Shown here piece after piece: positions 1-51,279 of a DNA stretch of 51,279 bases. This DNA is from Alcanivorax sp. (GTDB taxonomy: Bacteria > Pseudomonadota > Gammaproteobacteria > Pseudomonadales > Alcanivoracaceae). The stretch is from assembly GCA_022449455.1 (NCBI GenBank), contig JAKUPL010000019.1:38171-89449 (forward strand), given 5' to 3'. The position numbers were made by a program, and so were the translations under genes. The first letter of the stretch is position 1. Every line of letters begins with the position of its first letter. The notes beneath the pieces were generated by a model. That model saw only the letters and a program-made list of their open reading frames with translations. It was not told the DNA's origin and made no database searches.

Positions 1-942
1 CAACGCCAGAAAGTCCGGCGCCAGCAGGCCGCGCCAGCGGGGCAGGCTCCAAAGCGCCAGTTGCAGCACCGGCAGCAGGAAGCCGAACACGATGGGCAGC
101 CACAGCAGCGCCGCCAACAGCAGCCCGGGCAGCGGGCGCAGGGGCGTGGCCGGGGCCGGCGGGCCGCCGCCGGCGATGCGCCGCTGCTGGCGGGCGTGGC
201 GCTCCACCCCCAGCAGCGCCACCATGGCCAGCAGCAGCACGCCGGCCAGTTGCGCCGCCGCCAACCGGTCGCCGAGCCCGAACCAGGTGCGGTAGATGCC
301 GGTGCTCAGGGTGGGCACGCCGAAATAGGCCACGGTGCCGTAGTCCGCCAGGGTCTCCATCAGCACCAGCGCCAGCCCCGCGACAATGGCCGGCCTGGCC
401 AGCGGCAGCGCCACCCGGAAGAAACGCCGCCAGGGGCCGGCGCCCAGGGTGCGGGCGACTTCCTGGGCCAGCGCCGCCTGGCTGACGAAGGCGGCCCGCG
501 CCATCAGGTACACATACGGGTAAAGCACCAGGGTGAACATGGCCACCGCCCCGGCGGGGCCGCGGATGTCCGGCAGGGGCACGGCCAGCGCCCGTTGCAG
601 GGCGCCTTCGCTGGCCAGCAGGCCGGTCCAGGTGTAGGCGATCAGATAGGCGGGGCAGGCCAGTGGCAGCAGCAGGGCCCATTCCAGCAGGCGGCGCCCG
701 GGAAAGCGCAGCCGCGCCACCGACCAGGCGGCGCCCACGCCGATCACCAGGGCGCCCAGGCCGGTGCCCAGGGCCAGCAGCAGCGACAGGCGCACATAGC
801 CGGGCAGCACCGTGGCGCGCAGGTGCGCCCAGTTGGGGGAGGCGCCGGCCAGCCAGCTGCCGGCCACCACCAGCACCGGCGCGGCCAGCGCCAGGGCCAG
901 AATCAGCAGCAGCCAGGAGCGGCCGCCCGCCGTGGACCGCAA
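1..942 (-). CDS. Ferric iron ABC transporter permease, FbpB/SfuB type (3' end outside window)
   Basis: Inner-membrane permease expected to pass Fe3+ delivered by the downstream-strand neighbour, the periplasmic iron-binding protein. About 314 codons are visible; the C-terminus lies beyond the left edge. The translation is a chain of Leu/Ala/Val-rich membrane segments. A typical permease EAA-loop sequence (RTLGAGPWRRFFRVALPLARP) lies roughly 170-190 residues in, followed by a second membrane block beginning LPGLLLAALLWLPIVFGF, as expected of the two-fold FbpB permeases. I place the start at a TTG (942-940), five bases after the binding-protein stop, because no ATG or GTG fits and GGA lies about 9 bases upstream; the start is moderately certain. 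It follows the binding-protein gene directly, so the two form an operon. The ATPase gene would be expected further left. Confidence 0.85.
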   Translation of the reverse strand, partial: MRSTAGGRSWLLLILALALAAPVLVVAGSWLAGASPNWAHLRATVLPGYVRLSLLLALGTGLGALVIGVGAAWSVARLRFPGRRLLEWALLLPLACPAYLIAYTWTGLLASEGALQRALAVPLPDIRGPAGAVAMFTLVLYPYVYLMARAAFVSQAALAQEVARTLGAGPWRRFFRVALPLARPAIVAGLALVLMETLADYGTVAYFGVPTLSTGIYRTWFGLGDRLAAAQLAGVLLLAMVALLGVERHARQQRRIAGGGPPAPATPLRPLPGLLLAALLWLPIVFGFLLPVLQLALWSLPRWRGLLAPDFLAL

Positions 943-946
943 CCGC

Positions 947-1969
947 TTATTTCCAGCCGGCCTGGTCCATCACCTTGACGGCGTCGGCGTTCCGTTCACC
1001 CAGCTTCACCAGCGGCAGGTCATCCTGTTTGAACTCGCCCCAGCTTTGCAGCAGCTCGCTGGCGGGTACGCCCGGGCGCACCGGGTATTCGTGATTGGTT
1101 TCCGCGTACCACTGCTGGGACTCGTCGCTGACCAGGAATTCCAGCAGTTTTTGCGCGTTATCGGGGTTCGGGGCGTGGGTGGTGACGCCGGCGCCGGAGA
1201 TGTTGACGTGGATGCCACGGCCATCCTGATTCGGCCAGAACACCCGCACCCGATGGGCGATGTCGCGGGTTTCATCGTCCTGATCGGCTTGCATCATGCC
1301 GAGATAGTAGGTGTTCACCACCGCAAGATCGCAGTCGCCGGCGGCCACCGCCTTGATCTGGTCACGGTCGCCGCCGACCGGATCCCGGGCCATGTTGGCC
1401 ACCAGGCCTTCGGCCCATTCGCGGGTGGCCTGCTCGCCGTCGTGGGCGATCAGGCTGGCCACCAGGGACTGGTTGTAGATGTTGTCCGAGGAGCGGATGC
1501 AGATGCGGTCGGCCCATTGCTCGTCGGCCAGCGCTTCGTAGGTGGACAGGTTGGCCGGGTCCACCCGGTCCGGGGCATAGACGATCACCCGGCCGCGTAC
1601 CGACAGGCCGAACCAGCGGCCCTCGGGCTCGCGCAGGGCCGGCGGCACCTGGCGGTCCAGTTCCTGGCTGCTGGTGGCGGCCAGCAGGCCCTCTTCCTGG
1701 GCCCGGTACAGACGGCCGGCGTCCACGGTGACCAGCACATCGGCGGGGCTGTGCTCACCCTCCGCCTTCATGCGTTCCACCAGGGCGTCGGCGCTGCCGG
1801 TGATCAGGTTCACGGTGGTGCCGGTCTGTTCGGAGAAACGGTCCAGAAGCGGCTTGATCAGCGCTTCCTTGCGGGCGGAGTAGACGTTCACTTCGTCGGT
1901 TTGCGTGCCGCAACCGGTGGTGATCAGGGCGGCGACGAGCAGGGAAACGAGCAGGCCAAAACGGCGCAT
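947..1969 (-). CDS. Periplasmic Fe3+-binding protein of ABC transporter, FbpA/AfuA type
   Basis: 340-residue extracytoplasmic solute-binding protein that would capture ferric iron in the periplasm for the adjacent permease. The N-terminus MRRFGLLVSLLVAALITTGC has a lipobox with Cys20, so this copy is probably a lipoprotein. The mature start VNVYSARKEALIKPLLDRF is characteristic of the iron-binding FbpA/HitA group, and the adjacent tyrosines Tyr221-Tyr222 (VVNTYYLGMM) match the Tyr pair that coordinates iron in that family. I chose ATG 1969 because GGAG lies upstream and a signal sequence follows at once; an in-frame ATG 63 bases earlier would put the upstream operator-like site inside the gene. 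A Fur-box-like sequence lies about 40 bases upstream, in keeping with iron repression. Confidence 0.93.
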   Translation of the reverse strand: MRRFGLLVSLLVAALITTGCGTQTDEVNVYSARKEALIKPLLDRFSEQTGTTVNLITGSADALVERMKAEGEHSPADVLVTVDAGRLYRAQEEGLLAATSSQELDRQVPPALREPEGRWFGLSVRGRVIVYAPDRVDPANLSTYEALADEQWADRICIRSSDNIYNQSLVASLIAHDGEQATREWAEGLVANMARDPVGGDRDQIKAVAAGDCDLAVVNTYYLGMMQADQDDETRDIAHRVRVFWPNQDGRGIHVNISGAGVTTHAPNPDNAQKLLEFLVSDESQQWYAETNHEYPVRPGVPASELLQSWGEFKQDDLPLVKLGERNADAVKVMDQAGWK

Positions 1970-2011
1970 AAGGAAGAACTCCAGGCAGAAAAACACGCGC
2001 CGGATACAATC

Positions 2012-2030
2012 ATTAATGAGAATATTTATC
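2012..2030 (-). promoter_or_regulatory. Fur-box-like operator upstream of the iron-binding protein gene
   Basis: Read on the minus strand this 19-mer is GATAAATATTCTCATTAAT. It matches 13 of 19 positions of the classical Fur consensus GATAATGATAATCATTATC, including GATAA at one end and TCATTA near the other. It is an AT-rich island in GC-rich DNA, 43 bases upstream of the chosen start of an iron-uptake gene, which is where iron repression would be expected. The match is seen; binding by Fur is inferred. Confidence 0.65.
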
Positions 2031-2053
2031 AATCAAGGCACCGGACGTATCTG

Positions 2054-2084
2054 TCCGCCGCCGGCGGTCGCGCCCGGCGGCGGA
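2054..2084 (-). terminator. GC-rich hairpin directly after the ycgB stop codon
   Basis: An 11-bp perfect stem (TCCGCCGCCGG / CCGGCGGCGGA, 9-nt loop) begins at the base next to the SpoVR-family gene's TGA. There is no U-tract after it on the minus strand, so it is either a weak terminator or a 3'-end stabilising hairpin. Confidence 0.45.
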
Positions 2085-3596
2085 TCAGGGCGCGGGCATC
2101 GACAGCCGTTCCACCACGGTGCCGTTATCGATGCTCTCCAGGTGCACGTCGAAGCCCCACAGGCGGTGCAAATGGCGCAGCACCTCGCGGCCACTGTCCG
2201 CGTCCAGCGGCCGGTGGTGCTGGCGGATATGCTGCAGGGTCAGGGAGCGGTCGCCGCGCACGTCGGCGTGATAGACCTGAATGTTGGGCTCCTGAATGCT
2301 CAGGTTGTACTGCTCCGAGAGCCGGTTGCGGATCAGGTAATAGCCACGGTCATCGTGGATGGCGTCGATTTCGATGTAGTCGCGTTCGGCGTCGTCGAAC
2401 AGGCTGAACAGCTTGAACTCGCGGATCAATCGGGGCGACAGGAACTGCTGGATAAAGCTCTCGTCCTTGAAGCTTTCCATGGCGAATTTAAGCGTGGTCA
2501 GCCAGTCGCTGCCGGCCATGTCCGGGAACCAGCGCCGGTCTTCCTCGGTGGGGTGTTCGCAGATGCGACGAATGTCGGTGAACATGGCGAACCCCAGGGC
2601 GTAGGGGTTGATGCCGGAGTAATAGGGGGAATCGAACGGCGGCTGGTAGACCACCTGGCTGTGGTTCTGCAGGAACTCCAGCATGAAACCGTCGCCCACC
2701 TGACCGCTGTCGTAGAGGTCGTGGAGCAGGGTGTAATGCCAGAAGGTGGCCCAGCCCTCGTTCATGACCTTGGTCTGGCGTTGTGGGTAGAAGTACTGGG
2801 CCATCTTGCGCACGATGCGCAGGATTTCCCGTTGCCAGGGCTCCAGCAAGGGCGCGTTTTTCTCCAGAAAATAGAGCAGGTTTTCCTGGGGCTCCGCCGG
2901 AAAGCGGCTGCTGGGCTCGCGGCGCTGCACCGCCGGCTGCAGTTCCGGAAACGTCTTCCACAGCTCCGACACCTGCCGCTGCAACACTTCCTCGCGCTCC
3001 CGCTGGCGCTGCCGTTCCCGCTGGGCGGAGATCGGCGTGGGGCGCTTGTAGCGATCCACGCCGTAGTTCATCAGCGCGTGGCAGGAGTCCAGGGTCTCCT
3101 CCACCGCCGCCACGCCGTGGCGCTGCTCGCACTCGGCGATGTAATGGCGGGCGAACACCAGGTAGTCGATGATCGCCGAGGCGTCGGTCCAGGTTTTGAA
3201 CAGATAGTTGCCCTTGAAGAAGGAATTGTGGCCGTAGCTGGCGTGGGCGATCACCAGTGCCTGCATGGTGATGGTGTTCTCTTCCATCAGGTAAGCGATG
3301 CACGGGTTGGAGTTGATCACGATCTCGTAGGCCAGACCCATCTGCCCGCGCCGGTAGCGGCCTTCCACCTCCACGAATTGCTTGCCGAAGGACCAGTGGT
3401 TGTAGCCCACCGGCATGCCCACCGAGGAGTAGGCGTCCATCATCTGTTCCGAGGAAATCACCTCGATCTGGTTGGGGTAGGTGTCCAGGCCGTACTTGCC
3501 GTGGGCCAGTTCAGCGATGGCCTGGTCGTAGCGGGCCAGGGTTTCGAAGTCCCAGTCCGAGCCGCTGGAGAGTCGTTTGCTTTCGGTCACCGTCAT
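2085..3596 (-). CDS. ycgB: SpoVR family protein (YcgB-like)
   Basis: 503-residue SpoVR-family protein, close to the roughly 510 residues of E. coli YcgB. The family is widely linked with PrkA and YeaH, and its biochemical role is not firmly known. Recognisable family sequences are near residues 50-100 ([33 protein letters not shown]) and [21 protein letters not shown], and in the middle [18 protein letters not shown], where the conserved HAxxxHN and EGxAxxxH-like histidines are present. The ATG (3596-3594) overlaps the yeaH TGA as ATGA, implying translational coupling, and it is the last gene of prkA-yeaH-ycgB. I rejected upstream in-frame extensions that would overlap yeaH for over 100 bases. 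Confidence 0.93.
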
Positions 3597-4873
3597 GCCG
3601 CCTCCATCCGCTTTCTGAACAGACGCCGGAACACCGGATAGATGTCGCCGGGGTCGTCGAGCTGGGCCATGGAGAAACTGTCGCCGTGCCGGTCCTGCAC
3701 GCTTTGGTACTGCTCCCACAGGGCCTGGTGGCTGCGCGGCATGACTTCCACGTAGGAAAAGTGCTGCAGGCGCGGCAGCAGCTCCTTCTCCAGCAGGCGC
3801 GCGCAGGACGGAGAGTCATCGTTCCAGTTGTCGCCGTCGGAGGCCTGGGCGGCGTACAGGTTCCATTCGTCCAGCGGGTAGCGTTGCTTGATGATGTCCA
3901 GGGTCAGCTTGAGCGCGCTGGAAACGATGGTGCCGCCGGTTTCCCGGGAATAGAAAAACTCCTCCTCGGTGACTTCCTTGGCGCTGGTGTGATGGCGGAT
4001 AAACACCACCTCCGTGTGCTCGTAGTTCCGTTGCAGGAACAGGTAGAGCAGCAGGAAGAAGCGCTTGGCCAGATCCTTCATGTCCTGATTCATGGAGCCG
4101 GACACGTCCATGATGCAGAACATCACCGCCCGGCTGACCGGGGTCGGTACCTGGACGTGGTGGTTGTAGCGCAGATCCACCTCGTCCAGAAACGGGATGC
4201 GCTCCAGCCGGCGCTGCAGGCGCGCGATCTGCTCTTCCAGTTCGGTAAGCCGCTGGTGGCGCTCCGGCGACTGATCCTGGCGCAACAGGGCGTCACGCTC
4301 TTCCTTGAGCAGGCGCAGCCGCTTGCGGCTGGCCGATGACAGGGCGCGCCGGCGCATCGAGGCCTGGCGCATGGAGCGCACGATATTGATCTTGGCGGGC
4401 AGGCCGTGGCTGACGATGCCGCCGTGGCGGCGGTGGAAATTGCGGGTGCCCTGCAGGTGGCGTTTCACCAGATTGGGCAGGGCCAGATCCTCGAACAGAA
4501 AGTTGAGGAATTCACGCTGGTCGATCTCAAAGGCGAATTCGTCCTCACCGTCGCCGCTATCGCCGGCCTTCTGACCGCCGGCGCCGCCCTGGCCGCCGGA
4601 CGGCTTTTTGATGCGGTCGCCCTGCTGGAATTCCTTGTTGCCCGGGTGCACCACATTGCGGCGGCCGCCGGCGCCATGGTGAAAGCCGGGTTCGGACAGG
4701 TCCTTGCGCGGAATGGAGATGCGTTCGCCCTGTTCCATGTCGGTGATCGAACGCCGCCCCACCGCGTCGTTCACCGCTTCGCGGATGTGGCGCCGGTAGC
4801 GCTCCAGAAAGCGCTGCCGGTTCACCGTGCTTTTGTGCTTGCCGTTAAGACGCCGGTCGATGATGTAGCTCAT
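3593..4873 (-). CDS. yeaH: DUF444/UPF0229 protein YeaH
   Basis: 426-residue YeaH family protein, cytoplasmic, encoded with PrkA kinase and SpoVR partners. The N-terminus [20 protein letters not shown] is typical. A flexible Gly/Lys/Asp-rich linker spans about residues 60-112, a charged coiled-coil-prone stretch about 180-225, and a von Willebrand A-like domain begins near 245 with the MIDAS-type motif DVSGS at 256-260. GGAGG lies 8 bases before the ATG. In Pseudomonas and E. coli this gene sits with yeaG (prkA) and responds to starvation and general stress; that role is carried over here by homology and by the conserved gene order. Confidence 0.93.
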
Positions 4874-4912
4874 TGGGCTTCCTCCGGAAGAGCCGGGGTG
4901 GATCGCGGTCGG

Positions 4913-6835
4913 TTATTGGGCTTTACGTACGCGCAGATACCATTCGGAAAGCAGGCGAACCTGCTTCTCGGTGTAACCCCGGTCCATCATCCGCTTGACG
5001 AAGTTGTCGTGCTTGCGGCGGTCGTCCTCGCTGCCCTTGGGATTGAATGAGATCACCGGCAGCAGATCTTCCGTGTTGGAGAACATTTTCTTCTCGATCA
5101 CGTCGCGCAGTTTCTGGTAGCTCATCCAGCTGGGGTTGCGACCGGCGTTGTTGGCGCGGGCGCGCAGCACGAAGTTGACCACCTCGTTGCGGAAGTCCTT
5201 GGGATTGGAAATGCCCGCCGGTTTTTCGATCTTTTCCAGCTCCTCGTTGAGGGCCTGGCGGTCAAAGATCTCGCCGGTGTCCGGGTCACGGAATTCCTGA
5301 TCCTGAATCCAGAAGTCCGCGTACATCACATAGCGGTCGAAAATGTTCTGGCCGTATTCGGAGTAGGACTCCAGGTAGGCGGTCTGGATCTCCTTGCCGA
5401 TGAACTCCACGTAATGCGGCACCAGGTATTCCTTGATAAAGCGGCGGTACTGATCCTGCCGCTCCTGGGAATACTGTTCCTGCTCGATGCGCTGCTCGAG
5501 CACGTGCATCAGATGCACCGGGTTGGCCGCCACCTCGGTGTGGTCGAAGTTGAACACCTTGGAAAGAATCTTGAAGGCGAAGCGGGTGGAGAGCCCGTCC
5601 ATGCCCTCGTCCACGCCGGCCATGTCGCGGTACTCCTGGATCGACTTGGCGCGCGGGTCGATGTCCTTCAGGTTTTCGCCGTCGTAAATGCGCATCTTCG
5701 AATAGATGCTGGAGTTCTCCGGTTCCTTGAGGCGCGTAAGCACCGAGAACTGGGCGAGCATACGCAGGGTATCCGGCGCGCAGTGCGCCTCGCGCAGGCT
5801 GGAGTTGCGCAGCAGCTTGTCGTAGATCTGTTGTTCCTCGGTGACGCGCAGGCAGTAGGGCACCTTGACGATATAGACCCGGTCGATAAAGGCCTCGTTG
5901 TTCTTGTTGTTCTTGAAGGTCTGCCACTCCGCTTCGTTGGAATGCGCCAGCACGATGCCATCGAACGGAATCGCGCCCATGTGCTCGGTGCCGTTGTAGT
6001 TGCCTTCCTGGGTGGCGGTGAGCAGCGGGTGCAGCACCTTGATCGGCGCCTTGAACATCTCCACGAATTCGAGCAGGCCCTGATTGGCCCGGCACAGGCC
6101 GCCGGAGAAGCTGTAGGCGTCCGGGTCTTCCTGGGCGAAGTCCTCCAGCTTGCGGATGTCCACCTTGCCCACCAGGGACGAAATGTCCTGGTTGTTTTCG
6201 TCACCGGGTTCGGTCTTGGCCACCGCCACCTGATCGAGAATCGAGGGGTAGCGTTTGACCACCCGGAACTGGCTCAGATCGCCGCCGAATTCCTTGAGCC
6301 GTTTTACCGCCCAGGGCGACATGATGGTGTTCACATAACGGCGCGGAATGCCGTATTCCTCTTCCAGGATCGGGCCGTCCTCCTCCGGATCGAACAGGCA
6401 AAGAGGCGACTCGTTCACCGGCGAATCCTTGATCGCGTAGAACGGAATCTTCTGCATCAGCGCCTTGAGCTTTTCCGCCAGGGAGGATTTGCCGCCGCCC
6501 ACCGGGCCCAGCAAATAGAGAATCTGCTTGCGCTCTTCCAGGCCCTGGGCGGCGTGCCGGTAGTAGCTGACGATGTTTTCGATCACGTCTTCCAGGCCGT
6601 AGAACTCGCTGAACGCCGGGTAGCGCCGGATCATCTTGTTGGAAAAGATGCGGGAGAGGCGCGGGTCCTTGGACGTGTCCACCAGTTCCGGCTCGCCGAT
6701 GGCCATCAGCATGCGCTCGGCGGCCGAGGCGTAAACGCCGGGGTCGGTCTTGCACAGGGCCAGGTAATCCTCCAGGGACATTTCATCTTCCTGGGCGGCG
6801 TCGAACCGGGCCTGGTAGTGGCGAAGAATACTCAT
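4913..6835 (-). CDS. yeaG: PrkA-type serine protein kinase YeaG
   Basis: 640-residue PrkA family kinase, first secure gene of the stress operon with yeaH and ycgB. It has an AAA-like N-terminal domain with Walker A GPVGGGKSS at 110-118 and a C-terminal PrkA domain (about 390 to the end), the usual two-domain length. Family phrases such as DPRLSRIFSNKMIRRYPAF, HSNEAEWQTFKNNKNNEAF and VHLMHVLEQRIEQEQYSQE are clear. The start ATG has a strong AGGAGG nine bases upstream. In enterics the operon is induced by RpoS and nitrogen limitation; I could not see a convincing sigma-54 site here. A short upstream reading frame ends in an ATGA overlap with this start. Confidence 0.95.
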   Translation of the reverse strand: MSILRHYQARFDAAQEDEMSLEDYLALCKTDPGVYASAAERMLMAIGEPELVDTSKDPRLSRIFSNKMIRRYPAFSEFYGLEDVIENIVSYYRHAAQGLEERKQILYLLGPVGGGKSSLAEKLKALMQKIPFYAIKDSPVNESPLCLFDPEEDGPILEEEYGIPRRYVNTIMSPWAVKRLKEFGGDLSQFRVVKRYPSILDQVAVAKTEPGDENNQDISSLVGKVDIRKLEDFAQEDPDAYSFSGGLCRANQGLLEFVEMFKAPIKVLHPLLTATQEGNYNGTEHMGAIPFDGIVLAHSNEAEWQTFKNNKNNEAFIDRVYIVKVPYCLRVTEEQQIYDKLLRNSSLREAHCAPDTLRMLAQFSVLTRLKEPENSSIYSKMRIYDGENLKDIDPRAKSIQEYRDMAGVDEGMDGLSTRFAFKILSKVFNFDHTEVAANPVHLMHVLEQRIEQEQYSQERQDQYRRFIKEYLVPHYVEFIGKEIQTAYLESYSEYGQNIFDRYVMYADFWIQDQEFRDPDTGEIFDRQALNEELEKIEKPAGISNPKDFRNEVVNFVLRARANNAGRNPSWMSYQKLRDVIEKKMFSNTEDLLPVISFNPKGSEDDRRKHDNFVKRMMDRGYTEKQVRLLSEWYLRVRKAQ

Positions 6836-7035
6836 GCCTTACTCCCTCCTGACGATGGGGAATCGGTGGACTCAAACGGATGCCATGCCAGTTCCGTTCC
6901 AACTTCGCGGCGCGGACTGAACCGCGGCATGAACAAAGGGGCGAGAGAAAACGGGACGGCGGAGAGAATTAAAGCGGGCCCGTGCCACCGGGCGGCGGCA
7001 AAAAAAAGCCAGATCAGGGTCCGCGCATAATTCAT
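6832..7035 (-). CDS. Possible small hydrophobic protein upstream of yeaG (doubtful)
   Basis: A 67-codon frame begins MNYARTLIWLFFAAARW, preceded by GGGAG six bases before the ATG, and its TGA overlaps the yeaG ATG as ATGA. The N-terminal half is hydrophobic, with one possible membrane segment at about residues 7-35; the rest is Ser/Pro-rich. Third-position base use is less GC-rich than in the neighbouring genes, which argues for a chance frame in a leader. The ribosome site and the stop-start overlap argue the other way. yeaG has its own strong Shine-Dalgarno sequence, so this frame is not needed for its translation. I do not recognise the product. Confidence 0.25.
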   Translation of the reverse strand: MNYARTLIWLFFAAARWHGPALILSAVPFSLAPLFMPRFSPRREVGTELAWHPFESTDSPSSGGSKA

Positions 7036-7256
7036 CGGATACTCCCGGCCGACGTCCGCGGACGGCGGCGTGATGACGGGGTCGAGCAATGCGGGCGGAT
7101 TCAAAACCGTGCGATGTTTTGAATCACTCTGGTTCTAGCATGGCGCCAAAACGAACGCCAAGTCAAAAGCAAAAATGGACCAAACCGTGAAGAAAAAGTG
7201 GAGGGCGTGTGATATCGGATAAGCGGTGCGGAACACCCGCCGGGCGTGCGCCGCGC
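6836..7256. other. Gap between apaH and yeaG: probable yeaG leader and promoter region
   Basis: Apart from the doubtful 67-codon frame, this stretch has no gene. The part from about 7100 to 7200 is AT-richer than its surroundings and probably carries the minus-strand promoter of the yeaG operon. A TTGACT (minus strand, about 7163-7158) is a possible -35, but no good -10 lies at 16-18 bases. No clear terminator follows apaH. Confidence 0.4.
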
Positions 7257-8066
7257 TCAGCAGTCGCAGCGGAAACGGGTGTCGTCGTCGAGGCGCAGGG
7301 CGGTCAGGCAACCGCCCCACACGCAGCCGGTGTCCAGGGCTTCCACGCCGGCCACGCCGCTGCGGCCCTCGAGGGCGGCCCAGTGGCCGAACAGCACCCG
7401 GCACCCGGTGTCCACACGATCCGGATGCTCGAACCAGGGCACGAAGCCCGCCGGCGGCTGGTCGGCCTCGCCCTTGGTGGTCAGGTCCAGGTCGCCGTGG
7501 CGGTCGACGAAGCGCATGCGCGTGAAGTAATTGGTGATCACCCGCCAGCGGGTGGCGCCCGTCAGGTGATCGCGCCAGCCGGCCGGCTCGTTGCCGTACA
7601 TCTGACTGAAGAAGGTGTCCGCGCGCTCCGGGTCGGCCAGCACGCTGGTGATCTCCGCCGCCCGCTGGCGGGCCTGGTCCAGGGTCCACAGGGGCGGCAG
7701 GCCGGCATGGGCCATGACGGCGCCGAATTCCGGCGCCTCCACCAGCAACGGCTGACGCTGCAGCCAGGCCAGCAGGGTGTCCCGGTCCGGCGCGTCCAGA
7801 ATCGGCTGCAGGGTGTCCTTACTCTTCGGCCGGGCATGGCCGTGGGCCACCGCCAGCAGGTGCAGGTCATGATTGCCCAGAACCACCTGCACATTGTCGC
7901 GCAGGGCGTGCACCCGGCGCAGGGTGCCCAGGGAGTCCGGGCCCCGGTTGACCAGGTCCCCGGCGAGCAGCAGACGGTCCCGGTCCGGGTTGAAGCCGAT
8001 GGTCTCGAGCAGCGCCTCGAAGGGGTCCAGGCAGCCCTGCAGGTCGCCGATGGCAAAGGTACTCAT
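7257..8066 (-). CDS. apaH: Bis(5'-nucleosyl)-tetraphosphatase, symmetrical
   Basis: 269-residue ApaH, which splits diadenosine tetraphosphate into two ADP (and decaps Np4-capped RNA in enterics). The metallophosphatase signature is complete: GDLQGC at 7-12, GDLVNRG at 36-42, GNHD at 64-67, and the C-terminal FGHWAAL histidine. The length is that of the family. It is the last gene of the lptD-surA-pdxA-ksgA-apaG-apaH series, the same order as in E. coli and Pseudomonas, and starts 16 bases after the apaG stop. Confidence 0.96.
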   Translation of the reverse strand: MSTFAIGDLQGCLDPFEALLETIGFNPDRDRLLLAGDLVNRGPDSLGTLRRVHALRDNVQVVLGNHDLHLLAVAHGHARPKSKDTLQPILDAPDRDTLLAWLQRQPLLVEAPEFGAVMAHAGLPPLWTLDQARQRAAEITSVLADPERADTFFSQMYGNEPAGWRDHLTGATRWRVITNYFTRMRFVDRHGDLDLTTKGEADQPPAGFVPWFEHPDRVDTGCRVLFGHWAALEGRSGVAGVEALDTGCVWGGCLTALRLDDDTRFRCDC

Positions 8067-8082
8067 GGGGCGCTCCGGTGTA

Positions 8083-8472
8083 TCAGTGCAGGGCCCGCGG
8101 CACCGCCAGCGTGAAGGCCGGGATGTCCGCGTCGAAACAGGTGCCGTCCTCGGCCAGCATCTGATAGCTGCCGTGCATGGTGCCCACTTCGGTTTCCAGC
8201 ACCGCGCCGCTGGAATATTGGTAGAACCCGCCGGGCGCGATGCTGGGCTGCTCGCCGATCACGCCCTCGCCGTGCACCTCGCGGGTGCGTTCCTCGCCGT
8301 CGGTGATCACCCAATGGCGGGTCAGCAGCCGGGCGGTTTGTTTACCCTTGTTCTTGAGGGTGACGTGATAGGCGAACACCCAGCGCTGGTTGTCCGCGTC
8401 GCTCTGTTCGGGCAGGTATTCCACTTTCACGGAAACCTGGATCCGGTAGCGGTTCTCGTCCGCGAGGGTCAT
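8083..8472 (-). CDS. apaG: ApaG (Co2+/Mg2+ efflux-associated) protein
   Basis: 129-residue ApaG/DUF525 domain protein of unresolved biochemical role, a single beta-sandwich domain in the family. Characteristic sequences are FAYHVTLKNKGKQTARLL, HWVITDGEERTREVHGEGVIGEQP and PGGFYQYSSGAVLETEVGTMHGSY. The ATG at 8472 overlaps the ksgA stop as ATGA, which fixes this start over longer upstream frames. It is translationally coupled to ksgA and followed by apaH. Confidence 0.95.
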   Translation of the reverse strand: MTLADENRYRIQVSVKVEYLPEQSDADNQRWVFAYHVTLKNKGKQTARLLTRHWVITDGEERTREVHGEGVIGEQPSIAPGGFYQYSSGAVLETEVGTMHGSYQMLAEDGTCFDADIPAFTLAVPRALH

Positions 8473-9275
8473 GAACGGGCTCCTTGTGATTCCGGTGCGC
8501 CGGCGCTGGCATTGGCCAGGGCCACGTAGTCGGCCACCGTCAGGTGGTCGGGGCGCAGGCCCGGGTCGATGCCGGTGGCGGCGAACAGATCGGCGTCGAT
8601 CAGGCTTTTCAGGCTGTTGCGAATCGCCTTGCGGCGCTGGCTGAAGGCCTGGGCCACCAGCCGCGCCAGCCAGGCCGGGTCGTCGGCGGGCCAGGGCGGG
8701 GTCGCGTAGGGCGTCAGCCGCACCACCGCCGAATCCACCTTGGGCGGCGGCTGGAAGGCCCCCGGCGGCACGAAGAACAGGTAATCCGCCTGACAATGAT
8801 ACTGCACCATCACCGACAGGCGCCCGTAGTCCTTGCCGCCGGGGGCGGCGGTCAGCCGGTCCACCACCTCTTTCTGCAGCATGAAGGTCATGTCGGCGAT
8901 GGCGCCGGCCTGGTCCAGCAGATGGAAGATCAGCGGCGTGGAAATGTTGTAGGGCAGGTTGCCCACCACCCGCAGCGGGCGGCCGTCCGCCAGGGCGGCG
9001 AAGTCGAACCGCAGGGCGTCGCTCTCATGGATGGTGAGCCGTTCCGGGGCGATCCGTTCACGCAGCAGGGCGATCAGGTCCCGGTCCAGTTCCACCACCT
9101 GCAGATGGTCCACCTCGTCCAGCAGCGGGTAGGTGAGGGCGCCCTGGCCGGGGCCGATTTCCACCAGCGACTGGCCCTCGCCGGGGGCGACGCTGCGCAC
9201 CAGTCGTTCGATGATGGCCGGGTCGTGCAGAAAGTGCTGACCGAAGCGCTTGCGAGCGCGGTGCGGGGTGCTCAT
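8469..9275 (-). CDS. rsmA: 16S rRNA (adenine1518/1519-N6)-dimethyltransferase
   Basis: 268-residue KsgA/RsmA, which dimethylates two adjacent adenines in the 3'-terminal hairpin of 16S rRNA during 30S maturation. Visible are the start HRARKRFGQHFLHDP, the S-adenosylmethionine motif VEIGPGQGALT at 38-48, and the catalytic NLPYN at 106-110. Its stop overlaps apaG and its start overlaps the pdxA stop (ATGA), so the genes are coupled. Confidence 0.96.
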   Translation of the reverse strand: MSTPHRARKRFGQHFLHDPAIIERLVRSVAPGEGQSLVEIGPGQGALTYPLLDEVDHLQVVELDRDLIALLRERIAPERLTIHESDALRFDFAALADGRPLRVVGNLPYNISTPLIFHLLDQAGAIADMTFMLQKEVVDRLTAAPGGKDYGRLSVMVQYHCQADYLFFVPPGAFQPPPKVDSAVVRLTPYATPPWPADDPAWLARLVAQAFSQRRKAIRNSLKSLIDADLFAATGIDPGLRPDHLTVADYVALANASAGAPESQGARS

Positions 9276-10264
9276 GAGACGGGCTCCGACGGGGCGGCGC
9301 GGCGCGCCAGATCCGCCGCCAGCCGGGTGGCGGCGCGCAGGCTGCCGGCCAGGGCGCGGCCGCTGCCGGCCAGATCGAAGGCGGTGCCGTGATCCACCGA
9401 GGTGCGGATGAAGGGCAGGCCCAGGGTGAGATTCACCGCCTCGCCGAAACCGGCGAACTTGAGCACCGGCAGGCCCTGGTCGTGGTACATGGCCAGCACC
9501 GCGTCGTGGCGCTCCAGCAGGGCCGGTTGGAAGGCGGTGTCCGCCGGCACCGGGCCGGTCAGGTCAAAGCCCTCGCCGCGCAGGCGTTCCAGGGTGGGGA
9601 TGATGATGTCCAGCTCCTCGCGGCCCAGGTGGCCGCCTTCGCCGGCGTGGGGGTTGAGCCCCAGCACCAGGATACGCGGCCGTGGCAGGGCGAATTTGGC
9701 GCGCAGGTCGTCGCGCAGAATGGTCAGCACCCGGGTCAGGCCGGCGTCGGTGATCGCCGCCGGCACCTTGGCCAGGGGCAGATGGGTGGTGGCCAGGGCG
9801 ACCCGCAGGTCGCCGGCGGCCAGCATCATCACCACCCGGTCCACGCCGGCGCGCTCGGCCAGAAACTCGGTATGGCCGGTGAAGGCCGGGTCGGCGGCTT
9901 CGCAGATCACGTTCTTGGCCACCGGGGCGGTGACCATGGCCGAGAAGGTGCCGTCCAGGCAACCGTCGGCGGCGCGCCGCAGCATATCCAGGGTGCCGGC
10001 GCCGGTGGCCGGGTCCGGCCGGCCGGCGGTGACCGCCGCTCCCGCCGGACAGTGCCACAGGGTGGCGCCGGTCGGCGGCGGCCGGTCCGGCGACCAGTCG
10101 GGCAGGTCCAGGGTCAGGCCCAGGGCCCGGGCGCGGTCGGCCAGCACCGCGCGGTCGCCGAGAATCACCAGCGGCGCGGTGGGCGTCTCCGCGGCCAGGG
10201 TCAGGGCCAGGTCCGGGCCGATGCCCGCCGGGTCACCGCTGGTCAGGGCCAGGGGGCGGATCAT
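9272..10264 (-). CDS. pdxA: 4-hydroxythreonine-4-phosphate dehydrogenase
   Basis: 330-residue PdxA, the NAD-dependent enzyme of the DXP-dependent pyridoxal phosphate pathway. It opens with the family's LALTSGDPAGIGPDL. HTEFLAERAG at 131-140, His161 and LNPHAGEGG at 203-211 carry the metal-binding histidines, and VDHGTAFDLAGSGRA lies near the C-terminus. The first four bases overlap the end of surA, as in Pseudomonas, where surA and pdxA are adjacent. Confidence 0.96.
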   Translation of the reverse strand: MIRPLALTSGDPAGIGPDLALTLAAETPTAPLVILGDRAVLADRARALGLTLDLPDWSPDRPPPTGATLWHCPAGAAVTAGRPDPATGAGTLDMLRRAADGCLDGTFSAMVTAPVAKNVICEAADPAFTGHTEFLAERAGVDRVVMMLAAGDLRVALATTHLPLAKVPAAITDAGLTRVLTILRDDLRAKFALPRPRILVLGLNPHAGEGGHLGREELDIIIPTLERLRGEGFDLTGPVPADTAFQPALLERHDAVLAMYHDQGLPVLKFAGFGEAVNLTLGLPFIRTSVDHGTAFDLAGSGRALAGSLRAATRLAADLARRAAPSEPVS

Positions 10265-11559
10265 GAATCCGGGTTCAGGCGGATGTCCACGTAGGCCTCC
10301 GCGCGCTGCTCCTGCAGCCAGGTTTGCAGCTCTTCGTCGAAGCGGCGCTTCTGCAGGGCCTGGCGGGCCTGCAGGTCCCGGTAGCGGTCGCTCATGTCGG
10401 TTTCGCGCACGTCCTCCACCTGCAGGAAGTGCCAGCCGAACTGGGTCTGGAAGGTGGGGGACAGCTGGCCCTCGGGCGTTTCCTGCATCATCTGCTCGAA
10501 CTCCGGCACCATTTCGCCGGGGGCCACCCAGCCCAGTTCACCGCCGGCGCGGGCGCTGCCCGGGTCGTCGGAGGACTGCTCGGCGGCTTGGGCGAAGCTG
10601 AGTTCGCCGGCGGCCACCTGGTCGTGCAGACGGTCGATTTCCTGGCGCGCCTGCTGCTCGGTGGTGAGGGTGTCCGGGCGCACCAGCACGTGGCGTACCT
10701 TGTACTGGGTGACCAGGCGTTCGCCGCCGCCGCGACGGTCGATCATCTTGAGGATGTGGAAGCCGGCGCCGGAGCGCAGCGGTTCGCTGATGTCGCCTTT
10801 CTGCATATCGATGGCGGCGTCGGCGAACAGGCTCGGCCACTGGGCCGCCTCGCGCCAGCCCAGGTCGCCGCCTTCCAGGGCTTCCGGGCCGTCGGATTCC
10901 GCCACCGCGGTTTCCGCGAAGTCGGCGCCGCCGCGCAGGCGGCCGACCAGATCGTCGGCTTTCTGCTTGGCCGTGCGCACCTGATCCGGGTTGGCGCTGC
11001 CGGGCACCTTGACCAGAATATGGCCAAGGTGAAAATCGGCCTGGAACATGCGCTTGCCGGTCTCGGACTGCAGGAAGCGCTCCACCTCCCGGTCGGTGAC
11101 ACGGATCCGCGATGCCACGCTGCGCTGTTGCAGCCGCGAGATCACCATCTCGTTGCGGATTTGCTCGCGGAACTGGGACCAGTCGTAGCCCTCACCGCGC
11201 AGCCGTTCGGAAAACTGCGGCAGGGTCATGTTGTTCTGCCGGGCGATGCCCTCCAGGGCCTGGTTGAGCGCCGCGTCGTCCACGCGGATGCCGCCGCGCT
11301 CGGCCATTTGCAGCTGCACCCGCTCCAGGATCATGCGGTCCAGCACCTGCTCGCGCATCACGTCCAGGGGCGGCAGCGGGCGGTTGTCGGCGCGGAACTG
11401 GGCGGCGATGTCGTTGACCCGCGCGTCCAGCTCGCTCTCCATGATCACGCCGTCGTTGACCACCGCCACGATGCGATCCAGCGGCTGCATTTGCGCCTGG
11501 GCGGCCTGGGCCATCAACAGCGCGCCCAGCAACCAAGCTCCGATCCTAATCATATTCAC
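10261..11559 (-). CDS. surA: Periplasmic chaperone and peptidyl-prolyl isomerase SurA
   Basis: 432-residue SurA, the periplasmic chaperone that escorts outer-membrane proteins, including LptD encoded just upstream, to the BAM complex. A signal peptide of about 22 residues ends AQAAQA. The chaperone N-domain begins LDRIVAVVNDGVIMESELDAR, and two parvulin domains follow: one from about 175 (GHILVKVPG ... GFHILKMIDRR) and one from about 290 (HVLVRPD ... GWHFLQVEDVRE). The start overlaps the lptD end by 14 bases; a second ATG two codons in is an equally possible start. Confidence 0.95.
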   Translation of the reverse strand: MNMIRIGAWLLGALLMAQAAQAQMQPLDRIVAVVNDGVIMESELDARVNDIAAQFRADNRPLPPLDVMREQVLDRMILERVQLQMAERGGIRVDDAALNQALEGIARQNNMTLPQFSERLRGEGYDWSQFREQIRNEMVISRLQQRSVASRIRVTDREVERFLQSETGKRMFQADFHLGHILVKVPGSANPDQVRTAKQKADDLVGRLRGGADFAETAVAESDGPEALEGGDLGWREAAQWPSLFADAAIDMQKGDISEPLRSGAGFHILKMIDRRGGGERLVTQYKVRHVLVRPDTLTTEQQARQEIDRLHDQVAAGELSFAQAAEQSSDDPGSARAGGELGWVAPGEMVPEFEQMMQETPEGQLSPTFQTQFGWHFLQVEDVRETDMSDRYRDLQARQALQKRRFDEELQTWLQEQRAEAYVDIRLNPDS

Positions 11560-13816
11560 TCCTGTATCCGGGAATGCTGCGTTCCAGCAGGCTGTCCACG
11601 CGCCCGCCGAACCCGCCGAGCCCGGTCATTTGAATCTGCATTAATACCGTGGAGTCGCCTTCCAGGGTGCCGTTGCCGTCGTCGTCGACAAGCTCCCGCT
11701 GGCTGACCAGACGAATCTTCCAGCAGCAATTGCGCCATTCGGCGCCGGCCAGGGTCTCCAGGGTGCGCTGGTTTTCCAGGTCGTACAGCCAGCGGCCGAT
11801 CAGGCGCCAGTTGCGGTGGATCGGCCAGATGGCGGCGATTTCCGATTGCTGGATGTCCTCTTCCGCCAGGTCGTGAAAACCCAGGTTGAGGACGCGGCGC
11901 TCCCGGTCGGTGTAGCCCAGGCGCAGGGACGAGCGCTGGCGCTGGTTGGCGTGCGTGTCCCACTGGCCTTCGGAATAGAGGTACCAATCGTGCCCAAAGT
12001 TCCAGCGCGCGTCGGCGACCATCGGGGTCTGGTCGGCGTCGTCGGGCTCCTGGCCGCGCAGCTGCACCTTGCGCTCGCCGGTGTAATAGCCCTGGCCCAC
12101 GCGCAGACGCAGCTGCTCGCGGCCGTCGTCGTTGCGCAGGAAGCGGCTGGTCACGCCCACCGACATCTTTTCCTCGTCGCCGATGCGATCGTAGCCGATG
12201 AAGCGGTTTTCCCGGAACAGGGTGTTGTAGGAGAAAGTCAGTTCACCGGCGTCGAAGTTGGGCAGGTCGTCCTGGTATTCGTAGGCCACCTTGTTGAGGA
12301 ACACCCGCGGTTCCAGGGTCTGGGTGTAGCCGCGCCCGAACAGGCTGGTGTCGCGCTGCAGGAACAGCCCGGAATCCAGGCTGGCGCCCCAGGTGGTCAG
12401 GGTCGGGTCGGCGCTGTTGTCGGCGTCGTCCAGCTGATAGCGGGTGTGGTAGGCCCGCGCGCGCGGTTCCACATAGCCCCAGGGCTTCTTGAGCCGCACC
12501 GCCAGCCCCGGGGCCATGTGCACCCGGGCGCCGGTGGGGTTGTTGCTGGTGTCGTTGTCGGCCCGGTCGAAGGCGGTCACGTCACTGAGCCACAGGCCGT
12601 GCAGGGGGCCGAACAGCTGCGGGTCGCCGGACAGCTGCAGCTGCGGCAGACGGCGGTAGGGTTCCAGGTTGTCCGGCAGGGTCGGGTCGATGGTCTGCCA
12701 GGACTGAATGCGGGCCAGGGCCTGCCAGCGGCGCCCGTAATAGCGGGCCTCGCCGAGGCGCGGCAGGTGGGTCTGGGAGCTGACCTCCAGGCCGGTGTCC
12801 AGATCCTTGAAGTAGAAGTCGTCGGACACGTAATTGACGTCGGCGGTGAGCTGCCAGCGGCGCACCGAGCCGCTGTGCTGCCAGGACGCCACTTCCCGGT
12901 TCTCGTCGTTGAACTGGCGGTCGCTGAACAGCACGCCGTAGCTGACCTGGCCCAGGCCGAAGCGGTTCAGGTAACGGAACTCGGTTTCCAGGCCGCTGCC
13001 GCGACCGTCGATGTAGCGCGGCGCCACGGTGGCGTCCATCTGCGGATGCAGATTGATGTAGATCGGCTGGGTCACGTCCAGGCCGCCGCTGTCGCTGGTG
13101 GCGATGGTCGGGAACAGCAGGCCGGTCTTGCGGCGATCATCGATGGGGAAGGTGATCCACGGCAGCCACAGCACCGGCACGCCCTTGACCCGCAGCGTCA
13201 CGTCGCGGGCCTCGCCCCAGCCTTCCTGGCGGTCCAGGCGGATCTGGCGGCCCTTCAGCTGCCAGCCATTGGAGGAGGGCGGGCAGGTGGTGTAGCTGCC
13301 CTGCTCGATGGTGACGAAGTTGTCGACCAGATCGATGTAATCGGCGGTGCCCCGCGCGCCCGGGCCGAACAGGGAATAACGCACGCCGTCCAGGCTCACC
13401 TCGCGGCGGTCGGTCTGGCCGCTCATGCCGTCGGCCAGGAAGGTGAACTGGTCGGTCTCCAGGCGCAGGTCGTTGTCCACCTGGAACTTGCCGCTGGACT
13501 GGTCGAGGAGGGCGGACTGGGTGGTGAGCCGGCGGCCGGGCTCCTCGATCAGCACGTCGCCGCCCATCTCGATCAGGCCGTCCTGGGTCAGGCTGGTGCG
13601 GTCGGCGGTGATCACCGTGTCGCTGCGCTCGGCGGGCACGCCCACCCGCGGGTTGTAATAAATGCCGCTGCACCACACCGGAATCGGCCGTTGCAGTACC
13701 GGGGGCAGGGCTTCCATGGACTCCCGGTCGACCCAGTTAAGGTCGTCGTCGGCGCCGGCGAAGCCGGCCAGGATCAGTGCCAGGCCGGGTAAAAACGATG
13801 GTTTGGGCAGTGGCAT
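11546..13816 (-). CDS. lptD: LPS-assembly outer-membrane protein LptD
   Basis: 756-residue LptD, the outer-membrane beta-barrel that with LptE inserts lipopolysaccharide into the outer leaflet. It has a signal peptide (about 1-22, MPLPKPSFLPGLALILAGFA), an OstA/LptA-like periplasmic domain (about 55-180, TDRREVSLDGVRYSLFGPGARG), then the barrel. Cysteines are visible at VWCSG and TTCPP in the N-terminal part and as a CC pair (NCCWKIRL) near the C-terminus, consistent with the inter-domain disulfides known in LptD. It is the first gene of the lptD-surA-pdxA-ksgA-apaG-apaH run, divergent from amgK. Confidence 0.95.
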   Translation of the reverse strand: MPLPKPSFLPGLALILAGFAGADDDLNWVDRESMEALPPVLQRPIPVWCSGIYYNPRVGVPAERSDTVITADRTSLTQDGLIEMGGDVLIEEPGRRLTTQSALLDQSSGKFQVDNDLRLETDQFTFLADGMSGQTDRREVSLDGVRYSLFGPGARGTADYIDLVDNFVTIEQGSYTTCPPSSNGWQLKGRQIRLDRQEGWGEARDVTLRVKGVPVLWLPWITFPIDDRRKTGLLFPTIATSDSGGLDVTQPIYINLHPQMDATVAPRYIDGRGSGLETEFRYLNRFGLGQVSYGVLFSDRQFNDENREVASWQHSGSVRRWQLTADVNYVSDDFYFKDLDTGLEVSSQTHLPRLGEARYYGRRWQALARIQSWQTIDPTLPDNLEPYRRLPQLQLSGDPQLFGPLHGLWLSDVTAFDRADNDTSNNPTGARVHMAPGLAVRLKKPWGYVEPRARAYHTRYQLDDADNSADPTLTTWGASLDSGLFLQRDTSLFGRGYTQTLEPRVFLNKVAYEYQDDLPNFDAGELTFSYNTLFRENRFIGYDRIGDEEKMSVGVTSRFLRNDDGREQLRLRVGQGYYTGERKVQLRGQEPDDADQTPMVADARWNFGHDWYLYSEGQWDTHANQRQRSSLRLGYTDRERRVLNLGFHDLAEEDIQQSEIAAIWPIHRNWRLIGRWLYDLENQRTLETLAGAEWRNCCWKIRLVSQRELVDDDGNGTLEGDSTVLMQIQMTGLGGFGGRVDSLLERSIPGYRSEYD

Positions 13817-13961
13817 CGGCTGCTCGGAACAGGTAAAAAGGCCGTTTCGGAATCCCCGACCGCGTCCTTGATGGCGCGTACCCTGCCGGTGGGGCCGGCG
13901 TTGTCGTTGGCGGTGCGGAGTTTCAGTCGAATCGCGGCAGTGTAATGGATTGAAGGTGGCA

Positions 13962-14951
13962 ATGCAGCCTGAGAACGGTAATCAGGATCACCGGCGCGCG
14001 GCGCTGGACCAATGGGTGGGCGCCTGGCTGGGCGCCCCGGTGGCCGGCGAGCCGGCCTCGGCGGACGCCAGTTTCCGGCGCTATTTCCGTTACCGGCACG
14101 GTGGCCGCACCCTGGTGGCCATGGACGCCCCGCCCGGACAGGAGGACTGCCGGCCCTTTATCGACGTGGCCCGACGGCTGGCGGAAGCGGGCGTGCATGC
14201 GCCGGAGATCCTGCACCGGGACCTGGAACAGGGCTTTCTGCTGCTCACCGACATGGGCACCGAAACCTGGCTCACGGCCCTGGACGAGGGCAACGCGGAC
14301 GCCTGGTTCGGTGCCGCCCTGGACACTCTGATCGCCCAGCAAAGCCGCGCCGACGCCGGCGGGCTGCCGGTCTACGACCGGCCGCTGCTGCGCCGTGAGC
14401 TGGGACTGTTCAGCGAATGGTACCTGGGACGCCATCGCGGCCTGGCCCTGGCGGACGCCGACAGGCAACGCCTTGAGGCGGTGTTCGACACCCTGATCGC
14501 GTCCGCCCTGGCCCAGCCCCGGGTGTTCGTGCACCGCGACTTCATGCCGCGCAACCTGATGGTCAGCGACCCCAACCCCGGCGTTATCGATTTCCAGGAC
14601 GCGGTGCTGGGGCCGCTCAGCTACGACCCGATCTGCCTGTTCAAGGATGCCTTCCTGAGCTGGCCGGAGGATCAGGTGCTGGCCTGGCTGCGGCTTTACC
14701 ATGAGCGCGCCGGCGCCGCCGGCCTGCCGGTGCCGGCGGCCTTCGACGACTGGCTGCGCTGGTGCGACCTGATGGGCGCCCAGCGCCACCTCAAGGTGAT
14801 CGGCATCTTCGCGCGCATTTGCCATCGGGACGGCAAACCGAAATACCTGGAGGACGCGCCGCGCTTCTTCGCCTATCTGCGCACCGTGATCACCCGGCGC
14901 CCGGAGCTGGCGGACCTGGGGCGGCTGCTGGACCAGTGGAGTTGCCCGTGA
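13962..14951 (+). CDS. amgK: N-acetylmuramate/N-acetylglucosamine anomeric kinase
   Basis: 329-residue aminoglycoside-phosphotransferase-fold kinase. In Pseudomonas, AmgK phosphorylates MurNAc and GlcNAc at C1 in the cell-wall recycling route that bypasses de novo UDP-MurNAc synthesis. The catalytic loop HRDFMPRN begins at 191, and the metal-binding IDFQD lies at 209-213. The start is the ATG preceded by GAAGG; an in-frame TTG four codons earlier is less likely. The order lptD-divergent-amgK-murU is the same as in P. putida and P. aeruginosa. The last base pairs overlap murU (GTGA). Confidence 0.93.
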
Positions 14952-15634
14952 GCGGTACGCCCACGGCGATGATCCTGGCCGCCGGCTACGGCAAACGCAT
15001 GCGGCCGCTCACCGACCGCACGCCCAAACCGTTGCTGGAGGCCGGCGGCCGGCCGTTGATCCAGTACCCCATCGAGGCCCTGCGCGACGCCGGGGTCCGC
15101 GATATCGTGATCAACACCGGCTGGCTCGGCGAGCAGCTGCCGGCGCGGCTGGGCGACGGCGCTGACCTGGGCGTGCGCCTGCACTGGTCCCACGAGGGCA
15201 CGCCGCTGGAAACCGCCGGCGGCATTCGCCGGGCTCTGCCATTGCTGGGCGAGGCGCCCTTTATTCTGGTCAACGGCGACATCTGGACCGACTACGATTT
15301 TCGCGGTCTCGGCGAACTGGCCGGCGACGACCGCGCCCATCTGGTGCTGGTGGACAACCCGGCCCACCACCCGGACGGGGATTTCCATTTAACAGAGCAC
15401 GGCCGGCTGAGCGATAATGCCGCGCCCCGGCTCACCTACGCCGGCATCGCGCGGCTGCACCCGGCCCTGTTCCGCGATCTGGATGACGGCGAGCGACCGC
15501 TGGCGCCGCTGCTGCGCGCCGCCATCGTCGCCGACCGCGCCACCGGCGAGCACCATGCCGGGCACTGGTGGGACATCGGCACGCCCGAGCGCCTCGCCGA
15601 ACTGGACCGCTTTCTGGCCCGGCGCCGCCGCTGA
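14948..15634 (+). CDS. murU: N-acetylmuramate-1-phosphate uridylyltransferase
   Basis: 228-residue nucleotidyltransferase. MurU converts MurNAc-1-phosphate, the product of AmgK, to UDP-MurNAc. The nucleotide-binding signature [20 protein letters not shown] follows the start, then [12 protein letters not shown] with the metal-binding Asp and the C-terminal [14 protein letters not shown]. The GTG start (14948) overlaps the amgK TGA as GTGA. An ATG 21 bases later is the alternative, but it would remove the first strand of the fold. Confidence 0.92.
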
Positions 15635-15655
15635 GTCACGCACCGAGGATTTTTC

Positions 15656-16324
15656 ATGGCCAAGCAAACCCCCTGGATCGCCCCCTCCATTCTCGCCGCC
15701 GATTTCGCGCGCCTGGGCGAGGAGTGCGAGGCGGTGCTCGCCGCCGGCGCCGACGTGATCCACTTCGACGTGATGGACAATCATTACGTGCCCAACCTGA
15801 CCATCGGGCCGATGGTTTGCCAGGCCCTGCGCAAGCACGGCATCACCGCGCCCATCGACGTGCATTTGATGGTCAGCCCGGTGGACGATCTGATCGGCAT
15901 GTTCGCCGACGCCGGCGCTTCCATGATCACCTTTCACCCGGAAGCCTCCCGCCACGTGGACCGCTCCCTGCAGTTGATCCGCGACGCCGGTTGCCAGGCC
16001 GGTCTGGTGCTCAATCCCGCCACCTCGCCGGACTGCCTGGACTATGTCCTCGACAAGCTGGACATGATCCTGCTGATGAGCGTGAACCCGGGCTTCGGCG
16101 GCCAGAAGTTCATCCCTGGCACCCTCAAGAAGATCGAACGGGTGCGCCGCCTGATCGACGACAGCGGCCGCGATATCCGCCTGGAAGTGGACGGCGGCGT
16201 CTCCGAGAAGAACATTGGCGAGGTGGCCGCCGCCGGCGCCGATACCTTCGTGGCCGGCTCGGCCATCTTCGGCAAGGACGACTACCGGGCGGTGATCGAT
16301 GCCATGCGCGCGCAACTGGCCTGA
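15656..16324 (+). CDS. rpe: Ribulose-phosphate 3-epimerase
   Basis: 222-residue Rpe, a TIM-barrel epimerase linking ribulose-5-phosphate and xylulose-5-phosphate in the pentose phosphate and Calvin pathways. Visible are [35 protein letters not shown] with the metal-binding His/Asp, [19 protein letters not shown], and [10 protein letters not shown] with the second catalytic Asp. A GAGGA ribosome site precedes the ATG. In Pseudomonas rpe also lies a short way from trpE. It may be read through from amgK-murU, since only 21 bases separate it from murU. Confidence 0.96.
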
Positions 16325-16428
16325 TCCGGCCGCCCATCGTCAAACAGCGTAAAGGTTGCGGCGCGCGCCTTGCCCCGCCGGCGCCGTCCCCGTTGCAATG
16401 AGCGGATATTTCGGCAAGGAGGCGAACC

Positions 16429-17091
16429 GTGCTTGAAGGACTGAGTTGGCCGGTGCTGGCGGTGTGGGCCGTGGTGGCTCTGGCCTGCGCCGGCTGGACG
16501 ATCCGCGATCTGCACCGCAACAACCCGTTTCTGGGCGGCATGATGAAGGTCGCCTGGGTGCTTACCGTGCTGTATTCCGGCCCGCTGGGGCTGGGAGTCT
16601 ACTACTACTCCGGGCGCGGCCAGATCCGCCGGGATTCCCTGTGGCGGCGCAGTTTCCGGTCGGTGGCGCACTGCTATTCCGGCTGCGGGCTGGGCGAAAT
16701 CATCGGCGTGCTGTTCATGGTCGGCGTGCTGGCGTTGAGCGGCTGGCCGGTGAATCTGGTGACCTTCGCGCTGGCCTACCTGATCGGTTTCGCCTTTACC
16801 CTGGGCCCGCTGGTGCAAAGCGGCGAGGCGCTGGCGGTGGCCCTCAAGGACTCGGTGGTGGCGGAAACGCTCAGTATCACCGCCATGGAAGCGTCCGCCC
16901 TGGGCGTCAACACCTGGCTGGGCGGCGGCGCCCGGCTCGAGGATCCGCATTTCTGGGGCGCCCTGGTGATTTCCCTGACCGCCGGCCTGCTGGTGGCCTA
17001 TCCGGTCAATGTGCTGCTGATCCGCTTCGGTGTGAAAGAGGGCATGCACGACCCCAAGCACATGATGGAACACGGCCACGGCGGCCATTGA
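16429..17091 (+). CDS. DUF4396 domain membrane protein
   Basis: 220-residue integral membrane protein with about six hydrophobic segments. The sequence HCYSGCGLGEIIG at 81-93 (His and two Cys before an acidic residue) resembles the conserved motif of the DUF4396 family, and the tail is His-rich (MHDPKHMMEHGHGGH), suggesting metal contact. Its function is unknown. AAGGAGG six bases before the GTG start is strong. It stands alone between rpe (104-bp gap) and the NlpC/P60 gene. I would not assign a transport substrate. Confidence 0.75.
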   Translation: MLEGLSWPVLAVWAVVALACAGWTIRDLHRNNPFLGGMMKVAWVLTVLYSGPLGLGVYYYSGRGQIRRDSLWRRSFRSVAHCYSGCGLGEIIGVLFMVGVLALSGWPVNLVTFALAYLIGFAFTLGPLVQSGEALAVALKDSVVAETLSITAMEASALGVNTWLGGGARLEDPHFWGALVISLTAGLLVAYPVNVLLIRFGVKEGMHDPKHMMEHGHGGH

Positions 17092-17155
17092 GGCGGGCAC
17101 CGGCGGAACGGTATAGTCCGTGGAATCGAATTCCGGAAAACCCCAGGGAGACGCC

Positions 17156-17746
17156 GTGCCCGGTGTGTTGTACCCCCGCTCCTGGCGAACCGTCCTGATG
17201 TTGCTGGCGCTGGCCGCGGTGGCGGCGGGCTGCGCCAGCCGTCCCATGAGCGAAGCCCCCCGGGTGGAGGAGCGTGGCGCCGGCGCCGAGCCGCCGCCGT
17301 TGCTGCGAGACGACGTGCCCGCCGCCGACCCGGCGCCGATCTCGCCGTTGCTGCGCGCCCAGGCGGAGCAGTGGCGCGGCGTGCCCTACCGGCTGGGCGG
17401 CAACGACCGCCAGGGCATCGACTGCTCCGCCTTCGTGCAAATCACCTTTCAATCCCAGCTCGGCATTCAGGTGCCGCGCACCACCGACGAACTGGCCCGG
17501 GAGGGGCGCCGGGTGGGCCGCGACGAACTGCGCGCCGGCGATCTGGTGTTCTTCAAGACCGGGTTCCGCCAGCGCCATGTGGGTATCTACATGGGCGGTG
17601 ACCGCTTCCTGCACGCCTCCACCAGCCGGGGCGTGATGACCTCTTCCCTGAATAACGTCTACTGGCGGCGTCATTACTGGAAGGCGCGCCGCCTGGATCT
17701 GGACGAACGGCCCTCGGCGGTGTCGCTTTCGGATGAATCACGGTAG
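17156..17746 (+). CDS. NlpC/P60 family lipoprotein, probable peptidoglycan endopeptidase
   Basis: 196-residue lipoprotein like the NlpC/Spr (MepS) group, which cut D,D- or gamma-D-Glu-mDAP peptide links in peptidoglycan. The lipobox ends at Cys26 (LAAVAAGC). The catalytic residues are present: Cys90 in GIDCSAFVQ, His141 in RHVGIYMG and a third His153 in FLHAST. I chose the GTG at 17156 because GGGAG lies 5 bases upstream and it gives a normal signal peptide; another GTG 12 codons earlier is in frame. Expected location is the inner face of the outer membrane. Confidence 0.9.
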   Translation: MPGVLYPRSWRTVLMLLALAAVAAGCASRPMSEAPRVEERGAGAEPPPLLRDDVPAADPAPISPLLRAQAEQWRGVPYRLGGNDRQGIDCSAFVQITFQSQLGIQVPRTTDELAREGRRVGRDELRAGDLVFFKTGFRQRHVGIYMGGDRFLHASTSRGVMTSSLNNVYWRRHYWKARRLDLDERPSAVSLSDESR

Positions 17747-17790
17747 ATTACGTCACTGTTTTTGTGAGTCATCACCCCGGGAGAGTCTGA

Positions 17791-18903
17791 ATGAGCGCCG
17801 ATCTCGCGCCCCTGTTTCGTCCGTTTGAATGCAAATCCCTGACGCTGCGCAACCGCGTGGCCATGGCCCCCATGACCCGTAACTTCTCGCCCGGCCAGGT
17901 GCCCGGCGAGAACGTGGCCGGCTACTACCGCCGGCGCGCGGAAGGGCAGGTGGGCCTGCTGATCACCGAAGGCACCACCATCAATCACCCGGGCGCGCCG
18001 GGCCACGACGCGGTGCCCGCCTTCCACGGCGAAGCCGCCCTGGCCGGCTGGAAGCGGGTGGTGGAAGAGGTGCACGGCGCCGGCGGCGCCATCATTCCCC
18101 AGCTCTGGCACGTGGGCAGCACCCGCCGGCCCGGCGTGGGTCCGGACAAGGACGCCCCCGCCTATTCGCCGTCCGGCCTGTTCAAGCCCGGCAAGCCCAA
18201 TGGCAAGGCCATGGACCAGCAGGACATCGACGACGTGATCCGTGCATTCGCCGACGGCGCCCGCGACGCCAAGGCGCTGGGCTTCGACGGGGTGGAAATC
18301 CACGGGGCCCACGGCTACCTGCTGGACCAGTTCTTCTGGGAAGGCACCAACCAGCGCGACGACCGCTACGGCGGCTCCCTGGAGAAGCGCGCCCGCTTTG
18401 GCGTGGAAGTGGTCCAGGCGGTGCGGGACGCGGTGGGCGAGGACTTCGCCATCGTGCTGCGCTATTCCCAATGGAAGCAGCAGGACTACGAGGCGCGCCT
18501 GGCCCACAATCCGGAGGAACTGGAGCGTTTTCTGGCGCTGTTCGTGGACGCCGGCGTGGACATGTTCCATGCCTCCACCCGCCGTTTCTGGGTGCCGGAG
18601 TTCGAGGGCTCCGATCTGAACCTGGCGGGCTGGACCAGAAAGCTCACCGGCAAGCCGGCGATCTCCGTGGGCAGCGTGGGGTTGGACGACGATTTCATCG
18701 GCGCCAACAACCAGGGCATCGGCGGTACCGCCAACCCGAAAGGCATCGAGGAGCTGGTCAAGCGCATGGCCGCCGACGAGTTCGACCTGATCGCGGTGGG
18801 CCGGGCCCTGCTGCAGGACCCGAACTGGCTGGTGAAAATGCGGGAAGGTCAGGGCGGCGAGATCGAGCCCTTCACCAAGGCGGCGCTGGGTTCGTTGAGT
18901 TAA
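17791..18903 (+). CDS. NADH:flavin oxidoreductase, Old Yellow Enzyme family
   Basis: 370-residue FMN-dependent TIM-barrel ene-reductase. MAPMTRNFSPGQVPGE near 25-40, the substrate-anion pair His171/His174 in HGAHGYLLDQF, NQRDDRYGGSLEKRARFGVEV at about 187-206 and the C-terminal FDLIAVGRALLQDPNWL are all typical. The natural substrate cannot be read from sequence; enoates or enones are usual. A GGGAGAG site precedes the ATG. It is convergent with the MFS gene, and a heptad-repeat palindrome fills the gap between the two stop codons. Confidence 0.92.
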   Translation: MSADLAPLFRPFECKSLTLRNRVAMAPMTRNFSPGQVPGENVAGYYRRRAEGQVGLLITEGTTINHPGAPGHDAVPAFHGEAALAGWKRVVEEVHGAGGAIIPQLWHVGSTRRPGVGPDKDAPAYSPSGLFKPGKPNGKAMDQQDIDDVIRAFADGARDAKALGFDGVEIHGAHGYLLDQFFWEGTNQRDDRYGGSLEKRARFGVEVVQAVRDAVGEDFAIVLRYSQWKQQDYEARLAHNPEELERFLALFVDAGVDMFHASTRRFWVPEFEGSDLNLAGWTRKLTGKPAISVGSVGLDDDFIGANNQGIGGTANPKGIEELVKRMAADEFDLIAVGRALLQDPNWLVKMREGQGGEIEPFTKAALGSLS

Positions 18904-18908
18904 CCCCA

Positions 18909-19004
18909 GTTACAAGTTGAAAGTTAAAAGTTGAAACGCGGGCAGGGCCCCGATGACGGCAAGGCCCTGCCCGCGCTTTGAACTTTCAACGTGTCACTTT
19001 CAAC
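18909..19004. repeat. Heptad palindrome A1 (four 7-bp units, GC-rich spacer, four inverted units)
   Basis: The left arm 18909-18936 reads as four consecutive 7-mers: GTTACAA, GTTGAAA, GTTAAAA, GTTGAAA. The right arm 18977-19004 reads TTTGAAC, TTTCAAC, GTGTCAC, TTTCAAC. The 40-nt spacer holds a perfect 13-bp stem, CGCGGGCAGGGCC (18937-18949) with GGCCCTGCCCGCG (18963-18975), so the whole element can fold as one long hairpin. It begins 6 bases after the OYE stop and ends 9 bases before the convergent MFS stop, so it may act as a two-way terminator. Confidence 0.85.
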
Positions 19005-19012
19005 TCACTCTT

Positions 19013-20326
19013 TTAATCATTTTCCAGGCGCTTGTTGATGCGCAGGGCCAGCAGGGTGCAGACCACGCCGGACAGCAGATAGACGCTGACGTAGGCGAGC
19101 CCGAATTTCGCCGACAGGCCCAGTGCCACCAGCGGCGCGAAGGCGGCGCCGAACAGCCAGGCGAAGTCGGAGGTCAGCGCGGCGCCGGTGTAGCGGAAGC
19201 GGCGCTGGAAGTTGGCGGTCACGGTGCCGGACGCCTGCCCGTAGGACACGCCCAGCAGGGCGAAGCCGATCAGGATGAACAGGTCCTGCTGCAGCGGCGA
19301 ACCGTTCATCAGCATCGGCGTGAACAGGCTGAATACCCCGATCAGCACCGCCAGGGTGGCCACCGTGGTGCGCTTGCCGATGCGGTCGGCGATCCAGCCG
19401 GAAAGCACCGTGCCGCCCATGCCGATGATGGCGCCGATGATCTGGATCGCCAGCACATTGCCGATCGCCTGGGTGTCGCCCAGGTAGATCCAGGACAGCG
19501 GGAAGATCGTCACCATGTGGAACAGCGCATAGCTGGCCAGGGCGGCGAACGAGCCGATAAAGATGTTGTAGCCCTGTTTGCGCAGCATTTCCCGGGTGCC
19601 CAGGGGCTCCAGCTCGCGTTCTTCCAGGGCGGCGGTGTACTCATGGGTCACCACAAGTCGCAGCCGGGCGAACAGCGCCACCACGTTGATGGCGAAGGCC
19701 ACGAAGAACGAGTAACGCCAGCCCCAGCCCTGGAAGTCGGCGCTGGACAGGTTGGTGAACAGGAACAGGAACAGGGCACTGGCCACCAGGAAGCCGATCG
19801 GCGCGCCCAGCTGGCCGAGCATAGCGTACCAGCTGCGCCGTTCCCGCGGCGCGTTCAGCGCCAGCAGCGAGGGCAGCCCGTCCCAGGAGCCGCCCAATGC
19901 AACCCCTTGCACGATCCGGAACAGCGCCAGCAGCAGGATCGAGAAGCCGCCCAGGGTCTCGTAGCCGGGCAGGAAGGCGATGCCGGCGGTGGCGGTGCCG
20001 AGCATGAACAGCGAAGCGGTCAGCTTGACGCTGCGGTCCCAGCGCCGCTGGATCATCATGAACAGGGCGGTGCCGAACGGCCGGGCGATGAACGCGAAGG
20101 AGAAGATCGTGAAGGCGTACAGCAGGCCTTCCAGCGGGCTGGCGAACGGGAAGAACACCGACGGAAACACCAGCACCGAGGCGATGCCGTAGACGAAGAA
20201 GTCGAAGTATTCGGAGGTGCGCCCCACCACCACGCCCACGGCGATTTCGCCGGGCGCCACCTTGGTGCGGTCGGCCGGCGGCCGGTTGTAGGTGGTCGGG
20301 AGGTCGGAGTCGTAGGCTCTGGACAT
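19013..20326 (-). CDS. MFS transporter, metabolite:H+ symporter (MHS) type
   Basis: 437-residue, 12-segment major facilitator protein. The early TSEYFDFFVYGIASVLVFPSVFF, the RPFGTALFMMIQRRWDRSVK loop between segments 2 and 3, and ALFRIVQGVALGGSWDGLPSLLA resemble the MHS group (KgtP, ShiA, ProP relatives), which import organic acids or osmolytes with protons. The substrate is not deducible. I chose ATG 20326 (MSRAYDSDL); the in-frame extension upstream adds a basic tail and runs into the cyoA promoter region. It is divergent from cyoA and convergent with the OYE gene. Confidence 0.88.
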   Translation of the reverse strand: MSRAYDSDLPTTYNRPPADRTKVAPGEIAVGVVVGRTSEYFDFFVYGIASVLVFPSVFFPFASPLEGLLYAFTIFSFAFIARPFGTALFMMIQRRWDRSVKLTASLFMLGTATAGIAFLPGYETLGGFSILLLALFRIVQGVALGGSWDGLPSLLALNAPRERRSWYAMLGQLGAPIGFLVASALFLFLFTNLSSADFQGWGWRYSFFVAFAINVVALFARLRLVVTHEYTAALEERELEPLGTREMLRKQGYNIFIGSFAALASYALFHMVTIFPLSWIYLGDTQAIGNVLAIQIIGAIIGMGGTVLSGWIADRIGKRTTVATLAVLIGVFSLFTPMLMNGSPLQQDLFILIGFALLGVSYGQASGTVTANFQRRFRYTGAALTSDFAWLFGAAFAPLVALGLSAKFGLAYVSVYLLSGVVCTLLALRINKRLEND

Positions 20327-20432
20327 GCTCGGGTCTCGCTGCGTACTGGTCTGTTTGAATCCAATAAGAGTATGCTGAGCCCGGCGGCGAAGGAAATCCA
20401 CTCCTTTAACCGGTGCGCCGTACTATCGCGTG

Positions 20433-20481
20433 GGCGAAGGATGCCCGGAAGCGCGACCCTTCGCCATGGGACAAAATGTCC
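20433..20481. promoter_or_regulatory. Two operator-like inverted repeats upstream of cyoA
   Basis: GGCGAAGG (20433-20440) and CCTTCGCC (20458-20465) form a perfect 8-bp inverted repeat with 17 bases between. Directly after it lies the 13-bp palindrome GGACAAAATGTCC (20469-20481), 67 bases before the cyoA ATG and within the 222-bp divergent region shared with the MFS gene. Such dyads are usual for regulator binding. The RegB/RegA system encoded downstream is an obvious candidate regulator, but I cannot match either dyad firmly to a known consensus. Confidence 0.45.
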
Positions 20482-20548
20482 AATTCCCGCGGCCTCCGCC
20501 GGCGGGTACAGTGCGCCGCACCCTGGGCCACCTCTGTTTGATCCGGTA

Positions 20549-21577
20549 ATGCGACTACACAACTTTTTTCGTTTCATCCCTCTCGTCGCCGCCGCCGTTC
20601 TGCTGAGCGGCTGCGATATGGTGCTGATGTCGCCGTCCGGTGATATCGCCGTCCAGCAGCGCGACCTGATTCTCTGGTCCACCTTCCTGATGCTGCTGGT
20701 GATCGTACCGGTGATCATCCTGACGCTGGTGTTCGCGATCCGCTATCGCGCCGGCAACGATGCCACCTACAAGCCCGACTGGGATCACTCCACGGTGCTG
20801 GAGCTGGTGATCTGGGGTGCGCCCCTGCTGATCATCATCGCCCTGGGCGCCATGACCTGGGTGAGCACCCACAAGCTGGACCCCTACCGGCCGCTGGAGC
20901 GCATCGACGCCGGGCGCCCGCTGCCCGAGGGCGTGGAGCCGCTGGTCATCGAGGTGGTGTCCCTGGACTGGAAGTGGCTGTTCTTCTACCCCGAGCAGGG
21001 CATCGCCACGGTCAATGAGCTGGCGGCGCCGGTGGATCGTCCGATCCGCTTCAAGATTACCTCCGACCGGGTGATGAACTCGTTCTTCATCCCCGCTCTG
21101 GCCGGCCAGATCTATTCCATGGCCGGCATGGAGACCAAGCTGCACGCGGTGATCAACGAGCCCGGCGTCTACGACGGCTTCTCCGCCAACTACAGCGGCG
21201 CCGGCTTCTCGCAGATGCGCTTCAAGTTCCACGGCCTCAGCGACGCCGACTTCGATGCCTGGGTCGCTGAGGTGAAAAGCAGCGACGAGGCGCTCAGCCG
21301 CGCGGAATACCGGGAGCTGGAGCAACCCAGCGAGAACCACCCGGTGACCTACTACGCCAGCGCCGATGACAACCTCTATCACGACATCCTCAACCGGTGT
21401 CTGAACGAGGGCGATGTGTGCATGGACGAGATGATGGCCTTCACGGAACTGGGCATGCCCATGTGCATCGCCGGCGATCCCCGCGATCGCAAGGCGCGCC
21501 GCGAGGACAACGAGCTTCGCGAACTTCTGGACCTGACCATGGCCGACGACAGCGACCGTCGGTCCCTCAATCAGTAA
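20549..21577 (+). CDS. cyoA: Cytochrome o ubiquinol oxidase subunit II
   Basis: 342-residue subunit II of the bo3-type quinol oxidase. A lipoprotein signal (LLSGC) is followed by two transmembrane segments (about 38-62 and 85-107) and a periplasmic cupredoxin-like domain. The CuA ligands of cytochrome c oxidases are missing: the loop reads ANYSGAGFSQM, with no CxxxC, which points to quinol rather than cytochrome c as donor. The C-terminal tail is long and acidic, with several Cys and Met. The gene opens the cyoABCD operon. The ribosome site is weak. A longer in-frame region upstream is only the antisense of the MFS gene. Confidence 0.95.
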   Translation: MRLHNFFRFIPLVAAAVLLSGCDMVLMSPSGDIAVQQRDLILWSTFLMLLVIVPVIILTLVFAIRYRAGNDATYKPDWDHSTVLELVIWGAPLLIIIALGAMTWVSTHKLDPYRPLERIDAGRPLPEGVEPLVIEVVSLDWKWLFFYPEQGIATVNELAAPVDRPIRFKITSDRVMNSFFIPALAGQIYSMAGMETKLHAVINEPGVYDGFSANYSGAGFSQMRFKFHGLSDADFDAWVAEVKSSDEALSRAEYRELEQPSENHPVTYYASADDNLYHDILNRCLNEGDVCMDEMMAFTELGMPMCIAGDPRDRKARREDNELRELLDLTMADDSDRRSLNQ

Positions 21578-21600
21578 ACGCTGCCAGCGTCGGATAAGAG

Positions 21601-23601
21601 ATGTCTGAATTGGACCTGACAAAGCTGATCTTCGGTCGCCTCTCCTGGGAGTCGATCCCGTTACACGATCCCATCCTGATCGGCACCTTCATCATGGTCG
21701 CCATCGGCGGCACCGCGGTGTTCGGTTTCATTACCTACAAGAAGGCCTGGGGTTACCTGTGGCATGAGTGGTTCACCAGCATCGACCACAAGAAGATCGG
21801 CATCATGTACATGGTGCTGGGTCTGGTGATGCTGCTGCGCGGCTTCGCCGACGCCATCATGATGCGCATCCAGCAAGCCTGGGCGTTCGGCGGTTCGGAG
21901 GGCTATCTGCCGCCGGAGCACTACGACCAGATCTTCACCGCCCACGGCGTGATCATGATCTTCTTCGTCGCCATGCCGCTGATCACCGGCGTCATGAACT
22001 ATGTGGTGCCCCTGCAGATCGGCGCCCGCGACGTGGCCTTCCCGTTCCTCAACAACTTCAGCTTCTGGATGACCACCGCCGGCGCCGTGCTGGTGATGGT
22101 GTCGCTGTTCATCGGCGAGTTCGCCAAGACCGGCTGGCTGGCCTATCCACCGCTGTCGGGGATCATAAAGAGTCCCGGAGTGGGGGTGGATTACTACATA
22201 TGGGCGCTACAGATCGCCGGGGTGGGGACACTGCTATCGGGGGTCAACCTGCTGGTCACCATCGTCAAGATGCGGGCCCCGGGCATGTCCCTGATGCGCA
22301 TGCCGGTATTCACCTGGACCGCGCTGTGCACCAACGTGCTGATCGTCGCCGCCTTCCCGGTACTGACCGCGGTGCTGGCGCTGCTGGCGCTGGACCGCTA
22401 CGCCGACTTCGCGTTCTTCACCACCGATCTGGGTGGCAACGTGATGATGTACATCAACCTGATCTGGATCTGGGGTCACCCGGAGGTGTACATCCTGATT
22501 CTGCCGGCGTTCGGTATCTTCTCCGAAGTGGTCTCCACCTTCTCGCGCAAGCGCCTGTTCGGCTACGCGTCCATGGTCTACGCCACGGTGGTGATCACGG
22601 TGCTGTCGTACCTGGTGTGGCTGCACCACTTCTTCACCATGGGCTCCGGGCCGACGGTGAACTCGTTCTTCGGCATCACCACCATGATCATCTCGATCCC
22701 CACCGGGGCCAAGGTGTTCAACTGGCTGTTCACCATGTACCGCGGCCGCATCGAGTTCGACGTACCGATGCTGTGGACGGTGGGCTTCATCATCACCTTC
22801 GTGATCGGTGGCATGACCGGTGTGCTGCTGGCGGTGCCGCCGGCGGACTTCGTGCTGCACAACAGCCTGTTCCTGGTGGCGCACTTCCATAACGTGATCA
22901 TCGGCGGCGTGCTGTTCGGCCTGTTCGCCGGCATCACCTACTGGTACCCGAAGGCGTTCGGTTACAAGCTGGATCCGTTCTGGGGCAAGATGTCGTTCTG
23001 GTTCTGGACCATCGGCTTCTATTTCGCCTTCATGCCGCTGTACGTGCTGGGCCTGATGGGCGTGACCCGCCGCATGAACAAGTTCGACGATCCGTCCCTG
23101 CAAATCTGGTTCGTGATCGCCGCCTTCGGCGCGATCCTGATCGCCATCGGCATCGCCAGCTTCCTGATCCAGCTGTACGTCAGCTACCGCCGCCGCGACG
23201 AGCTGCGCGACGACAGCGGTGATCCGTGGCACGGCCGCACCCTGGAGTGGTCCACCTCCTCGCCGCCGCCGTACTACAACTTCGCGTTCACGCCCCGGGT
23301 GCACGATCTGGACGCCTGGTGGCAAATGAAGGAGCACGGCTACCAGCGGCCGACCAGCGGCTTCCTGCCGATCCACATGCCCAAGAACACCGGCGCCGGC
23401 ATCATTCTGGCGGGCATCAGCACGGTGCTGGGCTTCGCGTTGATCTGGCACATGTGGCTGCTGGCGGGCGTGAGCTTCTTCGCCCTGCTGGCGGTGGCCA
23501 TCGGCCATACCTTCAACTATGACCGCGACTATCACATCCCCGCCGACGAAGTGGCCGGGATCGAGGCGGAACGTACACGGATGCTTGCCAACCATGTCTG
23601 A
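21601..23601 (+). CDS. cyoB: Cytochrome o ubiquinol oxidase subunit I
   Basis: 666-residue heme-copper oxidase subunit that reduces O2 to water and pumps protons. With a constant +9 offset from E. coli CyoB, the key residues fall in place: Arg80, Asp84, His107 and Gln110 for quinol, His115 for heme b, His293-Tyr297 (GHPEVY) and His342/His343 for CuB, and HFHN near 428-431 for the hemes. An odd feature is that codons about 183-215 (22147-22245) use GGG, ATA, CTA, CCA, ACA, GGA and AGT repeatedly, while the rest of the gene uses mainly GGC, ATC, CTG and ACC. The protein sequence through this patch is normal for the family. Confidence 0.97.
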
Positions 23602-24235
23602 GATCACCCACGACACCCTGGCCGGTAGCGCGGAAGACGGGCAGCGCCTGCAATTCCACGAGACCACCGAGCACCACCCGGAGACCGGCACGCTGCTGGG
23701 CTTCTGGATCTACCTGATGAGCGACTGCCTGATCTTCGCCAGTCTGTTCGCCACCTACGGGGTGCTCGGCCGTGCCTACGCCCACGGCCCCACCGGCCAG
23801 GAACTGTTCGACCTGCCGCTGGTGGCGATGAACACCACCCTGCTGCTGCTGTCGTCGATCACCTACGGCTTCGCCATGCTGCGCATGCAGATGGGCAAGC
23901 TCGGCGGCGTGATGGTATGGCTGGCGATCACCGGCCTGCTCGGCGCCGGCTTCCTGGGTCTGGAGCTGTACGAGTTCCATCACCTGATCACCGAGGACGC
24001 CGGCCCCGGCCGCAGCGCCTTCCTGAGCTCGTTCTTCGCCCTGGTCGGCACCCACGGCCTGCACGTGCTGTTCGGCATCGTGTGGCTGGTGACCCTGCTG
24101 TTCCAGCTTAAGAAGCACGGTCTGATCGCCGAGAACCGCCGCCGGCTGTTCTGCCTGTCCATGTTCTGGCACTTCCTGGACGTGGTCTGGATCGGCGTGT
24201 TCACCTTCGTTTATCTGATGGGAGTGCTGCCATGA
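23594..24235 (+). CDS. cyoC: Cytochrome o ubiquinol oxidase subunit III
   Basis: 213-residue subunit III with five membrane segments. The sequence [29 protein letters not shown] is the usual start of the first segment, and [20 protein letters not shown] with [20 protein letters not shown] near the end are characteristic. The ATG lies inside the last codons of cyoB (8-base overlap), so the two are probably translationally coupled. The subunit has no cofactor and stabilises subunit I. Confidence 0.96.
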
Positions 24236-24609
24236 GCCAGTCCGATCACGCGCATGATGCCCACGGCCACGATCATCACGACGACGCGCCGCACAGCACC
24301 TTCAAGGGCTACATGACCGGTTTCGTGCTGTCGGTGATTCTCACCGCCATCCCGTTCTGGCTGGTGATGGCCGGGGTGATCCAGGATTCCGGCATGACCG
24401 CGCTGGTGATCCTGGGCTTCGCCGCGGTGCAGATCGTGGTGCACATGATCTACTTCCTGCACATGAACTTTCACTCCGAGGGTGGCTGGAACATGCTGGC
24501 CTTGATCTTCACGGCGGTGATCGTGTTCATCGCCCTGGCCGGTTCACTGTGGGTGATGTACCACCTGAACGTGAACATGATGCCCGGGTTGATGAAGGAG
24601 TATCTGTAA
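24232..24609 (+). CDS. cyoD: Cytochrome o ubiquinol oxidase subunit IV
   Basis: 125-residue small subunit with three membrane helices (from about 26, 55 and 85), including [20 protein letters not shown], typical of CyoD. It starts in an ATGA overlap with cyoC. The first 21 residues contain seven histidines interleaved with Asp ([18 protein letters not shown]), more than I would expect for the family; the stretch could hold metal, though it may simply be a cytoplasmic tail. Confidence 0.94.
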
Positions 24610-24613
24610 GCGC

Positions 24614-25390
24614 ATGTCCCGCTCGGCCGCCGCGCCGGTGGGCGCCCGTCGCCAGGTTGCCCGCGTGCTGTGGGGGCTGCTGGCGCTGGGCGCCTTGCTG
24701 GGCTTTCTGGCCCTGGGCCATTGGCAGGTGGAGCGGCGCGCCTGGAAGCTGGACCTGATCCAGCGCGTCGATGAGCGGGTCCACGCCGACCCGCTGTCCG
24801 CCCCCCGCCCGGCGGACTGGGCGTCGCTCAATGAAGACCGGGACGAATACCGCCCGGTGCGTCTGCAAGGCCGCTATCTGCCCGACCGCGACACCCTGGT
24901 ACAGGCCACCACCCGGCTGGGCGGCGGCTACTGGGTGATGAGCCCGCTGGCCCGCGACGACGGCAGCGTGGTGCTGATCAACCGGGGTTACGTGGCCGAC
25001 CGCGACGCCGATTACGCGCGCCCGGACGGGCCGGTGTCGGTGACCGGCCTGCTGCGCCTGAGCCAGCCCGGCGGCGGCTTCCTGCGCGACAACGACCCCC
25101 AGGCGGATCGCTGGTATTCCCGGGACCTGGAGGCCATCGCTTCCGCCCGCGGGCTGGACCCGGTGGCGCCGTATTTCGTGGACGTCACCGGTGACCCGGA
25201 GGCGGCGCCCGCCACCGGGCCGGTGCCCGGGCTCACGGTGATCGAGTTTCACAACAATCACCTGGTCTACGCCGTCACCTGGTATATGCTCGCCCTGATG
25301 GTGGCCGCCGGCGCGCTGTTCGTGGCGCGTCACGAATTCCGGTCCGCGCCCCGGGGAGACAAACGCCATGACCGCACCGGTATCCACTGA
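24614..25390 (+). CDS. SURF1 family oxidase-assembly protein
   Basis: 258-residue SURF1 homologue with a membrane segment near each end (about 18-37 and 232-253) around a periplasmic domain, the family's layout. Family sequences include LGHWQVERRAWKLDLI, YRPVRLQGRYLPDRDTLV, LINRGYVADRDADYARP and the C-terminal FHNNHLVYAVTWYMLALM. SURF1 proteins help insert heme a or build the heme-copper centre, mostly of cytochrome c oxidases. Here the gene follows cyoD of a quinol oxidase by 4 bases, so it probably serves the same complex. Confidence 0.92.
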   Translation: MSRSAAAPVGARRQVARVLWGLLALGALLGFLALGHWQVERRAWKLDLIQRVDERVHADPLSAPRPADWASLNEDRDEYRPVRLQGRYLPDRDTLVQATTRLGGGYWVMSPLARDDGSVVLINRGYVADRDADYARPDGPVSVTGLLRLSQPGGGFLRDNDPQADRWYSRDLEAIASARGLDPVAPYFVDVTGDPEAAPATGPVPGLTVIEFHNNHLVYAVTWYMLALMVAAGALFVARHEFRSAPRGDKRHDRTGIH

Positions 25391-26672
25391 GCTCGACGCC
25401 ACCGGCCGCAAGAACATGCAGCAACTGATCCAGCTCCGCTGGATCGCGGTGCTCGGCCAGATCGGCACCATTCTGGTGGCCAACCTGGTGTTCCAGGTGG
25501 CGCTGCCGGTGCACTACATGCTGGCGGTGCTGGCCGGCCTGGTGGCGTTCAACGGTCTCAGCATGCTGCGCCTGAGGTGGGTGCGCCGCGAGGTCAGCAA
25601 CGGCGAGTTGTTTCTGGCGCTGCTGGTGGATGTGGTCACCTTCACCTTGCAGCTGTGCCTGAGCGGCGGCGCCACCAACCCCTTTATCTTTCTCTATCTG
25701 TTGCAGGTGGTGCTGGCGGCGGTGCTGCTGGAGGCCTGGTCCACCTGGCTGATCGTGCTGGTTACCGCCGTGGGCTTCGTGTGGCTGGAGTTCGCCGGCC
25801 GCCCGCTGACCCTGCCGCCGGACTACGAACGCGGCCCGTTCAGCCTTTACATCCAGGGCATGCTGATCTGCTTCGTGCTCAACGCGGTGCTGCTGGTGAT
25901 CTTTATCAGCCGCATCACCCGCAACCGGCGGGAACGGGACGAGCGGCTGGCCGCTTTGCGCCAGCGCGCCGCCGAGGAAGAGCACATCGTGCGCATGGGC
26001 CTGCTGGCCTCCGGCGCCGCCCACGAGCTGGGTACGCCGCTGTCCACCCTGGCGGTGATCCTCGGCGACTGGCGCCATATGCCGGTGTTGAAGGGCGACG
26101 CGGACCTGGATCAGGAGATCGCCGAAATGCAGGCCCAGGTGCAGCGCTGCAAGTCCATCGTCAGCGGCATTCTGCTGTCCGCCGGCGAGGCCCGGGGCGA
26201 ATCCTCGGCGGAAACCACGGTGCACGCCTTTCTCGACGACATCGTCAACGAATGGCGACGCACCCGCCCGGTGGAGGACTTCGCCTACTACAATGAGTTC
26301 GGCGAGGACGTGGACATCGCGTCCGACTCGGCCATCAAGCAGAGCCTGCACAACATGCTCGACAACGCCCTGGAAGCGTCGCGGCGCCGGGTGGTACTCA
26401 CGGTGCGCCGCCGCGAGGAAGAACTGGTGCTGACGGTGAGCGACGACGGCCCGGGCTTCAGCGACGCCATGTTGTCGCGGCTGGGACGACCCTATCAGTC
26501 CACCAAGGGCCGGGCGGGCAGCGGCCTGGGGCTGTTTCTGGTGGTCAATGTGGCGCGTACCCTGGGCGGCGGGCTGGAAGCCCGCAACCGCCCCCAGGGC
26601 GGCGCCGAGGTCACCTTGTCGCTGCCGCTGGACTCACTGATGCTGGAAGACGCGCAGCAAGGAGAACCCTGA
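25368..26672 (+). CDS. regB: Redox-sensing histidine kinase, RegB/PrrB/RoxS family
   Basis: 434-residue membrane kinase. Six hydrophobic segments occupy about 25-182. The sequence SGGATNPFIFLYLLQVVLAA at 99-118 contains the GGxxNPF heptapeptide by which RegB senses the ubiquinone pool. The phospho-acceptor is His219 in AAHELGTPLSTLAV, and Cys261 lies 42 residues after it, near where the redox-active Cys of RegB lies (His225/Cys265 in Rhodobacter); that equivalence is my inference. The ATP domain has DNALEAS, DDGPGF and GSGLGLF. It overlaps the SURF1 gene by 23 bases and has a GGGGAG site. It probably controls the oxidase operon in response to quinone redox state. Confidence 0.93.
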   Translation: MTAPVSTELDATGRKNMQQLIQLRWIAVLGQIGTILVANLVFQVALPVHYMLAVLAGLVAFNGLSMLRLRWVRREVSNGELFLALLVDVVTFTLQLCLSGGATNPFIFLYLLQVVLAAVLLEAWSTWLIVLVTAVGFVWLEFAGRPLTLPPDYERGPFSLYIQGMLICFVLNAVLLVIFISRITRNRRERDERLAALRQRAAEEEHIVRMGLLASGAAHELGTPLSTLAVILGDWRHMPVLKGDADLDQEIAEMQAQVQRCKSIVSGILLSAGEARGESSAETTVHAFLDDIVNEWRRTRPVEDFAYYNEFGEDVDIASDSAIKQSLHNMLDNALEASRRRVVLTVRRREEELVLTVSDDGPGFSDAMLSRLGRPYQSTKGRAGSGLGLFLVVNVARTLGGGLEARNRPQGGAEVTLSLPLDSLMLEDAQQGEP

Positions 26673-27229
26673 TGAACGCCGACACCGAAACGCCGGACGG
26701 CGCCCGGCGGCTGCTGATCGTCGAGGACGACGCCGCCCTGGCGCGCACTCTCGGTCGCTCCTTCGAGCGGCGCGGCTACCTGGTGCGCAGTGTGGAAGGC
26801 ATGGACGGGCTGGCGGAAACCCTGGCCGAGTACCGCCCCGGCTATGCGGTGGTGGACCTCAAGCTCAAGGGTGACGCCTCCGGCCTGACCTGCGTGCAGG
26901 CGCTCCACGACCACGACCCGGACATGCTGATCGTGGTGCTCACCGGCTACGCCAGCATCGCCACGGCGGTGGAGGCGATCAAGCTGGGTGCCTGCCATTA
27001 CCTGGCCAAGCCGTCCAACACCGACGACATCGAAGCCGCTTTCGAACGCGCCGACGGCAGCACCGACGTGGCGGTGGAAGGCCGCCCCACCTCGATCAAG
27101 ACCCTGGAATGGGAACGCATCCACCAAACCCTGGCGGAAACCGGCTTCAATATCTCCGAAACCGCCCGCCGGCTGGGGATGCACCGGCGGACACTGGCGC
27201 GCAAGCTGGGTAAGCGGCAGGTTAAATAA
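26672..27229 (+). CDS. regA: Response regulator, RegA/PrrA/RoxR family
   Basis: 185-residue partner of the kinase immediately before it (TGATG overlap, strong AAGGAG site). The receiver domain has the acidic Glu18-Asp19-Asp20, phospho-acceptor Asp62 (VVDLKLKG), Thr91 and Lys113. A Pro-less linker leads to a Fis-type helix-turn-helix at about 150-183 (FNISETARRLGMHRRTLARKL), nearly invariant in this family. RegA homologues switch genes for terminal oxidases and other energy metabolism. Its position right after the oxidase genes suggests direct control of them. Confidence 0.94.
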   Translation: MNADTETPDGARRLLIVEDDAALARTLGRSFERRGYLVRSVEGMDGLAETLAEYRPGYAVVDLKLKGDASGLTCVQALHDHDPDMLIVVLTGYASIATAVEAIKLGACHYLAKPSNTDDIEAAFERADGSTDVAVEGRPTSIKTLEWERIHQTLAETGFNISETARRLGMHRRTLARKLGKRQVK

Positions 27230-27247
27230 GCGGCCTTGTGGCGGCCA

Positions 27248-27386
27248 GTTGAAAGTTAAAAGTTAAAAGTTAAAACGCGGACGGGGTGGGTGGGGCGGGC
27301 AAGGCCCTGCCCGCACTTCAGGCCCAGGGGCGCCTGGAAGGCCAATCCGTGGCCCCCCTTTCAACTTTTCACTTTCAACTTTCAAC
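27248..27386. repeat. Heptad palindrome A2 (4 + 4 seven-bp units, 83-nt spacer)
   Basis: The left arm 27248-27275 is GTTGAAA followed by three GTTAAAA units. The right arm 27359-27386 is TTTCAAC, TTTTCAC, TTTCAAC, TTTCAAC. The spacer shares the 17-mer GGCAAGGCCCTGCCCGC (27298-27314) with palindrome A1 (18958-18974), so the copies are related beyond their arms. It starts 18 bases after the regA stop and ends 5 bases before the convergent stop of the FMN-binding gene. Confidence 0.85.
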
Positions 27387-27391
27387 TGCCC

Positions 27392-27940
27392 CTAAGGCAT
27401 CAACCGCGTCGGCGCGGCGCGCCCCTCCCCGGCGTAGTACCAATGCCGATGCGGCAGGTCCGCCAGTTCCAGCACCTTAACGTGTTCCGCGCGCAGCACC
27501 AGGATGGAAAAATCCTCGGCGATGTGGTCCCCCGGCTGCGGCAGGCCGGTCTGGTGCAGGCTGCCCGGCGGCGGGCCGTGGAAGCGGGCGCGGTCGGCGT
27601 CGTTCAGCTTCTCCCAGAGCCGTTGGCAGTCCTCCGGGTGGCTGTCCGGCAACAGAAATCGTACCGGCCCGCGAAAGCGCCACTGGGTGCGGCTGGTCAG
27701 GTCGTACCAGCAGGCTTCCGCGTGGGGGTGGCCGCGCGCAGGCGCCTGGCGCTGCAGCTCGATCACCTTCTCGCTGCGCTGGTCGGTGGTGAACCACAGC
27801 TCGGCGCCGTGTCGCTCGCGCAGCGCCAGGGTACGGCAACGGGCGCCGTCCGGCCCCACGGTGGCGAGCTGGGCGAAGCAGTGCGGCGCGCCGGCGCGGG
27901 TGGCATCGAACCAGGCGGTCCAGGGTTGAGGTACGCTCAT
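27392..27940 (-). CDS. FMN-binding pyridoxamine 5'-phosphate oxidase-like protein
   Basis: 182-residue split-barrel protein of the group distantly related to PdxH. FAQLATVGPDGARCRTLALRER, WFTTDQRSEKVIELQRQ, EACWYDLTSRTQWRFRG and the C-terminal HRHWYYAGEGRAAPTRLMP fit the pattern of flavin- or heme-binding members. It lacks assurance of true PdxH activity, and I would not call it PdxH. The ATG at 27940 has AGGAGG about ten bases upstream, which rules out the longer frame. It is divergent from the trp promoter and convergent with regA. Confidence 0.8.
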   Translation of the reverse strand: MSVPQPWTAWFDATRAGAPHCFAQLATVGPDGARCRTLALRERHGAELWFTTDQRSEKVIELQRQAPARGHPHAEACWYDLTSRTQWRFRGPVRFLLPDSHPEDCQRLWEKLNDADRARFHGPPPGSLHQTGLPQPGDHIAEDFSILVLRAEHVKVLELADLPHRHWYYAGEGRAAPTRLMP

Positions 27941-27966
27941 GGGGTGTCTCCCTCCTTGGCTGATCG

Positions 27967-27996
27967 TTGGCTTTTGCGTTGCTCGCGGGCTAGAAT
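27967..27996 (+). promoter_or_regulatory. Probable sigma-70 promoter of trpL-trpE
   Basis: TTGGCT (27967-27972) and TAGAAT (27991-27996) are separated by 18 bases, matching four of six and five of six consensus positions. Transcription would start near 28003, giving a leader of about 36 nt before the leader-peptide ATG. It lies in the gap between two divergent genes and upstream of an attenuator, where a trp promoter is expected. Confidence 0.6.
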
Positions 27997-28038
27997 CCGG
28001 CCATTCATTCGCTTGAACGTCCCCGAGGATTCGTGGTG

Positions 28039-28107
28039 ATGCTGTCGCGCCCGCACAATCCGCTGCTGTTTTCCGCCTCCCGCGGCCCCGCCCGCTGGCG
28101 ATGGTGA
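28039..28107 (+). CDS. trpL: trp leader peptide with two Trp codons before its stop
   Basis: A 22-codon frame, MLSRPHNPLLFSASRGPARW followed by R-W-stop, ends TGG CGA TGG TGA: Trp at positions 20 and 22 are the only Trp codons and sit at the very end. GAGG lies about 11 bases upstream. It is followed within 60 bases by alternative hairpins and a T-rich tract, then trpE. This is the layout of ribosome-mediated attenuation, known for trpE in Pseudomonas and trp in E. coli. The small size means it is easy to miss, but the context makes it convincing. Confidence 0.75.
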   Translation: MLSRPHNPLLFSASRGPARWRW

Positions 28108-28119
28108 AGCTCGCCCCCG

Positions 28120-28164
28120 CGCGCCGTTGAGGCGCGTCCGCCGGTAACGGCGCCCCTTTGTTTT
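28120..28164 (+). terminator. trp attenuator: antiterminator and terminator hairpins
   Basis: CGCGCC (28120-28125) pairs with GGCGCG (28131-28136), the proposed antiterminator. GGCGC (28131-28135) can instead pair with GCGCC (28150-28154), or CGCCG with CGGCG (28139-28143/28148-28152), each followed by the T-rich tract TTTGTTTT at 28157-28164, the proposed terminator. GGCG across the first Trp codon (28097-28100) can pair with CGCC at 28122-28125, giving the classical 1:2, 2:3 and 3:4 set. Pairings were found by eye; no energies were computed. Confidence 0.65.
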
Positions 28165-28203
28165 CGCTACAATCCGACACCTGAATAAGAACCGGGGACC
28201 ATC

Positions 28204-29694
28204 ATGTCACCACGCAATCTCGACGATGCCGCCCGTCAGGGCTTTACCCGCGTACCGGTGGTGCGCGAAGTGCTGGCGGATCTGGACACGCCGCTGTCCG
28301 CCTATCGCAAACTGGCCGCCGGGCCGTACAGCTACCTGTTCGAGTCGGTGCAGGGCGGCGAGCGCTGGGGGCGCTACTCCATGATCGGGCTGCCCGCCCG
28401 GGAAGTGGTGCGCATCACCGGCCAGCATATCATTGTCGACGGCGAGAGCGGGCGCCGGGAATTGCAGTGCGAGGACCCGATCGCCTGGATTGAGGGCTAC
28501 CGCCGGCAGTATCGCGCCCCGGATATTCCCGGCCTGCCGCGCTTCAACGGCGGCCTGGTGGGCTATTTCGGTTACGACAGCGTGCGCTATTTCGAGCCCC
28601 GGCTGGGCCCGGCGCCGGGGGAGGATGTGCTGGGGGTGCCGGACATCCTGCTGATGCGCTCCGAGGAAGTGGTGGTGTTCGATAATCTGCGCGGCAGCCT
28701 GTTCCTGGTGGTCCACGTGGATCCGACCGAGGCCGGCGCCGAGGCCCGCGCCGAAGCGCGCCTGGACGAGCTGGAAACCCGGCTGCGCGCGCCGCTGCCC
28801 GAGCCGGAGCATCAGGTTTACGGCGAGCCGGTGGACGAGAACGACTTCGTCTCCGAGTTTCCCCGCGATCGCCACGCGGCGGCGGTGGAAACGATCCGCG
28901 AGTACATCCTCGCCGGCGACGTGATGCAGGTGGTGCCGGCCCAGCGCATGAGCTGTGAATTCCCGGCCCCGGCCATGGACCTGTACCGGGCGCTGCGCTA
29001 CCTGAACCCGTCGCCGTACATGTTCTATCTGGATCTGGAGGACTTCCACATCGCCGGCTCCTCGCCGGAGATCCTCACCCGGGTGGAGGACGACCAGGTC
29101 ACGGTGCGCCCCATCGCCGGCACCCGCAAACGCGGCGCCACGCCGGAGCGCGACAAGGAACTGGAAGAAGAGCTGCTGGCCGACCCCAAGGAAATCGCCG
29201 AGCATCTGATGCTGATCGATCTGGGCCGCAATGACGTGGGCCGGGTGGCGAAGCCCGGCCAGGTGCGCGTCACCGGCCATATGGAGATCGAGCGCTACTC
29301 CCACGTGATGCACATCGTCTCCAACGTGGAAGGCACCCTGCGCGAGGGCCTCGGCCCCCTGGAGGTGCTGGCCGCCACCTTCCCGGCGGGCACCCTCAGC
29401 GGCGCGCCCAAGATCCGTGCCATGGAAATCATCGACGAGCTGGAACCCACCAAGCGCGGTGTCTACGGCGGCGCGGTGGGCTACATCGGCTTCAACGACG
29501 ACATGGACATGGCCATCGCCATCCGCACCGCGGTGGTCAAGGACGGCCGGCTCTATGTGCAGGCCGGCGGCGGCATCGTCGCCGATTCGGTGCCGGACCT
29601 GGAGTGGAAGGAAACCATGAACAAGGCACGCGCCGTGTTCCGCGCCGTGAACATGGCCCTCGGCGGGCTCGATCTGAACGGGGAGGGCAAGTAA
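28204..29694 (+). CDS. trpE: Anthranilate synthase component I
   Basis: 496-residue TrpE, which makes anthranilate from chorismate using ammonia supplied by TrpG, the first step of tryptophan synthesis. The N-terminal [20 protein letters not shown] holds the site tied to tryptophan feedback. The chorismate-binding domain (about 220-490) has [37 protein letters not shown]-like [17 protein letters not shown], and [20 protein letters not shown]. The stop overlaps the trpG start by one base (TAATG). Unlike P. aeruginosa, where trpE lies apart from trpGDC, here all four are contiguous. Confidence 0.97.
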
Positions 29695-30284
29695 TGCGCG
29701 TGCTGATGATCGACAACTACGACAGTTTTACCTACAACCTGGTGCAGTACCTGCAGGAACTGGGCGCCGAAGTGCTGGTGCACCGCAACGACCGGATCGA
29801 TCTGGCCGGCATGGAAGCGCTCGACGCCGACCGGCTGATGATCTCCCCGGGCCCCTGCACGCCCAACGAGGCGGGCATTTCCGTGGACGCCATTCGCCAC
29901 TTCGCCGGCAAGCTGCCGATTCTCGGCGTGTGCCTGGGCCACCAGGCCCTGGGGCAGGCGTTCGGCGCCAAGGTGGTACGGGCGCGCACCGTGATGCACG
30001 GCAAGACCTCGCCGGTGTATCACACCGGCCAGGGCGTGTTCCGGGGCCTGCCCAGCCCCTACGTGGCCACCCGCTACCATTCCCTGGTGGTGGACAAGGC
30101 CAGTCTGCCGGACTGCTTCGAGATCACCGCCTGGACCCTGGACGACAACGGCGACATGGACGAGATCATGGGCATGCGTCACAAGGAACTGCCCCTGGAA
30201 GGCGTGCAGTACCATCCGGAGTCGATTCTCACCGAGCACGGCCACGACCTGCTGAACAACTTTCTCAAGGGGGAGCGCGCATGA
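29694..30284 (+). CDS. trpG: Anthranilate synthase component II (glutamine amidotransferase)
   Basis: 196-residue class I glutamine amidotransferase giving ammonia to TrpE. It may also serve PabB if no separate PabA exists. The triad is Cys80 ([14 protein letters not shown]), His174 and Glu176 (VQYHPESIL). The oxyanion-side [13 protein letters not shown] is present. It is joined to trpE by a TAATG overlap and to trpD by ATGA. Confidence 0.97.
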
Positions 30285-31324
30285 ACATCAAGGAAGCCCT
30301 GGCCACGGTGGTGGACCATATCGACCTGACCACCGACCAGATGCAGGGCGTGATGCGCGAGATCATGACCGGCGGCGCCACCGACGCTCAGATCGGCGGT
30401 TTTCTGGTGGCCCTGCGCATGAAGAGCGAATCCCTGGATGAGATCACTGGCGCCGCCATGGTGATGCGTGAACTGGTCACCCCGGTGGTGGTGGACAACC
30501 GCCGCCATCTGGTGGACATCGTCGGCACCGGCGGCGACGGCGCCAACCTGTTCAACGTGTCCACCGCCAGCGCCTTCGTGGCCGCCGCCGCCGGCTGCCG
30601 GGTGGCCAAGCACGGCAACCGCTCGGTGAGCTCGAAAAGCGGCTCCTCGGACCTGCTGGAAGCGGCCGGCATCCGTCTCGATCTGAGCCCGGCGGACATC
30701 GCCCGTTGCGTGGACGGCGTGGGCGTGGGCTTCATGTTCGCGCCGGCCCATCACGGCGCCATGAAGTACGCCATCGGCCCGCGCAAGGAACTGGGCATGC
30801 GCACCCTGTTCAATATCCTCGGGCCGATGACCAATCCGGCCGGCGTGCAACGCCTGGTGGTGGGGGTGTTCTCCGACAAGCTGTGCCGGCCCATGGCCGA
30901 GGTGCTGGGGCGGCTGGGCGCCGAGCATGTGATGGTGGTGCACGGCCTGGACGGCCTGGACGAGATCAGCCTGGCCGGGCGCACCCATGTGGCTGAGTAC
31001 AAGGACGGCACCGTCAACGAATACACGCTGACGCCGGAAGACGTGGGGCTGGAGTCCGATTCCCTGGTGGGGTTGGACGTGACCGACCCGCAGGCGTCCC
31101 TGGCGCTGATTCGCGATGCCTTCGGCAAGCGCAAGGGCCACCACGCCGGCAAGGCCGCCGACATGATCGCGCTCAATGCCGGCGCCGCCATCTACGTGGC
31201 CGGTGTCACCCGCACCCTGGAGGGGGGGGTTCGGATGGCGGAGGATCTGGTCCACAATGGCGAGGCTGCGGAACGCATGCGCGAACTGGCGCAATTCTCA
31301 GTCGCCCTCAAAGAGGAGGTGTAG
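30281..31324 (+). CDS. trpD: Anthranilate phosphoribosyltransferase
   Basis: 347-residue TrpD, which adds phosphoribose to anthranilate. The PRPP-binding [14 protein letters not shown] begins at 82, followed by [19 protein letters not shown], and [11 protein letters not shown] in the second half. The length is normal. Near the 3' end, eight consecutive G residues (31222-31229) encode part of LEGGVRM; slippage there would frameshift the last 30 or so residues. It starts in an ATGA overlap with trpG. Confidence 0.97.
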
Positions 31325-31332
31325 AGCCCAGC

Positions 31333-32124
31333 ATGAGCGAGACGATTCTGGACCGCATCATTGAACGCAAGCGGGCGGAGATCCACGCCGGCCAGCAGCA
31401 TTATACGATCGGTGATTTCGAGGCCATGGCGCGGAACCAGGGCAAGGCCCGGGGCTTCGCCGCGGCGTTGTACCGCAGCGTCGCCGAACAGCGGCCGGCG
31501 GTGATCGCCGAGGTCAAGAAGGCCTCGCCCAGCAAGGGCGTGATCCGTGAGGATTTCGACCCGGTGGACATCGCGCGCCGCTATCAGGCGGCCGGTGCCA
31601 GCGCCCTGTCGGTGCTTACCGACGAGGAATTCTTCCAGGGGCACGAGGATTATCTGCGCGCTGCCCGTAACGCGGTGACCCTGCCGGTGCTGCGCAAGGA
31701 CTTCATGATCGACCCCTGGCAGATCTTCCAGAGCCGCGCCATGGGCGCCGACGCCGTGCTGCTGATCGTGGCGGCGCTGTCCGACGCCCAGCTCGACGAG
31801 CTTTACCACGCCGCCCAGCGGGCCGGCTGCGATGTGCTGGTGGAGGTGCATTCCGGGGAGGAGCTGGAGCGCGCCATGAAGCTGAACATCGAGCTGGTGG
31901 GCATCAACAACCGGAACCTGAAAACCTTCGAGACCAGCCTGGACACGACGCTGACCCTGGCCGAGCAGGTCCCCGGCGACCATCTGGTGATCACCGAGAG
32001 CGGCATCCACAGCCGTGAGGACGTGCGGTTGATGCGCGACAGCGGCATCAACGGCTTCCTGGTCGGTGAGGCCTTCATGAAGGCGGACGACCCGGGCGCC
32101 GCTCTCAAGGCGTTGTTCTTCTAG
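31333..32124 (+). CDS. trpC: Indole-3-glycerol phosphate synthase
   Basis: 263-residue TrpC, the monofunctional TIM-barrel enzyme closing the indole ring. AVIAEVKKASPSKGVIREDF carries the catalytic Glu and Lys, followed by SVLTDEEFFQG, LRKDFMIDPWQI and VGINNRNLKTFETSLDT. No TrpF domain is fused. It begins 8 bases after trpD and is followed by a strong terminator, so it is the end of trpE-G-D-C; trpF, trpB and trpA must lie elsewhere, as in Pseudomonas. Confidence 0.97.
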   Translation: MSETILDRIIERKRAEIHAGQQHYTIGDFEAMARNQGKARGFAAALYRSVAEQRPAVIAEVKKASPSKGVIREDFDPVDIARRYQAAGASALSVLTDEEFFQGHEDYLRAARNAVTLPVLRKDFMIDPWQIFQSRAMGADAVLLIVAALSDAQLDELYHAAQRAGCDVLVEVHSGEELERAMKLNIELVGINNRNLKTFETSLDTTLTLAEQVPGDHLVITESGIHSREDVRLMRDSGINGFLVGEAFMKADDPGAALKALFF

Positions 32125-32153
32125 CGTGTGATTTGAGACGGGTCGCTTGAAGC

Positions 32154-32180
32154 AAAAAAGCCCGCGTCAGCGGGCTTTTT
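32154..32180. terminator. Rho-independent terminator between trpC and vfr
   Basis: GCCCGC, loop GTCA, GCGGGC, flanked by six A on the left and five T on the right. It can serve trpC on the plus strand and vfr, which ends at 32202, on the minus strand. Confidence 0.9.
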
Positions 32181-32201
32181 CATTACCGGGGCGGGGCGTC
32201 G

Positions 32202-32831
32202 TCAGCGGGTGCCGTAGACCACCATGGTCTTGCCCTTCACCGACACCAGGCCCTGCTCTTCCAGGTTCTTGAGAACCCGGCCCACCATTTCCCGGGAACA
32301 GCCGACGATACGACCGATCTCCTGGCGGGTGACCTTGATCTGCATGCCGTCCGGGTGGGTCATGGCGTCGGGCTGCTTGCACAGGTCCAGCAGGGTGCCG
32401 GCCACCCGGCCGGTCACGTCCAGAAACGCCAGGTCGCCCACCTTGCGGGTGGTGGCGCGCAGGCGGCCGGCGATCTGCGCGGACACCGCGAACAGAATGT
32501 CGGCGTCCTCGCGGGTCAGCTGGCGGAATTTGGCGTAGCTGACCTCCGCCACCTCGCACTCGGTTTTCGCCTTGACCCAGGCGGAGCGGCTCGGCTCGGC
32601 CTCGAACAGCCCCATCTCACCGAAGAAATCGCCGGCGTTCAGGTAGGCCATGATCATTTCGCGGCCGTCGTCGTCCTCGATCATGACGGTGACGGAACCC
32701 TTGAGGATGTAATATAAGGCGTCCGATTCGTCGCCGGCGTAAATAATCGTGCTTTTGGCCGGGTATTTACGGCGGTGGCAATTGGCCAGAAACCGATCCA
32801 GGTTGGGAATTATCTTATTTCCGTCGCTCAT
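32202..32831 (-). CDS. vfr: cAMP-responsive transcription factor of the Vfr/Crp family
   Basis: 209-residue Crp-type regulator. The cyclic-nucleotide domain has the phosphate-binding sequence [17 protein letters not shown] with the Glu, Arg and Ser that hold cAMP. The C-terminal helix-turn-helix reads [25 protein letters not shown], as in Crp. The gene lies next to trpC and divergent from an osmC-like gene, exactly the context of Pseudomonas vfr. I chose the ATG at 32831 ([10 protein letters not shown]) rather than an in-frame start 72 bases upstream; it matches the usual family length. Confidence 0.93.
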
Positions 32832-33090
32832 GGGAACTCTGCTTTGGCACTGCTTGAAGGCTTTCTGGGCTTGGGGCCGGAAGCCGGAAAAAAGTCGTAG
32901 CAATTCAAGCTAAAGGAGTTTGCCTTTTTTTCACGTGGCTGCCAAGGGATGTGGTGCACACTCTGTATCTTCCTGTCTCCCCTCCTGACCGCCCGCAACG
33001 CCGCCGCCACGGGCGGTCGGGCTATGGCGAAACGCCGCTCTGTGGTAGTCTGCGCGGCCATTCCGGGACGCTTTGAGCAGGAGAGAGCGG

Positions 33091-33513
33091 ATGAAGGCGG
33101 TGGTCGAATGGCAGGGCGATGTCTGCTTCCAGGCGGAATCCGGCAGCGGGCACTCCATCGTGATGGACGGTCCTCCGGACCACGGTGGCAAGAATCGGGG
33201 CGCGCGCCCCATGGAAACCGTGCTGATGGGCCTGGGCGGTTGCTCCAGCTTCGACGTGGTGCACATTCTCGGCAAGGCCCGGCAGGACGTGACCTCCTGC
33301 CGCTGCGAACTCAGCGCGGAACGCGCCGAGGACGAGATTCCCGCCGTTTTTACCAAAATTCACCTGCACTTCGTGGTGGCCGGCAATAACCTCAAGGAAA
33401 CGCACGTCAAGCGAGCGGTGTCCTTGTCCGCGGAGAAGTACTGTTCCGCGACCATCATGCTCAGCCGTGGGGGTGTCGAGGTAACCCACAGCTATACCAT
33501 CGAGTCCCGCTAA
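33091..33513 (+). CDS. OsmC family protein (YhfA-like)
   Basis: 140-residue OsmC-like protein. The two cysteines of the family's peroxide-reducing pair are present: Cys51 in GLGGCSSFDVVHIL and Cys118 in AEKYCSATIML. Closest in style to the YhfA subgroup, whose true substrate is not established. AGGAG lies just upstream of the ATG. It sits between vfr and speD, as in Pseudomonas. Confidence 0.9.
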   Translation: MKAVVEWQGDVCFQAESGSGHSIVMDGPPDHGGKNRGARPMETVLMGLGGCSSFDVVHILGKARQDVTSCRCELSAERAEDEIPAVFTKIHLHFVVAGNNLKETHVKRAVSLSAEKYCSATIMLSRGGVEVTHSYTIESR

Positions 33514-33543
33514 CGCGGTAGCAACGGTCAACGGGGAAACGCC

Positions 33544-34347
33544 GTGGTGAAAGATCCCAATCCCAAGATTACGGTCCATGGTTTCAACAACCTGACCAAA
33601 TCCCTGAGTTTCAATATCTTCGATATCGCCTATGCGAAGACCGAGCAGCACCGCAAGGAGTACATCGAGTACATCGATGAGCTTTACAACGCGGAGCGGC
33701 TTACCGAGATTCTCACCAATGTGACGCGCATCATCGGCGCCAACATCCTCAATATCGCCCGCCAGGATTACGATCCCCAGGGCGCCAGCGTGACCATGCT
33801 GATCGCCGAGCACGAGTCGCCGCCCACCGATGAGGACTGGGACGAGGAAGCGCCGGGTCCGCTGCCGGATTCGGTGGTGGCGCACCTGAACAAGAGCCAC
33901 GTGACGGTGCACACCTATCCGGAGTCGCACCCGGACAACGGCATCTCCACCTTCCGGGTGGACGTGGACGTGTCCACCTGCGGGGTGATTTCACCGCTGC
34001 GCGCGCTCAATTACCTGATCCACAGCTTCGATTCGGACATCGTCACCATCGACTACCGGGTGCGCGGCATGACCCGTGACGTGGACGGCACCAAGCATTA
34101 CATCGACCACGACATCAACTCGATCCAGAACTTCCTGACCGAGAACACCCAGAACGCCTATCAGATGATCGACGTGAACGTGTATCAGGAGAACATCTTT
34201 CACACCAAGATGTTGCTCAAGGAGTTCGACATCGAGAACTACCTGTTCGGCGCCGGCAGCGACGAATTCGACGAGGCCGCCCTGGCCAACATCAAGGAGC
34301 GCCTGCGCACCGAGATGCTGGAGATCTTCTACAGCCGCAATATGTAG
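33544..34347 (+). CDS. speD: S-adenosylmethionine decarboxylase proenzyme
   Basis: 267-residue class 1A SpeD; it makes decarboxylated AdoMet, the aminopropyl donor for spermidine. The self-cleavage site is Lys117-Ser118 in [14 protein letters not shown]; Ser118 becomes the pyruvoyl group. The rest is strongly conserved ([44 protein letters not shown]). The GTG at 33544 is chosen; another GTG follows immediately. No speE lies nearby. A terminator follows. Confidence 0.95.
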
Positions 34348-34368
34348 TCGTCGCAAGCTTCAAGCCGT

Positions 34369-34401
34369 AAAAAAACCGCCGGTTTCGCCGGCGGTTTTTT
34401 T
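34369..34401. terminator. Rho-independent terminator between speD and coq7
   Basis: CCGCCGG (34376-34382), loop TTTCG, CCGGCGG (34388-34394), with seven A before and seven T after. It suits both convergent genes, speD on the plus strand and coq7 on the minus strand. Confidence 0.92.
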
Positions 34402-34407
34402 ATTCGT

Positions 34408-35061
34408 TCAAACCCGGTAGGTGGCGAAGGTCATCACCTTGCTCATCAGGGTCATGGCGCCGCGTATCGGTGGCGGCAGCGGGGCGCCGCCGGCGTCGCT
34501 GGCGGTGACCGCGTGCTTCAGTTCATCGGTGCGCATCTGTTCCAGAATGGCGCGGCTGCGGCGGTCACGCAGGGGCAGCCGCGCCATGTGATTCTCCAGG
34601 TGGCGCACCACCTGATTCTCCGTCTCCGCCACGAAGCCCAGGCTCCAGCGGTCGCCGGCCAGCCCGGCGCCGGCGCCCAGGGTGTAGCTCATGGCGTAGA
34701 AAATCGGATTAAGGCGGCTGGGCACGCCGCCCAGTTCACGGATGCGGTCCTCGCACCAGGCCAGATGATCCTCTTCCTCCCGGGCCGCCTCCTCCATGGC
34801 ATGGCGCACATGGGGCAGGGTGGCGGTGCTGGCCTGACCCTGGTAGAGGCCCTGGGCGCACACCTCGCCGGTATGGTTGATGCGCATCAGCCCGGTCACG
34901 TGCCGCCGTTCGCCGTCGGACAGCGGGCCCTCGTCGCGGGCCTGATCAAGCCCGGGGGGCTGGCGCTCGGCGCGGGCGGAGCCCGGTGTCAGGGTGCGCA
35001 TGGCGTTGTCCACCCGGCTGAGCAGGCGGTCCAGGGGGGTCAGCTGTCGCTCGGTCATCAC
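34408..35061 (-). CDS. coq7: Ubiquinone synthesis hydroxylase Coq7 (demethoxyubiquinone hydroxylase)
   Basis: 217-residue di-iron hydroxylase acting late in ubiquinone synthesis; it replaces the flavin enzyme UbiF in Pseudomonas-like bacteria. Iron ligands are visible as Glu66 (RINHTGEVCAQGLY), the EEEDH cluster at 95-99 (AREEEDHLAWCEDR), the later ETENQVVRHLENH and DELKHA. The end of the protein (MSKVMTFATYRV) is typical. It is convergent with speD, the same order as in Pseudomonas. Confidence 0.94.
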   Translation of the reverse strand: MMTERQLTPLDRLLSRVDNAMRTLTPGSARAERQPPGLDQARDEGPLSDGERRHVTGLMRINHTGEVCAQGLYQGQASTATLPHVRHAMEEAAREEEDHLAWCEDRIRELGGVPSRLNPIFYAMSYTLGAGAGLAGDRWSLGFVAETENQVVRHLENHMARLPLRDRRSRAILEQMRTDELKHAVTASDAGGAPLPPPIRGAMTLMSKVMTFATYRV

Positions 35062-35142
35062 GGTCTCCGGAGCAGGGTTGCGGGCATGCTAGCGCCAAAG
35101 GTGGCCGCCGTGAAGCGCCGGGCCGCCCGTCGTTGCGCTGGA

Positions 35143-37965
35143 TCAAGCCGGATCGGCGGGGTCGGCCGGCCGGCCGGTGAACCGCACCAGGGCTTCGCGC
35201 AGCACACTCATTTCCACCGGTTTGGGGATGTGGGCGTTCATGCCCGACGCCAGGCTGCGTTCGCGGTGCTCGCGCAGGATATGGGCGGTCAGCGCCACGA
35301 TCGGCACCGCCGGGCGGCCGCTGCGCCGTTCCTGCTCGCGGATGCGACGGGTGGCTTCGAAGCCGTCCATCACCGGCATCTCGCAGTCCATTAGAATCAG
35401 GTCGTAGCGGGTCCGTTCCGCCATCGCCACCGCCTCCTGGCCGTTGGCCGCCAGTTCCGGCGTCAGCCCCAGCTTGTGCAGCATGCCGCGGATCACCTTC
35501 TGGCTGAGCTTGTGGTCCTCCACCACCAGCAGCCGCAGGTGCGGGTCCGGCGCGGCCTGCGGATCATCGCGGGCGGGCGCCTTCAGGCCCAGTTCCTCGG
35601 CCAGAACCTGCTTGAGGCGGGGCGCCGACACCGGTTTCGGCAGCACCCGGTGGATGCCGGCATTGCGCGCCTCGTTGTCGTCGGGGGCGCTGTTCACGCC
35701 GCTGAGCATGATCAGCACCGCCGGGTGGGTGATCACCGGGTCCTCGTGGATGCGTGCCGCCAGTTGCAGGCCGCTCATGCCCGGCATCAGCTGGTCCACC
35801 AGCACCACGTCGTAGGGTTCGTGAATATTGGCCTGGGTACGCAGGGACGCCAGCGCTTCGCGGGGATCGTGGCTGGCGGTGACCCGCATCCCCCAGCTCA
35901 GCGCCAGATGGCGGATCACCCGGGTGACCGTGGAGGAATCGTCCACCACCAGCATGCTGCGGCCCTGCAGCAGGTGGTCGTCGGTGTCCGCCGGCGCGCG
36001 GCCCGGGTCCAGCGAGGGCAGCGGCAGCACGAACCAGTAGCCCGGCTCCGCGCCGTGTTCGTCGCGGCGGCCGTGGCGGCCGCCCATGGCGGTGATCAGC
36101 TGCTCCGCGATCACCCGGTTGAGGCCGGCGCTGTCCCGGCGGCTGTCCTGCTCGCGCAGCCGCCGCAGGCTGCCCGCCCGCAGGGCGCTGCCGGCCAGTT
36201 CGAAACGCACCAGGCCGGCCCGGCCGGTGGGTTCCAGGGAAATGTCGATGACCAGTTCGCCGGGCTGGGCGTGACGGATCAGGGCACCGATCAGGTTGGT
36301 GAGCACCTGACGCAGCCGGCCGGCGTCGCCTTCCACCAGGGTCGGCACATTGGTGTGCACATGGGTGATCAGCTCCACCTGCTTTTCCTCGGCGCGCTCG
36401 CGGAACAGGTCCACCGCGTCCATCAGCAGGTCGTGGGTGTTCAGGGCCTCCCGGTCCAGCTCCACCTCCTGGTCGGCCAGCTGCGAGTATTCCAGCACGT
36501 TGTTGATGATCTTCAGCAAATTCTCGCCGGCGTTACGGATGCCGCCCACGCATTCCCGCTGGTTCGGCGACAGGGGCGTGTCCTCGAGGATTTCGGCCAT
36601 GCCGAGAATGCCGCTCAGCGGCGTGCGCACGTCGTGGCCCATGCGCGCCAGGGTTTCCCGCCGGGTGCGCTCCACCGCCTCCGCCACCGCCTGGTCGCGG
36701 CGTGCCTCGACCACCAGCCGTTGCCGGCGCTGCAGCTGGATGCGCAGGCCCACCGCCTGCACCAGGGCCGCCAGGTTGACCGCGATCATCACGCTCAGCA
36801 CCAGGTCGAAGCCGCCGTCGGCGATGCCGAACATGGTCAGGCAGGCCAACACCAGCGGGCTGGAGATCAGCAGGCTGGTGAAGAAGTAGAGGCTGCCCTG
36901 GGGCGCCTCCCGGTGCCAGGCCTGATAGGCCAGCATCACCAGCAGCGCCGCCGCCACCAGCGCCAGGCCGAAGGCCAGGCTCAGGCCGGTGACCACCGGC
37001 AGCCAGGGCGCCGCCAGCAGGCCCGCCACCGCCAGCCCGGAGACGCCGAGCAGCAGACGGTGCAGCCAGGGTGCGTAGCGGCGGCTGTCCACGAAGGTGC
37101 GGCCGACCCCACAGGCGCACACAATCACCAGCATGATCGATGCCACCTTCAGCGCCGGCAGCGCCGGGCCCCAGAACGGGCTGTCGGCGAGCTGGCCGGA
37201 GGCGAACAGCAGCAGCGCCACCATCGCCACCAGGAAGCCGGCGTGGTAGCCGTGGCTGGGGCCGCCGCGCAACAGGGCCACCAGCAGGTTGTAGAGCGCC
37301 AGGGTCAGCATCACGCCGAGCAGCACCCAATACAGCAGGTAACGGGGGTCGTGGTCGACGGCGCCGGCCAGGTCGGTGAGGCTCACCGAATAGAGCATGC
37401 TGCCGCGCGGATTGACCCGCCAGTAGAACACCTGAGCGCGCTGCGGGGGTAATTCCACCAGGTAAACCGGATCGCGGCGCGTGAACCGTTCCGCCTCGGT
37501 GGCCGGGCGGTAGCCGTCGGCGCCGGGTACGAACAGGGTACTGTCGGAATAATTACGTGGCCCCAGTACCAGCGCGAAGCGGCCCGCCACCGGCAGGTCG
37601 TTGCGTACCGCCACGCGGATCCACCACGGATGGTCGCTGAGGCCCAGCCGTTCCACGAAGCGCGCGCCGGGCTGGAAGTCGCCGTCGTGGGCGCCGGCGG
37701 CCAGGGCCGCCACGGTGAAGGTGCCGTCCGGGTCGGCCAGGTATTCGGAATAGATGGTGATGCGGGCCTCGTCCAGCGGGCCGGCGATCACATAGGGGGG
37801 CGGCGTGCCGGCCCGTGCCAGGCCGCCGAGCAGCAGCGCGCCGACCATTAACCACCAAGGGACCCTCAACCAAGGCACCATCGGCCAACGCCGCGCGGCG
37901 CGCGGCGGCCTAGCGTGGCGCCATCGCCTCGGCGTCCTGTTGGTCCTGTCCTGCCCTGTCGTCAT
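35143..37965 (-). CDS. RetS-like hybrid sensor kinase (7TMR-DISM, HisKA, degenerate ATPase, two receivers)
   Basis: 940-residue membrane sensor with the same domain order, near-identical length (RetS has about 942) and the same purD-side location as Pseudomonas RetS, which antagonises GacS. A signal segment (about 35-53) leads to a periplasmic 7TMR-DISMED2 domain (about 55-195), seven membrane segments (about 208-410), and HisKA with His444 (GHDVRTPLSG). Two receiver domains follow with Asp724 (VDQLMPGMSG) and Asp860 (MDCEMPVMDG). The ATP domain is degenerate: the N-box is NLIGALIRHA, and no DxGxG or GxGLG boxes are visible. The start at ATG 37965 (GGGGA upstream) overlaps the preceding gene by 56 bases; ATG 37881 is the alternative. 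Confidence 0.88.
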   Translation of the reverse strand: MTTGQDRTNRTPRRWRHARPPRAARRWPMVPWLRVPWWLMVGALLLGGLARAGTPPPYVIAGPLDEARITIYSEYLADPDGTFTVAALAAGAHDGDFQPGARFVERLGLSDHPWWIRVAVRNDLPVAGRFALVLGPRNYSDSTLFVPGADGYRPATEAERFTRRDPVYLVELPPQRAQVFYWRVNPRGSMLYSVSLTDLAGAVDHDPRYLLYWVLLGVMLTLALYNLLVALLRGGPSHGYHAGFLVAMVALLLFASGQLADSPFWGPALPALKVASIMLVIVCACGVGRTFVDSRRYAPWLHRLLLGVSGLAVAGLLAAPWLPVVTGLSLAFGLALVAAALLVMLAYQAWHREAPQGSLYFFTSLLISSPLVLACLTMFGIADGGFDLVLSVMIAVNLAALVQAVGLRIQLQRRQRLVVEARRDQAVAEAVERTRRETLARMGHDVRTPLSGILGMAEILEDTPLSPNQRECVGGIRNAGENLLKIINNVLEYSQLADQEVELDREALNTHDLLMDAVDLFRERAEEKQVELITHVHTNVPTLVEGDAGRLRQVLTNLIGALIRHAQPGELVIDISLEPTGRAGLVRFELAGSALRAGSLRRLREQDSRRDSAGLNRVIAEQLITAMGGRHGRRDEHGAEPGYWFVLPLPSLDPGRAPADTDDHLLQGRSMLVVDDSSTVTRVIRHLALSWGMRVTASHDPREALASLRTQANIHEPYDVVLVDQLMPGMSGLQLAARIHEDPVITHPAVLIMLSGVNSAPDDNEARNAGIHRVLPKPVSAPRLKQVLAEELGLKAPARDDPQAAPDPHLRLLVVEDHKLSQKVIRGMLHKLGLTPELAANGQEAVAMAERTRYDLILMDCEMPVMDGFEATRRIREQERRSGRPAVPIVALTAHILREHRERSLASGMNAHIPKPVEMSVLREALVRFTGRPADPADPA

Positions 37966-39022
37966 CGTTTCCCCGATCCAGCACCAGGGCGTCCAGCCCC
38001 GCCTCGGAGAGGATATAGGCTCCCAGCTCGCTACGTCGACCTTCCGCGCACAGCACATAGGTAAAGGCGCGTTCCAGGCGCCCGGCGCGCTGGCGCAGTT
38101 CGTGCAGCGGCAGATTGCGGGCGCCGGGGATCATGTCGTGGCGCGCTTCCATCGGCAGGCGCACGTCCACCAGCACCAGGGGCCGTTCCCCTTCCAGCAC
38201 CAGGGTGTCCAACTGGTCCTCGCTGAGGCGACGGATCACCGAGGCCTGCAGCAGCGCCTGGAAGTCTCCCTTGTCCAGGCACATCAGCTCGCCGTCGCTG
38301 GTCATGGTGACGGTGGCGTTGCGGGGCTGGTCGCTGATCAGGGCGTCCTCGCCGAAGAAACGTCCGGCGGACAGCGCCGCCAGGGGCTCGCTGCCGGCGG
38401 CGCCGGCGCGGGTGACCATGGCCTTGCCGCGCTTGATCACGTAGAAGGTGTCGCCGGCGGCGCCTTCCTCGATCACCGTCTCGCCCAGTTGCACCGGCCG
38501 CGGCTGGAACTTGACGAACAAGGCGTGCAGCTGCGCCGGCGGCACCTGGGCCAGCAGCCCGGAGGCGAGCAGGGCGTCCATCCAGTCGTGGTCGTCGGGA
38601 TGGTCGTCCGGCAGCAGGTCCGGGGCCTGGGTCCAGGCCATCAACAGGTCCAGCTTGTCCCGGTCGATGCTGTACAGCACGGCGCTGTCGCGGGTGATGG
38701 CGTTGACCGTATGGCGCGGATAGTTGTCCAGGGCCAGATAGTTTTCGTCGTCGGCGGCGGCGAACACGCGCACCGAGTAGCCGGCGTCGATCAGATCCAG
38801 CTCGCCCTCGATCAGAAAGAACGCCTGGTCCGACCTGTGCCCCCGTTTGAACAGCAGCCGCCCGGCGGGCAGCCGGTGCACCTGAAACTGGTCGCGGATT
38901 TCGCGCAGATGGGACGGGCTCAGGCCGTCGAACGGAATGAACAGGCTCAGGCGGTCCAGGTCGGGACGCGGCGGCTGTTCCTCCGCGACCGGCCGGGGGC
39001 CGTTCCCCTCGGTGGCGCTCAT
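37910..39022 (-). CDS. Two cyclic-nucleotide-binding domains fused to a rhodanese domain
   Basis: 370-residue cytoplasmic protein. A first cNMP-binding-like domain (about 27-135) lacks the phosphate-binding cassette. A second (about 150-265) keeps it, with FFGEDALISDQPRNATV containing Glu224-like and Arg234 contacts. A rhodanese-like domain (about 270-350) holds Cys325 in the loop LCAEGRRSE, matching the CxxxxR active loop of sulfur carriers. There is no DNA-binding domain. It lies between a TSUP transporter and the RetS-like gene, overlapping the latter. The cAMP regulator vfr also lies in this window, but a link is only speculation. Confidence 0.88.
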   Translation of the reverse strand: MSATEGNGPRPVAEEQPPRPDLDRLSLFIPFDGLSPSHLREIRDQFQVHRLPAGRLLFKRGHRSDQAFFLIEGELDLIDAGYSVRVFAAADDENYLALDNYPRHTVNAITRDSAVLYSIDRDKLDLLMAWTQAPDLLPDDHPDDHDWMDALLASGLLAQVPPAQLHALFVKFQPRPVQLGETVIEEGAAGDTFYVIKRGKAMVTRAGAAGSEPLAALSAGRFFGEDALISDQPRNATVTMTSDGELMCLDKGDFQALLQASVIRRLSEDQLDTLVLEGERPLVLVDVRLPMEARHDMIPGARNLPLHELRQRAGRLERAFTYVLCAEGRRSELGAYILSEAGLDALVLDRGNDDDRAGQDQQDAEAMAPR

Positions 39023-39153
39023 GGTGTTCCCCCGATAGCGTTTTTCCGGTGCGGGTCTTGGCTGCCCGCTGCTCAGCCCTTCACTCTAGGGGGTTTGCGG
39101 TCAGCCCGCACCTGGCACGGCGGCCGGATGTGAACCAGGGCAGGGGGCGGGTC

Positions 39154-39903
39154 TCAGTCGATCAGCGCCAGCAGGGTCACGGCGGCGCCGCTGAGCATCA
39201 GCAACAGGAACACCAGCCGGCGCATGGCCTGCTCGCTCAGGGGCGGCGGATAGCGATGGCCCAGCCAGGACACCAGCGCCACCACCGGCAGGCTCATCAG
39301 GCCGGTGCGCAGCACGTCGCCGGTAAGGTCGCCGTGCAGGGAGACCACCGTCAGGCGGCCCAGGGAGGTCAGGGAGAACAGCGCCACCAGGGTCAGGCGC
39401 AGGGTGGCGGCGGGCACCGGCTGCCGGTAGAACTGGTAGACCACCGGCGGGCCGCTGATGCTGAACAGGCCGCCGAAGAAGCCGCCCAGGGCCCCGGCAC
39501 CGATGAACGCCGGCGGCGAGGACAGGGTGTCGCGCTGGTGGGGCCGGCGCGCCATCACCGCGCCGGCGCCGAAGATCAGCAGGCCGAGCAGCAGATGCAG
39601 CAGGTATTCCGCGTTGCGGTCCAGGTAGCCCAGGGCGGCCACGCCCAGGGCCATGGCCGGCAGGCCGCCGGTCAGACTCAGGGCGATCAGCCGCCAGTTC
39701 ACCTGACGCAGGCGCGGCAGCACCACCACCGAGGCCAGCATCAGGTTCATGATATTGAGCGCGGTGGCGGTGACCGGAATCGACGCCACCTGGGTGAGAG
39801 TGACCACGGTGAGCACGAAGATGCCCAGGGCGAACCCGGTCACCGTCTGGATGTAGCAGCCGACGGCCACCGCCGCCAGGAACAGGGGGATCGATTCAGG
39901 CAC
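39154..39903 (-). CDS. TSUP (TauE/SafE-type) membrane transporter
   Basis: 249-residue protein of about eight membrane segments. YIQTVTGFALGIFVLTVVTL near the N-terminus and ALGGFFGGLFSISGPPVVYQFY after the midpoint are the paired glycine-rich motifs of the TauE/SafE family, whose members export sulfite, sulfoacetate or other organic anions. The substrate is unknown. It begins 9 bases after the purD stop, so it is probably transcribed with purD. A sulfur link with the rhodanese domain of the next gene is attractive but unproven. Confidence 0.88.
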   Translation of the reverse strand: MPESIPLFLAAVAVGCYIQTVTGFALGIFVLTVVTLTQVASIPVTATALNIMNLMLASVVVLPRLRQVNWRLIALSLTGGLPAMALGVAALGYLDRNAEYLLHLLLGLLIFGAGAVMARRPHQRDTLSSPPAFIGAGALGGFFGGLFSISGPPVVYQFYRQPVPAATLRLTLVALFSLTSLGRLTVVSLHGDLTGDVLRTGLMSLPVVALVSWLGHRYPPPLSEQAMRRLVFLLLMLSGAAVTLLALID

Positions 39904-39912
39904 GGCGTGCCG

Positions 39913-41199
39913 TCACGATTGTTCCCGCGCTACCGCCCGGTAGCCGATGTCGGTGCGATGGTAGGCGTCGCGCCAGGTGATTTTCGCCACCGCCTCATAG
40001 GCGCGGCGCTGGGCATCGGCGACGCTGTCGCCCAGGGCGGTGACGCACAGCACCCGGCCACCGTTGGTGACCACCTGGCCGCCCTGCTCGGCGGTGCCGG
40101 CATGGAACACCTTGACGGTGTCCGAGTCGGCGTCGTCCAGGCCGCTGATGGCGTCGCCCTTGTCGTAGCCGTCCGGGTAGCCGCCGGCGGCCATCACCAC
40201 GCCCAGGGTGGGGCGCGGGTCCCAGTCGGCCTCGATCCGGTCAAGCTGGCCGTCCAGGGCGGCCAGGCACAGCGCCGCCAGATCGGAGCGCAGGCGCATC
40301 ATGATCGGCTGGGTTTCCGGGTCGCCGAAGCGACAGTTGTATTCGATCACCTTGGGCTGGCCGTCGGCGCCGATCATCAGGCCGGCGTACAGGAAGCCGG
40401 TGTAGGGCATGCCCTCGGCGGCCATGCCCGCCACGGTGGGGCGGATCACCTGGTCCATGATGCGCTGGTGAATCTCGTCGGTGACCACCGGCGCCGGTGA
40501 ATAGGCGCCCATGCCGCCGGTGTTGGGGCCGCTGTCGCCGTCGCCCACGCGCTTGTGGTCCTGGCTGGTGGCCATCGGCAGGATGTGCTCGCCGTCGACC
40601 ATGACGATGAAGCTGGCTTCCTCGCCGTCCAGGAATTCCTCCACCACCACCCGGTGGCCGGCGTCGCCGAACTTGTTGCCGTCCAGCATATCGCGCACCG
40701 CGTCCTCGGCTTCTTCCAGGGTCATGGCCACGATCACGCCCTTGCCGGCGGCCAGGCCGTCGGCCTTGATCACGATCGGCGCGCCCTGTTCGCGCACATA
40801 GGCGAGGGCCTCATCCATGTCCGTGAAGTTGCCGTAGGCGGCGGTGGGAATGGCGTGGCGGGCCAGAAAGTCCTTGGTGAAGGCTTTGGAGCCTTCCAGT
40901 TGGGCGGCGGCCTTGGAGGGGCCGAAGCACTTCAGGCCACGGGCCTGGAAGTAGTCCACCAGACCTTCCACCAGCGGCGCCTCGGGGCCGACGATGGTCA
41001 GCGCCACGCCTTCGCGCTCGGCCAGTTCGGCCAGGGCCGCCTGATCGCTCACGTCCACCGTCACGTTCTCCAGCTTGGCGTCCCGGGCGGTGCCGGCGTT
41101 GCCCGGTGCCACCAGCACCTTCTCCACCGCGTCCGCCTGGGCCACTTTCCAGGCCAGTGCATGCTCGCGGCCACCGCCGCCGATGATCAAGACTTTCAT
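39913..41199 (-). CDS. purD: Phosphoribosylamine-glycine ligase
   Basis: 428-residue GAR synthetase, an ATP-grasp enzyme of purine synthesis. It opens [19 protein letters not shown], with [45 protein letters not shown], and [30 protein letters not shown] at the metal site. The order fis-purH-purD is that of Pseudomonas. A heptad palindrome lies between purH and this gene. Confidence 0.97.
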
Positions 41200-41255
41200 G
41201 TGGAACCGCCTCTGAGCCGTTTCGCGGGGTGCTTGATGAGGGGCAGCCCCGGTCG

Positions 41256-41328
41256 GTTGAAAGTTAAAAGTTAAAAGTTGAAAGGGCGCCCCGGTGAGGG
41301 TTTTAACTTTCTCCTTTCAACTTTCAAC
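41256..41328. repeat. Heptad palindrome A3 (4 + 4 seven-bp units, 17-nt spacer)
   Basis: The left arm 41256-41283 is GTTGAAA, GTTAAAA, GTTAAAA, GTTGAAA. The right arm 41301-41328 is TTTTAAC, TTTCTCC, TTTCAAC, TTTCAAC. The spacer GGGCGCCCCGGTGAGGG is short and different from those of A1 and A2. It lies 5 bases after the purH stop on the minus strand and 56 bases before the purD start, so here it sits between two genes of the same direction. Confidence 0.85.
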
Positions 41329-41333
41329 TGCTT

Positions 41334-42902
41334 TTAATGCCGGAAATGGCGCATGCCGGTGAACACCATCGCCATGTCCGCCTCGTCGGCGGCGGCGATC
41401 ACTTCCTCGTCGCGGATCGAGCCGCCGGGCTGGATCACGCAGCGGATGCCGGTCTCGGCGGCGTTGTCGATGCCGTCGCGGAACGGGAAGAAGGCGTCGG
41501 AGGCCATCACCGAGCCCTTCACCTCCAGGCCCGCGTGCTCGGCCTTGATGGCGGCGATGCGCGCGGAATTGACGCGGCTCATCTGGCCGGCGCCGACACC
41601 GATGGTTTGCCGGTTGCGGGCGTAGACGATGGCGTTGGACTTGACGAACTTGGCCACCTTCCAGGCGAAGATCAGGTCGTGCATCTCGGCTTCCGTCGGC
41701 GCCCGCTTGGTGACCACCTTCAGGTCGCCCTCGGTGATCATGCCCACGTCCCGGTCCTGCACCAGCAGGCCGCCGTTGACGCGTTTGTAGTCCAGGCCCC
41801 GGGCGGTGGGGCCGTCGATCTCGCCGCACTCCATCACCCGCACGTTCTTCTTGGCGGCGGTCACGGCCAGGGCTTCTTCGCTGACCCGCGGGGCGATGAT
41901 CACCTCCACGAACTGGCGGTCGACGATGGCCTTGGCGGTGGCCGCGTCCAGTTCCCGGTTGAAGGCGATGATGCCGCCGAAGGCGGATTCCGGGTCGGTG
42001 GCGAAGGCCAGGTCGTAGGCGTGTTCGACGCCGTCCAGGCTGACCGCCACGCCGCAGGGGTTGGCGTGCTTGACGATCACACAGGCCGGCTTGGTGAAGG
42101 ATTTGACGCACTCCAGGGCGGCGTCGGTGTCGGCGATGTTGTTGTAGCTGAGCGCCTTGCCCTGCAGTTGGCGGGCGGTGGCGACGCTGGCGGCGGCCGG
42201 CTCGCGCTCCACGTAGAAGGCCGCTTTCTGGTGCGGGTTCTCGCCGTAGCGCATGTCCTGCGCCTTGCGGAAATTCAGGTTGATGGTGCGCGGGAAGTCC
42301 TGGTTGTTCTCGCCCACCAGCTTGCCGAAGTGGTTGGCGATGGCGCTGTCGTAGGCGGCGGTGTGCTCGAACGCCTTGATCGCCAGGTCGAAACGCAGGC
42401 CGTCGGACAGGGCGCCCTGGTGGGCCTGCATATCGTCCAGCACCCGGGCGTAGTCGGCGGCGTCGGTGACGATGCCCACGTGGGCGTGGTTCTTGGCCGC
42501 CGAGCGCACCATGGTCGGGCCGCCGATGTCGATGTTCTCCACCGCCTCTTCCAGGCTGCAGTCGGGCCGCGCCACGGTGGCTTCGAAGGGATACAGGTTA
42601 ACCACCACCAGGTCGATGCGCTGGATGCCGTTGTCCGCCATCACGCCGTCGTCCTGGCCGCGCCGACCGAGAATGCCGCCGTGCACCTTGGGATGCAGGG
42701 TCTTGACGCGGCCGTCCATCATTTCCGGAAAACCGGTGTAGTCGGACACTTCGCGCACCGCGATGCCGGCGTCCCGGATGGCGCGGAAGGTGCCGCCGGT
42801 GGACAGCAGCTCGACGCCACCGTCCGCAAGGGCACGGGCGAAGTCGACGATGCCGGTTTTGTCGGAAACGCTGATCAGCGCGCGTTCAACGGCCTTGCTC
42901 AT
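41334..42902 (-). CDS. purH: AICAR transformylase / IMP cyclohydrolase
   Basis: 522-residue bifunctional enzyme of the last two steps to IMP. The N-terminal cyclohydrolase domain (about 1-200) starts [19 protein letters not shown] with LLSTGGT and [17 protein letters not shown]. The transformylase domain contains the catalytic KHANPCG and, near the end, [18 protein letters not shown] and [13 protein letters not shown]. It is followed by palindrome A3 and preceded by palindrome B and fis. Confidence 0.97.
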
Positions 42903-42920
42903 GAAAAGTCACCTTTGGTG

Positions 42921-43009
42921 ACGCTTGCACGCTGACACGCAACACGCTTGCACGCGAGGGAAGGCGGAGGTGTTGGTGTGTGGCGTGTAAGCGTGTTGCG
43001 TGTAAGCGT
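42921..43009. repeat. Palindrome B with ACGC-phased units upstream of purH
   Basis: The left arm 42921-42955 has ACGC at 42921, 42929, 42937, 42944 and 42952 (steps 8, 8, 7, 8), with units TTGCACGC, TGACACGC, AACACGC, TTGCACGC. The right arm about 42983-43009 has GCGT at 42983, 42991, 42998 and 43006 (steps 8, 7, 8) and is the inverse: TTACACGC, AACACGC, TTACACGC. It has the plan of the heptad palindromes (repeated word, GC-rich spacer, inverted repeated word) but a different word. It lies between fis and purH. Confidence 0.75.
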
Positions 43010-43010
43010 T

Positions 43011-43045
43011 ACAAAAAGAAAAGGGGGCAGTCATTCACTGCCCCC
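43011..43045 (-). terminator. Rho-independent terminator after fis
   Basis: GGGGGCAGT (43023-43031), loop CATTC, ACTGCCCCC (43037-43045): a 9-bp perfect stem. On the minus strand it is followed by TTTTCTTTTT, and it starts 16 bases after the fis stop. Confidence 0.9.
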
Positions 43046-43061
43046 GGCATAACGGTTCGAT

Positions 43062-43391
43062 TCACAGCAGGCCGTACTGCTTGAGTTTCTTGCGCAGCGT
43101 GCCCCGGTTCAGGCCCAGCAGCTCGGCGGCCTTGGTCTGGTTGCCACGGGTGTATTCCAGGACTTTTTCCAGCAGCGGGATTTCCATCTCCGCCAGGACC
43201 ATCTGGTAAAGCTCGCTGACCGGCTCGCCGTCGAGCTGGTTGAAGTAGTCGGCGAGGGAACGACGCACGCAGTTGCGCAGCGTGTCGTGGGTCTCGCTAC
43301 GGGCCAGCGTCAGATGGGGTTTGCGTGATTCGGCGGTATTCATTTCTGTGAGTGTCCGTGCTGCAGCGGTCTTCATTGAAGAAAGGGTCAT
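43062..43391 (-). CDS. fis: DNA-binding nucleoid protein Fis
   Basis: 109-residue Fis. The C-terminal helix-turn-helix [27 protein letters not shown] is almost identical to other Fis proteins, and the middle [16 protein letters not shown] forms the dimer helices. I take the ATG that overlaps the dusB stop (ATGA, GGAG about ten bases upstream), giving a length like Pseudomonas Fis; an ATG 16 codons later would give a 93-residue form. dusB-fis is a conserved operon; Fis bends DNA and shapes rRNA and growth-phase transcription. Confidence 0.95.
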
Positions 43392-44443
43392 GCGGCCAAT
43401 GCTCCGTCTTTTGTCCGGGCTGAGGGGTTCCGGGCAGACACCTCGCCATAGCGACCGAAGCGGACACGGTCGCCGAGGGCGTTGATCTCTTGGAAAAACT
43501 GCTCAACGGCCCGCTGTTGTGGGCCGGCCTCGTCCAGCTTGTTGAACCCGCGCCGGAAAGCGTCTCCGCCGGGCAGGTATTGCGTGTACCAGCCCAAATG
43601 CTTGCGGGCGATACGTACGCCGGTGTATTCCCCATAAAAGTGGTGCAGGTCCACGAGATGCGTCAGGACGCGCTCTCGCACTTCCTCGACCCGCGGTGCC
43701 TGGGGCAGCCGGCCGTGTTCCAGGTAATGCAGGGTGTCCCGGAATATCCAGGGATTACCTTGGGCGGCGCGGCCGATCATGATACCACTGGCACCCGTGG
43801 ATTCCAGTATTCGATGGGCGTTTCCCGGCGATTTGATATCACCATTGGCGATAACCGGCAGGCTCACTGATTCCACCACCGTCTTTATGGTCTCGAACTC
43901 CGCCTCGCCGTTGAACTTGTCGGCCCGGGTGCGGCCGTGGATGGCCAGCGCCTGGATGCCGGCGCGTTCCGCCAGGCGGGCGATCTCCACGGCGTTGCGA
44001 TGCTCGCGGTCGGGCCCGGTGCGGATCTTCAGGGTCACCGGCACGTCCACGGCGGCCACCACCGCGTCCAGGATCCGGGCCACCAGGTCCGGATCGGACA
44101 GCAGCGCGGAGCCGGCGGCGCGCTTGCACACCTTCTTCGCCGGGCAACCCATGTTGATGTCGATGATCTGGGCGCCCCGGTCCACGTTGGCGCGGGCCGC
44201 CTCGGCCATCATGCGCGGCTCGCCGCCGGCGATCTGCACCGAGATCGGTCCGGGCTCGCCGCCGTGATCCAGGCGCTGGGCGGATTTGCGAGAGTTCCAA
44301 AGACGCGTGTCCGAGGTCACCATTTCGGACACCACCAGCCCGGCCCCCAGCTCCCGGCACAAACGCCGGAACGGGCGATCGGTCACGCCGGCCATGGGCG
44401 CGAGAATCAGGGGATTGGGTAGCAGGTGGGGGCCGATCCGCAT
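43388..44443 (-). CDS. dusB: tRNA-dihydrouridine synthase B
   Basis: 351-residue flavoenzyme reducing specific uridines in the tRNA D-loop. It opens with [20 protein letters not shown]; the catalytic Cys100 lies in [22 protein letters not shown], and the FMN-binding [11 protein letters not shown] and [14 protein letters not shown] are clear. It is the first gene of dusB-fis. The 150 bases upstream hold its probable promoter and a small inverted repeat. Confidence 0.95.
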
Positions 44444-44484
44444 GGCAACTCGTTGTGAAAAGCGTCGGGTTGGCAGGATTTCCG

Positions 44485-44504
44485 TTTCAGGGTGTCGCCT
44501 GAAA
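44485..44504. promoter_or_regulatory. Inverted repeat in the dusB-fis upstream region
   Basis: TTTCAGG (44485-44491) and CCTGAAA (44498-44504), a perfect 7-bp dyad with a 6-nt centre, 42 bases upstream of the dusB start. It could be an operator or a hairpin in the leader RNA. In enterics this promoter is under stringent and Fis control; nothing more can be read here. Confidence 0.35.
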
Positions 44505-44593
44505 ATACGTTCAAAGCCCCGCGCGGGGGCACGGGGGGCGACAATGATAGAGACCCGGGGGCCGGCTGGAAAGCCCCGATTGGCGCGGCGGGC

Positions 44594-45739
44594 TCAGGGC
44601 GCCCGGCTGACGCGGGCGGTGGCGGCCTCGGCGGGCAGCAGGCGCAGGTCGTAATTGACCGCCCGGGGACCGGGATCGACGATCTCCAGGCCGATGTGCA
44701 CCGGGGTGCCGCTGGGCATGGCGGTGGCGCCGCTGAAGTCGCCGCGCAGGTATTCGGCCGGCGCAAAACGGCGGCTGGCCACCACCTGGCCCCGCAGGTC
44801 GGTGAAGGTGAGCTCCAGCACCGGGAACGGCTGCGGCCAGTCCGCCTCGTTGAACAGCAGGGCATCCACCATCAGGGCGTCACGGAAGCGGGGGTGGCTG
44901 CGGACCACCAGATTGGCGCCGCGCAGCCGCGAGGGGTCGGCGTGCAGGGGCAGGGCGCAGCCCAGCACCTGGCAGGCCTGGGCGTAATAGGGGCGCCATT
45001 GGGGCTGGCGGGCCAGCTCCTGGAAATGGAACACCGCGTACTGGCCGACCAGTACCAGCAGGGCCAGCAGCGACAGCAGCCCCCACTTGAGCAGCACCGC
45101 CGGCCCCGCCGGCGGCGGCGCCACATAGTCGAGCCGTTCGTTGGCGGCGCGGTGGCGGGCGGCGTTGCGGTTGAGAAAGTCGAACGGGTCGGGCTCACCG
45201 TCCTCCGGCCCGCCGTCGGGGGCGCGGTCCGCGGTGTTGCGGGTCAGCAGCGCCGAGGCGGGCGGGACGGCGGCCTCGGCGCGCCGATCAGGGCCGGCCG
45301 GGGCGCCGGGCCGGGCGTCGTCGTCCTCGTCTTCCAGGTCACGCAGCAGCGCCTCGGCCCAGGATTCGTCCGCCGGTTCCCCGTCGTCGTCGGCTTGCGG
45401 GTGGTCGGTGCCGGAACGGTCGTCGCCCAGGGCGCCGTCCAGATCCGCGAAGCGGTCGCCGCGCCCGTCGCCGTCCATATCCAGAAAGGCGTCGCTCAAT
45501 TCCAGCCCGGCGTGATCGCCGCCGGCGGGGGCCAGCCGCGGCGCGTCCTCGTCCAGGGCCCGTTCCCAGCGGCCGTGGTCGGCGGGTGGCGCGGCGTCGC
45601 CGACCAGATGGTCGGTGGCCTGGAAAATCCGCAGACAGGACCCGCATCGCACCGCGCCGCGAGCCTGACTCAGGTGGTCGTCGCTGATCTTGAACTGGGC
45701 GCCGCAGTGCGGGCAGCGGGTTTTATAGGGGCCGGCCAT
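44594..45739 (-). CDS. Zinc-ribbon DUF3426 domain membrane protein
   Basis: 381-residue protein. An MJ0042-type zinc ribbon at the N-terminus has Cys9, Cys12, Cys32 and Cys35. A long, acidic, low-complexity linker (about 55-200) leads to a single membrane segment near 212-235 (LLSLLALLVLVGQYAVF) and the DUF3426 domain (about 240-370: VVRSHPRFRDALMVDALLFNEADWPQPFPVLELTF). The function is not known; the topology suggests a cytoplasmic zinc domain and a periplasmic domain. Its place between prmA and dusB is the same in Pseudomonas. Confidence 0.88.
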   Translation of the reverse strand: MAGPYKTRCPHCGAQFKISDDHLSQARGAVRCGSCLRIFQATDHLVGDAAPPADHGRWERALDEDAPRLAPAGGDHAGLELSDAFLDMDGDGRGDRFADLDGALGDDRSGTDHPQADDDGEPADESWAEALLRDLEDEDDDARPGAPAGPDRRAEAAVPPASALLTRNTADRAPDGGPEDGEPDPFDFLNRNAARHRAANERLDYVAPPPAGPAVLLKWGLLSLLALLVLVGQYAVFHFQELARQPQWRPYYAQACQVLGCALPLHADPSRLRGANLVVRSHPRFRDALMVDALLFNEADWPQPFPVLELTFTDLRGQVVASRRFAPAEYLRGDFSGATAMPSGTPVHIGLEIVDPGPRAVNYDLRLLPAEAATARVSRAP

Positions 45740-45853
45740 GGTTGGACGTCTCGGCGCATCGGAGCAGGCTGTAGGAAATAAAGGTTGTACAGAACAAAGC
45801 GGGTACGCCGCAAGACTGGCGACCGCCGTTTGCTACCTGGAACACGCCGGCGC

Positions 45854-46729
45854 TCAGCGCCGCACGCCGTCGATGCGTACCCAGTCGCCGCGCTGGCGGG
45901 TGGGGGCCAGATCGAACCAGGGCGCGTAGGCCTCGCGCACCGCCGCCGCCTGATCCGCCAGGATGCCGGACAGCGCCAGGGGCGCGCCGGGGCGGCAACG
46001 GCCGGCCAGGGTGGCGGCCAGCTCGATCAACGGTCCGGCCAGAATATTGGCCACCAGCAGATCGTACTGCTCCTGCGCCGCCAGCGCTTCCGGCAGGCAC
46101 AGGCTGAGCCGCTCGCCGACGCCGTTGGCGGCGGCATTGTCGGCGCTGGCGGTGAGCGCCTGGGGGTCGATGTCGGTGCCCACGGCGGCGTCGGCGCCCA
46201 GCAACAGAGCGGCGATGGCCAACACCCCGGAGCCGCAGCCGAAGTCCAGCACCCGGCGGCCGCGCAGATCGGCGCCGTCCAGCCATTCCAGGCACAGCGC
46301 GGTGGTGTCGTGGGTGCCGGTGCCGAACGCCAGGCCCGGGTCCAGTTTCAGGTTCACCGCGTCCGGTTGCGGCGCCTCGCTCCAGCTCGGCACGATCCAC
46401 AGCCGCTCACCGAAGCGCATGGGCTGGAAGTCGTCCATCCAGGCCCGTTCCCAGGCCTGTTCCGCCAGCGGTTCCACCCGGTGGTCGGCGAAAGCGAGGC
46501 CCTGCTCGCCTAGGGCGGCCAGCACCCGGTCCAGGTCGACGCCGTCCTCGAACAGGGCGGTGACCACGGTGGTGTTCCACAGCGGCCGGGCCCCCGGTGG
46601 CGGTTCGAACACCGGCTGGTCGGCGCCATCGGTAAGGGTCACGGCGGCGGCGCCCAGATCTTCCAGGCTGTCCTGGAAGGCGTCCGCGTGGCGCGGGTCG
46701 GTGGCGATGTGCAACTGCTGCCAGGCCAT
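45854..46729 (-). CDS. prmA: Ribosomal protein L11 methyltransferase
   Basis: 291-residue PrmA, which methylates L11 at several amino groups. The substrate-recognition N-domain ([20 protein letters not shown]) is followed by the SAM domain with [40 protein letters not shown] and NPPY-like [13 protein letters not shown]. The ATG at 46729 fits the family length; a longer in-frame extension upstream runs antisense to the next gene and was rejected. accC normally lies directly upstream; here two plus-strand genes intervene. Confidence 0.95.
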
Positions 46730-46903
46730 GGCGTCTCCGGTGATCGTGGGTCGGAACCAAACCCGCGCAGTGTATATCACAGTGGGGGCGGGTTCAGCCG
46801 CGACGCACGCCCGCTGGCGACACCGGGAACGCGGCGCGTATAGTTGAAGTGAAAATGATGTTCCGGCCGCCGCACGGCGGTCGCTGCCTCCAAGAGGACA
46901 CCC

Positions 46904-47497
46904 ATGACCGAAAATATGGCGGAAACCATCCTGGCGGCGATGGCGTTGCTGGCCCTCGGTCTGCACGGGCTGGTGCCGCGTCTGTCGCTGTTCGCCAATC
47001 TGGGCGCCCGTGCCAAGGCGGACCCGGAGAAGCGATTGCTGCAGGTGCTGCAGGTGCTGGTGGTGCTGGCGATGGTGGTGGTGCCGTTGTGCGACGCGCT
47101 GCTGCCCTGGTTTGAATTCGCCGACGTGGTGTTTCTGGACGAGGCCGCCTGGGTCGGGCTGATGCTCGGCAGCGCCGCCATCTGGCTGTTCTGGCGCGCC
47201 GGGCGCGACCGGGGGCCGGCGCTGGCCCCCTGCGGCACCCTGCGCGGTGGCGGCGTGTACCGCTATCTGCGTTATCCGGTGTACGCCGCCATGCTGTTGT
47301 GGGCGCTGGCGCAGTTGCTGTTGTTGCAGAACTGGCTGGCCGGGCCGGTGGCGGCGTTGACCTTCACGCTGGCCTACCTGTTGCGGGTGCCCCTGGAGGA
47401 GCAGCAGAACCTGGAGCGCCACGGGCATCGGTATCTGGATTATATGGAACGGACCGGGGGCATCATCCCCCGGTTGACCCGTTCGCGGTCCGATTGA
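46904..47497 (+). CDS. Isoprenylcysteine/phospholipid-methyltransferase-like membrane protein
   Basis: 197-residue protein with about four membrane segments. The C-terminal half carries the SAM-site pattern of the ICMT/PEMT group: [21 protein letters not shown], then [22 protein letters not shown] with the RHPxY-like and E-rich helices. The N-terminal half is hydrophobic without clear relatives. Bacterial members methylate varied or unknown substrates, so none is assigned. It is divergent from prmA and followed 32 bases later by the kinase-like gene, with which it probably forms a unit. Confidence 0.8.
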
Positions 47498-47529
47498 GCG
47501 ACCGCCGGCGTACACGGGAGTTCGAGGTC

Positions 47530-48192
47530 ATGGTTCACATTCACCCCCTCAGCCGCGCGCAACTGGAGCGCGTGGTGGCCGATTCCCAGGTGGTGGAACG
47601 GGACGGGCACGGCATCAAGGTGCTGCGGCTGCGGGATGGGCGCTATCTGAAGTATTTCCGGCGCAAGCGTTTTTTCAACCGCGAGTTGCTGTCGCCGGCG
47701 GCGGTGCGTTTCGCGCGCCACGCGCGGCGGCTGGAGCGCTTGCGGATTCCCACTTTGCGGGTGGAGAGCCTGCATCGGATTATCGGTGAGCCGCACACGG
47801 TGGCGGTGTATCAGCCGATGCCCGGCGATACCCTGCGCGCCTTGCTGGCGCGGGGCGAGACCGATTGCCAGCTGATGTATCGGGTGGGGGTGTTTCTGGC
47901 GCGCTTGCATCGGCAGGGCGTGTTCTTCCGGTCGGTGCATCCGGGCAACATCGTGGTCGATGGTTTCCGCATCGGCTTGATCGATGTGCTGGATATGAAG
48001 GTGCGGCCCTGGTCCATGTCGCGTTGGGCGCGGCGGCGTAACTGGCTGCATTTTCTGCGCTGCGTGGAGGATCGGGTCCATTGGCGGCCGGAGCTGATTG
48101 ATGCGCTGCTGTTCGGGTATCGGGACGCGGCGGATTTGCCGATGCGGGAGGTGGGGGAAGTGGCGGAGCGGATTCGCGACTTTCTGTTCTAG
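47530..48192 (+). CDS. Lipopolysaccharide-kinase-like protein lacking the usual catalytic Asp
   Basis: 220-residue protein resembling the WaaP/Kdo-kinase-like proteins often named 'toluene tolerance protein'. A Lys-rich ATP-side strand (LRDGRYLKYFRRKRFF, Lys41) and the catalytic-loop region HRQGVFFRSVHPGNIVVDG are present. Asn140 and the metal-binding Asp152 (IGLIDVLD) remain, but the position of the catalytic Asp, five residues before the Asn, is Ser135. It may be an inactive or altered kinase. The start ATG 47530 has GAGGTC upstream, and its neighbour is the methyltransferase-like gene. Confidence 0.7.
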   Translation: MVHIHPLSRAQLERVVADSQVVERDGHGIKVLRLRDGRYLKYFRRKRFFNRELLSPAAVRFARHARRLERLRIPTLRVESLHRIIGEPHTVAVYQPMPGDTLRALLARGETDCQLMYRVGVFLARLHRQGVFFRSVHPGNIVVDGFRIGLIDVLDMKVRPWSMSRWARRRNWLHFLRCVEDRVHWRPELIDALLFGYRDAADLPMREVGEVAERIRDFLF

Positions 48193-48225
48193 CTTTTTTC
48201 CGGGGTGGTTTCTCCAGAGGGGCTG

Positions 48226-48331
48226 GCGGGAGGATTTTCCCCTGGCCCGGACACGCCGTGAACCCGTCCCTGGGGGCTCGTTTCAGACATCCCTGTCTTC
48301 AACGGTCCGGGCCAGGGGAAAATCCACCCGC
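48226..48331. repeat. Inverted-repeat element with 27-bp arms between two convergent genes
   Basis: The left arm 48226-48252 and right arm 48305-48331 are inverse copies with a single mismatch: GCGGGAGGATTTTCCCCTGG... against ...CCAGGGGAAAATCCACCCGC. The 52-nt centre includes CCCTGGGGGCTCG and a small hairpin AGACA-TCCC-TGTCT. It starts 34 bases after the kinase-like gene. Similar centres recur as dispersed repeats in marine gammaproteobacteria, as far as I remember, but I cannot confirm that here. Confidence 0.8.
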
Positions 48332-48370
48332 CTCCGTGCCAACCGCAATGGGCCGCCACGTGGGGTTGGG

Positions 48371-48394
48371 TGTAGGAGCGGCTTCAGCCGCGAT
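48371..48394. repeat. REP-like element 1
   Basis: TGTAGGAGCGGC-TTCA-GCCGCGAT, the head and short GC hairpin of the REP sequences common in Pseudomonas and relatives. It lies 18 bases beyond the accC stop, in a convergent gap that also holds the 27-bp-arm inverted repeat. No REP-associated transposase is in the window. Confidence 0.75.
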
Positions 48395-48411
48395 GCCGGC
48401 CCTTTTCCGGG

Positions 48412-49758
48412 TCAGTGGTTGCCCAGTTTCTTTTCCAGGTGGTGGATGTCCACGCCGCCTTCCTTGAAGGCCGGGTCGCGGAAGATTTTGTCGCGGTGCA
48501 GGGCCACGTTGGTTTTGATGCCTTCCACCACGATTTCTTCCAGGGCGATGCGCATGCGTTCGAAGGCCACGTCCCGGTTCTCGCCCCAGGTGATCAGTTT
48601 GCCGATCAGGGAGTCGTAGAAGGGCGGTACCGTGTAGCCGCCGTAGACGTGGGAGTCGACGCGTACGCCGTTGCCGCCGGGGGCGTGGAAGTAGGTGATC
48701 TTGCCGGGGCTGGGCACGAAGCTGACCGGGTCCTCGGCGTTGACGCGGACTTCGATGGCGTGGCCCTGGAAGGTCACGTCATCCTGCTTGATGGTCAGGC
48801 CTTCGCCGCCGGCGATGCGCAGCTGTTCCTTGACGATGTCCACGCCGGTGATCATTTCCGTGACCGGGTGTTCCACCTGCACGCGGGTGTTCATCTCGAT
48901 GAAGTAGAAGCCTTCGTTTTCGTAGAGGAATTCGAAGGTGCCGGCGCCCCGGTAGTTGATTTCCTTGCAGGCGTTGACGCAGCGCTGGGCCACTTCTTCC
49001 TTCAGGTGGGCGGGGATGTTCGGGGCCGGGGCCTCTTCCACCACCTTCTGGTGCCGGCGCTGCAGGGAGCAGTCCCGGTCGCCCAGGTGGATGGCGTGGC
49101 CGGCGCCGTCGGAGAGCACCTGGATTTCCACGTGGCGCGGCTTCTGCAGAAACTTCTCCATGTACACGGTGCTGTCGCCGAAGGCGTTCTTGGCCTCGGA
49201 GCGGGTCAGGGTCACCGCGTTGAGCAGTTGCTGGCGGTCTTCCACCACGCGCATGCCGCGCCCGCCGCCGCCGGCGGCGGCCTTGATGATCACCGGGTAG
49301 CCGATTTCCTCGGCCATCATCAGGGTGGCGTCCTCGTCGTCACCCACCGGGCCGTTGGAGCCGGGTACCGTGGGTACGCCGGCGGCCTTCATGGCCTCGA
49401 TGGCGGATACCTTGTTGCCCATCAGGCGGATGGTGTCGGCGCGCGGTCCGATAAAGATGAAGCCGGAGCGCTCCACGCTTTCCGCGAAGTCGGCGTTCTC
49501 GGCCAGGAAGCCGTAGCCCGGGTGGATGGCGTCCGCGTCGGTGACCTCGGCGGCGCTGATGATGGCCGGGATGTTCAGGTAGGAGTCGGTGGACGGCGCC
49601 GGGCCGATGCACACCGCCTCGTCGGCGAGCCGCACGTGCATCAGGTCACGGTCGGCCTTGGAGTACACCGCCACGGTGCGGATACCCAGCTCCTTGCAGG
49701 CCCGCAGGATGCGCAGGGCGATTTCGCCGCGATTGGCAATCAGAACCTTTTCCAGCAT
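48412..49758 (-). CDS. accC: Acetyl-CoA carboxylase, biotin carboxylase subunit
   Basis: 448-residue biotin carboxylase, which carboxylates the biotin of AccB at the cost of ATP, the first step of fatty-acid synthesis. It opens [20 protein letters not shown]; the ATP-grasp domain has [34 protein letters not shown] and [20 protein letters not shown]. It starts 12 bases after accB, and the pair is an operon. In Pseudomonas prmA follows directly; here it is separated by repeats and two opposite-strand genes. Confidence 0.97.
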
Positions 49759-49770
49759 GGGAAACCCCCG

Positions 49771-50235
49771 TTAGACGATGGAGAACAGGGGCTGGTCGAA
49801 CTCCACCGGCTCGCCGTCCTCGACCAGGATGGCGTCGATGGTGCCGGACTTGTCCGCCTCGATCTGGTTCATCATTTTCATCGCCTCGACGATGCACAGC
49901 ACGTCACCGGCCTGCACTTTCTGGCCCACTTCCACGAAGGTGGCGGCGCCGGGGGACGGCGAGCGGTAGAAGGTGCCGACCATGGGCGAGCGCACCAGGT
50001 GGCCGCTGGGGGTGTCGTCACGGGGGGCCGGGGCGCTGTCGGCGGCGGGCGCGGGGGCCGGCGCCGGTGCCGGGGCGGCGTACTGCGGATACGGGGCGTA
50101 CTGCGGCGCCGGCGCGCCGGAATGGCGGCCACCACGGCTGATGCGGACGGATTCCTCGCCCTCCTGGATTTCCAGTTCCTCGATGCCGGATTCTTCCAGC
50201 AGTTCGATCAGTTTCTTGATTTTACGGATGTCCAT
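49771..50235 (-). CDS. accB: Biotin carboxyl carrier protein of acetyl-CoA carboxylase
   Basis: 154-residue [27 protein letters not shown] is the usual N-terminal helix. A flexible Ala/Pro-rich linker spans about 42-72, and the biotinyl domain follows with Lys120 in VEAMKMMNQ as the attachment site, and the thumb-like segment ([15 protein letters not shown]). The ATG at 50235 leaves 2 bases after the aroQ stop; a longer upstream frame overlaps aroQ and was rejected. Confidence 0.97.
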
Positions 50236-50237
50236 GC

Positions 50238-50687
50238 TCAGTCCTGTGCCTGATCCAGATGTTCCAGGGCGGCGGTCAGCGCCAGTTGGTACCCGGCGGC
50301 GCCCAAACCACAAATCACGCCCTCGGCGATGTCGGAAAAATACGAATGCTGCCGGAACGGCTCGCGGGCGTGCACGTTCGACAAATGCACTTCAATGAAC
50401 GGCAGCGCCACCGCCAGCAGAGCGTCGCGCAGGGCCACGCTGGTGTGCGTGAACGCCGCCGGATTGAAGAGGATGAAATCGGTGCCGTCGGTGCGCGCCG
50501 CGTGGATGCGCTCGATCAGCTGATACTCGGCGTTGCTTTGCAGATGCTCCAGCCGGTGGCCCGCCGCGGTGGCCCGCTGTTGCAGGTCACGGTCGATGGC
50601 CGCCAGCGTGGTGTGGCCGTACTTGTCGGGCTCGCGCTGACCCAGAAGGTTCAGATTGGGCCCGTGGAGTACGAGGATGCTAGCCAA
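50238..50687 (-). CDS. aroQ: 3-dehydroquinate dehydratase, type II
   Basis: 149-residue type II dehydroquinase of the shikimate pathway. [21 protein letters not shown] carries the catalytic Arg and Tyr23; [16 protein letters not shown] and [20 protein letters not shown] complete the active site. I choose the TTG at 50687 because it gives the family length and AGGGG lies nearby; an in-frame ATG 33 bases further upstream would add 11 unusual residues. It leads the aroQ-accB-accC run and follows dsbD, as in Pseudomonas. Confidence 0.94.
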
Positions 50688-50824
50688 GACGTCTACCCCT
50701 GAAAGTGCGGTCATCTGCATTGAACGTGTGACGAAATACCGGTTTGACCGGCTTTTTCCATCAACGCTGGCAGTCTAAGGGTATCCGCTTGCGGAAATAA
50801 AGGACTTTACACCATTGGTTACAA

Positions 50825-50846
50825 GTAGGAGCGGCGCTGCCGCCAC
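50825..50846. repeat. REP-like element 2
   Basis: GTAGGAGCGGC-GCT-GCCGCCAC, the same head and hairpin as the element at 48371, in the same orientation. It lies 18 bases after the dsbD stop and upstream of aroQ. The rest of this gap (50721-50864) holds a short dyad, CCGGT-TTG-ACCGG, next to CTTTTT. Confidence 0.65.
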
Positions 50847-50864
50847 CCCGCCTTGCCGGCCGGC

Positions 50865-51279
50865 TCAAGAGCCGGTGGCGGGCAGGATTTTGTTGTCCAG
50901 GTGCTTCAGGAAACGCTCCGAGTCCATTTCGCCGAGCACCCGGGCGTCCGGTACCTCGCGACCGTCGCGGTCGAAGAACACGAAGCTGGGCAGGCCGAAG
51001 ATGTTGTACTCCGCCATGATCTTCTGGTTCTCGTCGTTGATCTCGGTGATGTCCACCCGGTACAGGTCGAAGCCGGCCATGGCGTCCAGCACCCTCGGGT
51101 CGGCCAGGGTGGTGTCCTCCATGACCTTGCAGGCCACGCACCACTCGGCGAAGAAATCCACCAGCACCGGCCGGTCGGCGTCGGCGGAGGCGGCCAGGGC
51201 GTCGCGCAGGGGCCGGTGGCCGGCCAGGCTTACCCAGGGGCCGTGCTCGCCGTCGGCGGTGGGCCGCGCCGGGCCGCCC
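50865..51279 (-). CDS. dsbD: Thiol:disulfide interchange protein DsbD, C-terminal part (5' end outside window)
   Basis: About 138 codons of the C-terminal periplasmic thioredoxin-like domain (DsbD-gamma). WCVACK holds the redox-active Cys pair; VLVDFFAEWCVACKVMEDTT and YNIFGLPSFVFFDRDG, with the cis-proline, are typical. DsbD passes electrons from cytoplasmic thioredoxin through the membrane to periplasmic DsbC and relatives. The frame runs without break to the right edge, so the membrane domain should lie beyond it. A dsbD (dipZ) gene also precedes aroQ in Pseudomonas. Confidence 0.9.
   Translation of the reverse strand, partial: GGPARPTADGEHGPWVSLAGHRPLRDALAASADADRPVLVDFFAEWCVACKVMEDTTLADPRVLDAMAGFDLYRVDITEINDENQKIMAEYNIFGLPSFVFFDRDGREVPDARVLGEMDSERFLKHLDNKILPATGS

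Follow-up and report, generated by a model that had tools for sequence, protein, structure and literature searches.

The intergenic interval at positions 18,909–19,004 of the window, the 51,279-nt stretch of an Alcanivorax sp. contig analyzed here, holds a palindrome built from 7-nt units, and we asked what kind of element this is and how it came to lie there. The original prediction described it (A1) as one of three palindromes in which four GTTRAAA-like heptads make up a 28-nt arm on either side of a spacer (40, 83, and 17 nt, respectively), and this architecture was confirmed at all three sites. The left arm of A1 (18,909–18,936, plus strand) comprises the heptads GTTACAA, GTTGAAA, GTTAAAA, and GTTGAAA, and the right arm (18,977–19,004, minus strand) four inverted heptads, one of them degenerate (plus-strand reading GTGTCAC). 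The 40-nt spacer (18,937–18,976) carries a GC hairpin module, CGCGGGCAGGGCC...GGCCCTGCCCGCG, which bears out the inner GC stem proposed for this copy. A1 begins 5 nt after the end of a gene of the NADH:flavin oxidoreductase family (17,791–18,903, plus strand) and is followed, 8 nt past its own end, by the end of a convergent MFS transporter gene (19,013–20,401, minus strand). A2 likewise lies between convergent genes, with a left arm of four heptads (27,248–27,275, plus strand), a composite 83-nt spacer of GC modules (27,276–27,358), and a right arm of four inverted heptads (27,359–27,386, minus strand). The gene for a response regulator with a Fis-type HTH (26,672–27,229, plus strand) ends 18 nt ahead of it, and 5 nt separate the end of the right arm from the stop codon of a pyridoxamine-phosphate-oxidase-like gene (27,392–28,180, minus strand). 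A3 has a left arm of four heptads (41,256–41,283, plus strand), a 17-nt spacer (41,284–41,300), and a right arm of four inverted heptads, one degenerate (TTTCTCC; 41,301–41,328, minus strand). It separates two minus-strand genes, phosphoribosylglycinamide synthetase (purD-like; 39,913–41,199) and AICARFT/IMPCHase (purH-like; 41,334–42,902), and lies 5 nt beyond the purH-like stop codon.

A search with GTTRAAAGTTRAAA, allowing at most two mismatches, returned 16 matches in the window compared with 0.07 expected, all 16 within the arms of A1–A3. Folded as RNA, A1 reached −51.3 kcal/mol (z = −8.6; none of 200 shuffles folded as well), A2 surpassed 200 of 200 shuffles (z = −4.3), and A3 gave z = −5.4 on the minus strand, again better than every shuffle; its plus strand scored z = −3.1 and was equaled by 2 of 200 shuffles. 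No Rfam family matched anywhere in the window, no T-run of the kind that follows the stem of an intrinsic terminator was present at A1 (scan of 18,850–19,050 only), and the A2 region was not found among annotated plasmid records.

Genome-wide copies and their build

In the 4.22-Mb genome that contains the window (G000), the exact pattern (GTTRAAA)3 gave 100 matches (61 + 39) compared with 0 + 1 for the reversed pattern, a weak control because GTTGAAA read backward is simply a rotated GTTGAAA; two-unit matches numbered 129 + 99. Further copies exist, and the family is genome-wide. Among the 57 genomes searched, the three-unit pattern was present in 11, with 146 matches in G001, 51 in G002, 116 in G003, 7 in G011, and 1 in G012, as well as 1–12 matches in five genomes of one other genus; seven genus members (G004–G010) had none. 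Reversed-pattern matches reached 13 across genomes, as expected from arrays made wholly of GTTGAAA units.

We read 45 stretches in addition to the window and scored 48 paired copies by a scripted criterion. These 48 form an incomplete census, drawn from all exact three-unit sites and, for two-unit sites, from the first 100 of 228; contig C12 (a copy of C4), L046 (window A1 itself), and 10 unpaired arms were left out, and the copy at C23:286703, which contains a gene, was read apart as L033. The claim of exactly four units per arm survives as the mode of each arm (left 34/48, right 35/48) and fails as a rule, since only 26 of the 48 copies have 4 + 4 units and the number of units varies among orthologs of a copy in related genomes. 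A fifth unit occurred in 4% of left and 8% of right arms. Spacers ranged from 10 to 152 nt, and many are modular, with CGCGGG-N20-GGCCGTGCCCGCG, often a GCTNCAA remnant, CCGGCCGAAGGCCGCGG, and a terminus such as CACGACC. The base preceding the left arm was A in 42/48 copies, and that following the right arm was T in 45/48.

The arms did not covary: in-register identity was 22.6/28 for the two arms of one copy compared with 22.96 for arms of different copies, and the hairpin as such is thus not visibly under selection. The orientation of copies by their spacers, considered as a cause of the missing covariation, did not account for it. In the innermost unit, where the fourth base varies, this base was the same in both arms in 8 of 40 scorable copies and different in 32, a mismatch that exceeds independence and is perhaps a relic of an asymmetric ancestor.

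Several further observations concern the surroundings of the copies. Heptads of the GCTNCAA type lie within or around GTTRAAA copies (L071:9187-9643, L037, L077, L039, L061), forming nested repeat families. An IS-like end (GGACTGGCCCC...AAGTAGACAC) adjoins 4 of the 10 unpaired arms (L038, L052, L065, L069; near contig ends), as if the IS targets palindromes. Contig C12 (3594–5550) matches part of C4 (82039–83995) near-exactly and diverges thereafter, and represents either a duplicate or an assembly fragment.

Placement at gene ends and comparison with relatives

Using gene positions from heuristic gene calls and 960 random places as the control, we found a gene end 0–20 nt away for 34 of the 48 copies compared with 41/960 random places, and for 39/48 compared with 59/960 when overlaps of up to 12 nt were allowed. 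Within 200 nt, a gene end was found for 46/48 copies. Two gene ends flanked 19/48 copies and two gene starts 2/48, and the distance from stop codon to arm had a median of 6 nt (65 distances). These distances also bunch at 4–6 nt (20/65). A genuine family, its constant build, and the location of most copies at gene ends bear out the earlier view that the construction reflects spread or selection and not chance. Two contrary outcomes were looked for, namely a lack of further copies and copies inside genes without a fixed unit number, and neither was encountered.

Copies are present or absent depending on the species. At L041, covering four sites in six relatives, the corresponding position variously held the same copy, one built of other heptads, a hairpin pair of the GTAGGAGCGGCTTCAGCCGCG type, sequence unrelated to any of these, or only a few bases. 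We also searched for empty sites with a 905-nt query of three joined-flank sites (of 23 prepared) against three relatives. G002 was without the element at two of the three sites queried and carried another hairpin or REP pair instead; because these hairpins occupy the two sites, no duplication was readable there. Target-site duplications were likewise not evident by eye in the 30-nt flanks of the copies. Taken together with the missing arm covariation, this means that movement by a classical transposase is not shown. At L098, L099, L097, and L200, intergenic spots that carry heptad copies in G000 are taken in relatives by REP-type pairs, GTAGGAGCGGCTTCAGCCGCG or the like.

PF05635 genes between heptad arrays

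One copy of the family, outside the window at G000:C23:286696-287153, has two GTTRAAA arms around 402 nt that contain a PF05635/TIGR02436 gene (112.1 bits compared with a curated cut-off of 33.8 for PF05635; 109.4 compared with 24 for TIGR02436). It is the one PF05635 gene found in G000 (S23/IVP, four-helix bundle). Against solved structures, its product matched XCC0516 (2gsc; E = 2.9e-16), an S23p described as a homopentamer ring (PMC4990558). The spacers of the window copies, at 17–83 nt, are too short for an S23p/IVP ORF.

PF05635 genes were found in 12 of 13 genomes of the genus, 18 genes at three loci as judged from flanking sequence. By eye, heptad arrays stood on both sides of all 18; scripted scoring of the same genes recovered 31/36 flanks (upstream 18/18, downstream 13/18). 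The arm heptads vary among GTTRAAA, GCTNCAA, ATNCAGG, GTTGAYA, GTTAAYA, and GACGC- or CACGC-type units. IVPs of locus 1 nevertheless form one clade (support 98/89) across arms with three different heptads, sharing 62.5–64.7% identity with the G000 protein between heptad groups, compared with 86–92% at the protein level for neighboring stretches. A single clade with conserved neighbors suggests that the gene stayed resident while both arms changed. A close IVP relative, at 93–95% identity, is that of Alloalcanivorax gelatiniphagus. Across the genus, the IVP genes sit at shared loci, unlike those of a lively transposon, and a search of 50,697 phage records found no relatives of the G000 IVP at E = 1e-5.

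The original prediction had recognized no named class. Beyond its reach was the finding that heptad arms of like build bracket PF05635 (S23/IVP) genes both here and in many phyla. A protein scan of genome contigs yielded 118 loci, of which the best 80, from many phyla, were kept (the named loci), and for each flank we determined the best lag among 4–12 within 260 nt of the protein match, with windows from the same loci and shuffles as controls. After flanks that were too short or N-rich had been dropped, 153/160 flanks were usable for this test and 74/80 loci for inversion. Period 7 was best in 130/153 flanks compared with 81/1059 control windows and 13/153 shuffles; it was found on at least one side in 70/73 loci and on both sides in 53/73. 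The two flanks matched at 20/28 or better in inverted orientation in 58/74 loci and in direct orientation in 15, the between-loci comparison also giving 15, so the arrays are mostly inverted.

PF05635 matches occurred in 52 of 299 genomes of the phylum, 48 of them above the cut-off. In a second sample, made up of the 30 best matches (one per genome) from these 299, with some close relatives and possible overlap with the named loci, period 7 was best in 52/59 flanks (of 60) compared with 11/144 controls. A third set, which partly overlaps the first 80, gave 41/58 flanks compared with 7/142 (29 of 30 loci from nine genomes already reached, all 58 flanks used; L261 was left out as below the cut-off). 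For plasmid IVPs, 8 of 24 records were analyzed, and the best period was 7 on at least one side in 8/8: both sides in L269, L271, L272, and L276, upstream only in L273–L275, and downstream only in L270. The L276 gene lies inside a 23S rRNA gene and has heptad arms. Rfam scans found no rRNA gene at L079/L033 or at the 18 of 30 second-sample loci scanned.

Two plasmid contexts stand out as observations in their own right. In L271, from a Pseudanabaena plasmid, the IVP gene lies between cas6 and cas4 and is flanked by long perfect arrays in direct, not inverted, orientation, the upstream unit being AAAAGCT and the downstream unit, read on the same strand, AAAAGCC; IVP genes within cas loci are already on record (PMC3936711). 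In the cyanobacterial plasmids L273–L275, IVP genes are set in tightly packed same-strand genes, with about four heptads directly upstream and a short remnant downstream.

The heptads share a motif. We collected arms with a lag score of at least 12 from 18 genus loci, 79/80 named loci, and 35/59 second- and third-set loci. The 191 such arms gave 106 different consensus heptads, and their alignment yields N(A/C)AG(G/T)NN with 3.31 bits, compared with a mean of 2.56 and a maximum of 2.70 bits in 20 position-permuted nulls, a motif count biased toward loci with clear arrays because the 35 were chosen after the period result had been seen. The motif lay on the gene strand in 55/60 upstream arms and as its reverse complement in 32/46 downstream arms. 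Arm length peaked at four units (60 of the 191 arms), followed by five (37).

We then compared dispersed heptads with the IVP arms of the same genome. AGTTGKC was found in 2/14 genomes, both Thiocystis (223 and 243 matches) with AGTTGKC IVP arms, and in none of the other 12. GTGATCR was found in 4/14, comprising two Verrucomicrobiaceae (21 and 30 matches) with GTGATCR arms, Luteolibacter with 16 matches and such arms at 0/5 of its IVP loci, and one stray match. AAGGWWC was found in 6/14, five of these with AAGGWWC IVP arms, and its reversed pattern matched in four genomes, up to 20 times. In Vibrio breoganii and one Syntrophaceae genome AAGGWWC was confined to one IVP locus, and dispersal is therefore not general.

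Outcomes nearer the window were mixed as well. G001, with 146 (GTTRAAA)3 matches, has two IVP genes, neither with GTTRAAA arms. G005, G010, G011, and G012 were sampled as 20-kb stretches chosen by position. In 100 kb, G005, without any GTTRAAA match, had two short-spacer palindromes of GTTGACA, which is also the arm heptad at one of the two IVP genes there. The sampled palindromes of G011 are built of CAAGTTG, unlike the arms at either of the two IVP genes in that genome (ATNCAGG, GTTAAYA), G012 has GACGC-type palindromes and no PF05635 match, and G010 showed no heptad palindrome in the 60 kb sampled. Gene-less families are thus genome-specific, and they often, not always, match the IVP arms of the same genome. 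The imperfect matching may reflect heptad families that succeeded one another in the course of time, and the GCTNCAA remnants in and around GTTRAAA copies fit such replacement.

Origin of the palindromes and comparison with known systems

The finding is real and larger than first supposed, and we class it with the S23p/IVS element, here situated outside rRNA genes and probably giving rise to palindromes that lack the gene. We favor, with modest confidence, the reading that A1–A3 and their relatives are gene-less copies of the S23/IVP element, and that an IVP and the heptad family of its genome form a cognate pair in which the IVP promotes spread or maintenance. In the gene-bearing form, two heptad arrays of about four units each, inverted relative to one another, would enclose a PF05635/TIGR02436 gene. 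The IVP pentamer ring would read tandem (A/C)AG(G/T)-centered heptads at about one subunit per heptad, its target probably being the transcript or a single strand of one arm, and this binding could lead to spread and/or maintenance of palindromes with the same heptads. The palindromes would be tolerated just past stop codons, where harm is least. That a ring reads a repeat is suggested by the period-7 arrays, their four to five AG-centered units, and the preference for the gene strand; TRAP, an 11-subunit ring protein, likewise binds (G/U)AG repeats. Binding by the IVP, its stoichiometry, IVP-dependent spread, and any host benefit are what we infer from these patterns. Against the binding idea, the modest net charge of IVPs gives no help (median +1.5 over 78 proteins; +5 for the G000 IVP). 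Against cognate pairing stand the mismatches in G001, G011, G012, G010, and Luteolibacter, as well as the direct flank matches that reached the inverted threshold in 15/74 loci. The favored reading as a whole is also weakened by the confinement of AAGGWWC to one IVP locus in Vibrio breoganii and the Syntrophaceae genome, by the lack of a clean target-site duplication at the two sites where an element-free relative was compared, and by the shared loci of the IVP genes in the genus.

A bolder form of this idea, which we hold to be rather unlikely, is that the pentamer engages one (A/C)AG(G/T)NNN heptad per subunit, so that four to five heptads would load one ring, and that ring and arrays make up a widespread two-part selfish system. 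The two would coevolve through concerted repeat change and would seed both rRNA hairpins and, at the 3' ends of genes, palindromes without a gene. They might spread via RNA by using the reverse transcriptase of another element in trans, a route hinted at by kinship with the DGR protein Avd; a resemblance to Avd is stated in PMC10053308. Such a system would explain the long-noted excess of bacterial heptameric repeats.

Three other explanations have to be weighed. The palindromes might be host 3'-end hairpins, acting as mRNA stabilizers or attenuators between genes and kept by selection, with the IVP merely sitting in one of them. Their strong predicted RNA folds, the gene ends 0–20 nt from 34/48 copies, and the REP-type or other hairpins that relatives hold at the same place are what one would expect; the absence of a T-run terminator at A1, the sole site scanned, and arm pairing without covariation are not, and neither the genome-specific heptads nor the arrays found beside IVP genes across many phyla (vs 8% of control windows) would be accounted for. 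We regard this account as unlikely. A passenger model, in which another agent (e.g., a transposase or RAYT in trans) moves the palindromes or slippage grows them and the IVP is the cargo of some, appears to us similarly improbable. It accommodates the vast excess of gene-less over gene-bearing copies, the slipping of unit number between species, the G012 palindromes without an IVP match, and the sampled G011 palindromes unlike both IVPs of that genome. The spacers of the other 48 copies, however, are too short (10–152 nt) for an ordinary gene, so that no other cargo was seen, both arms differ among species around an IVP gene that stayed, and the strand of the upstream motif follows that of the IVP gene.

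Independent tandem slippage in intergenic DNA, giving simple, G-quadruplex, or translation-control repeats whose inverted pairing is secondary, seems very improbable. Bacteria do show an excess of heptamers, and readings of this kind have been offered for Xanthomonas and Beggiatoaceae (PMC4692102, PMC4679880), but slippage sits poorly with inverted arms that share a genome-specific heptad, with a single AG motif common to 106 heptads, with the tie to one protein family, and, for a G-quadruplex, with the lack of G-tracts in GTTRAAA.

Should an IVP and its heptads indeed belong together, the consequences would reach beyond this genome. Genes for S23/IVP ("four helix bundle protein") occur widely but have no known function in the parts of the literature available to us, and inverted heptad arrays are a candidate ligand. 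The tie may unite the Coxiella IVS, Xanthomonas GGGAATC, and Beggiatoaceae TAACTGA with the GTTRAAA family, and it offers a reason for the over-representation of heptamers in bacteria. The genus also provides a case in which upstream and downstream repeats changed in concert around a gene that kept its place. Among the publications listed by a literature search largely of freely accessible journals, none linked S23/IVP to dispersed heptads.

Among known systems, a close parallel in organization is REP/REPIN with RAYT, where a resident transposase gene is flanked by a palindrome family dispersed in the same genome. The best reading of our data is by analogy with it: a resident gene and same-family palindromes scattered in the genome, which would work as RAYT/REPIN does but with an unrelated protein. 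The heptad-array arms and a four-helix bundle protein in place of an HUH transposase set the two apart, and no GTAG-type REP tag was evident at the ends of the 48 copies. The putative binding would resemble that of TRAP in pairing a ring protein with evenly spaced AG-containing repeats, and would differ in the unrelated protein, five instead of 11 subunits, and the period of 7.

Another close system is the 23S rRNA IVS of Coxiella burnetii, termed a selfish element, in which an S23p ORF accompanies a 28-bp stem of terminal inverted repeats with two or three GACAGAT units plus one degenerate unit, by strain (PMC4990558). Both systems have a PF05635-type ORF between inverted repeats of variable-number heptamers and a stem of about 28 bp, but the Coxiella IVS lies within an rRNA gene, whereas the G000 copies number in the tens, lie at gene ends, and are mostly gene-less. 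Measured against an rRNA IVS, the window copies have the heptameric terminal inverted repeats and the ~28-bp stem, and lack an internal ORF and a location in rRNA. The GGGAATC repeats of Xanthomonas share with the GTTRAAA family the four-unit mode, inverted pairing, and intergenic placement. They number 186 and 183 per genome with four as the commonest unit number, form 70 and 75 inverted pairs, are 89% and 93% intergenic, and lie nearer the upstream ORF; the authors, who note that heptameric repeats are over-represented in bacteria, interpret them as G-quadruplex repeats, and the available text does not mention S23/IVP (PMC4692102). XCC0516, the solved S23p, is encoded by Xanthomonas campestris (PMC4990558). 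Arrays of TAACTGA in Beggiatoaceae are abundant in particular genomes, mostly direct and just upstream of start codons with one inverted case, and the available main text makes no mention of S23, intervening, or four-helix (PMC4679880); the heptad (TCAGTTA on the other strand) fits the AG consensus and also adjoins the IVP of locus L137. That 7-base arrays bracket the genes of this one ring-forming family in bacteria of many phyla suggests a single system of protein and repeats behind the separate accounts of bacterial heptamers.
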